Both the position numbers and the translations under genes were made by a program. Source: Microtetraspora glauca (GTDB lineage Bacteria > Actinomycetota > Actinomycetes > Streptomycetales > Streptomycetaceae). Taken from it: a DNA stretch of 64,000 nucleotides. Each line of letters opens with the position of its first letter. The first letter of the stretch is position 1. The notes under the pieces are model-generated. The model was given only the letters and a program-made list of their open reading frames with translations. It ran no database searches and had not been told where the DNA came from. Shown one piece after another: positions 1-64,000 of this stretch. The DNA lies in the NCBI GenBank assembly GCA_000721275.1, contig JOFO01000006.1:1-64000 (forward strand), given 5' to 3'.

Positions 1-1
1 C

Positions 2-946
2 CGGCCCGCCCCCGGGTCCGTCCCGCTGCCGCCGCCCCGGGCCCCGCACCGGCCGGTCTCCGCGGCCGGCGGGGCCGCGGGGGTGCCCCGGCCGGTGGAG
101 ACGACCGCGCGGCTGCGGCCCGTGCGCGTGCCGGCGTACGGGGGCGAGGAGACGCCCGTCGAGACGACCACCCGGCTGCGGCCCGTACGGGAACGCCGGC
201 GGGGGAGGGCCGTGGCCGTCGGCGCCTGCGTCGTGCTCGGACTCGGGCTGATCGGCGGGGCCCTCGCCGGGGTGTGGCTCGCCTCCGGCGACGGGAAGCC
301 CGCCGAACCCGCCGGGTACACCGCCGCCAAGGAGCTCTGGCACAACGCGCCGGTCGACACCCTCTTCCCCCGCACCCTCACCGCCCCGCAGGCCGGCCCC
401 GGCCCGTCCGCCCGCACCTGGACCCGGATCGTCGTCGCGCCCGACGCGACCTGCGCGCCCGCCTCCGTCGCGCCCCGGCTGCTCGCCGCGCTGCGCCCGC
501 TGGACTGCCGGCGCGTGCTGCGCGCCACGTACACCGACGCCACCGCCACCAGCGTCCTCACCGTCGGGCTCGTGTTCACCGATGCCGACGTCGCCGCCCA
601 GCGCGCCCTCGGCGGGCGCGGGCTCGCCGCCCGCCTCGGCCACGACGTGCCGCCCGCGCTGGCGGGCCCCGGCACCGTCGCCGCCGGCTTCGGCCCCGCC
701 CAGCGCGCCGCCTGGTGGGTGACCGCCCCCGCCGACCTGCCGGTCGTCGTCACCGCCGTCTCCGGCTTCGCCGACGGCCGCGCCGTCGGGCGCGCGGTCC
801 CCGCCGACCAGGCCATGAAGAAGGGCCGCACGGACGCGGTCGCCCAGTCCGGCCTCGGCCACGAGGCCCTCGGCATCGCCGAGCGCCTGGAGAAGCAGGT
901 CCGCACCACCGCCCAGGACGCGGCGAAGGAAGAGGAACAGCGGTGA
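2..946 (+). CDS. Membrane-anchored protein of unknown function, probably 5'-truncated by the window edge
   Basis: The reading frame is open from the first bases of the window, so the true start may lie upstream; the first in-window GTG is at 83. From that GTG the protein is 287 residues. Its N-terminus carries two copies of a motif VETTxRLRPVR about 20 residues apart, then a basic stretch and one membrane helix (about residues 43-66), then an outside domain of about 200 residues with two cysteines and a charged C-terminal tail. The topology (cytoplasmic N-terminus, extracellular domain) is inferred. The stop overlaps the start of the mycosin gene (GTGA), so the two are translationally coupled and probably act together at the envelope. 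I do not recognise the family. Confidence 0.7.
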   Translation, partial: RPAPGSVPLPPPRAPHRPVSAAGGAAGVPRPVETTARLRPVRVPAYGGEETPVETTTRLRPVRERRRGRAVAVGACVVLGLGLIGGALAGVWLASGDGKPAEPAGYTAAKELWHNAPVDTLFPRTLTAPQAGPGPSARTWTRIVVAPDATCAPASVAPRLLAALRPLDCRRVLRATYTDATATSVLTVGLVFTDADVAAQRALGGRGLAARLGHDVPPALAGPGTVAAGFGPAQRAAWWVTAPADLPVVVTAVSGFADGRAVGRAVPADQAMKKGRTDAVAQSGLGHEALGIAERLEKQVRTTAQDAAKEEEQR

Positions 947-2157
947 CCCGCCCCCGCCCCGGAAGCGCCCGCGCCCGAAGCCCCCGCTCCCGCGGCCGCC
1001 GCGTCCGCGCCGCCGTCACCGCGCCCGCGGCCGTCCTGCTGGCCGCCGCCTTCGCCGTCCTGCCCGCCGCCGCGCCCGCGCACGCCGACGCCATCCGCGA
1101 CCGCCAGTGGGGCCACGAGACGCTGCGGGTCGACGAGGCGTGGAACACCACCAAGGGCGAGGGGATCACCGTCGCCGTCCTCGACACCGGCGTGGACGCG
1201 ACCCACCCCGACCTCGCCGGCTCCGTCCTCCCCGGCAAGGACCTGATCGGCTTCGGCGCCGCCCAGGGCGACCCCCACTGGGCCCGGCACGGCACCGCGA
1301 TGGCCGGCATCATCGCCGGCCACGGTCACGGCTGGGCCGACGGCAGCGGCGTCCTCGGCATCGCGCCCGGCGCCCGGATCCTGCCCGTCCGGGTCATCCT
1401 CGAAGGCAAGGACAAGGCCCGCAAGACCCGCGGCACCGCCCTCGCCCAGGGCATCCGCTGGGCCGCCGACCACGGCGCCGACGTCATCAACCTGTCCCTC
1501 GGCGACGACTCGAAGTCCGCCCACCCCGACCCGGGCGAGGACGCCGCCGTCCAGTACGCCCTCGCCAAGGGCGTCTCCGTCGTCGCGTCCGCCGGCAACG
1601 GCGGCGAGAAGGGCGACCACATCTCCTACCCGGCCGCCTATCCGGGCGTCATCGCCGTCACCGCCGTCGACCGGTACGGCACCCGCGCCTCCTTCTCCAC
1701 CCGCCGCTGGTACGCCACCGTCAACGCGCCCGGCGTCGACATCGTCATCGCCGACCCCGACCGCAAGTACTACGAGGGCTGGGGCACCAGCGCCGCCGCC
1801 GCGTTCGTCTCCGGCGCCGTCGCCCTCGTCCGCTCCGCCCACCCCGACCTGACCCCCGCCCAGGTCAAGAAGCTCCTCGTGGACACCGCCCGCGACCGGC
1901 CCGACGGCGGGCGCAGCGACGCCAAGGGCTACGGCACGGTCGACGCCGCCGCCGCCATCGAGGCCGGCGCCGCGCTGAAGGGCGGCGACCCGAAGGCCGC
2001 CACGGCCGGCCACCGCGCCCCGTACTTCGGTCCCGGCCCGCTCCCGGCCGCCGAGGAGAGCACCGGTCCCGGCCTGCTCGCGCCCCTCGCCGGCGGCCTC
2101 GGCGTCCTGCTCCTGCTGATCGCCGTCCTCCTCCACCGGGCCGGCCGCACCCGCTGA
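943..2157 (+). CDS. mycP: Mycosin-type secreted subtilisin-like serine protease (S8)
   Basis: 404 residues from the GTG that overlaps the upstream stop. An Arg-rich N-terminus and hydrophobic core ending in AHA form a signal peptide. The S8 catalytic triad is visible: Asp81 in AVLDTGVD, His116 in RHGTAMAGI, Ser283 in GTSAAAAFVSG. A proline-rich linker and a single C-terminal membrane helix followed by RAGRTR anchor it outside the membrane, as in type VII secretion-associated mycosins. Family knowledge: mycosins process or gate ESX/type VII substrates. No EccC, EccD or WXG100 gene is inside the window, so a link to a secretion system rests on family similarity and on whatever lies upstream. 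Confidence 0.85.
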   Translation: MTRPRPGSARARSPRSRGRRVRAAVTAPAAVLLAAAFAVLPAAAPAHADAIRDRQWGHETLRVDEAWNTTKGEGITVAVLDTGVDATHPDLAGSVLPGKDLIGFGAAQGDPHWARHGTAMAGIIAGHGHGWADGSGVLGIAPGARILPVRVILEGKDKARKTRGTALAQGIRWAADHGADVINLSLGDDSKSAHPDPGEDAAVQYALAKGVSVVASAGNGGEKGDHISYPAAYPGVIAVTAVDRYGTRASFSTRRWYATVNAPGVDIVIADPDRKYYEGWGTSAAAAFVSGAVALVRSAHPDLTPAQVKKLLVDTARDRPDGGRSDAKGYGTVDAAAAIEAGAALKGGDPKAATAGHRAPYFGPGPLPAAEESTGPGLLAPLAGGLGVLLLLIAVLLHRAGRTR

Positions 2158-2203
2158 CGGCCCGGCGGCCGGAGCGCCGGACCCGGGCGGTTAGGCTCGG
2201 GGC

Positions 2204-2938
2204 GTGGAGCTCAAGAACATCCCGGACCCCGGTTTCTCCGACGACGACGGCACCGCAGACCCGGCGCTCGCCGCGGCCCTCGCGGCCTGGGCGGAGGACC
2301 GCACCGCGCACGGCCCCGTCCTGGAGGCGCTGCGCGGCGCCCGGCTCCTCGTCCCCGTCGTCGCCGTGCTCGGCGAGGTGGAGACCGAACCGGAGACCGG
2401 GCTGAAGCGGGAGAAGACCAGCGACATGGCGGTGCCGACGCTGACCGCCGGTGACCGGCGCGGTCTGCCGGCCTTCACCTCGATCGCCTCGCTCGCCCGC
2501 TGGGACCCGGCCGCACGGCCGGTCGCGGTGCCGCTCCAGCAGGCGCTCGCCGCCCTCGTCCACGAGAAGGCCGACACCCTCGTCCTCGACATGGCGGGCC
2601 CGGTGCCCTACCAGGTGAGCGGCTCCGCCCTGCTCGCCCTCGCCGAGGGCCGCACCAGCACCGACCCGCTCGACGACCCGGCGGTCCGGGACGCGGTCCG
2701 CGCCGCGGTCGCCGCCGAGCCCGCCGTCCTCCGCGCCCACCTCGGGCCCGGCACCGCCGACGGCACCCTCGCCCTGGTCCTCGACGGCGACGCCGCCCCC
2801 GCCGAGGCCGCCCAGCGTGTGGCCCGGGCACTGGCCGCCGACGAGACACTGAGGGCCCGCCTGGTGCGGGGCCTCGACCTGGCACTGCTGCCGGCCTCGG
2901 CCACCCCTCCGGGCGAGCCCTTCTACGTACGCGACTGA
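2204..2938 (+). CDS. SseB-family protein
   Basis: 244 residues from GTG 2204; 46 bases separate it from the mycosin stop. The segment LLVPVVAVLGEVE, followed by DMAVPTLTAGDRRGLPAFTS and a region ending PYQVSG, matches the SseB N-terminal domain pattern that actinobacteria carry as stand-alone proteins. No signal peptide or membrane helix is seen, so it is cytosolic. The cellular role is unknown; the name comes from a Salmonella enhanced-serine-sensitivity gene and says little about function. It converges on the DUF1844 gene and ends 24 bases from it. Confidence 0.7.
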   Translation: MELKNIPDPGFSDDDGTADPALAAALAAWAEDRTAHGPVLEALRGARLLVPVVAVLGEVETEPETGLKREKTSDMAVPTLTAGDRRGLPAFTSIASLARWDPAARPVAVPLQQALAALVHEKADTLVLDMAGPVPYQVSGSALLALAEGRTSTDPLDDPAVRDAVRAAVAAEPAVLRAHLGPGTADGTLALVLDGDAAPAEAAQRVARALAADETLRARLVRGLDLALLPASATPPGEPFYVRD

Positions 2939-2962
2939 GATCCGTGCGGACCGGGGGCGGGC

Positions 2963-3352
2963 TTAGCCGTACACCGCCCCCGTGTACTTCTCGCCCGGGC
3001 CCTGACCCGGCTCGTCGGGTACGAACGACGCCTCGCGGAAGGCGAGCTGGAGGGACTTCAGGCCGTCCCGCAGCGGGGCGGCGTGGAACGACGAGATCTC
3101 CGTGGTGCTCGCGTCCAGCAGGCCCGCGAGCGCGTGGATCAGCTTCCGCGCCTCGTCGAGGTCCTTGTGGGCGTCGCCCTCCTCGGTGAGGCCGAGCTTG
3201 ACCGCGGCGGCGCTCATCAGGTTGACGGCGACGGTGACGATCACCTCGACCGCCGGGACCTCCGCGATGTCGCGGGTCATGGCCTCGAAGTCGGGGGTCC
3301 CGCCGGAGGCGTCGGCGGCGGTCGGGGACTCGTTCTGGGGGGTCTCGCTCAT
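2963..3352 (-). CDS. DUF1844 family small acidic protein
   Basis: 129 residues starting at ATG (MSETPQNE). An acidic, disordered N-terminus of about 20 residues is followed by DFEAMTRDIAEVPAVEVIVTVAVNLMSAAA-type helices and LDEARKLIHALAGLL, the pattern of DUF1844. It has no transmembrane segment and no known activity. The gene lies divergently upstream of infC, as commonly seen in actinobacteria, and the intervening 353 bases hold the infC promoter and leader. An extended reading to 3616 would run through that leader, so the internal ATG at 3350-3352 was chosen. Confidence 0.8.
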   Translation of the reverse strand: MSETPQNESPTAADASGGTPDFEAMTRDIAEVPAVEVIVTVAVNLMSAAAVKLGLTEEGDAHKDLDEARKLIHALAGLLDASTTEISSFHAAPLRDGLKSLQLAFREASFVPDEPGQGPGEKYTGAVYG

Positions 3353-3705
3353 GCCCCACACGATAAGCGGGCGCACGGTTCGCGCCGACCGCCGGGTCCT
3401 GCTAACCTTGTGTGACGACCGGCCGGACATCTGTGTGTCCGGCCCACAAGTGGAGGCTCCGATCTCCCACCTGGCCGCCCTCGCGGGCGGCGGGTCACCG
3501 GTCAGGCGGCGCCCATCGTTCCGTACGGACGATGGAGCCGCCCGATGTGCGCCCCGCGGTTGACCGTGGTGGTGCTCCGGTTTCCTTGGAGCCCCGCCTG
3601 TGTCCCGTCGGGGCATTTTTCGTGCGCCCGCTCGGTTGGTCTCATTGATTGTGAATGACGTGTCCGTCCGCCAAGGCGGTCGCGTGGTGCTACCGAGGAG
3701 GATCC
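3353..3705 (+). promoter_or_regulatory. infC leader region with stacked hairpins
   Basis: This 353-base gap holds no convincing gene. A possible -10 TAACCT is at 3403-3408, with a poor -35. Two structures follow: an inverted repeat CCATCGT (3513-3519) with ACGATGG (3529-3535), and a terminator-like hairpin at 3591-3620. A strong ribosome-binding site (GAGGAGGA, 3695-3702) sits just before the ATC start of infC. Long leaders that attenuate infC-rpmI-rplT operons in response to IF-3 or L20 are known in other bacteria; that this one works the same way is inferred. Confidence 0.5.
3591..3620 (+). terminator. Terminator-like hairpin inside the infC leader (possible attenuator)
   Basis: GCCCCG at 3591-3596 pairs with CGGGGC at 3609-3614 across a 12-base loop, followed by ATTTTT (3615-3620). 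A T-run is rare in this GC-rich DNA. The hairpin lies 86 bases before the infC start, so it would stop transcription before the operon unless antagonised. Attenuation is an inference. Confidence 0.55.
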
Positions 3706-4344
3706 ATCAGCGCCGAGCCCCGCATCAACGAGCGGATTCGCGTTCCCGAGGTGCGTCTTGTCGGCCCCAGCGGCGAGCAGGTGGGCATCGTCCCCCTTGC
3801 CAAGGCCCTGGAGCTCGCGCAGGAGTACGACCTCGATCTGGTCGAGGTCGCGGCGAACGCCCGTCCGCCCGTGTGCAAGCTCATGGACTACGGGAAGTTC
3901 AAGTACGAGTCGGCCATGAAGGCCCGTGAGGCGCGCAAGAATCAGGCGCACACGGTCATCAAGGAGATGAAGCTCCGGCCGAAGATCGACCCGCACGACT
4001 ACGACACCAAGAAGGGCCACGTCGTCCGCTTCCTCAAGCAGGGCGACAAGGTCAAGATCACGATCATGTTCCGTGGTCGTGAGCAGTCCCGGCCCGAGCT
4101 TGGATACCGCCTGCTGCAGCGCCTCGCCGAGGACGTCCAGGAGCTGGGCTTCATCGAGTCCAACCCGAAGCAGGACGGCCGGAACATGATCATGGTTCTG
4201 GGCCCGCACAAGAAGAAGACCGAGGCCATGGCCGAGGCGCGCGAGGCTCAGGCCGCGCGCAAGGCGGAGCGCCAGGGCACCGCCCCCGCGGCCGGTGCCG
4301 AGGAGGCTTCGGCCGACACGTCGGCCGAGAACGCCGAGGCGTGA
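3706..4344 (+). CDS. infC: Translation initiation factor IF-3, ATC start codon
   Basis: IF-3 binds the 30S subunit, prevents premature 50S joining and discriminates against non-canonical start codons and tRNAs. The protein (212 residues) begins [15 protein letters not shown], the conserved IF-3 N-terminus, then the N-domain (to about 75), lysine-rich linker (KAREARKNQ) and C-domain with [15 protein letters not shown] and a C-terminal Ala/Glu extension. The only start fitting both the family N-terminus and the ribosome-binding site (GAGG at 3695, 7 bases upstream) is ATC at 3706-3708; an ATG at 3655 would add an atypical 17-residue tail. Rare AUU/AUC-type starts are the known basis of infC self-regulation in other bacteria. 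First gene of infC-rpmI-rplT. Confidence 0.95.
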
Positions 4345-4349
4345 TCCGA

Positions 4350-4374
4350 GGGGGCTGCCCCCGCGGCAGCCCCC
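4350..4374 (+). terminator. Hairpin between infC and rpmI
   Basis: GGGGGCTGCC (4350-4359) pairs perfectly with GGCAGCCCCC (4365-4374) around a 5-base loop. There is no T-run, as is usual in Streptomyces. It may reduce read-through from infC into rpmI or act in L20 autoregulation; the sequence alone does not decide. Confidence 0.55.
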
Positions 4375-4467
4375 GGGTCCCGCCCGGTAACCACACGAAG
4401 AATTGACGCTCCCGGTTGTCCGGTGTCCGCACCGGGGGAGCGCCACTGACGAGGAGATAACGGCGCC

Positions 4468-4662
4468 ATGCCGAAGAACAAGACGCACTCCGGTGCCAAG
4501 AAGCGCTTCAAGGTCACCGGCTCCGGCAAGATCATGCGGGAGCGCGCCGGCAAGCGCCACCTGCTCGAGCACAAGTCGTCCAAGCTGACGCGTCGCCTCA
4601 CCGGCAACGCCGAGATGGCCCCGGGTGACAGCGCCAAGATCAAGAAGATGCTGGGCATCTGA
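4468..4662 (+). CDS. rpmI: 50S ribosomal protein bL35
   Basis: 64 residues, the usual length for bL35. The sequence opens [20 protein letters not shown] and continues with the basic [21 protein letters not shown] motif split across the conserved family signature. bL35 is a small structural protein of the large ribosomal subunit. A GAGGAG ribosome-binding site at 4450-4455 precedes the ATG. It is the middle gene of infC-rpmI-rplT, with 123 bases after infC and 106 before rplT. Confidence 0.97.
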
Positions 4663-4768
4663 TCCTGATCTCCCGCCCTCGGCCGACGAGGGCATCCGGC
4701 CAAGACCGGGACCCATCCGTTTTCCGGGTCGTGTGAACACACCACGGCCCCGCTACAAGGAGTAAGAA

Positions 4769-5155
4769 GTGGCACGCGTCAAGCGGGCAGTCAACGCCCA
4801 CAAGAAGCGCCGGGCGATCCTCGAGCAGGCCTCCGGCTACCGCGGTCAGCGTTCGCGCCTGTACCGCAAGGCCAAGGAGCAGGTCACCCACTCGCTGGTC
4901 TACAACTACAACGACCGCAAGAAGCGCAAGGGCGACTTCCGTCAGCTGTGGATCCAGCGCATCAACGCCGCTGCCCGCCAGAACGGCATGACGTACAACC
5001 GCCTCATCCAGGGTCTGAAGGCCGCCAACATCGAGGTGGACCGCAAGATCCTCGCCGAGCTGGCCGTCAACGACATCAACGCGTTCGCCGCGCTGGTCGA
5101 GGTCGCGCAGAAGGCCCTCCCGGCCGACGTCAACGCCCCGAAGGCCGCCGCCTGA
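4769..5155 (+). CDS. rplT: 50S ribosomal protein bL20
   Basis: 128 residues from GTG 4769, preceded by AAGGAG. The N-terminal basic extension ([15 protein letters not shown]) and [14 protein letters not shown], then [20 protein letters not shown], are diagnostic of bL20, an early-assembly 23S rRNA-binding protein. In other bacteria L20 represses its own operon by binding the leader mRNA. It is last in the operon and is followed by a perfect 14-bp terminator hairpin. Confidence 0.97.
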
Positions 5156-5179
5156 TCCTCCAGGCCGCAGTGCTTCCGC

Positions 5180-5212
5180 CCGGACCCGCAGGCCCCGCGC
5201 CTGCGGGTCCGG
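5180..5212 (+). terminator. Terminator of the infC-rpmI-rplT operon
   Basis: A perfect 14-bp stem (5180-5193 with 5199-5212) has a CCCGC loop and no T-run. It lies 25 bases after the rplT stop. Confidence 0.8.
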
Positions 5213-5264
5213 CGCGTTGACACCCCCGTACCCGAGTCGAGCCGAGTCAGAGAGCCCCAGGCAC

Positions 5265-6104
5265 ATGTCCACCCCCGAGCTGATCTCCCCGCGTTCCCCG
5301 CGCGTCGTCGCCGCCCGGCGGCTCGCCAAGCGCAACTTCCGGGGCAAGGACCGCCTCTTCCTCGCCGAAGGGCCCCAGGCCGTCCGCGAGGCCGTCGCCC
5401 ACCGCGGCCCCGACGGCACCCCCACCCTCGTCGAGCTCTTCACCACCGTCGAGGCCGCCGAGCGGTACGCACCCATCGTGGACGCCGCCCGCGCCGCCGG
5501 AGCCCGCGTCCACCACGCCTCCGACGCCGTCCTCGCCGAGGTCTCCCAGACCGTCACCCCGCAGGGCCTCGTCGGCGTCTGCCGCTTCCTCGACTCGCCC
5601 TTCGAGGCGATCCTCGCCGCGAAGCCCAAGCTGGTCGCCGTCCTCGCGCACGTCCGCGACCCCGGGAACGCCGGCACCGTGCTCCGCTGCGCCGACGCCG
5701 CCGGCGCCGACGCCGTGATCCTCACCGACGCCTCCGTCGACCTGTACAACCCCAAGTCGGTCCGCGCCTCCGTCGGCTCGCTCTACCACCTCCCCGTCGC
5801 CGTCGGCGTCCCCGTCGAGCAGGCCGTCGCCGGCCTCCGGGGCGCCGGCGTCCGGATCCTCGCCGCCGACGGCGCCGGACAGGACGACCTGGACGACGAA
5901 CTCGACGCCGGCACCATGGGCGGCCCCACCGCCTGGATCTTCGGCAACGAGGCGTGGGGACTCCCGGAGGAGACCCGGGCCCTCGCCGACGCCGTCGTCC
6001 GCGTCCCCATCCACGGCAAGGCCGAGAGCCTCAATCTGGCCACCGCCGCGGCGGTCTGCCTGTACGCCTCCGCCCGCGCCCAGCGCCCCCGCCGCGGCGC
6101 CTGA
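5265..6104 (+). CDS. TrmH/SpoU-family RNA 2'-O-methyltransferase
   Basis: 279 residues from ATG 5265; an upstream in-frame ATG at 5217 lies inside the preceding terminator region and is unlikely. The N-terminal substrate-binding domain (about 15-110) carries RNFRGKDRLFLAEGPQAVREA. The SPOUT catalytic domain shows motif 1 RDPGNAGTVLRCADAAGADAV, motif 2 WIFGNEAWGLP and motif 3 VPIHGKAESLNLATAAAV, which form the knotted SAM site. The enzyme methylates a ribose 2'-OH in rRNA or tRNA; the exact target cannot be read from sequence. It lies between the ribosomal operon and pheST, a translation neighbourhood, and resembles rRNA (Gm) methyltransferases more than TrmL. Confidence 0.85.
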   Translation: MSTPELISPRSPRVVAARRLAKRNFRGKDRLFLAEGPQAVREAVAHRGPDGTPTLVELFTTVEAAERYAPIVDAARAAGARVHHASDAVLAEVSQTVTPQGLVGVCRFLDSPFEAILAAKPKLVAVLAHVRDPGNAGTVLRCADAAGADAVILTDASVDLYNPKSVRASVGSLYHLPVAVGVPVEQAVAGLRGAGVRILAADGAGQDDLDDELDAGTMGGPTAWIFGNEAWGLPEETRALADAVVRVPIHGKAESLNLATAAAVCLYASARAQRPRRGA

Positions 6105-6119
6105 CCGCCCCGGGGCCGT

Positions 6120-6135
6120 ATCACACCGCTGTGAT
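6120..6135. promoter_or_regulatory. Perfect inverted repeat upstream of the kinase gene
   Basis: ATCACA-CCGC-TGTGAT lies between the methyltransferase stop and a possible -10 TAGAGT at 6185-6190 before the kinase gene. The symmetry suggests an operator, but no regulator can be named. Confidence 0.35.
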
Positions 6136-6237
6136 CCGGCCACCCGGTGTGCCCTTCCGACTCCCGTTGGTCACCCTCGCCCAGTAGAGTGACGCACTCG
6201 GAGCCCACTGCGGTACACGGAGGGGTGGGAGCAGGGG

Positions 6238-7371
6238 ATGACGGCCGGCACGGACAGTCCCGCGCGGAACGCACAGCGACGCGCGGACGGGCCGCGCGCC
6301 CCCGAGCCGTGGCCCGGGATCGACCCGGACGACCTGCCCGACGGGCTCGTCGTCGCCGACGAACGGGGCCGCGTCGTCTGCTTCAACGCCGCCGCCAGCC
6401 GCATCACCGCCGTCCCCGCCCCCGAGGCGCTCGGCCTGCCGCTCGACCAGGCACTGCCCCTGGAGGACCTCAAGGGGCACCGCTGGTGGACCCTCACCGA
6501 CCCGTACGGCGGCCTCGCCACCCGGCGCGGCCAGCCCGAGCGGAACCTGCTGCTGCCCGGCGGCCGGGAGGTCCTCGTCTCCGCCCGGTACGTCCGCGAG
6601 CACCCCACCGGCCCCGTCCGCCGGGTCGTCGTCTCGCTGCGCGGCACCGAGGCCCGCCGCCGCTCCGAACGCAGCCACGCCGAGCTCATCGCCACCGTCG
6701 CCCACGAGCTGCGCTCCCCGCTCACCTCCGTGAAGGGCTTCACCGCCACCCTCCTCAGCAAGTGGGAGCGGTTCACCGACGAGCAGAAGCGGCTCATGCT
6801 GGAGACCGTCGACGCCGACGCCGGCCGCATCAAACGGCTCATCGCCGAACTCCTCGACATCTCCCGGATCGACTCCGGCCGGCTGGAGGTCCGCCGCCAG
6901 CCCGTCGACATCGCCGCCGCCATCTCCCGGCACGTCCAGGCCCACACCACCGGCGGCCAGCCGCCCGACCGCTTCTTCGTCCGGACCCGCCCCGGACTGC
7001 CCGCGCTCTGGGCCGACCCCGACAAGATCGACCAGATCCTCGGCAACCTCCTGGAAAACGCGGTGCGCCACGGCGCCGGAACCGTCACCATCGAGGTGGC
7101 GCCCCGCACCGCGGGCACCGACGGCACCGGCGAGGAGGGGACGGAGGTCACCGTGAGCGACGAGGGCCCGGGCATCCCCGAGGAGTCCATGAACCGCGTC
7201 TTCACCCGCTTCTGGCGCGGCAGCAAACGCGGCGGCACCGGACTCGGGCTCTACATCGTCAAGGGCCTCGTCGAGGCCCACGGCGGCTCCATCACCGTCG
7301 GACGCGGCCCGCGCGGCGGCGCCGAGTTCCGATTTATCCTGCCCGTCGGCGCCCCGGCCCATCTCGTCTGA
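6238..7371 (+). CDS. PAS-domain sensor histidine kinase (apparently soluble)
   Basis: 377 residues. A PAS-like sensor (about 36-130: DGLVVADERGRVVCFNAAASRI) is followed by a HisKA domain with phospho-acceptor His156 in TVAHELRSPLTSVKGF and a HATPase_c domain with N box (NLLENAVRHG), G1 (DEGPGIP) and G2 (GGTGLGLYIVKG). No transmembrane segment or signal peptide is present, so it senses something cytoplasmic or works at the membrane through a partner. It is an orphan: no response regulator lies next to it. It sits between the RNA methyltransferase and pheS, and the conserved position suggests a housekeeping signalling role. The stimulus is unknown. Confidence 0.9.
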   Translation: MTAGTDSPARNAQRRADGPRAPEPWPGIDPDDLPDGLVVADERGRVVCFNAAASRITAVPAPEALGLPLDQALPLEDLKGHRWWTLTDPYGGLATRRGQPERNLLLPGGREVLVSARYVREHPTGPVRRVVVSLRGTEARRRSERSHAELIATVAHELRSPLTSVKGFTATLLSKWERFTDEQKRLMLETVDADAGRIKRLIAELLDISRIDSGRLEVRRQPVDIAAAISRHVQAHTTGGQPPDRFFVRTRPGLPALWADPDKIDQILGNLLENAVRHGAGTVTIEVAPRTAGTDGTGEEGTEVTVSDEGPGIPEESMNRVFTRFWRGSKRGGTGLGLYIVKGLVEAHGGSITVGRGPRGGAEFRFILPVGAPAHLV

Positions 7372-7453
7372 CGTCTCCCACCCACCGAGACCTGACGGGA
7401 CCGAGAGCCACCGGGGCCCCCACGGGCTCATCAGCGTGTCCCCACCCCGTTAG

Positions 7454-8667
<1,214 letters not shown>

Positions 8668-8668
<1 letters not shown>

Positions 8669-11181
8669 TGCGGGTCCCGCTTTCTTGGCTGCGGGAGTAC
8701 GTCGACCTGCCGGCGACGGAGACCGGCCGCGACGTCCAGGCCAAGCTCATCACCGCCGGCCTCGAGGTCGAGACCGTCGAGCAGCTCGGCGCCGGCCTCA
8801 CCGGCCCGCTGGTGGTCGGCAAGGTCCTCACCATCGAGGAGCTGACGGAGTTCAAGAAGCCCATCCGCTTCTGCACCGTCGACGTCGGCTCCGCCAACGG
8901 CACCGGCGAGCCCCAGGAGATCATCTGCGGCGCCCGGAACTTCGCCGTCGGCGACAAGGTCGTCGTGGCCCTCCCCGGCGCCGTCCTCCCCGGCGACTTC
9001 CGCATCGCCGAGCGCAAGACCTACGGCAAGGTCTCGCGCGGCATGATCTGCTCCAGCGAGGAGCTGGGCATGGGCGAGGACCCGAACCACGGGATCATCG
9101 TCCTGCCGCCGGAGCACGAGGTCGGCCTCGACGCCACCGCCCTCCTGGAGCTGTACGACGAGGTCCTCGACATCGCCGTCACCCCGGACCGCGGCTACTG
9201 CCTCTCGATGCGCGGCGTCGCCCGCGAGGCCGCCATCGCGTACGGGCTGCCGCTGCGCGACCCGGCGCTCCTCGACGTGCCCGCGCCGAACTCGTACGGC
9301 TACCCGGTCCAGATCGCCGACCCCATCGGCTGCGACCGCTTCACCGCCCGCACCGTGGTCGGCCTCGACCCCGAGGCCCGGTCGCCGATCTGGCTGCAGC
9401 GCCGCCTCCAGAAGGCCGGCATGCGCCCGATTTCGCTCGCCGTCGACATCACCAACTACGTGATGCTGGAGCTCGGCCAGCCGCTGCACGCCTACGACCG
9501 CACCCGGCTCGACGGCCCCGTCGGGGTCCGCCGCGCCGAGGCCGGCGAGAAGATCACCACCCTCGACGGCACGGTCCGCGTCCTCGACGCCGCCGACCTG
9601 GTCATCACCGACAACCGCGGCCCCATCGGCATCGCGGGCGTCATGGGCGGCGCCGACACCGAGATCGCGGACCACGCCGACGCGGCCGGGGCGACCACCG
9701 AGGTCGTCATCGAGGCCGCGCACTTCGACGCGATCTCGATCGCCCGCACGGCCCGCCGCCACAAGCTGTCCTCCGAGGCGTCCAAGCGCTTCGAGCGCGG
9801 CGTCGACCCGCAGGCCGCGGCCGCCGCCGCCCAGCGCTGCGTCGACCTGCTGGTGCTGCTCGCGGGCGGCACCGCCGAGGCCGGCGTCACCGAGATCTCC
9901 GCCCCGTCCGCGCCGCGCACCATCACCATGCCGGCGAACCACCCCGACAAGGTCGCGGGTGTGGACTACGGCCGCGAGACCGTCGTCCGCCGCCTCCAGG
10001 AGGTCGGCTGCGACGTCTACGGCCAGGACGAGCTCGTCGTCACCGTGCCCTCGTGGCGCCCCGACCTCAGCGAGCCGAACGACCTCGCCGAGGAGGTCAT
10101 CCGGCTGGAGGGCTACGAGAACCTGCCCTCCACGCTGCCGAAGCCCCCGGCCGGCCGCGGCCTCACCGAGCGCCAGCGCGTCCACCGCCGGATCGGCCGC
10201 GCCCTCGCCGGCGCCGGCTACGTCGAGGCCCTGAACTACCCCTTCATGGGGCAGCAGGTCCTCGACCAGCTCGGCCTCGACGCGGACGACGCCCGCCGCA
10301 CGGCCGTCACCCTCGTCAACCCGCTCTCCGACGAGGAGCCCGCGCTCCGCACCACGCTGCTCCCCGGTCTGCTCGGCGCGCTCCGCCGCAACGACAGCCG
10401 CGGCAGCCACGACCTCGCGCTCTTCGAGACCGGTCTGGTCTTCCGGCCCGAGGGCGAGCCGAAGGTCGCGGTCCGCCTGCCGGTGGACCGCCGTCCCACC
10501 GACGAGGAGATCGCCGGCGTCAACGCCGCGCTGCCCGCGCAGCCGCGCCGCGCCGCCGTCGTCCTCGCCGGCGCCCGCGAGCAGTCCGGCTGGTGGGGCA
10601 AGGGCCGCCCGGCCGACTGGGCCGACGCGATCCAGGCCGCCCGCCTGATCGCCGCCGAGGCCGGCGCGGAGCTGCTGATCGACGCCGACCAGCACGCCCC
10701 GTGGCACCCGGGCCGCTGCGCCGCCTTCCACGTCATGGTCGACGGGGTCAAGACCCTGGCCGGCCACGGCGGCGAGCTCCACCCGCGCGTCGTCAAGGCG
10801 CTGGGCCTCCCGGCCCGCACCTGCGCGATGGAGATCGACCTGGACGTCCTGGAGCGCGCGAGCGGCGCCCTGGTGAAGGCCCCGCGCATCTCGGCCTTCC
10901 CGGTCGCCACCCAGGACGTGGCCCTCGTCGTCGACGCGTCGGTGCCGTCCGCCGCGGTCGAGTACTACCTGACCGGCGGCGCGGGCGAACTCCTGGAGTC
11001 CATCCGCCTGTTCGACGTCTACACCGGCGACCAGGTCGGCGAGGGCAAGAAGTCCCTGGCGTACGCGCTGAAGTTCCGCGCCCCGGACCGCACCCTCACC
11101 GTCGAGGAGGCCACCGCCGCCCGCGACGCCGCGGTCGCCCTGGCCGCCGAGCACACCGGCGCCGTCCTCCGCGGCGCCTGA
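8668..11181 (+). CDS. pheT: Phenylalanyl-tRNA synthetase beta subunit
   Basis: 837 residues, standard for bacterial PheT. Domains in order: N-terminal [19 protein letters not shown]-like tRNA-binding domain (about 40-160), B3/4 editing domain with [14 protein letters not shown] (about 215-390), B5 domain, core with [17 protein letters not shown], and the C-terminal FDX-ACB anticodon-binding domain ending about 835 ([16 protein letters not shown]). The editing domain hydrolyses mischarged Tyr-tRNA-Phe. Translationally coupled to pheS and followed by a strong terminator. Confidence 0.97.
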
Positions 11182-11195
11182 CCGCTCCCCACGAA

Positions 11196-11228
11196 GGGCC
11201 GCCCCGGGACCCCCTCCCGGGGCGGCCC
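11196..11228 (+). terminator. Terminator of pheST
   Basis: A perfect 14-bp stem (11196-11209 with 11215-11228) has a CCCCC loop, 14 bases after the pheT stop. No T-run. The remaining 230 bases before the next gene hold no recognised gene. Confidence 0.85.
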
Positions 11229-11461
11229 TCCGCCGTTTCCGGGGCCGCCGGGCTCGTACGGGCCCGCGACGATCGGCCGGCCGTACGCGTGGCGCGGGGC
11301 CGGCGTGGGGTGGCGGGGGTGGGGTGGTCACTCCTTCGGGTGAGATCGGTGGGGGGTGTTCCCCCGTGGTCCGTACGGTCGGCAGAATCGACGCGGCCAC
11401 AGGGGCGGACCTGTGTGCCGCAGGGCCTTCGGGCGCTGTCGGGGCTCGGGAAGGGCCGTAC

Positions 11462-12556
11462 ATGATCCGTACCAGCCGTGACGACCACCGCCGTACGGGG
11501 CCCCTGGGCGCCGCCGTCGGCTCCCGGCTCCGCCGGTCGGCACCGATCGCGCTGCCCCTCGGCTGGGGCGCGGTGGCCGTGGCGTGGAAGTTCGGCTGTC
11601 CGCTGGCCCGGCAGCCCGGGCTGCCGATGCGGATCGCGACCAGCATCGTGTTCCTGACGGTCGGCACCGGGCTCGTCCTCGGCGTGCGGTGGCAGCTGCG
11701 GCGCGAGCTGGCGCGGGTGCGGGCCGTCGCCGAGGCCACCCAGCAGGTGCTGCTGCGTCCGCCGCCCGCCCGGCTCGACGGACTCGCCCTGGCCGCCGGG
11801 CAGTTGTCGGCCACGCGCGGCGCCTCGGTGGGCGGCGACCTGTACGAGGCGGTGGCCACGCCGTACGGGGTGCGGATCCTCGTCGGGGACGTGCGGGGCC
11901 ACGGGCTGGCCGCGCTCGGCGCCGTCGTCGCCGTGCTGGGCAGCTTCCGCGAGGCCGCCCACGACGAGGCCGAACTCGGCGGCGTGCTGCGGCGGCTGGA
12001 GCGGGCGCTCCAGCGCCATCTGCGGGACCGGGCCCGCGACGAGCACCCGGCGGGCGGCGGGGGAGAGCCCGAGCACCCGGCGGCCGAGGAGTTCGTGACG
12101 CTGCTGCTCCTGGAGGTCCGGTCCGACGGGCGGCTCGCCGTCCTCGACTGCGGCCACCCCGCCCCGTACCGGCTCGGCACCCGGGTGGAGCGGCTGCCGG
12201 TGGGCGAGCCGCTGCCGCCGCTCGGCGTCCTGCCGCTGCCGGCCGCGCTCGTCCCGTACACCGCCGCCCGGCTGCTGCCCGGCGAGACGCTGGTGCTGCA
12301 CACCGACGGGGCGGAGGAGGCCCGCGACGGACGCGGCCGGTTCTTCGCCCTCGAAGCGGCGCTCGCCCGGAGCGCGGGACGGGCGCCCCGCACCGTCGTC
12401 CGGCAGACGCACGAGGCGCTGCTGCGGCACACCGGCGGCCGGCTCGACGACGACGTGGCCCTGCTCGTCGTCCGCAACGACCGCGTCCGGGTGCCGGCGC
12501 AGCCCGCCGAACCCGGGCTGCGCCGTCCCCGGCCCGCTCCCTCCACCCACTGCTGA
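11462..12556 (+). CDS. Membrane-associated PP2C/SpoIIE-type serine phosphatase
   Basis: 364 residues from ATG 11462, which follows GGAAGGG; an upstream in-frame start at 11324 would add a tail without features. Two N-terminal hydrophobic segments (about 28-40 and 55-75) anchor it. The SpoIIE domain (about 90-340) shows LAAGQLSATRGASVGGDLYEAV, VGDVRGHGLAA, a glycine/acid motif LDCGHPAPY and ETLVLHTDGAEEARD near DDDVALLVV, whose aspartates bind metal. Such phosphatases dephosphorylate anti-anti-sigma factors and so release sigma factors; Streptomyces has dozens. No cognate anti-sigma gene is adjacent. Confidence 0.88.
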   Translation: MIRTSRDDHRRTGPLGAAVGSRLRRSAPIALPLGWGAVAVAWKFGCPLARQPGLPMRIATSIVFLTVGTGLVLGVRWQLRRELARVRAVAEATQQVLLRPPPARLDGLALAAGQLSATRGASVGGDLYEAVATPYGVRILVGDVRGHGLAALGAVVAVLGSFREAAHDEAELGGVLRRLERALQRHLRDRARDEHPAGGGGEPEHPAAEEFVTLLLLEVRSDGRLAVLDCGHPAPYRLGTRVERLPVGEPLPPLGVLPLPAALVPYTAARLLPGETLVLHTDGAEEARDGRGRFFALEAALARSAGRAPRTVVRQTHEALLRHTGGRLDDDVALLVVRNDRVRVPAQPAEPGLRRPRPAPSTHC

Positions 12557-12672
12557 GCGGAGGGTCCGGGGGCACGGGCGCCGCAAGCGGTACGGCTCCG
12601 CCGGCGGGAGCGCGCACGGGCGGACGAATTCAGCCACCGCTACGCTGAGTTCACCGAGCGACCGGAGGGGCC

Positions 12673-14013
12673 ATGCAGCCCAACACCCTGCTCGACGCCC
12701 TCCTGGACGAGGCGGGCGTCTCCCACGCCGGGCTCGCCGACCGTGTGAACCGGGCCGGACGGGCCAAGGGCCTTGCCCTGCGTTACGAACACACCGCCGT
12801 GGCACGGTGGCTGAAGGGCCAGCGCCCGCGCGGCCAGGTGCCCGACCTGATCTGCGAGGTGCTCGCGGCCCGGCTGGGCCGGCCCGTGGGCCTCGACGAC
12901 ATCGGGCTCGGCGTGCCCGCGGGCGGCGCGCCCGCGCCCGGCACCCCGCTGTCCGGCTTCGTCAACCGGGCCACCGCGCTGTGGCGGTCGGACGAGCAGC
13001 AGCGCCCGTACCTGGCCGCCGCCCCGGCGGTGACCGGCACGCCGGCCGTGATGCCGGTGTGGGAGTGGGAGAACCCGCCGGAGGACACCGACGTGTCCCG
13101 GACCGGTCTGACCCGGGTGGAGCCCGCCGACATCGCCCTGCTGAGCGCGGCCCGCGCGCACTACGAGCAGATGTACCGGAAGGCCGGCGGCATCGCGACC
13201 CGCGCCCGGATCGTCGGCTTCCTGACCACCGAGGCCGCGCCCCGGCTGCGCGGCTCCTACAGCGACGCCCTGGGGCGCTCGCTGCACCGGGCCACCGGGG
13301 GACTGGTGGCGGTGGCCGGGATCTGCGCCTACGACGCCGACGCGCACGGCCTCGCGCAGCGCTACTTCCAGCAGGCGCTGCGACTGGCGAAGGCCAGCGG
13401 GGACCGGGCGTTCGGGGCGTACGTGATCGCGCTGATGGTCAACCAGTGCCTGCTGCTCGGGGAGTTCCGGCAGGCGGTGGCCTTCGCTGAGGCGGCGCTG
13501 CGGGCGGCCGACGGGACCATCAGCCCGGCGCTGGCGGCCGATCTGACGGCGATGCAGGCGAAGGCGTACGCCCGGCTCGGCGAGGGCCGGGCGGCGCTCG
13601 ACTGCATCCGGCGGGCCGAGGCGGCGGCGGAGCGGATCGCGCCGGCGGCGGAGCCGGCCGAGACCGGGTACGTCCAGCCGGGGCTCGTCAACGTACAGGT
13701 CGCGGAGGCGCTCCTCAGTCTGGGTGATCTCGCGGGGGCGTACGAGCAGGCGGCGCGGGCGGCGGGGGCGCCCTCGCACGACCGGGGCCGGGTGCACCGG
13801 CTGGCGCTGCTCTGCCAGGTCGAACTGCGGCAGGGGGAGGCGGACTCGGCCGCGCGCACGGCGGTCGAGATGACCGAGCGGGCGCGCGGGATGGAGTCGC
13901 GGCGGCTGCGCGACCGGCTGCGGCAGGCCCGGGAGCACCTGCTCGCCTGTGACGCGGGGGACGCGCGGGAGGCTGCGGAGCTGATCGACGGAGCGTTGCG
14001 CGTTCCGCTCTGA
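12673..14013 (+). CDS. NsdA/BldB-region-type regulatory protein with TPR-like repeats
   Basis: 446 residues. The N-terminus (about 1-65) LLDALLDEAGVSHAGLADRVN and TAVARWLKGQRPRG look like an XRE-type helix-turn-helix. From about 150 on there are helical repeats (ARAHYEQMYRKAGG, YFQQALRLAKASGDRAFGAYV, LGDLAGAYEQAARAAG) typical of TPR scaffolds. This architecture is that of the NsdA-like 'sporulation-associated' proteins, several of which tune development and antibiotic production in Streptomyces. Assignment to that family is by resemblance. It is monocistronic or leads into the NUDIX gene 62 bases on. Confidence 0.75.
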   Translation: MQPNTLLDALLDEAGVSHAGLADRVNRAGRAKGLALRYEHTAVARWLKGQRPRGQVPDLICEVLAARLGRPVGLDDIGLGVPAGGAPAPGTPLSGFVNRATALWRSDEQQRPYLAAAPAVTGTPAVMPVWEWENPPEDTDVSRTGLTRVEPADIALLSAARAHYEQMYRKAGGIATRARIVGFLTTEAAPRLRGSYSDALGRSLHRATGGLVAVAGICAYDADAHGLAQRYFQQALRLAKASGDRAFGAYVIALMVNQCLLLGEFRQAVAFAEAALRAADGTISPALAADLTAMQAKAYARLGEGRAALDCIRRAEAAAERIAPAAEPAETGYVQPGLVNVQVAEALLSLGDLAGAYEQAARAAGAPSHDRGRVHRLALLCQVELRQGEADSAARTAVEMTERARGMESRRLRDRLRQAREHLLACDAGDAREAAELIDGALRVPL

Positions 14014-14075
14014 CCGTCGAACTGGTGCGATATTGCCACCGAACACGCGCCTACCAGTCGGAAGGTGGCAAGAAC

Positions 14076-14606
14076 GTGCAGTGGACGAAACTGAGTGAGC
14101 ACTCCGTCTATGAGAACCGCTGGTTCCGGGTCAATCTCGCGGACGTCGAACTTCCGGACGGCCGTCACCTCGACCACTATCTGATCCGGCTCCGCCCCGT
14201 CGCCGTCGCGACCGTCGTCAACGACGCCGACGAGGTCCTCATGCTCTGGCGCCACCGCTTCATCACCGACAGCTGGGGCTGGGAGCTGGCCGCCGGCGTC
14301 GTCGAGGACGGCGAGACCCCCGAGGCCGCCGCCGCCCGCGAGATGGAGGAGGAGACCGGCTGGCGGCCGGGGCCGCTGCGCCCGCTCCTCACCGTCGAGC
14401 CGTCCAACGGGCTCAGCGACGCCCGGCACCACCTCTACTGGACGGACCGGGCCACCTGGACCGGCCCGCCGGCCGACGGCTTCGAGTCCTCGCGGCGCGC
14501 CTGGGTGCCGCTGAAGGAGGTCCCGGAGCTGATCACCCGCGGACAGATCCCGGCGGCGAACATGGCGGCGGGGCTGCTGATGCTCCGGCACCTGCGGCTC
14601 GGCTGA
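14076..14606 (+). CDS. NUDIX hydrolase (ADP-ribose pyrophosphatase-like)
   Basis: 176 residues from GTG 14076, preceded by GGAAGG. The NUDIX box is intact: GVVEDGETPEAAAAREMEEETGW, matching GX5EX7REUXEEXGU, whose glutamates bind Mg2+. The N-terminal antiparallel segment (WFRVNLADVELPDGRHLDHYLIRL) is that of ADP-ribose/nucleoside-diphosphate-sugar pyrophosphatases, suggesting such a substrate. Cytosolic; possibly co-transcribed with the NsdA-like gene. Confidence 0.88.
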   Translation: MQWTKLSEHSVYENRWFRVNLADVELPDGRHLDHYLIRLRPVAVATVVNDADEVLMLWRHRFITDSWGWELAAGVVEDGETPEAAAAREMEEETGWRPGPLRPLLTVEPSNGLSDARHHLYWTDRATWTGPPADGFESSRRAWVPLKEVPELITRGQIPAANMAAGLLMLRHLRLG

Positions 14607-14656
14607 CCTGCGGCGCATGACGGGGGAAAGCTGACCCGCGGCGCATGACGGGGAAA
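14602..14656. repeat. Tandem duplication of about 28 bp at the end of the NUDIX gene
   Basis: Two near-identical copies (14602-14629 and 14630-14656) differ by one substitution and a one-base deletion. The first copy contains the NUDIX stop codon; the copy does not alter the reading frame. Confidence 0.8.
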
Positions 14657-14660
14657 GGCG

Positions 14661-14694
14661 AACGGCCCGTACCTGTGCGGGAGTACGGGCCGTT
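14661..14694. terminator. Bidirectional terminator between convergent NUDIX and dehydrogenase genes
   Basis: AACGGCCCGTAC (14661-14672) pairs perfectly with GTACGGGCCGTT (14683-14694). It lies between convergent genes, and the A-rich/T-rich ends give weak T-tracts in both directions. Confidence 0.8.
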
Positions 14695-14743
14695 CCGGTC
14701 GCGGAGAGCGACAATCAGGGGGCGCCGGGAGCGGCGCCGGGAT

Positions 14744-15604
14744 TCAGGCGTAGACGTAGAAGCCGGAGCCCGTCTTGCGGCCCAGCCGGCCCGCGTCCAC
14801 CATCCGCTGGAGCAGCGGGGGAGCGGCGTACAGCGGCTCCTTGAACTCGGAGTACATCGAGTCGGCGATGGACGCGATGGTGTCGAGGCCGATGAGGTCC
14901 GAGAGCTTCAGCGGGCCCATGGGGTGGGCGCAGCCGAACTCCATGCCGTTGTCGATGTCCTCGCGGCTCGCGATGCCGGACTCGAACATCCGGATGGCGG
15001 AGAGCAGGTACGGCACGAGCAGGGCGTTCACGATGAAGCCGGAGCGGTCCTGGGCGCGGATCGCGTGCTTGCCGAGCGTCTTCTCGGCGAAGGCCTGCGC
15101 CCGGCTGATCGTGCCCTCGGAGGTGGTGAGGGCGGGGATCAGCTCGACCAGCTTCTGCACCGGGGCCGGGTTGAAGAAGTGGATGCCGATGACGTGGTCG
15201 GGGCGCGAGGTCGCCACGGCCAGCTTCACCAGCGGGATGGAGGAGGTGTTGGAGGCCAGGATGGCGTCGGGCCGGGTCAGGACCTGGTCGAGCACCTGGA
15301 AGATCTCGGTCTTGACCTGCTCGTTCTCGACGACGGCCTCGATGACGAGGTCGCGGTCGGCGAACTCGCCCAGGTCGGTCGTGAAGCTCAGCCGGGACAG
15401 GGCGGCGTCCCGCTCCTCCTCGCTGATCTTGCCGCGTTCGGCGGCCTTGGTCAGCGAGTTCAGCAGCCGGGTACGGCCGATCTCCAGGGCCTCGCCGGTG
15501 GTCTCGGCCACCTTCACCTCAAGGCCGCTCCGGGCACACACCTCTGCGATGCCCGCGCCCATCTGGCCGCAGCCCACCACTCCGACGCGCTCAATGTCGG
15601 CCAT
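14744..15604 (-). CDS. 3-hydroxybutyryl-CoA (3-hydroxyacyl-CoA) dehydrogenase
   Basis: 286 residues from ATG 15604 (MADIERVGVVGCGQMGAGIAE); an in-frame GTG at 15616, with GAAAGG placed well before it, would add four residues and is also possible. The Rossmann NAD motif GCGQMGAG is at about 11-18; the catalytic His/Glu region IGIHFFNPAPVQKLVE is at about 140 and NALLVPYLLSAIRMFESG follows. The enzyme oxidises (S)-3-hydroxyacyl-CoA in fatty-acid or butyrate metabolism and can feed butyryl-CoA to polyketides. It is a stand-alone single-domain enzyme without a fused hydratase. The C-terminus TGSGFYVYA is characteristic. Confidence 0.92.
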   Translation of the reverse strand: MADIERVGVVGCGQMGAGIAEVCARSGLEVKVAETTGEALEIGRTRLLNSLTKAAERGKISEEERDAALSRLSFTTDLGEFADRDLVIEAVVENEQVKTEIFQVLDQVLTRPDAILASNTSSIPLVKLAVATSRPDHVIGIHFFNPAPVQKLVELIPALTTSEGTISRAQAFAEKTLGKHAIRAQDRSGFIVNALLVPYLLSAIRMFESGIASREDIDNGMEFGCAHPMGPLKLSDLIGLDTIASIADSMYSEFKEPLYAAPPLLQRMVDAGRLGRKTGSGFYVYA

Positions 15605-15773
15605 GGAGTCCGTCACCTCGTGCCTTTCGCTCTTCTCTGGCGGCGGGCCCCGTGTGATTCCGGTGCGCACGCCTCGACCCCCTGACGTTACTCCGATTCG
15701 CGCGATGATCGATCGGTCGGAGCGGGCATGCTGTCCCTGCGGGTGTGAGGTATCCGACAGCTGAGGGGTACAA

Positions 15774-17051
15774 GTGCGGCCTATCGGGAGAAGAGGGTTT
15801 GTGACGACCGCCATGGGAGCGGCATGCGCCGTCGTGGGCCCGGGCGCCTCCGGCGCCGCGGCGCGGCGCCCCGCGACGGCGGGGCGCGCGGAGGCGGAGG
15901 CCGCGCGTTCCGGCGGTTTCCGGGGCATGTGGGTGGCGACCGTCGCCAACCGGGACTGGCCGTCCCGGGCCGGGCTCACCGCCGACGCGCAGCGCGCCGA
16001 GCTCCTGGCCCACCTCGACCGGGCGGTGGAGCGCCGGCTGAACACGGTCGTCCTCCAGGTGCGGCCGACGGCCGACGCGCTGTGGCCTTCGCCTCACGAA
16101 CCCTGGGCGCAGTGCCTCACCGGCACGCAGGGCCGCGACCCCGGCTGGGACCCGCTGGGCACGGCGGTCGCCGAGGCGCACGCGCGGGGACTGGAGCTGC
16201 ACGCCTGGTTCAACCCGTACCGGGTGGCGAACCACACCGACCCGTCCCGGCTCGCCGCCTCCCACCCGGCCCGGCGGCACCCCGAGTGGACGATCCCGTA
16301 CGGCGGGAAGCTGTTCTACGACCCGGGGCTGCCCGAGGTCAGGCGCTTCGTCCAGGACGCCATGCTCGACGCGGTGCGCCGGTACGACGTCGACGCCGTC
16401 CACTGGGACGACTACTTCTACCCGTACCCGGTGGCGGGGGAGAGCTTCGCGGACGACGAGACGTACGCCCGCTACGGCGCGGACTTCCCGGACCGGGCGG
16501 ACTGGCGGCGGCACAACACCGACCTGCTGGTCTCGGAGATGGCGGCCCGGATCAAGGAGGTCAAGCCGGGGGTGGCGTTCGGGATCAGCCCGTTCGGGGT
16601 GTGGCGGAACATCGCCGACGACCCCGAGGGCTCGGACACCCGGGCCGGCGTGGGCACCTACGACGACCTGTACGCGGACACCCGCAAGTGGGTCGCGGAG
16701 GGCTGGATCGACCACGTGGTGCCGCAGCTGTACTGGCACATCGGCCACTCCGCCACCGACTACGCCACGCTCCTCGACTGGTGGAACGCGGCGGTACGGG
16801 GGACGGGGGTGGACCTGTACATCGGCGAGGCCCTGTACAAGGCGGGCGATCCCGCCCAGCCCGAGGCGTGGCAGGACCCGAAGGAGCTGTCCCGGCACCT
16901 CGCGCTGGCGGCGGAACGGCCGGGGGTCGGCGGGCACTGCTTCTTCGCGGCGAAGGAGGTCACGGAGGACCGCATCGGCGCCCTCGCCGCCGTCGTGGCC
17001 GACCACTACCCGACCCGGGCCCGGCCGCCGCGCCGGCCCGGCGACGCCTAG
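15774..17051 (+). CDS. Tat-exported glycoside hydrolase-like 10 (GHL10/DUF187) protein
   Basis: 425 residues from GTG 15774, preceded by GAGGGG. The N-terminus GRRGFVTTAMGAA is a twin-arginine signal. The mature domain opens GFRGMWVATVANRDWPS and continues with LNTVVLQVRPTADALWPS, GLELHAWFNPYRV, DAVHWDDYFYPYP, and HVVPQLYWHIGHSATDY, the signature of the TIM-barrel GHL10 family. These enzymes are predicted to cleave cell-wall or other polysaccharides; conserved Asp residues in WDDYF are candidates for catalysis. No carbohydrate-binding module is seen. Transcribed divergently from the dehydrogenase. Confidence 0.85.
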   Translation: MRPIGRRGFVTTAMGAACAVVGPGASGAAARRPATAGRAEAEAARSGGFRGMWVATVANRDWPSRAGLTADAQRAELLAHLDRAVERRLNTVVLQVRPTADALWPSPHEPWAQCLTGTQGRDPGWDPLGTAVAEAHARGLELHAWFNPYRVANHTDPSRLAASHPARRHPEWTIPYGGKLFYDPGLPEVRRFVQDAMLDAVRRYDVDAVHWDDYFYPYPVAGESFADDETYARYGADFPDRADWRRHNTDLLVSEMAARIKEVKPGVAFGISPFGVWRNIADDPEGSDTRAGVGTYDDLYADTRKWVAEGWIDHVVPQLYWHIGHSATDYATLLDWWNAAVRGTGVDLYIGEALYKAGDPAQPEAWQDPKELSRHLALAAERPGVGGHCFFAAKEVTEDRIGALAAVVADHYPTRARPPRRPGDA

Positions 17052-17060
17052 CCGCTCCGC

Positions 17061-17146
17061 GGACCTGGGGCGCCTCGGGGCTCAGTCGTCCCGGGGCGCC
17101 TCGGGGCTCGGCGGTCCCGGGGCGCCTCGGCGGACCTGGGGCGCCG
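17061..17146. repeat. Degenerate tandem repeat of about 26 bp
   Basis: About three and a half copies built round GGGGCGCCTCGGGGCTC lie between the convergent GHL10 and DUF1918 genes. They contain no coding sequence. Self-complementary GGCGCC cores could fold and help terminate transcription. Confidence 0.6.
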
Positions 17147-17152
17147 CAGTGG

Positions 17153-17365
17153 TCAGTGGCCCGCCGCCCCGTGCGACTGCCCCGGGTGGCGGACGACCGT
17201 GTCGGGGCCCGGCGACATCAGGGACTCGTGACCGTCGTCGTCGAACTTGACCCGGTACGGGGGAGTGCCGTTGTCCCCCATCACCTCCAGGACCTCGGCC
17301 GTGCGGTCGTGCTGACCGACGGTCCGGCCGTGCACCAGTAGCTTGTCGCCCACACTCGCCTGCAT
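17153..17365 (-). CDS. DUF1918 small protein
   Basis: 70 residues from ATG 17365, with GGGAGG upstream. The sequence MQASVGDKLLVHGRTVGQHDR, then VLEVMGDNGTPPYRVKFDDDGHESL, is the DUF1918 pattern, a small SH3-like beta-barrel found in actinobacteria next to CBS or membrane proteins. Function is unknown. The gene is separated from the EamA gene by 78 bases and may be read from its own promoter. Confidence 0.85.
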   Translation of the reverse strand: MQASVGDKLLVHGRTVGQHDRTAEVLEVMGDNGTPPYRVKFDDDGHESLMSPGPDTVVRHPGQSHGAAGH

Positions 17366-17443
17366 CGCGGGACCTCCCTCGCGCGCGTAACGGCCTCTGC
17401 CTGCCATTGTGACCCAGGTCACGCCGGGGCGCCGCCTTCCGGG

Positions 17444-18382
17444 TCAGCTCTTCGCCCGCTGGGTCACCGCGATGCAGACCAGCACGCCGGCCGCCGCGAC
17501 CGGCGCGGCCAGCGGCAGGGTCTCGCCGAGCAGGAAGACCGACCAGAACAGCGTCAGCAGCGGCTGGGCGAGCTGGAGCTGGCTGGCGCGCGGGATGCCG
17601 ATCGCCGCCATGCCCCGGTACCAGACGTACAGGCCGAAGAAGGTGGAGCCGGCGGCCACCCAGAGCAGGCCGATCACGCCGTGGGCGGTGAGGTGCACCG
17701 GTTCGAGGGCGAGCGCCACCGCCGAGGCCGGGACCATCAGCGGCAGGCAGAACACCAGCGCCCAGCCGATGACCTGCCAGCCCGGCATCAGCCGGGCGAG
17801 CCGGCCGCCCTCGGTGTAGCCGGCGGCGCACACCAGCAGCGCGCCGAAGAGGTAGAGGTCGCCGGCGGAGACGGCGCCGCCGCTCTGCTGGACCGTGAAG
17901 GCGATGACGACGGCGGCGCCGGAGACCGCCGCGAACCAGAAGGTGCGCGACGGGCGGCGGCCGGTCCGCACGGCGGCGAAGACGGCCGTGGTGAGCGGCA
18001 GCAGGCCGACGACGACGGCCGCGTGCGAGGTCGTCGAGGTCTGGAGGGCGAGCGTCGTCAGCAGCGGGAAGCCCACCACCACACCGCCCGCGACGACCGC
18101 GAGCCCGGCCCAGTGGCGCCGGTCCGGCAGCGGGACGCGGCCGGCGAGCAGGAAGGCCCCGGCGATGGCCGCGGCGAGCGTGGAGCGGACGGCGACCAGC
18201 GACCACGGGCCGAAGCTCTCCAGGCCCCAGACCGTCGACGGGAAGGTCAGCGAGAAGGCGACCACGCCGAGGAGGGCGAGCAGGGTGCCCTGGAGAGGAA
18301 CGGCCGGGACGGACGAGCCGGACGAGCCGGACGAGCCGGACGAGGCGGACGAGGCGGTCGAGGCGGTCGAGGTGCCGGACAT
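17444..18382 (-). CDS. EamA/DMT-family transporter (RhaT-like exporter)
   Basis: 312 residues from ATG 18382. After an Ser/Gly-rich N-terminus encoded by nine-base repeats, ten hydrophobic helices form two EamA halves (about 30-155 and 165-305), with FSLTFPSTVWGLESFGPWSLVAVRSTLAA in the first and GVIGLLWVAAGSTFFGLYVWYRGMA in the second split by loops. Such permeases export amino acids or metabolites. The gene diverges from a MocR-type regulator 52 bases away, a common pairing in which the PLP-dependent regulator controls the exporter. An ATG at 18436 would overlap the regulator start and lacks an obvious ribosome-binding site. Confidence 0.88.
   Translation of the reverse strand: MSGTSTASTASSASSGSSGSSGSSVPAVPLQGTLLALLGVVAFSLTFPSTVWGLESFGPWSLVAVRSTLAAAIAGAFLLAGRVPLPDRRHWAGLAVVAGGVVVGFPLLTTLALQTSTTSHAAVVVGLLPLTTAVFAAVRTGRRPSRTFWFAAVSGAAVVIAFTVQQSGGAVSAGDLYLFGALLVCAAGYTEGGRLARLMPGWQVIGWALVFCLPLMVPASAVALALEPVHLTAHGVIGLLWVAAGSTFFGLYVWYRGMAAIGIPRASQLQLAQPLLTLFWSVFLLGETLPLAAPVAAAGVLVCIAVTQRAKS
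18312..18374. repeat. Seven tandem 9-bp repeats in the EamA N-terminus
   Basis: Units GACGAGCCG (three), GACGAGGCG (two), GTCGAGGCG and GTCGAGGTG lie in phase with the minus-strand codons and encode Ser/Gly/Ala triplets (SSG, SSA, STA). The array can expand or contract without a frameshift. Confidence 0.9.
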
Positions 18383-18414
18383 CGTCGCGTCGACCGCTAT
18401 CGTCTTCGGGGCAG

Positions 18415-18426
18415 TAGCGCTATTCT
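18415..18426. promoter_or_regulatory. Shared promoter/operator of the EamA-MocR pair
   Basis: The palindrome TAGCGCTA (18415-18422) overlaps TATTCT (18421-18426), a plausible -10 for the plus strand. The MocR ATG at 18435 lies only 9 bases downstream, so the mRNA is probably leaderless. No good -35 is seen. Autoregulation is inferred. Confidence 0.45.
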
Positions 18427-18434
18427 GTGCTCTC

Positions 18435-19868
18435 ATGCATGAGCGTAGCAGTGTGGCCGAACTGGCGAAATCCCTGAGAGCGGAGCTCGACCGCTACTCT
18501 CCCGGTGGAAAGCTGCCGTCGAGTCGCGCCCTCGTCGACCGCTACCGCGTCTCCCCGGTGACCGTCAGCCGCGCCCTCGCCCAGCTCGCCGCCGAGGGAC
18601 TGGTCGTCACCCGCCCCGGCGCCGGCGCCTACCGCGCCGAGACCCGCGCCCCGGCCGCCGCCGGCGACACCTCCTGGCAGGAACTCGCGCTCAGCGCCGA
18701 CGCCGCCACCGAACTCGTCCCGCGTGCCGTCGACGCCTCCGGTGTCCTCGTCACCCTCGCCGCGCCCCCGCCCGGCGTCATCGAGTTCAACGGCGGCTAC
18801 CTCCACCCGTCGCTCCAGCCGGAGCGGGCCCTCTCCGCCGCCCTCGCCCGGGCCGGCCGCCGGCCCGGCGCCTGGGGCCGCCCGCCCACCGACGGCCTCA
18901 CCGAGCTGCGCGAGTGGTTCGCCCGCGAGATCGGCGGCGGCGTCACCGGCGCCGAGATCCTCATCACCGCCGGCGGCCAGTCCGCCCTCACCACCGCCCT
19001 GCGCGCGCTCACCGCGCCCGGCACGCCCGTGCTCGTCGAGTCGCCCACGTACCCCGGCATGCTCGCCGTCGCCCGCGCCTCCGGGCTCCGCCCGGTCCCC
19101 GTCCCCACCGACGCCGACGGCATCCGCCCCGACCTCCTCGAAGCCGCCTTCCGCGCGACCGGCGCCCGCGTCCTCGTCTGCCAGCCGCTCTTCCAGAACC
19201 CCACCGGCGCCCTCCTGCCGCCCGACCGCCGCCGCGAGGTCGTCCGCATCGCCCGCGCCGCCGGGGCCTTCGTCGTCGAGGACGACTTCGCTCGCCGGCT
19301 CGTCCACGAGGACGCCGGGCCGCTGCCGCCGCCGCTCGCCGCCGACGACCCCGACGGCGTCGTCGTCCACGTCTGCTCCCTCACCAAGATCACGTCGGCG
19401 AGCCTGCGGGTCGGCGCCCTGGCCGCCCGCGGCCCCGTCCTCGAACGCCTCCGCGCCATCCAGGTCGTCGACAGCTTCTTCGTCCCCCGCCCCCTCCAGG
19501 AGGCGGCCCTCGAACTCGTCGGCTCCCCGGCCTGGCCGCGCCATCTGCGGACCGTCTCCCAGGAGCTGAAGGCCCGCCGCGACGCGCTCACCGCCGCCGT
19601 CGCCCTCCGCCTCCCCGAACTCGCCCTGCCCCACGTGCCGTCCGGCGGCTACCACCTCTGGCTCCGGCTCCCCGACGCGCTCCCCGAGTCCACCCTCCTC
19701 GCCGCCGCCCTCCGCGCCGGCGTCACCGCCGCGCCCGGACGGCCGTACTTCTGCGCGGAACCCCCGGCCGGCCACATCCGGCTGAGCTTCGCGGGCGTCG
19801 CGGGCCCCACGGAGATCGCCGAGGGCGTCCGCAGGCTCCGCACGGCGATGGACGAACTCCTGGCGTGA
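18435..19868 (+). CDS. MocR/PdxR-type PLP-dependent transcriptional regulator
   Basis: 477 residues. The N-terminal GntR-type winged helix (about 1-75) has SSRALVDRYRVSPVTVSRALAQLAAEGLV split across the helix-turn-helix. A linker leads to an aminotransferase fold I domain (about 115-470) with NPTGALLPPDRR, VVEDDFARRL and the PLP-lysine region CSLTKITSASLRVG. Such regulators sense PLP or amino-group metabolites and usually activate a divergent neighbour, here the EamA exporter. ATG 18435 was chosen as first start after the candidate -10. Confidence 0.9.
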   Translation: MHERSSVAELAKSLRAELDRYSPGGKLPSSRALVDRYRVSPVTVSRALAQLAAEGLVVTRPGAGAYRAETRAPAAAGDTSWQELALSADAATELVPRAVDASGVLVTLAAPPPGVIEFNGGYLHPSLQPERALSAALARAGRRPGAWGRPPTDGLTELREWFAREIGGGVTGAEILITAGGQSALTTALRALTAPGTPVLVESPTYPGMLAVARASGLRPVPVPTDADGIRPDLLEAAFRATGARVLVCQPLFQNPTGALLPPDRRREVVRIARAAGAFVVEDDFARRLVHEDAGPLPPPLAADDPDGVVVHVCSLTKITSASLRVGALAARGPVLERLRAIQVVDSFFVPRPLQEAALELVGSPAWPRHLRTVSQELKARRDALTAAVALRLPELALPHVPSGGYHLWLRLPDALPESTLLAAALRAGVTAAPGRPYFCAEPPAGHIRLSFAGVAGPTEIAEGVRRLRTAMDELLA

Positions 19869-19986
19869 CACGAGGCGCCTCCGGGCCGCGCCGCCACCGC
19901 CGCGCGCGCCACCGTCGAGCCGCCACGGCCCGCGCCGGCCCGGAAACCCGCCTGACACCCCGCCCCGGCTTTGGCATCCTCCGGCC

Positions 19987-20436
19987 ATGACCGAGACCGC
20001 CCCCACCGCCGTCGCCCTCCACGGGCCGTACGAGATCTCCGCCGACTCCGACCGCCTGGACGCCGCCCGCGTCCACCACTGGCTCTCCACCGACGCCTAC
20101 TGGGCCCTCGGCCGGACCCGGGAGAAGCAGGACGCCGCCATCGCCGGCTCCCTCAACTTCGGTGCCTACCACCGCGACACCGGCGCCATCGCCGCGTACG
20201 CCCGCGTGATCACCGACCGCGCCACCTTCGCCTGGCTCTGCGACGTCTACGTCGACCGCCCCGCCCGCGGCACCGGCCTCGGCACCGCCCTCGTCACCGC
20301 CGTCCGCGACCACCTGGAGCCGTACGGGCTCCGCCGCATCTCGCTCGTCACCGCCGACGCCCACGACCTCTACGCCAAGGCCGGCTTCGCACCGCTGAAG
20401 AATCCGGACATGTGGATGTCTCTCGGACAGGACTGA
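19987..20436 (+). CDS. GNAT-family N-acetyltransferase
   Basis: 149 residues. Starts 118 bases after the MocR gene. The core has VHHWLSTDAYWALGRTR, then FAWLCDVYVDRPARGTGLGTAL (acetyl-CoA pyrophosphate-binding R/Q-x-x-G-x-G/A of motif A) and ISLVTADAHDLYAKAGFAPL (motif B). It is like the family of small cytosolic GNATs (YjdJ/PanZ-like) with unknown acceptors. Function beyond acetyl transfer cannot be assigned. Confidence 0.85.
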   Translation: MTETAPTAVALHGPYEISADSDRLDAARVHHWLSTDAYWALGRTREKQDAAIAGSLNFGAYHRDTGAIAAYARVITDRATFAWLCDVYVDRPARGTGLGTALVTAVRDHLEPYGLRRISLVTADAHDLYAKAGFAPLKNPDMWMSLGQD

Positions 20437-20468
20437 ACCCGCGCCGTGCCGTTCCCGCGCCGCACCCC

Positions 20469-20497
20469 TTGACCCCGCGCCCCACCGGCCTCACGAT
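20469..20497 (+). promoter_or_regulatory. Candidate promoter for a leaderless transcript
   Basis: TTGACC (20469-20474) and CACGAT (20492-20497) are 17 bases apart, and ATG 20505 follows seven bases later, which predicts a transcript beginning at or close to the start codon. Confidence 0.45.
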
Positions 20498-20504
20498 CGC
20501 GGCC

Positions 20505-21098
20505 ATGGGTCTCCGGGTCACGCTGGTGGCGGCGGCACGCAGCTCCTCCCTGCTCGCCGAACGCTTCGACGACGACCGGCCGCTCGACGAGGCCGGATGG
20601 TACGAGGTCCAGCACGCCGCGCCCGCGCTCCTCCCGCTCGGCGCGGCCGAACTCCGCTACTGCTCGCCCACCCGCCGCAGCCGCGCCACCGGCGCCGCCC
20701 TCGGCTACGCCCCGCTCGCCCAGCCCGCCCTCCGCGACTGCGACATGGGCCGCTGGCGCGGGCTCACCCTCGCCGAGGTCGCCGCCCTCGAACCGGCCGC
20801 CGTCGGCGCCTGGCTCTCCGACGCCCGCTCCGCCCCGCACGGCGGCGAACCCCTCCTCGCCTTCATCTCCCGCATCGGCGGCTGGCTCGACACCCGCCCC
20901 GGCGGCGACCCGTCGGGCGGCGACGTCACCGCGGTTGCCGTCGCCGAACCGTCCGTCGTCCGCGCCGCCCTCGTCTACGCCCTCCGGGCCGCACCCGCCA
21001 CCTACTGGAGCGTCGACGTCCGCCCCCTCTCCACCGTCACCCTCACCGGCCGCCCCGGCGCCTGGCACCTCCACCTGGACGCCCCCGCCCTCCGCTGA
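20505..21098 (+). CDS. Histidine-phosphatase-fold protein lacking the catalytic histidines
   Basis: 197 residues with the size and layout of the phosphoglycerate mutase/alpha-ribazole phosphatase superfamily: an N-terminal strand LRVTLVAAARSSSLLAERF, then LRYCSPTRRSRATGAALG, CDMGRWRGLTLAEV, and VTAVAVAEPSVVRAALVYAL. In active enzymes the first strand reads RHGxT and the last has H-G; here both histidines are absent (AARSS and AEPSVV), while the SPT/R and CDMGRW parts are kept. It may be a pseudo-enzyme or use another chemistry. I recall related copies near corrinoid genes in other streptomycetes, but that is not shown here. Confidence 0.8.
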   Translation: MGLRVTLVAAARSSSLLAERFDDDRPLDEAGWYEVQHAAPALLPLGAAELRYCSPTRRSRATGAALGYAPLAQPALRDCDMGRWRGLTLAEVAALEPAAVGAWLSDARSAPHGGEPLLAFISRIGGWLDTRPGGDPSGGDVTAVAVAEPSVVRAALVYALRAAPATYWSVDVRPLSTVTLTGRPGAWHLHLDAPALR

Positions 21099-21172
21099 GC
21101 CGCCGCCCGGCCCCGGCCCCGCGCCCCGGCCGGACCGGCGGGCCGGGACGGAGCGGCTAGCCTGGGGGCACG

Positions 21173-22333
21173 ATGAACCGTCTGACCACGCCATGGGGCG
21201 ACGTCACCCTCACCCGCCACCCGGAGGACCCGCGCGACCCGCTGCGCGCCTGGGACGCGGCCGACGCGTACCTGCTGGACCACCTCGCCGACAGCGGCAC
21301 CGACCTCTCCGGCACCGTCGCCGTCCTCGGCGACCGCTGGGGCGCGCTCGTCACCGCGCTCCACACCGCCGGGGCCGGCCGGATCGTCCAGATCTCCGAC
21401 TCGTACCTCGGCCGCGAGGCCACCCGGACCAACCTCGCGCGCGCCGGGGCCGCCCCCGGCGCCGTCCGGCTCCTCACCACCCAGGACCCGCCGCCCGAGC
21501 GGATCGACGTCCTCCTCGTCCGCGTCCCCAAGAGCCTCGCGCTCCTGGAGGACCAGCTGCACCGGCTCGCGCCCGCCGTCCACGCTGACACGGTGATCGC
21601 CGGCACCGGCATGGTCAAGGAGATCCACACCTCCACGCTGACCCTCTTCGAGCGGATCCTCGGCCCCACCCGCACCTCCCTCGCGGTGCGGAAGGCCCGG
21701 CTGATCCACACCACCCCCGACCCGGCCGCCGCGCCCGGACCGAACCCCTGGCCCCTCCGGTACGCCCTCCCGGCCGACACCCCCGCGCCCGCGCTCGCCG
21801 GACGCACGATCGCCAACCAGGCGGGCGTCTTCTGCGCCGACCGCCTCGACATCGGCACCCGCTTCCTCCTGGCACACCTGCCGCGCGGCCTCGGGCACGC
21901 GCGCGTGGCCGACCTCGGCTGCGGCAACGGCGTCGTCGGCCTCGCGGTCGCCCTCGCCGAACCCGACGCCGAACTGCTCTTCACCGACGAGTCGTACCAG
22001 GCCGTCGCCTCCGCCGAGGAGAACTTCCGCACCCACGCGGGCGAGGACCGCAAGGCGGAGTTCACCGTCGGCGACGGGCTCGCGGACGTCCCCGCCGGCT
22101 CCCTCGACCTCGTCCTCAACAACCCGCCCTTCCACAGCCACCAGGCCACCACCGACCGCACCGCCCGCCGGATGTTCACCGACGCCCGGCGTGCGCTCCG
22201 GCCCGGCGGCGAACTGTGGGTCGTCGGCAACCGCCACCTCGGCTATCACGTCACCCTCCGCCGCATCTTCGGCAACAGCGAACTCGTCGCGAGCGACCCG
22301 AAGTTCGTGATCCTCCGCGCGGTCAGACGCTGA
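21173..22333 (+). CDS. rlmG: RsmC/RlmG-type 23S rRNA (guanine-N2) methyltransferase
   Basis: 386 residues with two Rossmann-like halves. The N-terminal half (about 1-190) is the degenerate RNA-binding domain (VAVLGDRWGALVTAL, VLLVRVPKSLALLEDQL). The C-terminal half has the SAM motif VADLGCGNGVVGLAVA, an acidic FTDESYQAV and the catalytic NPPFH, which marks exocyclic-amine methylation of guanine. RlmG acts on G1835 of E. coli 23S rRNA; the symbol is by family resemblance. The gene converges on the sigma-factor gene 38 bases away. Confidence 0.82.
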   Translation: MNRLTTPWGDVTLTRHPEDPRDPLRAWDAADAYLLDHLADSGTDLSGTVAVLGDRWGALVTALHTAGAGRIVQISDSYLGREATRTNLARAGAAPGAVRLLTTQDPPPERIDVLLVRVPKSLALLEDQLHRLAPAVHADTVIAGTGMVKEIHTSTLTLFERILGPTRTSLAVRKARLIHTTPDPAAAPGPNPWPLRYALPADTPAPALAGRTIANQAGVFCADRLDIGTRFLLAHLPRGLGHARVADLGCGNGVVGLAVALAEPDAELLFTDESYQAVASAEENFRTHAGEDRKAEFTVGDGLADVPAGSLDLVLNNPPFHSHQATTDRTARRMFTDARRALRPGGELWVVGNRHLGYHVTLRRIFGNSELVASDPKFVILRAVRR

Positions 22334-22371
22334 CGGAGGCCGGGGGACGCTCCGGAGGGTAGGCCCGTCCG

Positions 22372-23244
22372 TCACGCGTCCGGGAACACCAGGTCCAGGG
22401 CGCGGAGCCCGGCCGGGTCCGTGGTGATGTCGAGGGCGGCGATCCGGTCGCGGCGGAAGGCGAACGCCACCGCCCCGACCGGGCGTCCGGCCGCGTACGC
22501 CACCAGCCCGACCGCGCCGTCGACCAGCGCGGCCCGGACGGCGCCGCCGGGCACCCGGGACAGGGCCGTCACGGCGGCCACCGCCACGGCGGCGGCCCCG
22601 TGCACCGGGCCCCGCTCCCCGTACGCCACGGCCTCCGGGTCGAGCAGGGCGGCGAGCGCGGCGGCGTCACGCGCGCGTGCGGCGGCCAGGAAGGCGTCCG
22701 CGACCGCCCGCCGCCGCCCGGGACCGGCCGCGCCCTCCCGCAGCCGCCCCGGGCCGGTCGCGTCCCCGCCGCCCCGCAGCCGCTCGCGGACCGCACGGGC
22801 GCCGCGGACGGCGTCGGCGGGCGTGCCGCCGGTGACGCGGGCCGTCTCGCCGGGGGCCAGGCCGAAGACGTCGTGGAGGAGGTACGCGAGCCGCCGGCGG
22901 GCGTCGAGCCGGTCCAGGACGGCGAGGAAGCCCAGCAGGACGGTCTCGTCCAGACGATCCGGATCCCCCGGCGGCCCGCCGGGCCCCGACCGCCGACCGC
23001 CGCGCTCCTCCGCCCCGCGCGCGGGGCCGCCCGCGTCCAGGCACGCGCGGGCGACCAGCGCCGTCAGCCAGAGCCGTACCACCGCGGGCGCGTCCGCGCC
23101 GAGGCCGGCCCGGACCCGGCCGAGGACGGCCGCCGCCTCCCGCTCCGCCCCCGCGCCCAGGAGCCGCAGGGCGACGCCCCGCAGCCGTTCCTCCTCGGCG
23201 TCGAACCGCGCGCCCAGGGCGGTCACCACAGCGTCCTCGTGCAT
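22372..23244 (-). CDS. Divergent ECF41-like sigma factor with SnoaL-like C-terminal domain
   Basis: 290 residues. Region 4 is recognisable at about 110-160 (LLGFLAVLDRLDARRRLAYLLHDVFGLA, then AVRGARAVRERL). A C-terminal NTF2/SnoaL-like domain (about 185-285) with VADAFLAAARARDAAALAALLDPEAVAYGERG and ending DLVFPDA is typical of ECF41/SigJ, where it controls sigma activity. Region 2 is unusual: the DAEDAVQE-type core-binding and -10 motif is replaced by AEREAAAVLGRVRAG, and a Gly/Pro-rich insertion splits regions 2 and 4. It may be a weak or inactive sigma factor. Confidence 0.7.
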   Translation of the reverse strand: MHEDAVVTALGARFDAEEERLRGVALRLLGAGAEREAAAVLGRVRAGLGADAPAVVRLWLTALVARACLDAGGPARGAEERGGRRSGPGGPPGDPDRLDETVLLGFLAVLDRLDARRRLAYLLHDVFGLAPGETARVTGGTPADAVRGARAVRERLRGGGDATGPGRLREGAAGPGRRRAVADAFLAAARARDAAALAALLDPEAVAYGERGPVHGAAAVAVAAVTALSRVPGGAVRAALVDGAVGLVAYAAGRPVGAVAFAFRRDRIAALDITTDPAGLRALDLVFPDA

Positions 23245-23388
23245 GGGCTCTCTCTCGCTTCCCGTCGGGTTCCGTCACCTGCCTGACGTGCGGGTCGCGG
23301 CCGTTGTGACGGGGGCCGGACGGGCGTTGTCGGTGCCGGGTGCCACGATCGACACAGGGACGGTCACGGGACACGGGGGAGGGGCCGG

Positions 23389-25023
23389 ATGACGGAGCGG
23401 GAGCGGGCGGTCGAGGAGATCGTCGCGGTGTTCGCCGAGGCGGCGCCGGAGGGATGGCGGCGGGCGGAGTTCGGCTGGCAGGAGAGCGACCACGCGTTCT
23501 CGATGGGCGCCGGGGGGTACGAGACCCCGGACGGCGGCCGGCAGCGGCTGCCGCTGCGGACGGTGCACCGCCGGCTCACCGGTCCCGCCCGGGCCCTGCG
23601 GCCTGCCGGGGCGGCCGGCAGCGTCGCCGAGCTGGAGCTCGCGCCCGACGGCGCCTACCGCCTGGTCGTCGCCCCGGGCGCGGGGCCCGGGCCCGGTCTC
23701 GACGGCGCCGCCCGGATCGTCCTCGACCCCGGCGCCCGGCTGCCCGAGCCCGGCGGGGAGGAGGCCGTCGGCACGGCGGCGCCGGCCGGCGACCCCGACG
23801 AGGCGGTCGCGCTCTTCCGGACCGTCATGGCCCGGCGCGCCGATCTGCTGGGCGGCCCCGAGCGACTGCCCGCGCCCGCGGGCGAGGAGGCGATCGCGGC
23901 GGCGGAGCGACGCCTCGGCGTCCGGCTCCCCGCCGACCTGCGGGCCCTGTACGCCCTCGCGGACGGCGACCTGGTCGACGGCCGGCACCGTGACGTCCTC
24001 GGCGAGGCGGGCTGGCTGAGCCTCGACGCGATGACCGCCGTCCACGCGCGCGTGCGGGAGCCGGACTGGCTGGGCTGGAGCCACGGCTGGAACGCGGTGA
24101 TCCTCGACGCGGCCCCGCCCGGCCGGGTGCGCCGCTGCACCGGAGACCCGACCCGGGTCCCGTTCCTCACCAACGAGGACGGCAACTACCGTGCGGTGGA
24201 CCTCGCCCCGGCCCGCCACGGCAGGCCCGGGCAGGTCATCGGCATCGGCCGCGACCACGCCCACGGCGCCGCGTACCTCGCGGACTCGGTGACGGCGCTG
24301 CTGAGGTGGACGCTCGCCGAGCTGGAGCGGGGCGCGTACGAGGTCGAGGACGGGTGCGTCTGGCTCGACCGCACGCTCAGCTCCACGGTCCCGTACCGCC
24401 CGCGTGCCGGCTCGGTGGCGGAGCCGCCCGGCCCGGACGTCCAGGAGGTGGAGGCGCGCGACACCGACGGCCCCGTTGACCTCGGCGCCCTCGCCGGCGC
24501 CCCGGCCCTGCGCCAGGTGACCCTGTACGGCGGCGCGGCGGCCGGGGATCTGACCCCGCTGGGGACGGCGCCGGTCGAGTCGCTGACCACCGCCCTGAGC
24601 GGCACCGGCGGCGGCCTGGCCCCGCTCACGGGCCATCCCCGGCTGCGGGCGCTGCGGCTGACGGGCGCCGCGGCGCCGGTGGACCTGGCTCCGCTGCGTA
24701 CCGTCCCCGGTCTGTGCGGGCTCGACGTGAGCGGGGTGCCGCTCGCGGACGCGTCGGTCCTCCGTGAGCTGCGGGGGCTGCGGTACCTGGTGCTGGACCG
24801 GCGGCAGTGGGCGGCGCTGTCGGCCGCCGGCGGGGCGCCGGACGGTCTGGCCGCGGCCGTGCTGGCCGAGCCGGGCGCGGGGCTCGACGAGACGCTGGAG
24901 CTGGCGGCCCGGCTGGGTCAGCCGCTGGAGGTCTTCCGGGCGGCGGGCGTCCTGCCGGTCTCGGCGAGGACCAGACAGACGAAGGCGACCCCGAGGAGCG
25001 CGAGCGCTCCGGGGCCGACGTAA
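23389..25023 (+). CDS. SMI1/KNR4-domain protein with leucine-rich C-terminus
   Basis: 544 residues. A leading domain of about 130 residues resembles immunity-like or DUF600-type folds (WRRAEFGWQESDHAFSMG). A SMI1/KNR4 domain at about 160-310 is shown by EEAIAAAERRLGVRLPADLRALYALADGD and FLTNEDGNYRAVDLAP. The C-terminus has irregular leucine-rich segments (LRQVTLYG, LRALRLTG, LCGLDVSG, LRYLVLD). SMI1/KNR4 proteins often neutralise contact-dependent toxins, but no toxin gene is adjacent. The 3' end overlaps the convergent membrane-protein gene by 106 bases. Confidence 0.8.
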   Translation: MTERERAVEEIVAVFAEAAPEGWRRAEFGWQESDHAFSMGAGGYETPDGGRQRLPLRTVHRRLTGPARALRPAGAAGSVAELELAPDGAYRLVVAPGAGPGPGLDGAARIVLDPGARLPEPGGEEAVGTAAPAGDPDEAVALFRTVMARRADLLGGPERLPAPAGEEAIAAAERRLGVRLPADLRALYALADGDLVDGRHRDVLGEAGWLSLDAMTAVHARVREPDWLGWSHGWNAVILDAAPPGRVRRCTGDPTRVPFLTNEDGNYRAVDLAPARHGRPGQVIGIGRDHAHGAAYLADSVTALLRWTLAELERGAYEVEDGCVWLDRTLSSTVPYRPRAGSVAEPPGPDVQEVEARDTDGPVDLGALAGAPALRQVTLYGGAAAGDLTPLGTAPVESLTTALSGTGGGLAPLTGHPRLRALRLTGAAAPVDLAPLRTVPGLCGLDVSGVPLADASVLRELRGLRYLVLDRRQWAALSAAGGAPDGLAAAVLAEPGAGLDETLELAARLGQPLEVFRAAGVLPVSARTRQTKATPRSASAPGPT

Positions 25024-25388
25024 CCGGGTCCGTCGCCGGTCGCCCGGCTGCCGCCGTCCTCCCGCAGGCAGAGGTACCGGGGCGGCAGGTACGTGACCCG
25101 GTGGCCCACGACGTCTGCGGCGGTCCGCGGGTCGTCCGCGATCCGGCAGGGCCGCGGGGGGAAGGCGTCGGTGCCGCTGTCGTCCGTGACGAGCACGGCG
25201 AGGCCGACGCCGAGCAGCCCCCAGCCGTACAGCGCGACGGCGGCGGCCGCCGCCAGCGCCGCCCCGCACCGCAGCAGCGTCTGCCGCCCGGCCCGCCGCA
25301 CCCCGACCCGTCCGAGCCGTCCGCATCCGTACCCGGTGAGTCCGACCGCGGTGAGGACCGCGGCGACGAGCAGCGCGAGGATCGTCAT
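24918..25388 (-). CDS. Small membrane protein of unknown function
   Basis: 156 residues from ATG 25388. Three hydrophobic helices (about 3-22, 40-68 and 125-143) flank a polar loop containing three cysteines (RPCRIADD, RYLCLRED). It has no recognisable domain. Its C-terminal 35 codons overlap the 3' end of the SMI1/KNR4 gene on the other strand; both reading frames show normal Streptomyces codon bias, so the overlap may be real. Confidence 0.6.
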   Translation of the reverse strand: MTILALLVAAVLTAVGLTGYGCGRLGRVGVRRAGRQTLLRCGAALAAAAAVALYGWGLLGVGLAVLVTDDSGTDAFPPRPCRIADDPRTAADVVGHRVTYLPPRYLCLREDGGSRATGDGPGYVGPGALALLGVAFVCLVLAETGRTPAARKTSSG

Positions 25389-25550
25389 CCGCCGACCTCA
25401 CCACCGCGGCCCGCCGACGGCCATGACGGAGGCCACAGTTCCGGGCACGGACCGGCCGGGAGCGTGAGCGGGCGGGTGCGGCGGCGCCGTGCCGTGCCGT
25501 CCGGCCACCCCGCCCCGACGGGCCGTCAGGCCGCCCCGTCCCGCGGGCCG

Positions 25551-26039
25551 TCAGGCGGCCGCCGCGCGCTCCAGTTCCGCGAGGACCCGGTCGGCGCGTT
25601 CGGTGACCAGGGCGAGGACGCGGCCGGCGGCGGCCAGGTCGTCGGCCGGGATGCCGCCCCAGACGCGGGCGGACAGCGGGGCCGCCTCGGCGGCGACGGC
25701 GGCGAGCAGGTCGCGGCCCGCGTCGGTGGGGAGCAGGCGGGGTCCGTCGGTGGTGAGCAGGGCCTTGTCCCGCAGGGCGTCGAGGGCGGCGCGGACGTCG
25801 GCCGGGTCGCCCTTGACGCTCGCGCGGACCCGGGTGACGAGGTCGTCGCCGGTCAGCGCGGTCGCGGCGGTGGCGGCCGTGCGCAGCGCGATCTGCTGGA
25901 GGAACGTGACGCCGTGCCGGGCCAGGACGTGCTCCAGGACGCCCCGCGCGGCGTAGTGCGCCAGGCCGAGCGCGCGGGCGTCGGCGGCGGGCGCGCCGGC
26001 GGTCGCGGGTGTCGTGCGGTTCGTCGGGTGCGTGGTCAT
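25551..26039 (-). CDS. Winged-helix (MarR-like) protein of unknown function
   Basis: 162 residues from ATG 26039, overlapping the stop of the MarR gene (ATGA). The sequence GLAHYAARGVLEHVLARHGVTFLQQIALR, ALRDKALLTTDGPRLLPTDAGRDLLAAV and a C-terminal helix is laid out like a winged-helix domain related to MarR, with the DGPRLLPTDAGRDL wing. It is probably a second regulator or partner co-expressed with the MarR protein. The regulated gene is unknown. Confidence 0.7.
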   Translation of the reverse strand: MTTHPTNRTTPATAGAPAADARALGLAHYAARGVLEHVLARHGVTFLQQIALRTAATAATALTGDDLVTRVRASVKGDPADVRAALDALRDKALLTTDGPRLLPTDAGRDLLAAVAAEAAPLSARVWGGIPADDLAAAGRVLALVTERADRVLAELERAAAA

Positions 26040-26548
26040 GGTGTGGCCCCCTGAGTGGTCTCGTCGGTGGTGGTGCCGGTGTCGCGGGGAGGGGAGGGAG
26101 CGAGGGGGACGTCGAGCAGCGCCGTCAGCTCCTCGGTGAAGGCGCGGGTCCGCGCCGCGTCGAGGCCGCCCAGCGGTTCCAGGAGCTGCTGGAGCAGGTC
26201 CTGGACGACGGTGACGGCCCGCCGGGTGACGGTCCGCCCCTCGTCCGTGAGGGAGAGCTGCACGGCCCGCGGGTCGCGGGGGTCCCGCTCCCGGGTGATC
26301 AGGCCGGCCGCCTCCAGGGAGCGGGCGAGCTTCGAGACGTACAGCGCCTCCATCCCGGTGTGGTCGGCGAGCCGCCGCTGGCTGGGCCGCTCGCCGGTCC
26401 GCCGCATGCCGTGCAGCGACGCCAGCAGCGAGTACTGCGCGTGGGTGAGGCCCAGCGGGGCCAGCGCGCGGTCGACCGCGACCCGCCACTTGTTGGCGAG
26501 CCGCCACACCAGAAAGCCGGGCGTGGGGCCCGGGGTTCCCTTGCTCAT
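26036..26548 (-). CDS. MarR-family transcriptional regulator
   Basis: 170 residues. The winged helix has AQYSLLASLHGMRRTGERPSQRRLADHTG, then ALYVSKLARSLEAAGLITRERDPRDPRAVQLSLTDEGR with the conserved D/R wing of MarR. Typical members are dimers that release DNA upon binding phenolic compounds. Immediately upstream an 11-bp direct repeat (26562-26587) overlaps the likely promoter, consistent with autoregulation. It heads a two-gene operon with the winged-helix protein. Confidence 0.9.
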   Translation of the reverse strand: MSKGTPGPTPGFLVWRLANKWRVAVDRALAPLGLTHAQYSLLASLHGMRRTGERPSQRRLADHTGMEALYVSKLARSLEAAGLITRERDPRDPRAVQLSLTDEGRTVTRRAVTVVQDLLQQLLEPLGGLDAARTRAFTEELTALLDVPLAPSPPRDTGTTTDETTQGATP

Positions 26549-26561
26549 GGCGAATACCGTA

Positions 26562-26587
26562 CATGGCTACTATGTCCATGGCTACTA
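26562..26587. promoter_or_regulatory. Direct repeat CATGGCTACTA, probable MarR operator
   Basis: Two exact copies (26562-26572 and 26577-26587) start 15 bases apart, 14 bases upstream of the MarR ATG. On the minus strand each reads TAGTAGCCATG. The spacing is about one and a half helical turns, which suggests two contacts by one dimer or overlap with RNA polymerase. Confidence 0.5.
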
Positions 26588-26588
26588 A

Positions 26589-28926
<2,338 letters not shown>

Positions 28927-28930
<4 letters not shown>

Positions 28931-29832
28931 CCAACGCCACGCGGAAGCACACCGCCCTCCCCAAGGCCCAGACGCTCATCGAGGCCCTGCCCTGGCTCAC
29001 CCGCCACCACGGCAAGACCGTCGTCATCAAGTTCGGCGGCAACGCCATGATCGACGACGAGCTGAAGGCCGCCTTCGCCCAGGACGTCGTCTTCCTGCGC
29101 CACGCCGGCCTCAAGCCGGTCGTCGTGCACGGCGGCGGCCCCCAGATCAGCGCCGCCCTCGACCGGCACGGCATCGTCAGCGAGTTCAAGGCCGGCCTCC
29201 GGGTCACCACCGAGGACGCCATGGACGTCGTACGAATGGTGCTCGCCGGCCAGGTCCAGCGCGAGCTGGTCGGGCTGCTCAACCAGCACGGCCCGTTCGC
29301 CGTCGGCCTCACCGGCGAGGACGCCCACACCATCACCGCCACCAAGCACCGCCCGGAGATCGACGGCGAACGCGTCGACATCGGCCGCGTCGGCGAGATC
29401 ACCGCCCTCGACACCGGCGCCATCCAGGCGCTCCTGGAGGACGGCCGCATCCCGGTCGTCTCCTCCATCGCCCGCTCCCAGGACGACGGACATGTCTACA
29501 ACGTCAATGCTGATACGGCGGCTGCGGCACTCGCTGCGGCGCTGGGCGCCGAGACCCTGATGGTCCTGACCGACGTCGAGGGCCTCTACGAGGACTGGCC
29601 GAACAGCGACGAGGTCATCAGCCGGCTCACCGCGAGCGAGCTGGAGAAGCTGCTGCCCGAGCTCTCCAGCGGCATGGTCCCCAAGATGGAGGGCTGCCTG
29701 CACGCCGTCCGCAACGGCGTCACCACCGCCCGCGTCATCGACGGGCGCGTCCAGCACGCCATCCTGCTGGAGATCTTCACCGACGAGGGCATCGGCACGA
29801 TGGTCGTGCCGGACGGACAGGGGGAATCATGA
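28927..29832 (+). CDS. argB: N-acetylglutamate kinase
   Basis: 301 residues with amino-acid-kinase fold: [12 protein letters not shown] (ATP-binding), [14 protein letters not shown] (substrate), [19 protein letters not shown] and [13 protein letters not shown]. It phosphorylates N-acetylglutamate, usually the arginine-feedback step. An N-terminal extension ahead of the kinase core ([20 protein letters not shown]) is the type found in arginine-sensitive hexameric enzymes. Overlaps both argJ and argD by four bases. Confidence 0.96.
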
Positions 29833-31034
29833 GCAACCAGCGGCTGACCGAGCGGTGGCAGGGCGCGCTCATGGACAACTACGGCACCCCGCGCCTCCCC
29901 CTGGTCCGCGGCGAGGGCGCCCGGCTGTGGGACGCCGACGGCAAGGAGTACCTGGACTTCGTCGGCGGCATCGCGGTCAACGCCCTCGGCCACGCCCACC
30001 CCGCCGTCGCCGAGGCCGTCTCCCGCCAGATCCGGAGCCTGGGCCACGTCTCCAACCTCTTCGTCGCCGAACCGCCCGTCGCCCTCGCCGAGAAGCTCCT
30101 CGGCCTGTTCGGCCGGCCCGGACGCGTCTTCTTCTGCAACTCGGGTGCCGAGGCCAACGAGGCCGCGTTCAAGATCGGCCGGCTCACCGGCCGCACCCAC
30201 ATGGTCGCCACCGACGGCGGCTTCCACGGCCGCACCATGGGCTCCCTCGCCCTCACCGGCCAGCCCGGCAAGCAGGCCCCGTTCCTGCCGCTGCCCGGCG
30301 ACGTCACCCACGTCCCGTACGGCGACGCGGAGGCACTGCGCGCCGCCGTCACCGAGGACACCGCCTTCGTGATCATCGAGCCGATCCAGGGCGAGAACGG
30401 CGTCGTCGTCCCGCCGCCCGGCTACCTGAAGGCCGCCCGCGAGATCACCCGCGCCACCGGCACCCTCCTCGTCCTCGACGAGGTCCAGACCGGCATCGGC
30501 CGCTGCGGCCACTGGTTCGAGCACCAGGCCCACGAGGGCGTCGACCCCGACGTCGTCACCCTCGCCAAGGGCCTCGGCGGCGGCCTGCCACTCGGCGCCA
30601 CCGTCGCCTTCGGCGCGGCCGCCGACCTCTTCGCCCCCGGCCACCACGGCACCACCTTCGGCGGCAACCCCGTCGCCTGCGCCGCCGGCCTCGCCGTCCT
30701 CGACACGCTCGGCGCCGACGCGGCCCTCGACCACGTCAAGTCCGTCGGCGAGCGGCTGCGCTCCGGAATCGAGGCCCTCGGGCACCCGCTGGTCTCCCAC
30801 GTCCGTGGCGCGGGCCTCCTGCTGGGTATCGTGCTCACCGAGCCCCTCGCACCCCAGGTGCAGCAGGCGGCTCAGGACGCCGGCCTCCTGGTGAACGCGC
30901 CCGCCCCCGACGTCGTACGGATCATGCCCCCGCTGGTCCTCACCGACGCCGAGGCGGACGCCTTCCTCCAGGCGCTCCCGGCGGTCCTGCACACGGTGCA
31001 CGAGGCGAACGGGCAAGGACGAACCGGAGAATGA
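29829..31034 (+). CDS. argD: N-acetylornithine aminotransferase
   Basis: 401 residues, class III PLP aminotransferase. Key motifs: [29 protein letters not shown], and the PLP lysine in [30 protein letters not shown] follows. It transfers an amino group from glutamate to N-acetylglutamate semialdehyde and often also serves lysine (succinyl-DAP) biosynthesis. Translationally coupled to argB; argR begins 7 bases after its stop. Confidence 0.96.
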
Positions 31035-31041
31035 GGCGACG

Positions 31042-31578
31042 ATGACCGACGCGCAGGGGAACGAGCACGGAGGGCCGTCGGTCCCGCAGACCCGCACCGC
31101 ACGCCACCGCAGGATCGTCGACATCCTCAACCGGCAGCCGGTGCGGTCGCAGAGCCAGCTCGCCAAGCTCCTCGCGGACGACGGGCTGAGCGTCACCCAG
31201 GCGACGCTCTCCCGCGACCTCGACGAACTCGGCGCGGTGAAGATCCGCAACACCGGCGGCGAGCTGATCTACGCGGTCCCCAGCGAGGGCGGCTTCCGCA
31301 CCCCCCAGGCCCCGCTCGGCGAGTCCGCGAAGGAGGAGCGGATGCGCCGGCTCTCCGGCGAACTCCTCATCTCCGCCGAGGCGTCCGCCAACCTGGTGGT
31401 CCTGCGGACCCCGCCGGGCGCCGCCCAGTTCCTCGCGTCGGCCATCGACCAGGCCGAACTCCACGCCATCCTCGGCACCATCGCCGGCGACGACACCCTG
31501 CTGCTCATCTCCCGCGACCCGGTCGGCGGCCAGGCCCTCGCCGACCACCTGCTGCGCCTCGCGCAGAAGGGCACCTGA
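31042..31578 (+). CDS. argR: Arginine repressor
   Basis: 178 residues. The N-terminal winged helix (about 15-90) has [21 protein letters not shown] and [20 protein letters not shown], the ArgR signature. The C-terminal hexamerisation and arginine-binding domain has [20 protein letters not shown] and [17 protein letters not shown] with the GTIAGDDT motif. It binds ARG boxes with arginine as co-repressor. It lies at the end of the operon it controls, so its level follows operon activity; candidate targets are at 26684-26721 and 35413-35450. Confidence 0.96.
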
Positions 31579-31585
31579 GCCCCGG

Positions 31586-32278
31586 TCAGTACCGCGTGAC
31601 CGCCGTCGGACCCCGCCGGGTGCCGACGGCGATGTGCGGCCGGCGCGCCGGATCGACCCAGGCGAGGATCGCCCGCATCGCGTCCGCCGGGACGGAGACG
31701 CACCCGGCGGTGGCCCCGCGCCCGTTCACGTGCAGGAAGATCCCGGCGCCCCGGCCGCGCACCGGGCGGGCGTAGTTGAAGCCGATGACGAGCGCGTGGG
31801 CGTACTGCGTGCCGTACGCGACGATGTGCTCGGCCTCCGCGGCGCGGCAGTCCGCCGGCAGGCCCTCGACCCAGCGGTTGTACGCACGCGAGTCGTTGTC
31901 CTGGCACCACCACGAGTCCCGGGTGGCCCGGACGTACCGGAAGCGGGTCCCGGCGGGCGCGGGCCGGATCCCGAAGGCGTAAGGCAGGTCGTACAGGCCC
32001 GTCGGCGTGGTCTTCGTCCCCTGCCGCCTGGTGGCCCCGTCGGCCAGCCCGTTCGCGCCGAACCGCGCCGGCGCCGATCCCGCCCGCACCCACCGCCCGC
32101 CCCGCCGGTCCCACCAGGTGACGGTCCCGGTGGTGGCGGAGGCGTCCGCGGCCACGGCGGTGACCAGCTGCGAACCGCCGCCGGTGTCCGCCATCCGCGC
32201 GGGCAGCGGCACCTCCGGGGGAGCGGGCGCGGAGGCCAGGGAGAGCAGCGCGGCGCCGAGGACGAGAAGGGTACGCAT
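31586..32278 (-). CDS. Secreted L,D-transpeptidase-like (YkuD) protein
   Basis: 230 residues from ATG 32278. A signal peptide (RTLLVLGAALLSLASAPAP) precedes a single YkuD-like domain: TTPTGLYDLPYAFGI, YGTQYAHALVIGFNY and the catalytic block LHVNGRGATAGCVSVP with the nucleophilic Cys and upstream His. Such enzymes make 3-3 crosslinks in peptidoglycan or bind proteins to it. There is no LysM or Ig domain. Its 3' end is only 7 bases from argR, so the two converge without room for a standard terminator. Confidence 0.85.
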   Translation of the reverse strand: MRTLLVLGAALLSLASAPAPPEVPLPARMADTGGGSQLVTAVAADASATTGTVTWWDRRGGRWVRAGSAPARFGANGLADGATRRQGTKTTPTGLYDLPYAFGIRPAPAGTRFRYVRATRDSWWCQDNDSRAYNRWVEGLPADCRAAEAEHIVAYGTQYAHALVIGFNYARPVRGRGAGIFLHVNGRGATAGCVSVPADAMRAILAWVDPARRPHIAVGTRRGPTAVTRY

Positions 32279-32316
32279 GGCGGCGACGCTAGGCCGCCCG
32301 CGCACCCCCTGCCACG

Positions 32317-32922
32317 CTACTGGCCCGAGTGGGGGAGCGCGGGCAGCGGCAGCGGGAGCGCCGGCAGTCCGTCGAGGCTGGTGGCGACGTGGTCCTTGCC
32401 CTCGCAGTAGGCGTTGAACTCCTCGTCCGTCTTGCGGTTGAAGAAGTCGGCGTGCAGCGACCGCTCCTCGCGGAACTCCATCAGCGGCACGGCGAAACCG
32501 CAGGAGTCGCTGATCCGCCGGGCGTGCACCAGGACGATCGCCCGCGCGCTGATCTGGTCCTTCACCGCCTCCTCGGGGAACCGCGCGAAGAGCTCCGGCC
32601 AGCGCGGGTCGTCCCGCAGGACCGCCTCGCCCTCGCCGTGCACCCGCACCACGGTCGGCGGACCGGAGAACGCCGTCCACATCAGCGTGATCCGCCCGTT
32701 CCCCGGCTCCCGCAGGTGCGCCAGGGTCTCGGCGCTGCTGCCGCCGAAGTCGACGTAAGCCAGGGTCAGTTCGTCCAGCACGACGAGCGTGCCCTTGCGG
32801 CCCTTGGGGGAGAGGTTGACGTGCCCGTCGCCGGAGAGCGGCGCGGTGGCGGTGAAGTACAGCGGCTGCGCCTCGATGAACTCCCGCAGCCGCCCGTCTA
32901 TGCGTGCGTACGTTTTTCCCAT
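32317..32922 (-). CDS. Pyridoxamine 5'-phosphate oxidase-family (split beta-barrel) protein
   Basis: 201 residues with GGAGGAA before the ATG. It opens KTYARIDGRLREFIEAQPLYFTATAPL and shows GHVNLSPKGRKGTLVVLDELTLAYVDFGGSSAETLAHLREPGNGRITLMW in pieces typical of the PNPOx-like flavin reductases. FMN or F420 binding is expected. The substrate is unknown; true PdxH motifs are absent. Unrelated by sequence to the arginine genes around it. Confidence 0.85.
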   Translation of the reverse strand: MGKTYARIDGRLREFIEAQPLYFTATAPLSGDGHVNLSPKGRKGTLVVLDELTLAYVDFGGSSAETLAHLREPGNGRITLMWTAFSGPPTVVRVHGEGEAVLRDDPRWPELFARFPEEAVKDQISARAIVLVHARRISDSCGFAVPLMEFREERSLHADFFNRKTDEEFNAYCEGKDHVATSLDGLPALPLPLPALPHSGQ

Positions 32923-32981
32923 GGGCTCATCTTCCTCCGCCGTGCACCGCCGTGACGGCCTGTTTCACGGAACGGACCGTG

Positions 32982-34121
32982 TCAGGACCACAGCGCCCGC
33001 CGCGCCGCCCGTACGACGGCGGGCTCGGGGTCGTCGAGCAGCGCCTTCATCAGCCGGGGCTCCACCGCGTCGAGCAGCCGCAGCCCCGCCACCGCCGAGG
33101 CCCGCACCCGGCCGTCCGGGTGCGCCGTCAGCTCCCGCAGCAGCGGCGCGTCCACGCTCCGGGACCCGCACTCGCCGAGCCCGAGCGGCGCCCGGGCCGG
33201 TATGCCGGCGCCCGCGCAGGCGGCCCGGTACGCGGCCACCGGATCGCCGCCGCCCTGCCGCAGCACCCACCGGGCGCAGGCCCGGGTCCGCCCCGACCGG
33301 TCGTAGAGGTACGGCTCCGCCTCCGCGTGCCGCCCCGCCCGGCGCAGCGCGGTCACCCCGGCCGCCCGGACCCGCCCGGCACGGGCGCCCAGCAGCACGG
33401 CCAGGGTCGCGTCGGGCTCGTCGGCGGCGACGGCGGCCGAGGCGGCCCGCTCCTGCACCAGGGGGTCGGAGTCCCCGGCGGCCACCAGGGCCAGGCCGCG
33501 CCCGCTGTACAGCTGCCGGTCGAGGGCCACGGCCAGCGCGACCCGCCGGGTGGCGCCGTCGCGGCAGGCGAACAGCAGACGGGTGACCCGGTCGGGGTCC
33601 CCTTTCCGCAGCAGCCCGTCGAGGAGTTCCGTCGCCGCGCCGCCCCGCAGCCGCCGGCCGAGCCGCAGGATCACGGGGGCGGTGACGGCGAGCGTCCCGG
33701 CGGAGGCGCCGGCCAGGGACTCCCGCAGCACGGCGAGGGCACGCGCGCGTACCGGCGCGGCCCAGTCCGCCGCCCGCACCGCGACCAGCGGCAGCAGCTC
33801 CGGCCGTCCCACCGCGTGCGTCAGCGCCGCCTCCCGGATCCGCCCGTCCGGATCGCACAGCGCGAGCGTGATCCCGGCCTCGGTGGGCTCCTCCCGCACC
33901 CGGCCGGCGGCCCGTTCCCACAGGCCCCGCCACCCGGGCCCGCGCACCCCGGTGAGCCACGCGTGCGACGGCGTGAGCGCCCCCCGCCGGACCGCGTGCC
34001 GCACGTCCTCGTCCAGGTCCGCCCATGCCTTGGGGCGGGTCACGTCCAGCACCCGGCGCAGGGGAAGTCCCCGCCCCAGCCGCCGTACCGCCGCCTGCCG
34101 CGCCTCCGCCTCGTGTGTCAT
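32982..34121 (-). CDS. HEAT-repeat protein (first of a pair)
   Basis: 379 residues, almost entirely alternating helices of HEAT-type units with recurring RxxAL and LRDPDGRIREAAL motifs: ADWAAPVRARALAVLRESL, AHPDGRVRASAVAGLRLLD, LLDDPEPAVVRAARRALW. No signal peptide or membrane segment. Scaffolding or protein binding is likely. It shares length and layout with the next gene, 40 bases upstream in transcription order, so they probably arose by duplication and form an operon. Confidence 0.75.
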   Translation of the reverse strand: MTHEAEARQAAVRRLGRGLPLRRVLDVTRPKAWADLDEDVRHAVRRGALTPSHAWLTGVRGPGWRGLWERAAGRVREEPTEAGITLALCDPDGRIREAALTHAVGRPELLPLVAVRAADWAAPVRARALAVLRESLAGASAGTLAVTAPVILRLGRRLRGGAATELLDGLLRKGDPDRVTRLLFACRDGATRRVALAVALDRQLYSGRGLALVAAGDSDPLVQERAASAAVAADEPDATLAVLLGARAGRVRAAGVTALRRAGRHAEAEPYLYDRSGRTRACARWVLRQGGGDPVAAYRAACAGAGIPARAPLGLGECGSRSVDAPLLRELTAHPDGRVRASAVAGLRLLDAVEPRLMKALLDDPEPAVVRAARRALWS

Positions 34122-34161
34122 GCGGGGAGGCTAGGCGGCACCGTCTCCCGCGCGCCCCGCA

Positions 34162-35361
34162 TTATTCGCCGGCGGGCGCGGTTCCGCAGCCGCAGGCCGC
34201 CCGGCGGCGCCGGCGGGCTTCGGTCCACCAGGCGGCGAGGCGTTCGGCGTGCGCGTCGGCGAGGGCGCGGATCTCCTCCGCGTGGGGGCCCGCGGCGGCC
34301 TTGCGGTCCCACCGCAGGCGCCGGGCCTGGGCGCGGGCGGCGGAGCGGACCCGCGGATCGGGGTCGTCGAGCAGGCGGAGGGCGTTGAGCAGGACCTCCG
34401 GGGCGTAGCGGAAACCGAGGAGTTCCATGGCGAGGCGTCGGCGCGGGGGCGGTTCGCCGGGGGCCGTGAGCGCGATCAGGTGCGCGGTGGAGACCTCGCG
34501 GGCGGCCCGGCCGAGGGCTTCGCGCGCCGCGCGCGCCACCTCCGGGGCCGGGTCGGCGAGGTGCGGCAGGGCCTCGGCCCAGCCGAGTGCGTGGCGGCGG
34601 GCGAGCAGGGTGAGGGCGCGGGCCCGCACGCGCGCGTGGCGGTGGCCGAGGAGACCGCGCAGGGCCCCGGGGTCGTCGCGCAGGGCGCGCAGCACGACCG
34701 CCCCGACGCGGGGGTCGGGGTCGTCGGCGTACGGGGGCAGTCCGGCGTCCGGCAGGGCCCGCAGCAGCCGCAGTGCGCCCAGCGCCCGGGCGCGTACGGC
34801 GCCGTCGGCGTGCCGGGTGAGCGCCCGGAACAGAGGGACGTCCTCGGGGCGGCGCTCCTGCGCGAGTCCGCCGACCGCCGGGGGCGTGACGGTCGCCGGG
34901 TCGGCGCACAGCGCGCGCAGCCGTGCGGCCGGGTCGTCACCCGCCTCCCGCAGGGCGTCCCGGGCCAGGCCGCGCACCCACGGGGAGGGGTCCGTCAGGT
35001 GCGGTACGAGGTCCCCGGCGCGTCCGGCGGCTCCGAGGCGCGCCACGGCGAGGCCCCGGACGACGTTGTCCGGCGCGGACAGCAGCAGGTGGAGGGCGGG
35101 AAGGGCGCCGGGCAGGTCCGGCAGGGCGCGGGCGGCGAGCCTCCGGACGTGCCGGTCGCGGTCGCCGAGGGCGAGGCCGGCCAGGTTGCCGGGGGAGGGC
35201 AGCCCGGCGTCCAGGGCGCGGCGGAGCGCCCGGACCCGCGCCTCGGCGTCCTCGCCCTCCTCCGGGAAGCCGGGGAACCGTTCCCACGCGGCGGCCGTGT
35301 CCTCGCCGTGCGGGAGCCGTTCTCCCGGGCGGAGGGGGCGCGGGGGCGGTTCGCTCGTCAT
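34162..35361 (-). CDS. HEAT-repeat protein (second of a pair)
   Basis: 399 residues built of repeated two-helix units, for example GDRDRHVRRLAARALPDL, LTDPSPWVRGLARDALREAG, TRHADGAVRARALGALRLLR, LADPAPEVARAAREALG, LDDPDPRVRSAARAQARRL. The C-terminus ends with cysteines (RAACGCGTAPAGE). It begins 137 bases from argH on the other strand, and the argH ARG boxes lie between the two starts, so it could respond to arginine. Function unknown. Confidence 0.78.
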   Translation of the reverse strand: MTSEPPPRPLRPGERLPHGEDTAAAWERFPGFPEEGEDAEARVRALRRALDAGLPSPGNLAGLALGDRDRHVRRLAARALPDLPGALPALHLLLSAPDNVVRGLAVARLGAAGRAGDLVPHLTDPSPWVRGLARDALREAGDDPAARLRALCADPATVTPPAVGGLAQERRPEDVPLFRALTRHADGAVRARALGALRLLRALPDAGLPPYADDPDPRVGAVVLRALRDDPGALRGLLGHRHARVRARALTLLARRHALGWAEALPHLADPAPEVARAAREALGRAAREVSTAHLIALTAPGEPPPRRRLAMELLGFRYAPEVLLNALRLLDDPDPRVRSAARAQARRLRWDRKAAAGPHAEEIRALADAHAERLAAWWTEARRRRRAACGCGTAPAGE

Positions 35362-35412
35362 GCGGCGGACCCTATCCGGGGCGCGCGGCCCGGGCAGCCG
35401 ACAGGGCCCTTG

Positions 35413-36926
<1,514 letters not shown>

Positions 36927-36935
36927 CACCGGGAC

Positions 36936-37283
36936 CTACAGCGCCGCCGCCCAGTCCGCGAGCCTGTCGAAGTCCGGCCGGAGAAGCCCGAGCCGGGGGT
37001 CGACGTGCAGCAGCAGGGCGGCGGCGAGGTGGTTCCGGTCCACGTACTCGTGGTCGTACGGCGTGATGTCGTCGTCCACCCACGCGAACGGCCGCCCCCG
37101 CGCGTAGTCCAGCAGGTACTGGGTCTTCCAGAACGTCCCGCGCGGGGCGGCCCCGTGCATCCGCGGCCAGTCGACGAACGGCAGCTCCGGCAGCGCCAGC
37201 GGCTCCCGCCCGTGCCTGCGGTCGAGCCACCGCAGCGGCCCGGTGCCGGGCCGCCCGCCCGGCCGCATGCCCTGGTGGGGCAT
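36936..37283 (-). pseudogene. C-terminal remnant of a HAD-domain (Swiss Army Knife RNA-repair type) protein
   Basis: 115 residues that align, by recalled family pattern, only with the second half of HAD-domain proteins of about 160 residues: LALPELPFVDWPRMH, FWKTQYLLDYARGRPFAWVDDDIT (acidic motif IV split) and LLLHVDPRLGLLRPDFDRLADWAAAL ends. The N-terminal nucleophile motif DxDGxL is missing, and only 50 bases remain before the TetR gene, so the first half cannot be encoded in another frame. There is no ribosome-binding site before the ATG. A deletion or the arrival of the TetR-MFS pair may have removed it. Confidence 0.65.
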
Positions 37284-37292
37284 CGCAATTTC

Positions 37293-37336
37293 ACATGAGA
37301 CATGGATGTCTCACCCGGTGTAGAGTTGTCTCATGT
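37293..37336. promoter_or_regulatory. TetR operator with leaderless promoter
   Basis: ACATGAGACA (37293-37302) and TGTCTCATGT (37327-37336) form a perfect inverted pair, and a third site ATGTCTCA (37306-37313) forms TGAGACAT-GG-ATGTCTCA with the first. A -10 TAGAGT (37321-37326) lies 7 bases before the ATG, so the start codon is within the last half-site. Confidence 0.7.
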
Positions 37337-37884
37337 CAGTCGACCGCACCCAGGTGCTCCGTACCGCCGCCGCCCTGCTCTCCCGCAAGGCGACCGCCAC
37401 CATGGACGAGGTCGCGCGGGCGGCCGGGATCGGGCGGGCCACCCTGCACCGGCACTTCGCCGGGCGGGACGCGCTGGTGCGGGCGCTGGAGCAGATGTGC
37501 ATCGAGGAGGCGGAGGCCGCGCTCGACGCGGCCCGGATCGAGGAGGGGCCGGCCGACGAGGCCGTCCGGCGGCTCGTCGCCGCCTCGCAGCCCGCCGCCC
37601 CGCTGCTCTCGTTCCTCGTCACGGAGAACCAGCTCTTCGAGGGCGAGGGGCAGAACGAGGGCTGGGCCCGGCTCGACACCCGGCTCGTCGCCCTCTTCCG
37701 GCGCGGCCAGGAGGAGGGCGTCTTCCGCATCGACCTGAGCCCCGCCTGGCTCTGCGAGGCGTTCTACGGGCTGATCAGCTCGGGCGCCTGGGCCGTCGCC
37801 GACGGGCGGGTCGCCGCCAACGACTTTTCTTACATGATCGCCGAGCTGCTGCTCGGCGGAGCGCGCAGGAGCGTGGAGAAGTGA
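37333..37884 (+). CDS. TetR-family repressor of the adjacent MFS pump
   Basis: 183 residues. The N-terminal helix-turn-helix is MDEVARAAGIGRATLHRHFAGRDALVRALEQ without the usual Tyr (LHRHF in place of LYRHF). The ligand-binding part (about 60-180) is helical and variable. Coupled to the MFS gene by a GTGA overlap. A symmetrical operator covers its own promoter and start codon, so it very likely represses the two-gene operon until a drug or metabolite binds. Confidence 0.9.
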   Translation: MSVDRTQVLRTAAALLSRKATATMDEVARAAGIGRATLHRHFAGRDALVRALEQMCIEEAEAALDAARIEEGPADEAVRRLVAASQPAAPLLSFLVTENQLFEGEGQNEGWARLDTRLVALFRRGQEEGVFRIDLSPAWLCEAFYGLISSGAWAVADGRVAANDFSYMIAELLLGGARRSVEK

Positions 37885-39425
37885 TCACCGAAACCGTCCA
37901 GCCCGAAAGCCATACCGAGGGCGTCCGCCGCCCCGGCCGGTGGCTCGCCCTCGCCGCACTCGTCCTGGCCGTGCTGCTGGTGGCCGTGGACGCCACGGTG
38001 CTCGGCCTGGCGACCCCGTTCCTCTCCGAGGACCTGAAGCCGACCGGCACCCAGCTGCTCTGGATCGGCGACGTCTACTCCTTCGTCATCGCCGGTCTGC
38101 TCGTCTCCATGGGCAGCCTCGGCGACCGCATCGGCCGCAAGAAGCTGCTCCTCGTGGGCGCCGCCGCGTTCGGCGCCGTCTCGGTCCTGAACGCCTACGC
38201 GTCCAGCCCCGAGATGATGATCGCCGCCCGCGCGCTGCTCGGCGTCGCCGGCGCGACCCTGATGCCGTCCACCCTCGCCCTCATCCGGAACCTCTTCCAC
38301 GACCCGCGCGAGCGCAGCCTCGCCATCGGCATCTGGGGCGCCATGGCCTCGGCCGGCGCCGCCGTCGGCCCGGTCGTCGGAGGCTTCCTGCTGGAGCACT
38401 TCTGGTGGGGCTCGGTCTTCCTCATCAACCTGCCCGTCATGGCCGTCCTGGTCGTCATCGGCGTCAAGCTGATCCCCGAGTCGAAGAACCCGAACCCCGG
38501 CCCCTGGGACCTGCCCAGCGTCGGCCTCTCCCTCGTCGGCATGATCGGCGTCGTCTACGCGATCAAGGAACTGGCCTCGCACGGCCTCACCCTCGACGTG
38601 GCCGTCGCCGCGCTCGCCGGCGCCGGCGGCCTCACCTGGTTCGTCCGCCGCCAGCTCACCCTGCCGGCCCCGCTCCTGGACATGCGCCTGTTCCGCAACC
38701 GCGGCTTCTCCGGCGCCGTCCTCGCCGACCTGCTGACCATCCTCGGCCTCGCCGGCCTGGTGTTCTTCCTGTCCCAGTTCTTCCAGCTGGTCCAGGGCCG
38801 CTCACCGCTGGAGGCCGGCCTCGCCGAACTGCCCGCCGCGGTCGGCTCGGTGACCGCCGGTCTGCTCGCCGGCCGGGTCGCCCGCCGGTACTCGGTCCGC
38901 TCGGTCGTCGCCGGCGGCCTCGCCGCCATCGGCCTGGCGCTCGCCGTCCTCACGGTCATCGGCCGCTCCACCGGCTACCCGGTCCTCGGCGCGAGCCTGC
39001 TCGTCGTCGGCGTCGGCGCGGGCCTCGCCTTCACCGTCACCGCCGACGTGATCCTCTCCAGCGTCCCCAAGGACCAGGCCGGCTCCGCGTCCGCCGTCTC
39101 CGAGACGGCGTACGAGCTCGGCGCCGCGCTCGGCATCGCCCTGCTCGGCTCCATCGTGACCGGCGTCTACCGCGGCTTCACCGCCCCGGCCGGGGTGCCG
39201 TCGGACGTCGCCGCCGCCGCCCACGACTCGCTCGGCGGCGCCGTCGAGGCGTCCGGGGCCCTCGACCCGGCCCGCGCCGGCGCGCTGGTGACGGCCGCCC
39301 AGGACGCGTTCGTCGACGGCCTGCGGATCGCCGCCGGCGTCGGTGCGGCCGTCCTCCTCGCCACCGCCGTCGCCGCCTGGTTCCTCCTCCGGGACCAGAA
39401 GCTGGGCGAGACCACCGAGCACTGA
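37881..39425 (+). CDS. DHA2-type MFS multidrug efflux pump
   Basis: 514 residues from GTG 37881, with about 14 membrane helices. Motif A is GSLGDRIGRKKLLLVG (about 75-90), motif C-like GAMASAGAAVGPVVGGFLLE near helix 5, and LMPSTLALIRNLFHD. It resembles the proton-driven SmvA/EmrB branch that exports dyes, quaternary amines and antibiotics. Co-transcribed with its TetR regulator. A perfect 18-bp terminator follows. Confidence 0.92.
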   Translation: MITETVQPESHTEGVRRPGRWLALAALVLAVLLVAVDATVLGLATPFLSEDLKPTGTQLLWIGDVYSFVIAGLLVSMGSLGDRIGRKKLLLVGAAAFGAVSVLNAYASSPEMMIAARALLGVAGATLMPSTLALIRNLFHDPRERSLAIGIWGAMASAGAAVGPVVGGFLLEHFWWGSVFLINLPVMAVLVVIGVKLIPESKNPNPGPWDLPSVGLSLVGMIGVVYAIKELASHGLTLDVAVAALAGAGGLTWFVRRQLTLPAPLLDMRLFRNRGFSGAVLADLLTILGLAGLVFFLSQFFQLVQGRSPLEAGLAELPAAVGSVTAGLLAGRVARRYSVRSVVAGGLAAIGLALAVLTVIGRSTGYPVLGASLLVVGVGAGLAFTVTADVILSSVPKDQAGSASAVSETAYELGAALGIALLGSIVTGVYRGFTAPAGVPSDVAAAAHDSLGGAVEASGALDPARAGALVTAAQDAFVDGLRIAAGVGAAVLLATAVAAWFLLRDQKLGETTEH

Positions 39426-39458
39426 CCCGGCACGCCGGCAGCCGCGACGCCGGCACAC

Positions 39459-39497
39459 GAGAGCGCCCCCGGACGGCATCCGTCCGGGGGCGCTCTC
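39459..39497. terminator. Strong bidirectional terminator (18-bp stem)
   Basis: 39459-39476 pairs perfectly with 39480-39497 around a CAT loop, between the convergent MFS and acyltransferase genes. Confidence 0.9.
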
Positions 39498-39503
39498 ACA
39501 CCG

Positions 39504-40178
39504 TCACGCCGCTTCCTTCGCCTTCGTGGCGTACATGTCCACGTACTCCTGGCCCGACAGGCGCATGACCTCCGCCATCACCGAGTCCGTCACCGCGCGG
39601 AGCACGTACCGGTCGCGGTCCATGCCCTCGTAACGTGAGAACTCCAGCGGCTCGCCGAACCGGACCGTCACCTGCACCGGGCGCGGGAAGCCCGCGCCGC
39701 CCGGCTGCGCCTTGTCCGTGCCGATCACCGCGAACGGCACCACCGGCGCGCCGGTCATCAGCGTCAGCCGCGCCACGCCCGTACGGCCCCGGTAGAGCCG
39801 GCCGTCGGGGGAGCGGGTGCCCTCCGGGTAGATCGAGAAGATCTTGCCCTCCTCCAGCACCCGGCGGCCCGTCATCAGCGCCGCGACCCCGCCCCGGCCG
39901 CCGTCCCGGTCCACCGGGATCATGCCGACGCTGGTGAAGAACCACGCCATCAGCCGGCCCTTCAGGCCCTTGCCCTTGACGTACTCGTCCTTGCCGATGA
40001 AGTAGACCGGGCGGTCCAGGCAGATCGGCATGATCATGGAGTCGATGAAGGTGAGGTGGTTGCCCGCGAGGATCACCGGCCCGTTCCCCGGCACGTTCTC
40101 GGCCCCCTCCACACGGGGGCGGAACATCAGGCGCAGGACCGGACCGAGAGTGGCCTTCACGATCGCGAGACGGGACAA
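39504..40178 (-). CDS. 1-acyl-sn-glycerol-3-phosphate acyltransferase (PlsC family)
   Basis: 224 residues from TTG 40178; GGAGGAA lies six bases before this start, which makes TTG credible. Acyltransferase motif I is NHLTFIDS (H-x4-D), motif II near YFIGKDEYVKG, motif III YPEGTRSPDGRLYRGRTGVARL and motif IV VVPFAVIGTDK. The enzyme adds the second acyl chain in phosphatidic acid synthesis. One amphipathic or hydrophobic N-terminal segment suggests membrane association. The neighbour glpQ1 breaks down glycerophosphodiesters, but the genes diverge. Confidence 0.9.
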   Translation of the reverse strand: MSRLAIVKATLGPVLRLMFRPRVEGAENVPGNGPVILAGNHLTFIDSMIMPICLDRPVYFIGKDEYVKGKGLKGRLMAWFFTSVGMIPVDRDGGRGGVAALMTGRRVLEEGKIFSIYPEGTRSPDGRLYRGRTGVARLTLMTGAPVVPFAVIGTDKAQPGGAGFPRPVQVTVRFGEPLEFSRYEGMDRDRYVLRAVTDSVMAEVMRLSGQEYVDMYATKAKEAA

Positions 40179-40266
40179 CGGTTCCTCCGGTGGCGGGCGG
40201 GCGGCTCCGGGAGCCGACGGTGCAGCACGCGACGATACTCGCGGGTCACCCCCGCCCGCACATCGG

Positions 40267-40288
40267 GTTCACCGAACGGATACACGGT
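40267..40288 (+). promoter_or_regulatory. Candidate PHO box upstream of glpQ1
   Basis: GTTCACCGAAC (40267-40277) matches an 11-base PhoP direct-repeat unit with the GTTCACC core, followed in phase by GGATACACGGT (40278-40288), a weaker unit. A TTGACG follows at 40290-40295. From memory, S. coelicolor glpQ1 is a PhoP target. Confidence 0.55.
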
Positions 40289-40400
40289 GTTGACGCGTGT
40301 TTGCGCCATGTTCCGCCCAGGTCCTCCCCCCGTAGGGGATCACTGCCTACCGTCGGGGCCACCCACCGACAGGTGCGGGACATCACACAGGAGGACCTCC

Positions 40401-41576
40401 ATGACCCAGGGCGCACCCAGGACCCCGGCCCGCCGCACGCTGCTCGGCGCGGCAGGCGCCGCCGCGTTCGGCGTCACCGCCGGGCTCGCCGCCGGCGCGG
40501 GCACCGCGCAGGCCGCCGAGACCGGCCGCGCGCACGGCCGGGGCCACGGGCGCGGCTACCGCTCGCTCCCCGTCCCCACCGTCATCGCCCACCGCGGCGC
40601 CAGCGGCTACCGCCCCGAGCACACCCTCGGCTCGTACGCGCACGCCCTGGACCTCGGCGCCCACGTCATCGAGCAGGACCTCGTCCCCACCAAGGACGGG
40701 CACCTGGTCTGCCGGCACGAGAACGACATCACCGGCACCACCGACGTCGCCGACCACCCCGAGTTCGCCTCCCGGAAGACCACCAAGACCGTCGACGGCG
40801 TCGCCTACACCGGCTGGTTCACCGAGGACTTCACCCTCGCCGAGCTGAAGACCCTGCGCGCCAAGGAGCGGATCCCCGGCACCCGCCAGGAGAACACCCT
40901 GTACGACGGCCGCTGGACCGTCCCCACCTTCGAGGAGGTCCTGCGCTGGGCCGACGAGGAGGGCCGCCGCCGGGGCCGCGAGATCTGGCTCCACGTCGAG
41001 ACCAAGCACCCCTCGTACTTCCGCTCGATCGGCCTCGGCCTGGAGGAGCGCCTCGCGAAGCTGCTCCGCCGCTACGGCCGCCACCGCGCGCACTCCGCCG
41101 TCTTCCTCCAGTCCTTCGAGCCCAGCAGCGTCCAGCGCCTGTCGAAGCTGGTCGACTCCCCGCTGGTGGTCCTGCTGTCCGGCGCGAACACCCGCCCCTG
41201 GGACTTCGTCGAGGTCGGCGACCCGCGGACCGTCGCCGACCTCGTCACCCCGGCCGGACTGCGCTGGATCGCCTCGTACGCCCAGGGCATCGGCCCCACC
41301 CTCGACCTGGTGATCCCCAAGGACGCCGCGGGCCGGCTCACCACCCCCACCACCCTGGTGCGGGACGCCCACGCGGAGGGCCTGATCCTCCACCCGTACA
41401 CCCAGCGCAACGAGAACGGCTTCCTGCCCGCCGACTTCCGCCGGGGCACCGACCCGGCCGCCTACGGCGACGCCTTCGGCGCCCTGAAGCGGTACTTCGA
41501 GACCGGCATCGACGGCGTCTTCTCCGACAACCCCGACACCGCCCTGCTGGCCGCCGCGGACTTCGCCGGCCGCTGA
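40401..41576 (+). CDS. glpQ1: Secreted glycerophosphodiester phosphodiesterase
   Basis: 391 residues from ATG 40401 with AGGAGG 6 bases upstream. A Tat-like signal (ARRTLLGAAGAAAFG) precedes the GDPD TIM-barrel: VIAHRGASGYRPEHTLGSY with catalytic His and Arg, HVIEQDLVPTKDGHLVCRHEND, WLHVETKHPSYF and VFLQSFEPSSVQRL. It hydrolyses glycerophosphodiesters, including teichoic-acid fragments, to glycerol-3-phosphate, supplying phosphate on starvation. The candidate PHO box upstream supports PhoRP control. Confidence 0.92.
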   Translation: MTQGAPRTPARRTLLGAAGAAAFGVTAGLAAGAGTAQAAETGRAHGRGHGRGYRSLPVPTVIAHRGASGYRPEHTLGSYAHALDLGAHVIEQDLVPTKDGHLVCRHENDITGTTDVADHPEFASRKTTKTVDGVAYTGWFTEDFTLAELKTLRAKERIPGTRQENTLYDGRWTVPTFEEVLRWADEEGRRRGREIWLHVETKHPSYFRSIGLGLEERLAKLLRRYGRHRAHSAVFLQSFEPSSVQRLSKLVDSPLVVLLSGANTRPWDFVEVGDPRTVADLVTPAGLRWIASYAQGIGPTLDLVIPKDAAGRLTTPTTLVRDAHAEGLILHPYTQRNENGFLPADFRRGTDPAAYGDAFGALKRYFETGIDGVFSDNPDTALLAAADFAGR

Positions 41577-41682
41577 CCCGGGCCCGCCGCCCGGTCGGCC
41601 GGCGCCGCACCGCCGTACGCCGACCGGGTGGTTCCCCCGCCGCGGCGCAACCACGCCGCCGCACCCCCGCATCGCACCGGGC

Positions 41683-42225
41683 ATGACCTCCCCGGAAACC
41701 CTCCTCGCCGCCCTCAGCCCGCTCCTCGCCGCCGAATCGCGGGCCGAGGCCGCCGCCGCCGGGATCGAGCCCGGCGACCTCGAACAGGCCGTGTGGCTGC
41801 GGCTCCTCGAACGGCTCGACGCCGACGGCGGCGCCCCCGAGCGCCCCGCCGACTGGCTCCGCCGCGCCGTCCGCGCCGAGGCCCGCCGGGCCCGCCGCAC
41901 CACCGGCCGCGAACGCCCGTACCACGACGGCGACACCCGCCCCGATCCGTACGGCCCCGGCCCCGAGAGCTCCGCCCTCACCGCCGAACGCCGCCGCACC
42001 CTCCGCGCCGCCGTCACCCGGACGCCCGGCCGCTGCCCCCGGCTGCTGAACGCGATGCTCGACCCCGCCGACCCCACCTACCGCGAAATCGCAGGAACGT
42101 TGGGTATCTCACAAGGAAGTCTGGGGCCGATGCGTTCCCGTTGCCTGGGATGCCTGCGCAGAATGCTCGCGGCAGAGGTTCCCGCATCCGGCCGACGGGG
42201 AAGAGTGCGGGGTACCGATCGGTGA
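41683..42225 (+). CDS. Small sigma-70-like factor
   Basis: 180 residues. Region 2 is compact (GDLEQAVWLRLLERLDAD, WLRRAVRAEARRARRTTGRE), and a region 4-like helix-turn-helix is clear (YREIAGTLGISQGSLGPMRSRCLGCLRRML, residues about 130-160). It has the size of an ECF sigma factor. No anti-sigma gene is next to it, so regulation and targets are unknown. It ends 25 bases before the GNAT start. Confidence 0.75.
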   Translation: MTSPETLLAALSPLLAAESRAEAAAAGIEPGDLEQAVWLRLLERLDADGGAPERPADWLRRAVRAEARRARRTTGRERPYHDGDTRPDPYGPGPESSALTAERRRTLRAAVTRTPGRCPRLLNAMLDPADPTYREIAGTLGISQGSLGPMRSRCLGCLRRMLAAEVPASGRRGRVRGTDR

Positions 42226-42250
42226 CCAGATGAGCGGGAGGCATGCACAC

Positions 42251-42730
42251 ATGGGCCTGAGTGTGACCATCTCGGCGGCGGACGCGCGCGACGCGGAGCA
42301 GATCCTGAAGCTGCAGTACCTCTGCTACCAGAGCGAGGCCGAGCTGTACGGCGACTGGTCCATCGAACCGCTCACCCAGACGCTCGACGCCGTCCGCGCC
42401 GAGATCGCCGAGGGCCACGCCCTGGTGGCCCGGCTCGGCGACGAGGTGATCGCCTCCGTCCGCGCCCGCACCGACGAGGACGGCACCGCGCACATCGCCA
42501 AGCTCATCGTCCACCCCCGGATGCGCCGCCACGGCATCGGCGGCCGGCTCCTCGACGCCATCGAGCGCCACTGCGCCGGCGCGGACGCCGCCCCCAAGCG
42601 CTTCCAGCTCTTCACCGGCCACCGCAGCGAGGGCAACCTCCGCCTCTACCGCGCCAAGGGCTACGCCCCGACCGGCGCCCGCGAGGTCGGCCCGAAGCTC
42701 ACCCTCGTCACCCTGGAGAAGGCCGCCTGA
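42251..42730 (+). CDS. GNAT-family N-acetyltransferase
   Basis: 159 residues from ATG 42251, nine bases after GGGAGG; an upstream in-frame ATG at 42230 would include this site. Motifs: ALVARLGDEVIASVRAR, HIAKLIVHPRMRRHGIGGRLLDAIE (acetyl-CoA loop RRHGIGG) and RLYRAKGYAPTG. A cytosolic acetyltransferase of unknown acceptor. Confidence 0.88.
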   Translation: MGLSVTISAADARDAEQILKLQYLCYQSEAELYGDWSIEPLTQTLDAVRAEIAEGHALVARLGDEVIASVRARTDEDGTAHIAKLIVHPRMRRHGIGGRLLDAIERHCAGADAAPKRFQLFTGHRSEGNLRLYRAKGYAPTGAREVGPKLTLVTLEKAA

Positions 42731-42752
42731 GCCGCCCGCGCGCCGGCCGGCC

Positions 42753-43160
42753 TCAGGCGGTGCGCGACCGGCGCAGCCACCAGATGCCGGTCAGCGGCAG
42801 CAGCACCGGGATGAAGACGTAGCCGTAGCCGAACTCCGACCACACCGTCGAGTCCGGGAAGGCCGACGGCTCCAGCAGCGTCCACGTCCCCACGACCAGC
42901 ACGCCCGCGAGCTCGGCGGCGCAGCACACCAGCGCCGCCCTGCGGGCCGTCTCGCCGCCCCGGACCAGGGTGTACGTGATGAACACGTAGACCACCGCCG
43001 CCACCGCGGACAGCGTGTACGCCAGCGGCGCCTCGTCGAACTTGGCGCTGATCTCGTACACAGAGCGCGACGCCGCGCCCACCGACATCACGCCGTACAG
43101 CCACACCAGCAGCATGCCGGGGCCCGTCACGAGCCGGGTCCCGGTCCGCGTCTCCGCCAT
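42753..43160 (-). CDS. Four-helix membrane protein of unknown function
   Basis: 135 residues from ATG 43160. Four hydrophobic segments (about 14-30, 47-66, 76-94, 108-128) form a small integral membrane protein with a cytosolic C-terminus WLRRSRTA. It is only 2 bases after the similar upstream gene, so they form an operon and probably one complex. No family name is recognised. Confidence 0.8.
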   Translation of the reverse strand: MAETRTGTRLVTGPGMLLVWLYGVMSVGAASRSVYEISAKFDEAPLAYTLSAVAAVVYVFITYTLVRGGETARRAALVCCAAELAGVLVVGTWTLLEPSAFPDSTVWSEFGYGYVFIPVLLPLTGIWWLRRSRTA

Positions 43161-43162
43161 GG

Positions 43163-43525
43163 TCAGCCCACCGTCCAGATGTCGAAGAGACGCACCTCCA
43201 GGACCGCGAGCACGACCGCGCCCGCCGCCACCGTCGCCGAACCCCAGCGGGTCCGCTCGGCCAGCGACATGAAGCCCGCGATCGGCACGGCGCACAGCGC
43301 GCCGAGCAGATAGGCGACGAAGATCGTCGTCCCCTCCTCGGCCTTCTCGCCGCGCACCAGCTGCACGATGCCGACGATCAGCTGGACCAGGACCAGGAAG
43401 GTCACCACGGCCATGCCGATGAAGTGCCAGTCCTTGGTGGGCTGGTCCCGGTAGGCGGCGAAGCCGCACCAGGCGGCGAGGGCGAGCGCGGCCACCGAGA
43501 CCGCGATCGTGAGGGCGTCAAGCAT
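43163..43525 (-). CDS. Four-helix membrane protein of unknown function
   Basis: 120 residues from ATG 43525. Four predicted helices (about 5-24, 38-58, 68-85, 94-112) with short loops (YRDQPTKDWH, ERTRWG). First gene of a two-gene operon with the downstream membrane protein. No catalytic motif is visible. The 280-base gap between this start and the leader peptide contains no supported gene; it holds both divergent promoters. Confidence 0.8.
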   Translation of the reverse strand: MLDALTIAVSVAALALAAWCGFAAYRDQPTKDWHFIGMAVVTFLVLVQLIVGIVQLVRGEKAEEGTTIFVAYLLGALCAVPIAGFMSLAERTRWGSATVAAGAVVLAVLEVRLFDIWTVG

Positions 43526-43770
43526 GCGCCCGAGGGTATTACGGCCCGAATGCCCCTCTCCGCGCGCCCCCGCCCCCAGCGCCCCGGCGCCCCGTCGCCG
43601 GACCGTGGTCTTGGCCACATCCCGGCCTCGCCCGGGCGCTCCGCGCGCCTCCGCCGGAGCACCCGGAGGGGCGTCTCCACCGCAGGCGGCACAGGGGGAG
43701 AGGCGGGAGCGAGCCGGTCCGGGAGCGTCCGCATCGCGTCTCAGCGCCGTCCGGAATGCGGACAGCGGAC

Positions 43771-43798
43771 TTCCGTTCGCGACTGCGCATGCTTTACT
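43771..43798 (+). promoter_or_regulatory. Candidate promoter of the metNIQ leader
   Basis: TTCCGT (43771-43776), a 16-base spacer, then TTTACT (43793-43798). ATG 43806 lies seven bases after the -10, so the transcript would start at the leader ORF itself. Confidence 0.45.
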
Positions 43799-43805
43799 TG
43801 CAGCC

Positions 43806-43892
43806 ATGACCACGACGAGCAGCCGCATCCTTGCGACCGAGGCGAACACGACGCCCGGTGCTCGTTGTATGTGTCGAATGTGCGCCTTCTGA
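43806..43892 (+). CDS. Cys/Met-rich leader peptide of metNIQ (candidate attenuator)
   Basis: A 28-codon ORF ends RCMCRMCAF, with three Cys and two Met codons among the last eight. It lies 211 bases before metN on the same strand and is not part of a longer gene. The candidate -10 is 7 bases before its ATG, so translation is probably leaderless. Its own RNA can fold: AGGCG (43840), ACA and GAC face GTC (43873), TGT and CGCCT (43883-43887), so the Cys/Met codons sit in the 3' arm. A second hairpin CTCGC/GCGAG lies at 43909-43926. Ribosome stalling on Cys or Met codons could switch metNIQ. Leaderless poly-Cys attenuator peptides are known in mycobacteria; this function here is inferred. Confidence 0.65.
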   Translation: MTTTSSRILATEANTTPGARCMCRMCAF

Positions 43893-44103
43893 GGGCCCCC
43901 GCCTGAGCCTCGCGCCCCGAAGCGAGACCCCGACGGCCGAGCCGATCCGCCCGCCTCCCCGGCGCCGGACCGTGCCCGCCCCGCGCACACCGCCACCCCG
44001 GCCGACCGCCGGAGCGGCCCCCGTGCGCCTGACTGTCCGAAAGACGAATGCCCCGTGCACGGCGGACCCACGCGTCGCGCACTCGACAGTGACGGAAACC
44101 CCT

Positions 44104-45174
44104 GTGATCACCACTTCGGGCCTGACCAAGGTCTACGAGTCACGCGGCCGCCAGGTCACCGCCCTGGACGGCGTCGACCTCCACGTCCGCGAGGGCGAGG
44201 TCTTCGGCGTGATCGGCCAGAGCGGCGCCGGCAAGTCCTCCCTGATCCGCTGCGTCAACCTCCTGGAGCGCCCCACCTCCGGCACGGTGACCGTCGACGG
44301 CGTCGACCTCACCGCCCTCGCCGGCAAGGGCCGCCGCGCCGGCAAGGACCTGCGCCGGGCGCGCAGCAGCATCGGCATGGTCTTCCAGCACTTCAACCTG
44401 CTGTCCTCGCGCACCGTCAAGGACAACATCGAGCTCCCGCTGGAGATCCTCGGCGTCCCCTCCGTCGAACGCTCCCGCCGCGCCTTCGAACTCCTCGACC
44501 TCGTCGGCCTCGCCGACAAGGCGAAGAACTACCCCGGCCAGCTCTCCGGCGGCCAGAAGCAGCGCGTCGGCATCGCCCGCGCCCTCGCCGGCGAGCCCAA
44601 GGTCCTCCTCTCCGACGAGGCCACCAGCGCCCTCGACCCGGAGACCACCCGCTCGATCCTCCAGCTCCTGCGCGACCTCAACCGGCAGCTCGGCCTCACC
44701 GTCCTGCTCATCACGCACGAGATGGACGTCGTCAAGACGATCTGCGACTCCGCCGCCCTCATGCAGAAGGGCCGGATCGTCGAGTCCGGCACCGTCGCCG
44801 AGCTCCTCGCCACCCCCGGCTCCCAGCTCGCCGCCGAACTGTTCCCGGTCAGCGGCCACGCCACCGGCCCCGACCGCACCGTCGTCGACGTCACCTTCCA
44901 CGGCGAGGCCGCCACCCAGCCGGTGATCTCGCAGCTCTCCCGCACGTACAACATCGACATCTCCATCCTCGGAGCCGCGATGGACACCGTCGGCGGGAAG
45001 CAGATCGGCCGCATGCGGATCGAACTGCCCGGACGGTACGAGGACAACGTCGTCCCGGTCGGCTTCCTGCGCGAGCAGGGCCTCCAGGTCGAGGTCGTCG
45101 AGGACCCGGCGGAGCCGGGCGCGCCCGTGCTGCCCGCACAGACCCCCGTGCTCGCGAAGGAGAGTGCCAAGTGA
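44104..45174 (+). CDS. metN: Methionine ABC transporter ATP-binding protein
   Basis: 356 residues from GTG 44104 (a GTG at 44089 is an alternative; only GGAAA precedes 44104). Walker A is GQSGAGKSS, the signature LSGGQKQRVGIARAL, Walker B KVLLSDEATSALD and the H-loop LLITHEMD. The C-terminal NIL/ACT-like domain (about 270-340, VVDVTFHGEAATQPVISQLS) binds methionine and inhibits transport when the cell is replete. Operon metN-metI-metQ with a GTGA overlap to metI. Confidence 0.96.
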   Translation: MITTSGLTKVYESRGRQVTALDGVDLHVREGEVFGVIGQSGAGKSSLIRCVNLLERPTSGTVTVDGVDLTALAGKGRRAGKDLRRARSSIGMVFQHFNLLSSRTVKDNIELPLEILGVPSVERSRRAFELLDLVGLADKAKNYPGQLSGGQKQRVGIARALAGEPKVLLSDEATSALDPETTRSILQLLRDLNRQLGLTVLLITHEMDVVKTICDSAALMQKGRIVESGTVAELLATPGSQLAAELFPVSGHATGPDRTVVDVTFHGEAATQPVISQLSRTYNIDISILGAAMDTVGGKQIGRMRIELPGRYEDNVVPVGFLREQGLQVEVVEDPAEPGAPVLPAQTPVLAKESAK

Positions 45175-45839
45175 CCTGGGAAGAGATGCGCCCCCTGCTC
45201 GAACAGGGCACGGTCGACACCCTCTACATGGTCCTGTGGGCCACCGTCGTCACCATCGCCGGCGGCCTCCCGCTCGGCATCCTCCTCGTCCTCACCGACA
45301 AGGGCGGACTGCTCCAGAACCGGCCCGTCAGCAAGGTCGTCGGTGCGATCGTGAACATCGGCCGCTCGCTGCCGTTCATCATCCTGCTGATCGCCCTGAT
45401 CCCGTTCACGACCTTCGTCGTCGGCACCTTCATCGGCCCCACCGCCATGATCGTGCCGCTCGCCATCGGCGCCATCCCCTTCTTCGCGCGCCTGGTCGAG
45501 ACCGCGATCCGCGAGGTCGACCACGGCCTCGTCGAAGCCGTCCAGTCCATGGGCGGCGGCATCCCCACCATCGTCCGCAAGGTGCTGCTCCCGCAGGCCC
45601 TGCCCTCGCTGGTCGCCGCCGTCACCACCACCGTCATCGTGCTCATCGGCTACTCCGCGATGGCCGGCGCGGTCGGCGGCGAGGGCCTCGGCTCCAAGGC
45701 CGTCACCTACGGCTACCAGCGCTTCGACACCACCTTCATGCTCGTCACCGTCGTGATCCTCATCGCCATCGTGACGATCGTCCAGCTCATCGGCGACGGC
45801 GTCGTCCGGCTCCTGGCCCGGCGCGGCCGCGCCGCCTGA
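45171..45839 (+). CDS. metI: Methionine ABC transporter permease
   Basis: 222 residues from GTG 45171. Five membrane helices and the BPD EAA-type loop AVQSMGGGIPTIVRKVLLPQALPSL, which docks to MetN. It opens TWEEMRPLLEQGTVDTLYMVLWATVVT. Two MetI with two MetN form the importer. Overlaps metN by four bases and is 104 bases before metQ. Confidence 0.95.
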   Translation: MTWEEMRPLLEQGTVDTLYMVLWATVVTIAGGLPLGILLVLTDKGGLLQNRPVSKVVGAIVNIGRSLPFIILLIALIPFTTFVVGTFIGPTAMIVPLAIGAIPFFARLVETAIREVDHGLVEAVQSMGGGIPTIVRKVLLPQALPSLVAAVTTTVIVLIGYSAMAGAVGGEGLGSKAVTYGYQRFDTTFMLVTVVILIAIVTIVQLIGDGVVRLLARRGRAA

Positions 45840-45943
45840 CGCCACCCCAGACCTCTTCGCGGCAGAAGCGATTCGCCGGCCGAAGAACACGCCCGGACTC
45901 GTTGTCCAGGCATCCACCGCTCCACAGGAAAGAGGCACTCTTC

Positions 45944-46798
45944 GTGCGTAAGAACATCAAGCTCACCGCCGGCTTCGCGTCCGTCACCGCCCTCGCCCTC
46001 GGCCTCACCGCCTGCGGCACCTCCTCCGACCCGTCCTCCGCCAAGGACGCGGCCGGCTCCGCCGACAAGGCGCTCGTCGTCGCCGCGTCCCCGACGCCGC
46101 ACGCCGACATCCTGAAGTTCGTCAAGGACAACCTCGCCGAGAAGGCCGGCCTCAAGCTGGAGGTCCGGGAGTTCACCGACTACGTCCTCCCGAACACCGC
46201 CACCCAGTCCGGCCAGGTCGACGCCAACTTCTTCCAGCACAAGCCGTACCTCGACGACTTCAACAAGAAGAACAAGACCACCATCGTCCCCGTGGTGAAC
46301 GTCCACCTGGAGCCGCTCGGCCTCTACTCCAAGAGCCTGAAGTCGGTGAAGGACATCAAGGCCGGCCAGACCGTCGCCGTCCCCAACGACACCACCAACG
46401 AGGGCCGCGCGCTCCACCTCCTCGCCGAGAACGGCCTCATCACCCTCAAGGACGGCGTCGGCACCGACGCCAAGCTCTCCGACATCACCGACAAGAAGGG
46501 CCTGGAGTTCAAGGAGCTGGAGGCCGCCACCGTGCCCCGCGCCCTGAGCGACGTCGACGCCGCCGTCATCAACGGCAACTACGCGATCGAGGCCGACCTG
46601 TCCCCGGCGAAGGACGCCCTGGTCCTGGAGAAGGCCGAGGGCAACCCGTACGCCAACTTCCTCGCCGTCAAGGAGGGCAACGAGAAGGACGCCCGCGTGC
46701 AGAAGCTCGCCGAGCTCCTCAACTCGCCCGAGACCAAGAAGTACATCGAGGACACCTACAAGGGCTCCGTCATCCCGGCCTTCGGCGCCGCCAAGTAA
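45944..46798 (+). CDS. metQ: Methionine-binding lipoprotein
   Basis: 284 residues from GTG 45944, behind AGGAAAGAGG. A lipoprotein signal ends in the lipobox LTAC (Cys about residue 23). The NlpA/MetQ fold shows VVAASPTPHADILKFVKDNL, FTDYVLPNTATQSGQVDANFFQH and VPNDTTNEGRALHLL. It captures methionine (and possibly its D-form or peptides) outside the membrane and delivers it to MetI. Last gene of the operon; a 14-bp terminator follows. Confidence 0.96.
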   Translation: MRKNIKLTAGFASVTALALGLTACGTSSDPSSAKDAAGSADKALVVAASPTPHADILKFVKDNLAEKAGLKLEVREFTDYVLPNTATQSGQVDANFFQHKPYLDDFNKKNKTTIVPVVNVHLEPLGLYSKSLKSVKDIKAGQTVAVPNDTTNEGRALHLLAENGLITLKDGVGTDAKLSDITDKKGLEFKELEAATVPRALSDVDAAVINGNYAIEADLSPAKDALVLEKAEGNPYANFLAVKEGNEKDARVQKLAELLNSPETKKYIEDTYKGSVIPAFGAAK

Positions 46799-46819
46799 CG
46801 CCGCCGGTACAGTCCTTGA

Positions 46820-46863
46820 GCGGAAGGCCCCGCCCGCCCCGTCCGGCGCGCGGGGCCTTCCGC
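46820..46863 (+). terminator. Terminator of metNIQ
   Basis: GCGGAAGGCCCCGC (46820-46833) pairs perfectly with GCGGGGCCTTCCGC (46850-46863) across a 16-base GC-rich loop. Confidence 0.8.
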
Positions 46864-46966
46864 GCGTCACCCCCACGTCCGACCCGGCCATGCGCGCCCG
46901 CCGCCCCATGCTGCATGCTGTGCGTTCACGGTCTCTCAACGGACGGTCTTCGGTACGGAGCTGCGC

Positions 46967-47602
46967 ATGACTACCACCTTTCCGGACATCTCCATCAGCA
47001 CGGACCGGCTGGTGCTGCGCCCGTACGAAGAGGCCGACATCCCCGCCTTCGTCGAGATGATGAACGACGAACTCGTCACCGCCTGGACCTCCGTCCCCCA
47101 CCCGTACGGGCGTGCCCACGCCGAGGACTGGGTCCGCAGGATCGCTCCTGCGGAACGGACCGAGGGCCGCGGCATCGTCTTCGCCGTCACCGAGTTCCTG
47201 ACCCAGCGCCTGGTCGGCACCGTCCACCTGTACGACACCGACTGGCGCGTCCGCGCCACCGAGGTCGCCTACGTCACCGCCCCCTGGGCCCGCGGCGAGG
47301 GCTACGCCACCGAGTCCGTCCTCGCCGTCGCCCAGTGGCTCTTCCGCGACCGCGGCTTCGAACGCCTCCAGCTCCGCACCGCCGCCGACAACACCGCCTC
47401 CCAGCAGGTCGCGCAGAAGATCGGCTGCATCAGCGAGGGCGTCCTGCGGAACGCCTGGATAGCGCGCAGCCTCACCGAGTCCGGCGAATGGACCGACATC
47501 CGCACCGACCTCATCGTCTGGAGCCTCCTCCCCGAGGACCTCGACGGCGTCGCCGACCAGATGGCCGAGGCCGGATACTCCTCGTACACCGACTGGGGCT
47601 GA
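46967..47602 (+). CDS. RimJ/RimL-type GNAT acetyltransferase
   Basis: 211 residues from ATG 46967. Sequence STDRLVLRPYEEADIPAFVEMMNDELVTAW, VAYVTAPWARGEGYATESVLAVAQWLF (acetyl-CoA loop RGEGYA) and LRTAADNTASQQVAQKIGC is characteristic of the RimJ/RimL group that acetylates protein N-termini or small amines. Acceptor unknown. Separate from metNIQ behind a terminator. Confidence 0.88.
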   Translation: MTTTFPDISISTDRLVLRPYEEADIPAFVEMMNDELVTAWTSVPHPYGRAHAEDWVRRIAPAERTEGRGIVFAVTEFLTQRLVGTVHLYDTDWRVRATEVAYVTAPWARGEGYATESVLAVAQWLFRDRGFERLQLRTAADNTASQQVAQKIGCISEGVLRNAWIARSLTESGEWTDIRTDLIVWSLLPEDLDGVADQMAEAGYSSYTDWG

Positions 47603-47675
47603 GCCGCGCCGCGGCCCGCCCGGGGTACGCTCGACCCGCCCCCGACCTGCGACGACACCACAGGAGACACACGCG

Positions 47676-48899
47676 ATGGCCGACCGGGTCACGGTGATCG
47701 GCTGGGACGGCTCGCCCCTCACCGCGGCGGCCAGGTCCGCGCTCTCGGCCGCCACCCTGGTGGCCGGCGCCGCCCACCACCTCGCGCTCCCGGAAGTGCC
47801 GCCCGGCGCCGAACGGGTCCGGCTCGGCAGCGTCGGCCTCGCCGCCCGCCGGATCGCCGGCCACCGCGGCACCGCCGTCGTCCTCGCCGACGGCGACCCC
47901 GGCTTCTTCGGCGTCGTCCGCACCCTCCGCGCCCCCGAACACGGCCTGGAGGTCGAGGTCGTCCCCGCCGTCTCCTCGGTCGCCGCCGCCTTCGCCCGCG
48001 CCGGCATGCCCTGGGACGACGCCCGGGTCGTCGTCGCCCACCAGCGCACCCTGCGCCGCGCCGTCAACGTCTGCCGCGCCCACCCCAAGGTCGCCGTCCT
48101 CACCTCCCCGGGCGCCGGCCCCGCCGAACTCGCCCTCCTCCTCGACGGCGTCCACCGCACCTTCGTCGTCTGCGAGGAACTCGGCACCGCCCGCGAACAG
48201 GTCTCCGTCCTCACCTCCGACAAGGCCGCCGACCACACCTGGCGCGACCCCAACGTCGTCCTCGTCATCGGCGGCGCCGGCGGCACCGGGGCCTCCGCCG
48301 CCCCCTGGCTGATGGGCCACGACCCGTCCGCCGCGGCCGTCCGCGGCTGGGCCGGACCCGGCGAGCGGGACGGCTCCGAGGACCGCCCCGGCATCGGCCA
48401 CGACCCCACGCTCCGCGCCGTCCAGCTCGCCCGCCTCGGCCCGCGCGCCGGCGACCTCGTCTGGGACGTGGGCAGCGCCGGCGGCGCGTTCGCCGTCGAG
48501 GCCGCCCGCTTCGGCGCCGCCGTCATCGCCGTCGACGCCGACCCCGCCGCCCGCGCCCGCACCGAGGCCGCCGCCCGCCGCGACGGCGTCCTCCTCCAGA
48601 CCGTCACCGGCCGCGCCCCGCACGTCCTGGAGAGCCTTCCCGAGCCCGACGTCGTCCGCGTCGGGGCCGGCGGCGTCCCCGTCGTCACCGCCTGCGCCGA
48701 CCGCCGCCCCGAGCGGATCGCCGCCCACGCCACCACCCGCGACGAGGCCGAGGCCATCGGCTCCGCCCTCGGCGACGGCGGCTACGCCGTCGAGACCCAG
48801 CTGCTGCAGACCGTCGGCCTCGACCCCGCCGACTGGACCGAGCGCGACCGGTCCGTCGTCTTCCTGCTCACCGGCCGCCGGACCACCGGCGCCCCGTGA
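47676..48899 (+). CDS. cobL: Precorrin-6Y C5,15-methyltransferase (CbiE-CbiT fusion)
   Basis: 407 residues. The N-terminal CbiE-type tetrapyrrole methylase (about 1-200) has VTVIGWDGSPL, VVLADGDPGFFGVVRTL and VVPAVSSVAAAFARAGMPWDD. The C-terminal CbiT domain (about 230-400) opens GIGHDPTLRAVQLARL and has the SAM motif LVWDVGSAGGAFAVEAARF, a variant of the usual GAGSGS. It methylates C5 and C15 and decarboxylates the acetate side chain in corrin synthesis. The CbiT part is slightly shorter than usual. First of three corrinoid genes here. Confidence 0.88.
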   Translation: MADRVTVIGWDGSPLTAAARSALSAATLVAGAAHHLALPEVPPGAERVRLGSVGLAARRIAGHRGTAVVLADGDPGFFGVVRTLRAPEHGLEVEVVPAVSSVAAAFARAGMPWDDARVVVAHQRTLRRAVNVCRAHPKVAVLTSPGAGPAELALLLDGVHRTFVVCEELGTAREQVSVLTSDKAADHTWRDPNVVLVIGGAGGTGASAAPWLMGHDPSAAAVRGWAGPGERDGSEDRPGIGHDPTLRAVQLARLGPRAGDLVWDVGSAGGAFAVEAARFGAAVIAVDADPAARARTEAAARRDGVLLQTVTGRAPHVLESLPEPDVVRVGAGGVPVVTACADRRPERIAAHATTRDEAEAIGSALGDGGYAVETQLLQTVGLDPADWTERDRSVVFLLTGRRTTGAP

Positions 48900-49213
48900 C
48901 CCGGCCGTCCGCCGGGGCAGGTAGGCTGGCCGATTGTTGTACCGCGCGGGGACGTTCGGCGTGTTGTTCGTCAATGTCCTGAAACGGCGACCGTCTTGAC
49001 CCGTTCTCGACGGTCAACGGGCGTGCGGGACACCGGGGGGACCGCGCGACGTGGCGCAGTCCACAGCGCACCGTGGCGGAACAGCCCGCCACGACGGGCG
49101 CGGGCCGCGACAATGCTTGAGTGCCGCAGGGCCTCCGTGCCGCGCGGCGCACGCGCTCGTTCTCGTTGACGGGCGCAGCTCTGAACGAACACGACGATGG
49201 GCGAGGGGTACGC
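48900..49213 (+). promoter_or_regulatory. 314-base gap upstream of bluB-cobT
   Basis: No gene is supported. It contains an inverted repeat TTGACC (48996-49001) with GGTCAA (49012-49017), nested in GACCGTC/GACGGTC (48989-49015). It may be an operator. A cobalamin riboswitch was looked for, and no B12-box-like core was found. Confidence 0.35.
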
Positions 49214-52200
49214 ATGACGGACACCGGCCAGGTCCCGGGCGAGGGACTGCCGGAGAACGCAGGCATGGTCGAGCAGCCGGGCATCCCCGAGCCGGGCGCG
49301 TACACCTTCCTGGACCCCTCCGGCCCGCTTCCCGAGGACGACGACATGCTGCTGATGCCCGGCGCCCAGGGCGCCTGGAGCGAGCAGCCCCCGGGCGCGG
49401 TGCCCGCGCCGCCGATCGCCGTCCCCGCCCCGCCGGAGGCCGCCGCCCCCGGCGCCGTGCCGCCGCACGCCGCCGTCCCGCAGGCCGACCCGCTCACGGA
49501 CCCGCTGACCGACCCCCTCACCGGCCCGCTGCCGGACGGCCTCGTCCTCGCCGACCAGCTGACCGCGCCGGCCGCCGGGACCCCGCCGCACGGCGTGCCG
49601 CTCGGCACCCCCGCGCACGGCGTCCCCGTCGCCCCGCAGGAGCCCGCCGCCACCGCCCACGGCTACGAGCCCGGCGTCCTCGACACCGGCGCCCACGAGG
49701 CCGCCGGCCGCGACTCCGGCTCCGTCGACCTCGGCGGCGTCCGCGTGCCGCCGCCGGCCGCCCCCTCCCGGCGCCCGCTCCACATGGGGCCGCCGGTCCC
49801 GGAGACCGCGACGGGCGGCGTCGTCCGCTCGCTCGCCGACCGCGGCCCGGCCGCGCCGGTGCCCGCTCCCGCGCCGCAGATCCCCGCGCCGGCCCCCGAG
49901 CCGCTGGTGGCCACGGCCCCCGCGCCGGTCCCCGTGCGGAACCCGGGCCCGCCGACCACCGGACCCGAGTACTTCGAGGTCGCGCAGGACCTGCAGACGG
50001 CCCCGCAGGGCGCCGAACCGTGGACCGCGCAGCCGCAGGAGCCCGTGGCGCCCGCCGAGGCGCCCGCAGAAACGGTCGTTCCGCAGAGCGGTCAGTTCGT
50101 GCCGGTCGAGGGCTCCCTCCCGACCGCCGAGCAGCCCGCCCCGACCCCGACCCCGCCGGCCGGCACCCCGCTCCCCGAGCCGGAGACCGCGACGCCGGAG
50201 CCCCCGGCCCCCGAGGCCGTCGCTCCGGAGGCCGTGGCTCCGGAGGCCGTTGCTCCCGAGGCCGTGGCGCCGGAGGCTGTGGCTCCCGAAGCCGTGGCTC
50301 CGGAGGCCGTGGCGCCCGAGACGCCCGAGCCGGTCGCGCCCGAGACCGTGGAGGCGACCCCCGCCCCTGAGGCCGTCGCCGCTGAGGCCGTCGTCCCCGA
50401 GGCCGTCGTCCCCGCCCCGCGCGAGGGCGAGCCCGCCGAGGCGGTGCCGCCGGCGGTCGCCCCGGACGCCGAGGTGCCGGAGGCCGCCGCGCCCGCCGAG
50501 CAGCCGGCCGAGGCCCAGGAGCCCGTGGCCGAGGCCGTCGTGACCGAGGCCGCCGCGCCCGCCGACGTACCGGCGCAGCCCGACGCTCCGGGGGCCGAGC
50601 AGGCCCCCGAGGCCCCGGCCGAAGCCCCGGTCGAGCCCGAGCCCGCGCCCCAGCCCGCCGCCGAGCCCGAGGCGCCCGTGGCCGAGCAGCCGGCCGAGCC
50701 GGTGCCGGCCGAGGAGCCGCCAGCCGCGGCGGACGGCCCGGCGGAGACCCCGGCCGGGGAACCGGCCGCGGAGACCCCCGCCGAGCCGGTCGCCGCCGAG
50801 ACCCCGGCCGAACCCGTCGCCGAGGCTGTCGCGCCGGAGCCCGAGGCCGCCCCCGTCGAGGCCGCCCCCGTCGAGCCCGCCCCCGCCGACACCTTCGCCG
50901 AGGCGGCCACCGACGTCACCGAGGCCCCCGCCGACGCGCCCGTCCACGCCGTCGCCGAGGAGATCCCCGTCGTCGCCGAGGACGACCCCGAGGCGGTCCC
51001 GGCGGAGCCCCGCCCGGCGGCCCCCGGCTACGACGACGCCGAGCGCGAGGCCGTGCTCCGCGTGATGCGCGAGCGCCGCGACATCCGCAACGGCTTCCGC
51101 TCCGACCCGATCCCGCACGAGGTGCTGCTCCGCGTCCTGGAGGCCGCCCACACGGCCCCCAGCGTCGGCCACTCGCAGCCCTGGGACTTCGTCGTCATCC
51201 GCTCCGCCGAGACCCGGCAGACCATGCACGAGCTGGCCCAGCGCCAGCGCGAGGCGTACGCCAAGTCGCTGCCGAAGGCCCGCGCGAAGCAGTTCAAGGA
51301 ACTGAAGATCGAGGCCATCCTCGACACCCCGGTCAACATCGTGGTGACCGCCGACCCCACCCGGGGCGGCCGGCACACCCTCGGCCGCTACACGCAGCCG
51401 CAGATGGCCCCGTACTCCTCGGCCCTCGCCGTCGAAAACCTGTGGCTCGCCGCCCGCGCCGAGGGCCTCGGCGTCGGCTGGGTCAGCTTCTTCGACGAGC
51501 GCGAGATGGTCCGCGAGCTCGGCCTGCCCGAGCACCTGGAGGTCGTCGCCTACCTGTGCGTCGGGTACGTCGACGAGTTCCCGGACGAGCCCGAGCTGAT
51601 GCAGGCCGGCTGGGCCAAGCGCCGCCCGCTCTCCTGGGTCGTCCACGAGGAGACGTACGGCCGCCGCGCCCTGCCCGGCGAGGAGCCGCACGACCTGCTC
51701 CAGGAGACCGTCGCCGCCATCCGCCCGCTCGACGCCAAGGCGCTCGGCGAGGCGTGGGAGCGGCAGAAGCGGATGACGAAGCCGGCCGGCGCGCTCGGCA
51801 TGCTGGAGATCATCTCCGCGCAGCTCTGCGGCCTCTCCCGGGCCTGCCCGCCGCCGATCCCCGAGCCCGCCGCCGTCGCGATCTTCGCCGGCGACCACGG
51901 CGTGCACGCCCAGGGCGTCACCCCCTGGCCGCAGGAGGTCACCGGCCAGATGGTCGCGAACTTCCTCGGCGGGGGAGCGGTCTGCAACGCCTTCGCCAAC
52001 CAGGTCGGCGCCGAGGTCTGCGTCGTCGACGTGGGCGTCGCCACCGAGCTGCCCGCCACCCCCGGTCTGCTGCCCCGCAAGGTCCGGGCCGGCTCCGGCG
52101 ACTTCACCACCGGCCTCGCGATGACCCGCGAGGAGACGGTCGCCGCCATCGAGGTCGGCATCGAGACCGCCCGCGACCTGGTCGCGGCCGGCAACAAGGC

Positions 52201-52744
52201 GCTCCTCACCGGCGAGATGGGCATCGCGAACACCACCGCGTCCGCCGCCCTCATCTCCGTCTTCACCGGCGTCGACCCCGCCGAGGTCACCGGCCGCGGC
52301 ACGGGCATCAACGACGAGACCCACGCCCGCAAGGTCGACGTCGTCCGCCGCGCCCTCGACCTGCACCAGCCGGACCCGGAGGACCCGATCGGCGTCCTGT
52401 CGCGGATCGGCGGCCTGGAGCACGCCGCCCTCGTCGGCTTCATCCTGGGCGCCGCCTCGCTGCGCACCCCGGTGATCCTCGACGGCGTCTCCACCGGCGC
52501 GGCGGCCCTCGTCGCCCGGGCCATCGCCCCCGAGTCGCTGGCCGCCTGCATCGCGGGCCACCGCAGCGCCGAGCCCGGCCACGTCGCCGCGCTCAACACG
52601 CTGGGCCTGCGCCCGCTGGTCGACCTGGACCTCCGCCTCGGCGAGGGCACCGGCGCGCTGCTGGCCCTGCCGCTGGTGCAGAGCGCCGCCCGCGCCATGC
52701 ACGAGGTCGCGACCTTCGACTCCGCGGGCGTCACCGAGAAGTAG
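49214..52744 (+). CDS. cobT: BluB-CobT fusion with long disordered N-terminus
   Basis: 1176 residues from ATG 49214 (GAGGGG upstream). Residues 1 to about 600 are Pro/Ala/Glu/Val-rich low-complexity sequence including seven PEAVA repeats. About 605-820 is a nitroreductase-fold BluB domain (VMRERRDIRNGFRSDPIP, AAHTAPSVGHSQPWDFVVI, GVGWVSFFDE), which makes 5,6-dimethylbenzimidazole from FMNH2. About 826-1176 is CobT (RMTKPAGALGMLE, AIFAGDHGVHAQGVTPWP, and the catalytic Glu in GEGTGALLALPLVQSAARA), which activates that base to alpha-ribazole phosphate. One protein thus makes and activates the lower ligand of B12. The tail could tether it; its role is unknown. Confidence 0.9.
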   Translation: MTDTGQVPGEGLPENAGMVEQPGIPEPGAYTFLDPSGPLPEDDDMLLMPGAQGAWSEQPPGAVPAPPIAVPAPPEAAAPGAVPPHAAVPQADPLTDPLTDPLTGPLPDGLVLADQLTAPAAGTPPHGVPLGTPAHGVPVAPQEPAATAHGYEPGVLDTGAHEAAGRDSGSVDLGGVRVPPPAAPSRRPLHMGPPVPETATGGVVRSLADRGPAAPVPAPAPQIPAPAPEPLVATAPAPVPVRNPGPPTTGPEYFEVAQDLQTAPQGAEPWTAQPQEPVAPAEAPAETVVPQSGQFVPVEGSLPTAEQPAPTPTPPAGTPLPEPETATPEPPAPEAVAPEAVAPEAVAPEAVAPEAVAPEAVAPEAVAPETPEPVAPETVEATPAPEAVAAEAVVPEAVVPAPREGEPAEAVPPAVAPDAEVPEAAAPAEQPAEAQEPVAEAVVTEAAAPADVPAQPDAPGAEQAPEAPAEAPVEPEPAPQPAAEPEAPVAEQPAEPVPAEEPPAAADGPAETPAGEPAAETPAEPVAAETPAEPVAEAVAPEPEAAPVEAAPVEPAPADTFAEAATDVTEAPADAPVHAVAEEIPVVAEDDPEAVPAEPRPAAPGYDDAEREAVLRVMRERRDIRNGFRSDPIPHEVLLRVLEAAHTAPSVGHSQPWDFVVIRSAETRQTMHELAQRQREAYAKSLPKARAKQFKELKIEAILDTPVNIVVTADPTRGGRHTLGRYTQPQMAPYSSALAVENLWLAARAEGLGVGWVSFFDEREMVRELGLPEHLEVVAYLCVGYVDEFPDEPELMQAGWAKRRPLSWVVHEETYGRRALPGEEPHDLLQETVAAIRPLDAKALGEAWERQKRMTKPAGALGMLEIISAQLCGLSRACPPPIPEPAAVAIFAGDHGVHAQGVTPWPQEVTGQMVANFLGGGAVCNAFANQVGAEVCVVDVGVATELPATPGLLPRKVRAGSGDFTTGLAMTREETVAAIEVGIETARDLVAAGNKALLTGEMGIANTTASAALISVFTGVDPAEVTGRGTGINDETHARKVDVVRRALDLHQPDPEDPIGVLSRIGGLEHAALVGFILGAASLRTPVILDGVSTGAAALVARAIAPESLAACIAGHRSAEPGHVAALNTLGLRPLVDLDLRLGEGTGALLALPLVQSAARAMHEVATFDSAGVTEK
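50210..50314 (+). repeat. Seven tandem 15-bp repeats coding PEAVA
   Basis: Units of 15 bases begin at 50210, 50225, 50240, 50255, 50270, 50285 and 50300 and differ only at third positions. They encode seven identical PEAVA pentapeptides within the disordered tail. Confidence 0.95.
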
Positions 52745-52751
52745 CCCGTAC

Positions 52752-52793
52752 GGCCCCGGCACCGCCGCCCACCCCGGCGGCGGTCCCGGGGCC
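52752..52793 (+). terminator. Terminator after bluB-cobT
   Basis: GGCCCCGG (52752-52759) and ACCGCCGCC (52761-52769) pair with GGCGGCGGT (52776-52784) and CCGGGGCC (52786-52793); one C-C mismatch interrupts the stem. Confidence 0.8.
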
Positions 52794-52953
52794 GCCCCAT
52801 GTCCCCGCACCCCCTCCGTACCGGCGAGGGACAAGGGTCACAGGGTGCCCACCCCCCGTCACCGATATCGTGGTCACGGGCCGACAGCCCGCCCCACCAG
52901 CCGCTTCACCGCCGCAGCGGCCACCCCACGCCCCTCTGAGGAGCCGCCCGCAC

Positions 52954-54186
52954 ATGGCCGAGCACGTCGAGCACCCCGCCTACCCCGTCGGCCTCCGCCT
53001 CGCCGGCCGGCGCGTCGTCGTCCTCGGCGGCGGCACGGTCGCCCAGCGCCGGCTGCCCGCCCTCATCGCGGCCGGCGCCGACATCACCCTGATCTCCCCG
53101 TCCGCCACCCCCTCCGTGGAGGCCATGGCCGAGACCGGCGAGATCACCTGGGTCCGCCGCCGCTACGAGGACGGCGACCTCGCCGACGCCTGGTACGCGC
53201 TCGTCGCCACCACCGACCCGGCCGCCAACGCCGCCGCCTCCGCCGAGGCCGAGCGCGCCCGCGTCTGGTGCGTCCGCTCCGACGACGCCGACGCCGCCAC
53301 CGCCTGGACCCCGGCCACCGGCCGCGGCGACGGCGTCACCGTCGCCGTCCTCACCGGCCACGACCCGCGCCGCTCGGCCGCCGTCCGCGACGCGATCCTG
53401 GAGGGCCTGCGCGACGGCTCCCTCGCCGCGCCCGCCCGGCGCGCCCGCGCCCCCTTCGTCGCCCTCGTCGGCGGCGGCCCCGGCGACCCCGATCTGATCA
53501 CCGTGCGCGGCCGCCGGCTGCTCGCCGAGGCCGACGTCGTCATCGCCGACCGGCTCGGCCCCCGCGACCTCCTCGATGAACTGCCGCCGCACGTCGAGGT
53601 CATCGACGCGGCGAAGATCCCGTACGGCCGCTTCATGGCCCAGGAGGCCATCAACCACGCGCTCATCGAGCACGCCAAGGCGGGGAAGTCCGTCGTCCGC
53701 CTCAAGGGCGGCGACCCGTTCGTCTTCGGCCGCGGCATGGAGGAGGCGCAGGCGCTCGCCGCCGAGGGCATCGCCTGCACCGTCGTGCCCGGCATCTCCA
53801 GCTCCATCTCGGTCCCCGGCGCCGCCGGCATCCCCGTCACCCACCGCGGCGTCGCCCACGAGTTCACCGTGGTCAGCGGGCACGTCGCCCCCGACGACCC
53901 GCGCTCGCTCGTCGACTGGGCCGCGCTCGCCCGGCTCACCGGCACCCTGGTGATCCTCATGGGCGTCGACAAGATAGGGAAGATCGCCGAGGCGCTCGTC
54001 GCCCACGGCAAGGACCCCGGCACCCCGCTCGCCCTCGTCCAGGAGGGCACCACCGCGACCCAGCGCCGGGTGGACGCCACCCTCGCCACCGTCGCCGACG
54101 TGGTGAAGGCCGAGGAGGTCCGCCCGCCGGCCGTCATCGTGATCGGCCCGGTGGTCGCGGAGGGCCCGGACAAGCTCACCCGCTGA
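52954..54186 (+). CDS. cobA: Fused siroheme synthase: Met8-like dehydrogenase/ferrochelatase and uroporphyrinogen-III methyltransferase
   Basis: 410 residues from ATG 52954. The N-terminal part (about 10-160) is a Met8/CysG-N Rossmann domain: LRLAGRRVVVLGGGTVAQRRLPALIAAGA and LVATTDPAANA. The C-terminal part (about 165-405) is a CobA-type SAM methyltransferase: VALVGGGPGDPDLITVRG, VVRLKGGDPFVFGRGMEE, GISSSISVPGAAGIPVTHRG. It makes precorrin-2 and possibly siroheme for B12 and sulfite/nitrite reduction. Separated from cobT by a terminator, so it has its own promoter. Confidence 0.9.
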   Translation: MAEHVEHPAYPVGLRLAGRRVVVLGGGTVAQRRLPALIAAGADITLISPSATPSVEAMAETGEITWVRRRYEDGDLADAWYALVATTDPAANAAASAEAERARVWCVRSDDADAATAWTPATGRGDGVTVAVLTGHDPRRSAAVRDAILEGLRDGSLAAPARRARAPFVALVGGGPGDPDLITVRGRRLLAEADVVIADRLGPRDLLDELPPHVEVIDAAKIPYGRFMAQEAINHALIEHAKAGKSVVRLKGGDPFVFGRGMEEAQALAAEGIACTVVPGISSSISVPGAAGIPVTHRGVAHEFTVVSGHVAPDDPRSLVDWAALARLTGTLVILMGVDKIGKIAEALVAHGKDPGTPLALVQEGTTATQRRVDATLATVADVVKAEEVRPPAVIVIGPVVAEGPDKLTR

Positions 54187-54274
54187 ACCCCCGACAGAGC
54201 GCGGTGACCGGCGGCGCCGACCGCCGTCCGTCCCGCGCATTGGCACCACACCCCGGACAAGGCAGTATCACTTC

Positions 54275-55093
54275 GTGGCCGAACTCATCACGATCACCGA
54301 CCCCGACGACCCGCGCCTGCGCGACTACACCGGCCTGACCGACGTCGAGCTGCGCCGCCGGCGCGAGCCCGCCGAGGGCCTCTTCATCGCCGAGGGCGAG
54401 AAGGTCATCCGCCGGGCCCGGCAGGCCGGTTACGAGATGCGGTCGATGCTGCTCTCCGCCAAGTGGGTCGACGTCATGCGCGACGTCATCGACGAGGTCC
54501 CCGCCCCGGTGTACGCCGTCCAGCCCGACCTCGCAGAACGCGTCACCGGCTACCACGTGCACCGCGGCGCGCTCGCCTCCATGCAGCGCAAGCCGCTCCC
54601 GGAGGCCGCCGAACTCCTCGCCGACGCCCGCCGGGTGGCCGTCATGGAGTCGGTCAACGACCACACCAACATCGGCGCCATCTTCCGCAGCGCCGCCGCC
54701 CTCGGCATGGACGCCGTGCTGCTCTCCCCGGACTGCGCCGACCCGCTCTACCGCCGGTCGGTGAAGGTCTCCATGGGCGCCGTCTTCTCCGTCCCGTACG
54801 CCCGCCTGGACACCTGGCCGCGCGGTCTGGAGGCGGTACGGGAGGCGGGCTTCCGGCTCCTCGCCCTGACCCCGGCCGAGAAGGCCACCGCCATGGACGA
54901 GGCCGCCCCGCACCGCCTGGACCGGGTCGCGCTGATGCTCGGCGCGGAGGGCGACGGCCTGTCCACGCAGGCGCTGCGCGCCGCCGACGAGTGGGTCCGC
55001 ATCCCGATGGCCCACGGCGTCGACTCGCTCAACGTGGGCGCGGCGGCGGCCGTCGCCTTCTACGCGGTGACGGCGGGCCGCCCCGAGGCGTAG
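54275..55093 (+). CDS. TrmH/SpoU-family RNA 2'-O-methyltransferase (second)
   Basis: 272 residues from GTG 54275. A possible -10 CAGTAT (54263-54268) lies six bases upstream, so the mRNA may be leaderless. The SPOUT motifs are NDHTNIGAIFRSAAALGMDAV, LMLGAEGDGLS and IPMAHGVDSLNVGAAAAV. The N-terminus EGLFIAEGEKVIRRARQAG is the substrate-binding domain. It modifies rRNA or tRNA ribose at an unknown position and is distinct from the gene at 5265 in sequence. Confidence 0.85.
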   Translation: MAELITITDPDDPRLRDYTGLTDVELRRRREPAEGLFIAEGEKVIRRARQAGYEMRSMLLSAKWVDVMRDVIDEVPAPVYAVQPDLAERVTGYHVHRGALASMQRKPLPEAAELLADARRVAVMESVNDHTNIGAIFRSAAALGMDAVLLSPDCADPLYRRSVKVSMGAVFSVPYARLDTWPRGLEAVREAGFRLLALTPAEKATAMDEAAPHRLDRVALMLGAEGDGLSTQALRAADEWVRIPMAHGVDSLNVGAAAAVAFYAVTAGRPEA

Positions 55094-55105
55094 GCCGCCT
55101 CCGGA

Positions 55106-56296
55106 TCAGCCCTGGAGGGCCTGGGCGGCGGCGATGCCCAGGGCCACCAGCAGCGTCACCACCACGAAGACGACGAGCCGCTGGCGCAGCAGCCGCGGAT
55201 TGGCCGGGCGGCGGCCGGTGGACGTCGTCCGGTTCCCCGGGCGGGTCCCGGGCCGCGACTGCGGGCCCCGCGAGCCGCCGCCGGTACGGGACGGCGCCGA
55301 CGGGCGCGAGGACGGCGACGGCCGCGACGACGGCCCGGTCCCGCGCCCCCGGGCCGCGGCGCGCTCCGGCTCCCGGCCCCGGGTGTCCCGCTCCGTGTAG
55401 CGCTCGGTCGGCCGCAGCGTGCCGCGCTCCTCCGCCCGCTCGCGCGGGGCCGGCGGCCGGGCGGCGGGCAGCCCCTGCGCCTCGCGGGCCGCGATCTCCT
55501 TGAGCCGCATCGACAGCTGGAGCGTGCTCGGACGGTCCTCGGGGTCCTTCGCCAGACAGGCCCGGATCAGCGGCGCGAGCGCGTCCGGCACGCCCTGGAG
55601 CTGGGCCTCCTCGTGCACCACGCGGTAGAGCATGACCTCGGAACTGCCGTGCCCGAAGGGGGAGTCGCCCATGGAGGCGTACGCCAGGGTCGCGCCGAGC
55701 GAGAACACGTCCGTCGCCGGGGTGACGGCGGCGCCCCGCACCTGCTCGGGCGCGAGGAAGCCGGGGGAGCCGACCGCGGTGCCGACGTGGGTGAGGGTGC
55801 TGGCGCCGGTGGCCCAGGCGATCCCGAAGTCGATGATCCTCGGGCCCTTGGGGGAGAGCAGGATGTTCGACGGCTTCAGGTCCCGGTGCACGACCCCCGC
55901 CTCGTGGACGGCGACCAGGCCCTCGGAGAGCGCGGCCCCGATCGACGCCACGTCGGCGGCCCGCAGCGGACCCTCCTCGGCGACCCGGTCGTGCAGCGAC
56001 GGGCCGGGCACGTACTGGGTGGCGAACCAGGGCCGTTCGGCCTCCAGGTCGGCGGCGACCAGCCGGGCGGTGCAGCCGCCCCGGATCCGCCGGGCCGCCG
56101 ACACCTCGCGGGCGAACCGCGACCGGAACTCCTGGTCCTCGGCCAGGTCCGGCCGGATCACCTTCAGGGCCACCCGCTGACCGCGCCGGTCGGAGCCGAG
56201 GTACACGACCCCCATGCCTCCGGCGCCCAGCCTGCGGTGGAGCCGGAACGCCCCGACGATCCGCGGGTCCTCGCGCCGGAGCCGCATCATCGCCAT
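55106..56296 (-). CDS. Membrane-anchored Ser/Thr protein kinase
   Basis: 396 residues from ATG 56296, with GAGGGG seven bases upstream. The Hanks-type kinase domain (about 12-270) is complete: GAGGMGVVYLG, ALKVI lysine, VVHRDLKPSNILL, IIDFGIAW, APEQV. A Pro/Arg/Ser-rich region (about 275-365) follows, and one membrane helix (LVVFVVVTLLVALGIAAAQAL) stands at the very C-terminus, with almost nothing outside. There is no PASTA or other sensor domain, so regulation is probably intracellular. Confidence 0.92.
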   Translation of the reverse strand: MAMMRLRREDPRIVGAFRLHRRLGAGGMGVVYLGSDRRGQRVALKVIRPDLAEDQEFRSRFAREVSAARRIRGGCTARLVAADLEAERPWFATQYVPGPSLHDRVAEEGPLRAADVASIGAALSEGLVAVHEAGVVHRDLKPSNILLSPKGPRIIDFGIAWATGASTLTHVGTAVGSPGFLAPEQVRGAAVTPATDVFSLGATLAYASMGDSPFGHGSSEVMLYRVVHEEAQLQGVPDALAPLIRACLAKDPEDRPSTLQLSMRLKEIAAREAQGLPAARPPAPRERAEERGTLRPTERYTERDTRGREPERAAARGRGTGPSSRPSPSSRPSAPSRTGGGSRGPQSRPGTRPGNRTTSTGRRPANPRLLRQRLVVFVVVTLLVALGIAAAQALQG

Positions 56297-56815
56297 GTCC
56301 GTCCCCTCGTCCGTTCGACGTGGCACAGCTTACGTAGTGCCGCCCCCGCGCGCTCATAGGCCGCGCCCTCCCCCCGGCATCGATTGTCAGTACTGAGGGG
56401 GACGAACACCCCGCCCCGCACCGAACCGACCCGTCAACACCCCTTCCCGCACACCTCACTTGACCGGCCCGTCCGGCAACTCCCGCCGCCCCGCCCGGCC
56501 CAGGCGGGCGGACCCCGCCCCCGCGCCCCGGCCGACGTGACCCATGTCACCCCCCACCGGCGGGCGGCGGCGGGAGGCGCGCCCCGTCAGGGAAGACCCC
56601 GACCCGCGCGCCCCCGTCTCCACCCAGGGGAGTACTCCGGGAGGAGGGGCGTCATCCTCCCGTAGGCCCGAAAGCCGGTACGCGGGCATGACGCCCCGGG
56701 CCCTTCCGCTCCCTAATGTGGAGGTCATGCGGTGGGCGCGACTCTCGTCCCCCGAGGAACACGCGCCCACCGCACCGAATCCGCACAGGATCAGCGAGAC
56801 CGACAGGAGAGGACC
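56297..56815. other. 519-base intergenic region
   Basis: No gene is supported; a 93-codon open frame lacks a start site and family features. Present are an inverted repeat CGGGAGGA/TCCTCCCG (56638-56645 with 56655-56662) and a possible -10 TAATGT (56714-56719) for the small membrane-protein gene. Confidence 0.6.
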
Positions 56816-56983
56816 ATGGCCTTCACGGCACACCGGTCGACCACCCGCCCCGCGGGACGCCGTCACCCCCTGGTCGCCACCGCCATGGTCCTCCCGTTCG
56901 CGGCCCTGCTCGTGGTCGTCTTCGGCGGCTGGGAAGCGGTGGTCACACAGGCGTCGTCCGTGGGCGTGATGCTGGGGCGCTGA
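56816..56983 (+). CDS. Small single-helix membrane protein
   Basis: 55 residues from ATG 56816, with AGGAGAGGA immediately before it. A basic N-terminus (HRSTTRPAGRRHP) precedes one hydrophobic helix (about 20-40, VATAMVLPFAALLVVVFGG). It is too short for enzymatic function. The strong ribosome-binding site and codon use support expression. A 14-bp terminator follows at 57071. Confidence 0.7.
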   Translation: MAFTAHRSTTRPAGRRHPLVATAMVLPFAALLVVVFGGWEAVVTQASSVGVMLGR

Positions 56984-57070
56984 GCGGCGCCCCGGACCCG
57001 GGAGAGCGGCCCGGGTCGGGGACATCGGCCGACAGCCCCGTGGGGACGGGGGTGCGGCGGACGACAGCGC

Positions 57071-57104
57071 AGGGGCCGGTCGGCCGGGGAGCCGACCGGC
57101 CCCT
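57071..57104 (+). terminator. Terminator after the small membrane protein
   Basis: AGGGGCCGGTCGGC (57071-57084) pairs perfectly with 57091-57104 around CGGGGA. A second, imperfect GC hairpin stands just before it. Confidence 0.75.
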
Positions 57105-57145
57105 CCGCGTGCCCCCTGCCGCCGCGGCCCGCGTAGGCTCGCCGG

Positions 57146-58126
57146 ATGGACGATCTCGCAGCGAACGCGCCCGGGGGCCGAGGACCCGCGCACACCGGCG
57201 TTCCGGCGGCGCTCGCCGCGGTCGCCCGCGAGGCGGTGCACGGCACGGGCGCCTGCGGGTGCGACGCGGCGGCGGTACGGGTGCTGGCCGACCGGGAGGA
57301 CGGGACCGTCGTCCGGCACGGCGGCCTGGTCGCCAAGGCGCACGCCCCCGGGACCGGTGACGCCCCGCACGCGGCCCGGCTCGCCCTCGCCGCCCACCCG
57401 GACCTCGCCGGCGTCCTCCTGCCGCCGGTCCCGGGCCCCCGCCCGGCACCCGTCGCCGGACGCCCGGTGACGCTCTGGCCGTACGGGCCGCCGGTCGACC
57501 CCGCCGACCCCGACGCCGCGCCCTGGGAGGAGGCGGCCCGGCTCCTCGCCCTGCTGCACCGCACCCCGCCGCCGACCGGCCCGGCGGGACCGCCGCCCGC
57601 GATGCGCGCGCCCGAGAAGGCGGCGCTGGCCGTCCGCCGGATGCTCGACGCGGCCCCGGACCATCCGGCCGTCCCGACGGTCCTCGCGGCCTGGCGGACC
57701 GTCACGGAGAGCGGGACCGGCGGCACGCGCGCGTACCTGTGCCACGGCGACTTCCATCTCGGCCAGCTCGTCCGGGACTTCCGCGGCGACTGGCGGCTGA
57801 TCGACGTCGACGACGCCGGACTCGGCGACCCCGCCTGGGACCTGGCCCGCCCCGCCGCCTGGTTCGCCGCCGGGCTGCTCCCGGCGGAGGTGTGGAGCCG
57901 GTTCCTCGGCGCGTACGAGGCGGCGGGCGGCCAGGCCGCCGGACCGGACCCGTGGGCGCGCCTCGACGGGCCGGCCCGGGCCCTGACGGTGCAGACCGCG
58001 GCCCTGGCGGTGGCCAAGTCCACGGCGGAGCACCGGGAGATCGACGAGGTCGAGGGCGTGATGATCGACACCTGCGCCAGGATCGCGGGCACCCGAACCG
58101 TCCCCGCGCCCGCCGCGTCCCCATAA
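57146..58126 (+). CDS. Aminoglycoside phosphotransferase-family (APH) kinase
   Basis: 326 residues. The kinase-like fold has LVAKAHAPG (ATP lysine), catalytic CHGDFHLGQLVRDF (H-G-D-x-H-x-x-N variant, with Gln in place of Asn) and Mg-binding IDVDDAGLGDPAWDLA. The family includes antibiotic, homoserine and maltose kinases; the true substrate cannot be told from the sequence, so resistance should not be assumed. It ends 47 bases before the zinc-ribbon gene. Confidence 0.85.
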   Translation: MDDLAANAPGGRGPAHTGVPAALAAVAREAVHGTGACGCDAAAVRVLADREDGTVVRHGGLVAKAHAPGTGDAPHAARLALAAHPDLAGVLLPPVPGPRPAPVAGRPVTLWPYGPPVDPADPDAAPWEEAARLLALLHRTPPPTGPAGPPPAMRAPEKAALAVRRMLDAAPDHPAVPTVLAAWRTVTESGTGGTRAYLCHGDFHLGQLVRDFRGDWRLIDVDDAGLGDPAWDLARPAAWFAAGLLPAEVWSRFLGAYEAAGGQAAGPDPWARLDGPARALTVQTAALAVAKSTAEHREIDEVEGVMIDTCARIAGTRTVPAPAASP

Positions 58127-58173
58127 AGTGAGGTCATCATCCGAACGGCAACGGCAGGGGAGTTGAGCCGAGC

Positions 58174-58461
58174 ATGCAGTGTCCCAAGTGTCACGCGGCG
58201 ATGCACACGTACAACCGCAACGGCGTCCAGATCGAGCAGTGCAGCGGCTGCCGCGGGATCTTCCTGGACTACGGCGAGCTGGAGGCCCTGACCCGTCTGG
58301 AGGCCCAGTGGCAGGCCGCCCCGCCGGCCCCGCCCGCCCCGCCGGCCGCGTACCCGGCCCAGCCCGCCCCGGCCGCTCCCGCGTGGGGTGCCCCGCACGG
58401 CGGCCACCACGGCGGTCACTACCGCCAGCGCGGCTTCGGCCGGATGCTCTTCTCCTCCTGA
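58174..58461 (+). CDS. TFIIB-type zinc-ribbon protein
   Basis: 95 residues. The N-terminal zinc ribbon is MQCPKCHAAMH and QCSGCRGIFLDYGELEAL (two CxxC knuckles at 3-6 and 24-27). An Ala/Pro-rich linker and a Gly/His-rich tail (HGGHHGGHYRQRGFGRML) follow. The family is widespread and of unknown role. Probably co-transcribed with the APH-family gene. Confidence 0.9.
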   Translation: MQCPKCHAAMHTYNRNGVQIEQCSGCRGIFLDYGELEALTRLEAQWQAAPPAPPAPPAAYPAQPAPAAPAWGAPHGGHHGGHYRQRGFGRMLFSS

Positions 58462-58476
58462 GCCTCCTGCGCCCCG

Positions 58477-58517
58477 CCCCGGCCCCGGATCCGCCCCGCG
58501 CGGATCCGGGGCCGGGG
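58477..58517 (+). terminator. Terminator of the zinc-ribbon gene
   Basis: A perfect 17-bp stem (58477-58493 with 58501-58517) encloses CCCCGCG, 15 bases after the stop. Confidence 0.85.
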
Positions 58518-58540
58518 GCGTGTCGGGGCCGGCGCGCACG

Positions 58541-58585
58541 ACGACGAAGCCCCCGGCCGCTCAAGGCGGCCAGGGGCTTCGTCGT
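58541..58585 (-). terminator. Terminator of the tRNA operon
   Basis: A 20-bp stem (58541-58560 with 58566-58585) has one C-A mismatch. It stands just beyond the last tRNA-Val, opposite the zinc-ribbon terminator. Confidence 0.85.
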
Positions 58586-58589
58586 TCTG

Positions 58590-58661
58590 TGCGCGATACT
58601 GGGATTGAACCAGTGACCTCTTCCGTGTCAGGGAAGCGCTCTCCCGCTGAGCTAATCGCGC
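58590..58661 (-). tRNA. tRNA-Val (GAC), copy 4 in transcription order
   Basis: 72 bases with full cloverleaf: acceptor GCGCGAT/ATCGCGC, D arm AGCTCAGCGGGAGAGC, anticodon loop CTGACAC, T arm GGTTCAATCCC. Discriminator A. No encoded CCA. Last gene of the operon. Confidence 0.95.
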
Positions 58662-58693
58662 GGGATACACCCCGAGGGGTGCGGCAGGCGTGG

Positions 58694-58765
58694 TGCGCGA
58701 TACTGGGATTGAACCAGTGACCTCTTCCGTGTCAGGGAAGCGCTCTCCCGCTGAGCTAATCGCGC
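58694..58765 (-). tRNA. tRNA-Val (GAC), copy 3
   Basis: Identical to the copy at 58590. The unit including its spacer repeats at 104 bases. The spacer forms a small hairpin of CACCCC and GGGGTG. Confidence 0.95.
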
Positions 58766-58797
58766 GGGACGCACCCCGAGGGGTGCGGGAGATGTGG

Positions 58798-58869
58798 TGC
58801 GCGATACTGGGATTGAACCAGTGACCTCTTCCGTGTCAGGGAAGCGCTCTCCCGCTGAGCTAATCGCGC
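58798..58869 (-). tRNA. tRNA-Val (GAC), copy 2
   Basis: Identical to the copies at 58590 and 58694; it starts 104 bases from the next. Confidence 0.95.
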
Positions 58870-58902
58870 GGGGATCCGAAGATCCAGGACCCGGGGGTCC
58901 AG

Positions 58903-58974
58903 TGGACGATACTGGGATTGAACCAGTGACCTCTTCCGTGTCAGGGAAGCGCTCTCCCGCTGAGCTAATCGTCC
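58903..58974 (-). tRNA. tRNA-Val (GAC), variant acceptor stem
   Basis: Same body as the other three copies, but the acceptor is GGACGAT/ATCGTCC with compensatory changes on both strands. Anticodon GAC; discriminator A. It is first of the four Val genes. Confidence 0.95.
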
Positions 58975-58978
58975 TTGG

Positions 58979-59049
58979 AGGTGGAGACGGGATTTGAACC
59001 CGTGTAGACGGCTTTGCAGGCCGTTGCCTCGCCTCTCGGCCACTCCACC
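58979..59049 (-). tRNA. tRNA-Cys (GCA)
   Basis: 71 bases: acceptor GGTGGAG/CTCCACC, anticodon loop CTGCAAA, T arm GGGTTCAAATCCC, discriminator U as usual for Cys. Four bases separate it from the first Val gene. Confidence 0.95.
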
Positions 59050-59088
59050 AGGAGTGATAACGGGGGTTCGGGAAGATCCCCCACATCG

Positions 59089-59161
59089 AGCGGACGACGA
59101 GATTCGAACTCGCGACCCTCACCTTGGCAAGGTGATGCTCTACCAACTGAGCCACGTCCGC
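59089..59161 (-). tRNA. tRNA-Gly (GCC)
   Basis: 73 bases: acceptor GCGGACG/CGTCCGC, anticodon loop TTGCCAA, T arm GAGTTCGAATCTC, discriminator U. First gene of the operon, 42 bases after the -10 of its promoter. Confidence 0.95.
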
Positions 59162-59203
59162 TTGTCGTTTCCGGTCCGCTTGCGCGTCCCGGCGACGTGT
59201 TGA

Positions 59204-59231
59204 ACTCTAGCGGATTCCCGGGCCAGTACAA
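59204..59231 (-). promoter_or_regulatory. Promoter of the tRNA-Gly-Cys-Val operon
   Basis: On the minus strand TTGTAC (59226-59231), a 16-base spacer, and TAGAGT (59204-59209) form a near-consensus vegetative promoter. Confidence 0.65.
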
Positions 59232-59439
59232 AAACGCGTTTCCGCAGCGTGCTGACCTGCGGGCCCTTCCCGGTGCCCGGCCGGGCCTCCCGGAGGGTTC
59301 CGGCGGTGTTCACCCGCCGTGTCCCCGACGTCGCGCGCAGCCCCCGCCGGCCGCGCCCCGGAGGTCCCGTACGGGCACCGCCCCGTCCTCCGCCCCCGCG
59401 CGCCCCCTGCGCCCGCGCGGACCGACCTAGACTCGATGC

Positions 59440-60522
59440 GTGTACGACCTTGCTCCCCTGGCCCGCTTCGGCGGCCTCGTCGCGACCGACCTCCGGGACG
59501 TCACCCATGACCCGGAGGCCCTGGACTCCGCCGGTTTCTGGGCCGTCTGCGCCGACTTCGAGGGCCGGCTCACCTGCGCCCGCTTCGGAGACGTCCGCAG
59601 GGCGCCGGTGCCCGCCGCCGTCCCCGGCGCCTGGTCCGGGCCCCGGCCCGGTGACTGGACGTCCTCGCTCGACCGCGCCGCGTACACCGCGGGCGTACGG
59701 AAGGTGCGCGAGCACATCGCGCGCGGCGAGGTCTACCAGGCGAACCTCTGCCGGGTGATGAGCGCGCCGCTGCCCGACCCGGCCGCCGCCGACGTCGACG
59801 CCCTCACCGCGCTGCTCGCGGCCGGCAACCCCGCGCCGTATGCGGGAACGATTCGCCTGCCCGCGCACGGCGTCGAGATCGCCACCGCCTCGCCCGAGCT
59901 CTACCTGCGGCGCGAGGGCGGCCGGGTCTCGTCCGGCCCGATCAAGGGCACCGGGCGGACCGCCGCCGACCTGCTGCCCAAGGACCACGCCGAGAACGTG
60001 ATGATCGTGGACCTGGTCCGCAACGACCTCGGGCGCGTCTGCGAGACCGGCTCCGTCGCCGTCCCCGCCCTCTGCGAGATCGAGGAGCACCCGGGCCTGG
60101 TCCACCTCGTCTCCACCGTCAGCGGGGTGCTGCGCGAGGACGCCGGCTGGCCCGAACTGCTCGCCGCCACCTTCCCGCCCGGCTCCGTCACCGGCGCCCC
60201 CAAGTCCAGCGCCCTGCGGATCATCGAGGCCCTGGAGACCGCGCCGCGCGGCCCGTACTGCGGCGGCGTCGGTTGGGTCGACGCCGACAGCGGCCACGGC
60301 GAGCTGGCCGTCGGCATCCGCACGTTCTGGATCGACCGCCCGCACGGCGTCCTCCGGTTCGGCACCGGTGCCGGGATCACCTGGGGCTCCGACCCCGAGC
60401 GGGAGTGGGAGGAGACCGAGCTGAAGGCCGCCCGGCTGGTCGCGATAGCGTCGGGCGCCTACGAGTCGGGCGCCCCGGACACCGATGTCACCGAGGCGAG
60501 CGGAAAGGCCATCTCTCGATGA
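59440..60522 (+). CDS. pabB: Aminodeoxychorismate synthase component I
   Basis: 360 residues from GTG 59440, shorter than TrpE-like proteins because the N-terminal domain is minimal. Chorismate-binding motifs are ARGEVYQANLCRVM, SPELYLRREGGRV, PIKGTGRT (catalytic Lys of PabB), NVMIVDLVRNDLGRVCETGSV, PPGSVTGAPKSSALRIIEALE and FGTGAGITWGSDPE. With a glutamine amidotransferase it makes 4-amino-4-deoxychorismate for folate. Overlap ATGA with pabC. No pabA gene is next to it. Confidence 0.88.
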   Translation: MYDLAPLARFGGLVATDLRDVTHDPEALDSAGFWAVCADFEGRLTCARFGDVRRAPVPAAVPGAWSGPRPGDWTSSLDRAAYTAGVRKVREHIARGEVYQANLCRVMSAPLPDPAAADVDALTALLAAGNPAPYAGTIRLPAHGVEIATASPELYLRREGGRVSSGPIKGTGRTAADLLPKDHAENVMIVDLVRNDLGRVCETGSVAVPALCEIEEHPGLVHLVSTVSGVLREDAGWPELLAATFPPGSVTGAPKSSALRIIEALETAPRGPYCGGVGWVDADSGHGELAVGIRTFWIDRPHGVLRFGTGAGITWGSDPEREWEETELKAARLVAIASGAYESGAPDTDVTEASGKAISR

Positions 60523-61349
60523 AACTGTGGGTCAACGGCGGTCTGTACGACGAGCACACCGCCCGGGTCTCCGTGCTGGACCACGGTCTTACCGTCGGCG
60601 ACGGCGTCTTCGAGACCGTCAAGGCCGAACGCGGCGAGACGTTCGCCCTCACCCTCCACCTGGAACGGCTCACCCGCTCCGCCCGCGGCCTCGGCCTGCC
60701 CGACCCGGACCTCGACGAGGTCCGCCGGGCGTGCGCCGCCGTCCTGGAGGCCAACCCGATGGAGCTCGGCCGGCTCCGCATCACGTACACCGGCGGGCTC
60801 TCCCCGCTCGGCTCGGAGCGCGGCGAGGCCGGCCCGGGCCTGGTCGTCGCCGTCGGCGAGACCTCCCGCCGCGCCGACACCACCGCCGTGGTCACCGTCC
60901 CCTGGACCCGCAACGAGCGCGGCGCCGTCACGGGCCTGAAGACCACCTCGTACGCGGAGAACGTCGTCGCCCTCGCCCGGGCGAAGGCGGCCGGCGCCAC
61001 CGAGGCGATCTTCGGCAACACCGTCGGCATGCTCTGCGAGGGCACCGGCTCCAACGTCTTCGTGGTCCTCGACGGCCGGATCCACACCCCGCCGGTCTCC
61101 TCCGGCTGCCTCGCCGGCATCACGCGCGCGCTGGCCGTCGAGTGGACCGGCGCCGTCGAGACCGATCTGCCGCTCGACGTGCTGGAGACCGCCGACGAGG
61201 TCTTCCTCACCTCCACCCTGCGGGACGTCCAGGCCGTGCACCGGGTGGACGGACGCGAACTCACCGGCGCCCCGGGGCCCGTCACCGCCAAGGCGATGCG
61301 GGTCTTCGAGGAGCGGGCCGCCGCGGACCGGGACCCGCGCCTCGGCTGA
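60519..61349 (+). CDS. pabC: 4-amino-4-deoxychorismate lyase
   Basis: 276 residues from ATG 60519. Class IV PLP fold: VLDHGLTVGDGVFETVKAERG, the PLP lysine in GLKTTSYAENV, AIFGNTVGMLCEGTGSNVF and TSTLRDVQAVHRVDG. It releases pyruvate from ADC to give p-aminobenzoate. Its pairing with pabB by overlap fixes the assignment over D-amino-acid or branched-chain transaminases of the same fold. Confidence 0.92.
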   Translation: MKLWVNGGLYDEHTARVSVLDHGLTVGDGVFETVKAERGETFALTLHLERLTRSARGLGLPDPDLDEVRRACAAVLEANPMELGRLRITYTGGLSPLGSERGEAGPGLVVAVGETSRRADTTAVVTVPWTRNERGAVTGLKTTSYAENVVALARAKAAGATEAIFGNTVGMLCEGTGSNVFVVLDGRIHTPPVSSGCLAGITRALAVEWTGAVETDLPLDVLETADEVFLTSTLRDVQAVHRVDGRELTGAPGPVTAKAMRVFEERAAADRDPRLG

Positions 61350-61392
61350 AACCGGATGACGGCGGACCCGCCGGGTGGGTAGAACTCCAGGG

Positions 61393-62232
61393 ATGACCAC
61401 CACCCTGCGGCCGGCCGAGCCGCTCCAGCACTCCGCCGACGGCGGCCGTTCGCGCACCTACGACATCTGCGTGAACAGCCGCCGGGTCGGTTCCGTCCGT
61501 ATCGCCACCGACCCCCACTTCGGGGCCGCTTCGGGCCGGATCCAGGGGCTCCGGGTCGACGAACCGGACCGGGGCCGGGGCCGGGGCACGGTGGCGGCCC
61601 TCGCCGCCGAGGAGGTGCTGCGCGGCTGGGGCTGCAAGGACGTCGGCATAGCGGTCCCCGCCGACGCGGGCGCCGCCCTCGCGCTGGCCCGCGCCCTCGG
61701 CTACACCGAGATCAGCCGGAACATGCTGAAGGAGCTGGCCGGCCCGCCGCCCGCGCCGCCGGCCGGGACCGAGACCCGCCCGATGACGGAGGAGGAGTTC
61801 ACCGGGTGGGAGGCCGCCGCCCGGGAGAGCTTCGCCCGCAGCTGGATCGACCGCGGCGTCCCCGAGGACCAGGCCCGCGCCAAGGCGGAGGCCAGCCACC
61901 GCGAGCTGCTGCCCCAGGGGCTCGCCACCCCCGGCACCGCGATCCAGCTCGTCCTCGCCGACGGGCGGCCCGTGGGACACGTGTGGACCGGGGCCCGGGA
62001 GCTGGAGCCGGGCGTGAACGCCGTGTACGTGTACCGGGTCGAGGTCGACGAGGAGCGGCGCGGCCAGGGGTACGGCCGGACCCTGATGCTCCTCGCCGAA
62101 CGCGCGGCGCTGGAGGCCGGGGAGACCCTGCTGGGACTGCACGTCTTCGCGGGCAACACCCCGGCGATCCGCCTGTACGAGTCGCTCGGCTACCGCACGA
62201 CGACCGTCAACAGCACCAAGCCGCTGCTCTGA
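61393..62232 (+). CDS. Tandem GNAT acetyltransferase
   Basis: 279 residues from ATG 61393. Two GNAT domains lie in a row: about 1-125, with IQGLRVDEPDRGRGRGTVAALAAEEV, and about 130-279, with VYVYRVEVDEERRGQGYGRTLMLLAE and FAGNTPAIRLYESLGYRTTT. The second has the better acetyl-CoA loop (RRGQGYG). Mycothiol synthase MshD also has two GNAT domains, but its specific motifs were not recognised here. Acceptor unknown. Confidence 0.85.
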   Translation: MTTTLRPAEPLQHSADGGRSRTYDICVNSRRVGSVRIATDPHFGAASGRIQGLRVDEPDRGRGRGTVAALAAEEVLRGWGCKDVGIAVPADAGAALALARALGYTEISRNMLKELAGPPPAPPAGTETRPMTEEEFTGWEAAARESFARSWIDRGVPEDQARAKAEASHRELLPQGLATPGTAIQLVLADGRPVGHVWTGARELEPGVNAVYVYRVEVDEERRGQGYGRTLMLLAERAALEAGETLLGLHVFAGNTPAIRLYESLGYRTTTVNSTKPLL

Positions 62233-62251
62233 GCCGCCGCGCGGGCGGCGG

Positions 62252-62767
62252 TCAGCCCGCCAGCAGCCGGTCGGCGATCTCCTCGATCCGTGCCCGCAGG
62301 CCCTCCTGGCTCTTGCCGCCGTCCAGGCGCTCGCCGCCGATCACATAGGTCGGGGTGCCGGTGACCTTGAGGGCCTGGCCCTCGGCCTGGTCGGCGTCGA
62401 CGGTGAGCAGGTGCCGGCCGTCGATCAGGGCGGTGTCGAACTCCTCGGCGTCCAGGCCGAGTCCGGCGGCGACCTCCAGGAGCACCGGCTCGCCGCGGTC
62501 GGCGAGGTCGGCGGTCCTGGCCAGCAGCGCCTCCGCGTACGCCCAGCCCCGCCCCTGGTCGGCCGCCTCCTCGGCGGCCTGGGCGGCGGCGTAGGCGTGC
62601 TTGTTCTTGGCCAGCGGGAAGTGGCGCAGCTGGACGTCGAGCCGGTCGCCGTACTTCGCGCGCAGCGCGTGGACGTCGTCGAGGGCCTGGAAGCAGTCCG
62701 GGCACTGGAGGTCGAACCACGCCTCCAGGACGACCGGGGCGGGGGACGGGGTGGTGGAGTCAGTCAT
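62252..62767 (-). CDS. DsbA-family thioredoxin-fold protein (FrnE-like)
   Basis: 171 residues from ATG 62767. The thioredoxin fold has LEAWFDLQCPDCFQALDDV with a CPDC active site at about residues 22-25 and the cis-Pro segment VTGTPTYVIGG. No signal peptide: it is a cytosolic disulfide isomerase or glutathione/mycothiol-type oxidoreductase. The 3' end is 19 bases from the convergent GNAT. Confidence 0.88.
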   Translation of the reverse strand: MTDSTTPSPAPVVLEAWFDLQCPDCFQALDDVHALRAKYGDRLDVQLRHFPLAKNKHAYAAAQAAEEAADQGRGWAYAEALLARTADLADRGEPVLLEVAAGLGLDAEEFDTALIDGRHLLTVDADQAEGQALKVTGTPTYVIGGERLDGGKSQEGLRARIEEIADRLLAG

Positions 62768-62956
62768 GCCCCGCAGTCTTCCAGCCGGGCCGCCCGGGCC
62801 CCAACCGGCACCTGCGCGGGCCGGACCGGGACCTGAGGAGGAGATCCCCCGGGGACGACCCGGAGATCTCCCTGAGACCGGGCCGCGGGCATGGCCCCGC
62901 GGGCGGGGCGCGGTGCAGGATGGAAGGGACGTATCACCCGGGACCTGGAGGACCGC

Positions 62957-63388
62957 ATGCTCGCCGAGACCATCTGCTCCGCGGTGTCCGCGGCGGGCCT
63001 GGGGATCGCCGCGATCACGGCGTACCGGAAGAAGTACCTGTCGGCGGCGCGGATCGCCGGGTGGGCGCTGGTGCCGCTCGGCCTCGTGATGACCGGGGCC
63101 GTCGAGTGGGCCTTCGACACCGTCTTCAGCCCGGTCGCCTGGGCCGGCTTCGGCGTGCTCGGCGCGGCCTGGCTGCTCCTGATGACGGTGCGGGGTGTGG
63201 AGCGGCGCCGGGGCGGCCGGAAGGCGGCGGGCGGGGGAGCGGAGCCCGCGGCCGTGGCGCCCGGGGCCTCGGCTCCGGCCCGGGGCAGGGACGCCCTGAC
63301 GCGGCCCGCGGCGGGCCCGGCGGCCGGCGGGACGGGCGGCGACGACTTCAGCGACATCGAGGCGATTCTGAAGAAGCACGGAATCTGA
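62957..63388 (+). CDS. Three-helix membrane protein with acidic C-terminal motif
   Basis: 143 residues from ATG 62957, with GGAGGA just upstream; an earlier in-frame start at 62891 overlaps the region before this site. Helices at about 5-22, 30-50 and 60-80. A disordered Gly/Ala stretch precedes the C-terminal FSDIEAILKKHGI, which looks like a docking motif. Function unknown. Confidence 0.75.
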   Translation: MLAETICSAVSAAGLGIAAITAYRKKYLSAARIAGWALVPLGLVMTGAVEWAFDTVFSPVAWAGFGVLGAAWLLLMTVRGVERRRGGRKAAGGGAEPAAVAPGASAPARGRDALTRPAAGPAAGGTGGDDFSDIEAILKKHGI

Positions 63389-63454
63389 CCGCTTCTGGCC
63401 GTTGCCTGCCGGGCTGCGACCGGCCGGTGCGCCGGAGATCCACGGGAAGGGATG

Positions 63455-63477
63455 AACCGCCCCCCGCCGGGGCGGTT
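63455..63477 (+). terminator. Terminator hairpin with short T-run
   Basis: AACCGCCCC (63455-63463) pairs with GGGGCGGTT (63469-63477) around CCGCC and is followed by TC. Confidence 0.7.
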
Positions 63478-63521
63478 TCGGGTCTTCCGGGGGTGCGGGG
63501 TGCGCGATCATCCCCTCCGAG

Positions 63522-63704
63522 ATGCTGGATACCTCGCGGGGAGCCGCCCCCGCCGCCGCCGAGTCCCGCCCCGCCGCCGACCCTCCGGCCGACGAGCCGA
63601 GGGGCTGCCTCTTCGCGCTGTCGCAGCCGCCGCTGATGATCTTCCTGACGGTGATCGGCGCCCTGCTCCTGATGGCGGCCCTGCACGACCTCTACGTGCT
63701 GTGA
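63522..63704 (+). CDS. Small single-helix membrane protein
   Basis: 60 residues from ATG 63522. An Ala/Pro-rich N-terminus, one Cys (RGCLFALSQPP) and one C-terminal helix (LMIFLTVIGALLLMAALHDL). No ribosome-binding site is seen, so it may be leaderless. Small proteins like this are often missed; support is moderate. Confidence 0.55.
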   Translation: MLDTSRGAAPAAAESRPAADPPADEPRGCLFALSQPPLMIFLTVIGALLLMAALHDLYVL

Positions 63705-63729
63705 GGCCCGGCCGCCGTCCGCGCGGCGG

Positions 63730-64000
63730 TCAGCCGGCGGCCTCCTTGCGGCGGGCCCGGTAGGCGGCCACGTGGAGCCGGTTGCCGCAGGTGCGGCTGT
63801 CGCAGTAGCGGCGGGACCGGTTCCGGGAGAGGTCGACGAAGGCCCGGCCGCAGTCCGGCGCCTCGCACCGCCGCAGCCGCTCCCGTTCGCCCGCGACCAC
63901 GATGAAGGCGAGCGCCATCCCGCAGTCGGCGGCCAGGTGGTCGGCGACCGAGGCGCCCGGCGCGAAGTAGTGCACGTGCCAGTCGTAGCCGTCGTGGTCG
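63730..64000 (-). CDS. CGNR zinc-finger protein (C-terminal part; runs off the window)
   Basis: At least 89 residues, the C-terminus of a longer protein whose start is beyond position 64000. The motif RRCEAPDCGRAFVDLSRNRSRRYCDSRTCGNRLHVAAYRARR, in pieces C-x4-C and C-x4-C-G-N-R, is the CGNR zinc finger, usually following an ABATE domain. Such proteins are predicted stress-responsive transcription regulators. Upstream codons stay open to the window edge. Confidence 0.85.
   Translation of the reverse strand, partial: DHDGYDWHVHYFAPGASVADHLAADCGMALAFIVVAGERERLRRCEAPDCGRAFVDLSRNRSRRYCDSRTCGNRLHVAAYRARRKEAAG

Follow-up and report, generated by a model that had tools for sequence, protein, structure and literature searches.

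A metL-type leader ORF with Cys and Met codons, and a hairpin that follows it, upstream of metNIQ in Streptomycetaceae

The leader ORF and its conservation

In Microtetraspora glauca, the genes of the methionine transporter are preceded by a 28-codon ORF that ends in a run of Cys and Met codons, which raises the question of whether this ORF is an accident of the sequence or a leader that could couple transporter expression to the supply of these amino acids. The window analysed here is the whole stretch of 64,000 nucleotides (contig JOFO01000006.1, forward strand), and all positions refer to it. The original prediction had described the ORF, its RCMCRMCAF end, a TTTACT hexamer 7 nt before its ATG and a distance of 211 bases to metN, all of which was confirmed (Table 1). 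Downstream of the leader ORF, metN, metI and metQ follow in this order as an operon; their top NCBIfam models were MetN (score under the curated cut-off), MetI (just under the cut-off) and MetQ/NlpA (under the cut-off), respectively. We placed the metN start at the GTG at 44104; an in-frame upstream GTG at 44086 was considered and rejected, this codon not being conserved (L040).

Table 1. Features of the metNIQ upstream region and operon (positions in the window)
Feature	Position	Strand	Remarks
Extended -10-like element TGCTTTACT (TG-n-TTTACT)	43790..43798	+	TG present in aligned promoters
metL-type leader ORF	43806..43892	+	28 codons and stop, leaderless position; peptide MTTTSSRILATEANTTPGARCMCRMCAF
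Hairpin ahead of the Cys/Met codons, 5' arm	43812..43820	+	Pairs with 43860-43868 in predicted folds
Same hairpin, 3' arm	43860..43868	+	Ends on the first Cys codon; predicted folds
Candidate Cys/Met sensor codons TGT ATG TGT CGA ATG TGC	43866..43883	+	Codons counted over 108 leaders
GAGGGCC	43891..43897	+	Overlaps and follows the leader stop; conserved
Hairpin E, CTCGC-GCCCCGAA-GCGAG	43909..43926	+	Conserved 3' of the leader stop
Region F, GCGCACTCGACA	44077..44088	+	Complement of TGTCGA(AT)GTGCGC in the leader; ends 5 nt short of the metN GGAA
Putative metN ribosome-binding site GGAA	44094..44097	+	Read from the sequence; recurrent among aligned regions
metN	44104..45174	+	ATPase with NIL domain; Pfam ABC_tran and NIL
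metI	45171..45839	+	Permease; Pfam BPD_transp_1
metQ	45944..46798	+	Substrate-binding lipoprotein; Pfam Lipoprotein_9

The original prediction held that no metNIQ leader had been described in Streptomyces. This does not stand: Table 4 of PMC8079986 (2021) gives metL of S. lividans TK24 (MSTTSDRTPATEATTTPGARCMCRRMCAF) as an attenuator located ahead of metNIQ, with a leaderless start mapped by RNA-seq. According to that entry, metL occupies the same position as the leader of the window and carries the Cys/Met block RCMCRRMCAF where the window has RCMCRMCAF. The window leader, ending in R-C-M-C-R-(R)-M-C upstream of metNIQ, therefore belongs with the metL orthologs, and the peptide at another of our loci (L057) is letter-identical to S. 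lividans metL, the end of which was found, among openly licensed PMC papers, only in PMC8079986. The passages of that paper devoted to metL name methionines and threonines as its notable residues and mention several hairpin structures and the lack of a typical Rho-independent terminator, its mode of termination being given as unclear; these passages contain no species comparison and no specific description of the hairpin that we call E. The metNIQ leader is thus already known, and what is added here is the conservation of its Cys and Met codons, the comparison within and across families, and hairpin E.

A search of 200 family genomes identified MetN in 170, and upstream regions were taken from 110 of these, the window included; the other 60 include all of genera g2-g5. 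A leader was scored when TTTACT, TTAACT or TTGACT was followed 4-11 nt on by an ATG opening an ORF with a Cys within its last 14 letters. A leader of the metL type was present ahead of metN in 109 of the 110 Streptomycetaceae regions, the presence of one Cys being partly by construction of this rule. The single miss (L106) nonetheless has an ORF ending in RMCRMCA, in a longer frame. The alignment of streptomycetes that had been proposed as a check found the reading frame and the C-terminal Cys/Met codons conserved. The claim that the Cys/Met run is not due to chance was also borne out, as 61 of 150 genomes from the genus contained the exact DNA pattern for CMCRMC, each a single time, and the reversed pattern was present in 1 of 150. 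A pattern combining promoter and leader was present in 19 of 28 genus genomes and in 1 of 268 others, this one being an unrelated sequence. Later counts cover 108 regions, since L139, in which the metN start was not recognised, was dropped.

The distance from the ATG to the CGAATG at the leader end was divisible by 3 in all 105 regions (105 of 105) in which the two sites could be located irrespective of frame, with ten different lengths between 66 and 99 nt; the five not measurable out of 110 were L106 and four with CGC or CTC replacing CGA. Unlike this distance, the one between the stop codon and hairpin E was spread over all three phases (53, 18 and 18 regions). Insertions in the leaders consist of duplicated MC or RMC units, as in RCMCRLMCRMCAC and MCRMCHMCRMCA. 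Attenuators of the leader peptide class have a translated short ORF ahead of amino acid genes; the leader, with its frame kept and placed next to metN, metI and metQ, is probably such an ORF. We conclude from these comparisons that the leader ORF is real and under selection.

In the aligned promoters, the TG ahead of the variable base was present in 100% (rounded) of the 108 regions, and the hexamer of the window (43793-43798) was conserved as well, partly by construction because it belonged to the search rule. The spacer between hexamer and ATG, which was free to range over 4-11 nt, was 7 nt long in 79 of the 109 leaders and 6 nt long in the other 30. A promoter scan found no sigma-70 consensus pair at the locus. 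By analogy with the RNA-seq result for the S. lividans ortholog, which this geometry fits, the metNIQ transcript of this genome probably begins at the leader ATG or close to it.

A second conserved short ORF, with the peptide pattern RCRxAHxPQPPGTxC, was observed between leader and metN, roughly at -240 to -100 from metN, in g6, g9, g13, g16 and two g7 genomes (loci L092, L093, L095, L096, L101, L103, L105, L108 and L111). Rfam gave no match over eight of these nine loci (all except L092), and the L093 peptide of this ORF had no match in NCBIfam.

Codons and RNA structures at the leader end

Over the 108 leaders, the last 12 residues were composed of 23.6% Cys and 15.5% Met, as against 2.4% and 3.3% in the remainder of the leader. 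All 108 had at least one Cys and at least one Met among these residues; a single Cys was present in four, and L113, L117 and L137 had just one Met and one Cys. The relevant codons are therefore clustered at the leader end, as in attenuators, one Cys having been required by the search rule. Past Met-Cys, one or two variable residues follow (AF, AC, DR, HC, among others), and the segment ahead of the Met-Cys end varied in length and sequence, with the N-terminal half being conserved in Streptomyces (MTTTSSR-LATEA).

The codons themselves were also constrained. CGA preceded the last ATG in 104 of 108 leaders, and the codon after this ATG was TGT in 55, TGC in 37 and CGC in 16. In a reference of 32 genes (30 metN together with metI and metQ of the window), CGA accounted for 12 of 856 Arg codons; likewise, TGT made up 215 of 346 leader Cys codons vs 2 of 63 in the reference. 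These preferences lie far above normal usage, suggesting that selection acts on rare codons or RNA letters in addition to the amino acids. CGA may be decoded slowly, and the CGAATG core may resemble a tRNA T loop.

We then come to the folding of the leader RNA. In predicted folds, a stem formed by the two arms listed in Table 1 encloses smaller hairpins; the folds have modest z-scores (-2.0 and -2.3 vs shuffles). Anchoring was possible for 83 of 108 leaders, in which 94.6% of the cells of the two arms were paired; 500 arm shuffles averaged 91.8% and reached at most 92.8%, a comparison that is not a probability as the leaders are related by descent, and sliding the partner by 1-3 positions gave 21-64%. 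The 25 leaders left out of this helix test were all 20 of g14, two of g1 (the genus of the window), two of g11 and one of g12. One clear compensatory pair was detected; it is G-C in 55 leaders and A-T in 24, and the exchange alters the two amino acids encoded. The original prediction had put the Cys/Met codons in the 3' arm of another hairpin (43840-43852 with 43873-43887). When the whole leader was folded, alone or extended by the sequence after it, this hairpin had an expected pair count of 0.00; in the whole-leader fold, 43841-43844 pairs with 43852-43855. It did form when the segment 43840-43887 was folded alone (-19.0 kcal/mol), and pairing of its arms averaged -9.6 (range -13.4 to -3.8) over 42 leaders from Streptomyces that are 87 nt long. 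According to these predictions, it could be a transient form, for example with a ribosome positioned on the 5' arm.

The further hairpin-forming sequence that had been predicted before metN is indeed there, and one hairpin in it, E, is near-invariant. It was present in 90 of 108 regions, its 8-base loop being identical in 89 and its stem in 84 of these 90; the six stem variants comprised three with a wobble pair, one compensatory (L128) and two with one broken pair. The 18 regions lacking hairpin E belonged to g7 (ten), g14 (seven) and g8 (one). In a sample of 394 genomes of the class, which contained no further genus of the window's family, exact hairpin E was found in 36: 35 of the 40 from the window's genus and 1 of 354 others; this lone case, in family f17, precedes metN behind a leader ending in CTCRCRMCSH. 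Hairpin E as a repeated element was rejected: allowing up to two mismatches, the genome of the window contains a single copy. A search of openly licensed PMC papers yielded neither the core string of hairpin E nor this genome's peptide end. Hairpin E thus appears to be undescribed, with no counterpart in Rfam or in these papers. As to its role, RNA polymerase pausing or the binding of a factor would be our guess.

The GAGG at the leader stop was also conserved, lying inside the 12 nt that start at the stop codon in 104 of 108 regions. GAGGGCCCC (43891-43899) was retained where the stop is TAG and not TGA, and it could act as a mimic of a Shine-Dalgarno sequence or pair, GGGC to GCCC, with the loop of hairpin E.

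In the minimum free energy fold of 43806-44125, the leader end was paired with Region F, with 8.7 expected pairs. In g1, the duplex between leader end and metN region had a mean of -17.2, vs -11.1 with the region shuffled. TCGACA was present in 69 of 108 regions (0 of 20 in g14), and both TGTCGA and TCGACA in 56 of 108; in 13 of the 69 TCGACA genomes, the leader side was changed without compensation. For g14, a longer duplex was weaker than the shuffled one (-19.2 vs -22.4). When partners were swapped between genera, the leaders of all three large genus groups paired best with the g1 region, hence we saw no sign of co-adaptation. Mean ensemble pairing per base between leader end and metN region was 0.30 in g1 (57 regions) and 0.20 in g7 (8 regions). 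As a universal mechanism, this pairing was rejected, since it is missing in g14, often uncompensated and shows no co-adaptation. From the folding models, closing of the metN ribosome-binding site by the leader end is plausible in Streptomyces, and is not general. Of the mutually exclusive structures that an attenuator should have, the leader hairpin was seen to be conserved, and the helix that would close metN was seen in part of the family.

Readings of the control of metNIQ

The explanation that we consider probable is ribosome-mediated attenuation of metNIQ by a leaderless ORF sensing charged tRNA-Cys and/or tRNA-Met. The leaderless-type leader and the Cys/Met codons beside the stop fit the attenuation layout that had been foreseen; the hairpin on which that layout relied does not belong to the whole-leader fold. 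In this mechanism, the first ribosome would translate the 28 leader codons from a transcript beginning at or near the ATG. If charged tRNA-Cys or tRNA-Met were scarce, the ribosome would stall on the Cys/Met codons before the stop, and by doing so would block pairing of the leader end with the stretch upstream of the metN ribosome-binding site, allowing metN to be translated. With both plentiful, the ribosome would finish and leave, the long-range pairing would form and metN expression would be low. The leader would then sense both amino acids, and we infer that codon supply controls metN expression. Changes of the candidate regulatory codons of S. coelicolor ilvB were without effect, as stated in the part of PMC1262725 (2005) on that gene, a result which counts against codon sensing. 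The three leaders with a single Met and a single Cys at the end, the partial constraint on nucleotides and the distant metN loci that pass a Cys/Met short-ORF test (see below) also weigh against it.

Within attenuation, we place the chance that the output is translational at a little under even. The same sensing leader could instead act through Rho, a possibility that we take seriously while thinking it the less likely course, and which overlaps with our confidence in attenuation as such. Once the ribosome has gone, Rho would load on the naked C-rich spacer and stop transcription before metN, and a stalled ribosome would block this. No intrinsic terminator (a GC-rich hairpin with a U tract) was found between 43500 and 44150. 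The spacer has 45.6% C, with a C-over-G skew of 0.22 (sd 0.04) over the 108 regions vs 0.05 (sd 0.08) upstream of the promoter, and Rho has been suggested for mycobacterial cys leaders in the passage of PMC1262725 concerned with them. However, C richness does not prove a rut site, folding predictions give the spacer structure, and the lineage-specific pairing with the metN region would be left unexplained. We slightly favour translation over Rho because the statement on M. smegmatis cysteine genes in PMC13236596 is that they are regulated by translation attenuation.

Stalling could also be caused by the nascent peptide or the RNA, and not by missing charged tRNA, if the leader were an arrest peptide or a sensor of a small molecule such as S-adenosylmethionine or cysteine. 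The CGA found before almost every last ATG and rarely in the reference genes would suit such a reading, as would the near-invariance of hairpin E in both loop and stem. Yet an arrest or sensor element is hard to reconcile with the variable residues after Met-Cys and the variable length and sequence of the preceding segment, and some f17 leaders retain Cys and Met within other sequences. In addition, the Rfam covariance models gave no match over 43780-44110 up to E = 5. We thus regard it as unlikely.

Hairpin E might alternatively be an inverted repeat in the DNA serving as operator for a repressor downstream of the start site, the leader being secondary. The two-arm symmetry with compensatory changes (L128 and, in f17, L202) is also expected of a palindromic operator, but the asymmetric 8-base loop is conserved as strongly as the arms, only one copy exists in the genome at up to two mismatches, and hairpin E lies about 100 nt inside the transcript; an operator is accordingly quite improbable. 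That the leader peptide functions in trans, as the conserved N-terminal half in Streptomyces might suggest, is scarcely credible given that this half doubles as an arm of the conserved RNA hairpin and largely differs in g14 and f17.

A further-reaching version of the attenuation reading is that the leader is a dual Cys and Met sensor and hairpin E a new cis RNA module, read by a factor or by RNA polymerase, that enables attenuation without a terminator in two actinobacterial families. We put this forward as a speculative and rather doubtful proposal. If the Cys codons matter as the Met codons do, methionine import in Streptomyces would answer to the supply of sulfur amino acids as a whole; through transsulfuration, imported methionine would be expected to feed cysteine as well. 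Hairpin E could likewise show how attenuation proceeds in high-GC bacteria that do without U-tract terminators. With these data, metL goes from a single S. lividans table entry to a family-wide element with candidate sensor codons, a kept frame and two predicted hairpins.

Leaders in family f17 and in other known systems

The comparison was extended to family f17, in which MetN was found in 38 of 80 genomes and 30 loci were taken. Four of these (L201-L204) had the same leader end and hairpin E form, two matching the motif and two being variants, and L202 contained a second compensatory change of hairpin E (CTCAC/GTGAG). Among the remaining 26, 12 had a short ORF whose last 12 residues contained two or more Cys and one or more Met; the reverse strand gave 0 of 26, and 20 shuffles averaged 0.45 (maximum 2). 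In the other 14 of the 26, no short ORF passed this Cys/Met test. Some of the 12 passing ORFs, for instance L205, may be accidental. As these 12 pass without hairpin E, part of f17 has Cys and Met codons together where the hairpin is absent. The retention of Cys as well as Met codons, as read from the sequences and including part of f17, is new here. Cys/Met-rich short ORFs with other ends (GGCCLMRG, GGCCRMSR, CRMCR) were observed at the f17 loci L208, L213, L215, L221, L222 and L223, and perhaps represent a wider class of such leaders.

MetN was also aligned against named genomes, the best 80 loci being mostly from distant phyla. Among these 80, the leader was present in 6 of 6 Streptomyces, which supports Streptomyces as the window's genus, and hairpin E in 5 of 6; the Actinoplanes locus had neither. 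With a lower length limit, 7 of 70 distant, non-actinobacterial metN loci of this set passed the Cys/Met short-ORF test.

The leader resembles several known systems without coinciding with any of them. The conserved Cys-rich uORFs of mycobacteria, as presented in PMC4633059, share with it a leaderless layout, Cys codons near the end and a position upstream of sulfur genes. As far as this account goes, they have Cys clusters before cysteine genes, whereas the window has Met and Cys alternating with Arg, a methionine importer downstream and hairpin E; a run of consecutive Cys codons, as in the mycobacterial polycysteine class, is not found in the window leader. Cys leaders in mycobacteria and others are also mentioned in PMC1262725, where the treatment of Actinobacteria methionine operons reports no conserved RNA structures before them. 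From the description of the LEU element of actinobacterial leuA in the same paper, its leader codon run can likewise pair with the downstream region of the ribosome-binding site; the LEU element has Leu codons and a pseudoknot, and in the window's family pairing is seen in only part of the members. The Streptomyces trp attenuators, as outlined there, also have a leader peptide with regulatory codons, and in contrast to them the window locus has no U-tract terminator.

At the gathering threshold, Rfam gave no match at the leader in the window and 20 related loci, and the leader peptide had no match in NCBIfam. Elsewhere in the window, Rfam matched the Streptomyces RNA Scr1601 (RF02830) at 3414-3621 with 173 bits, and a cluster of six tRNAs on the minus strand at 58590-59161, three of which share a score of 68.9 bits.
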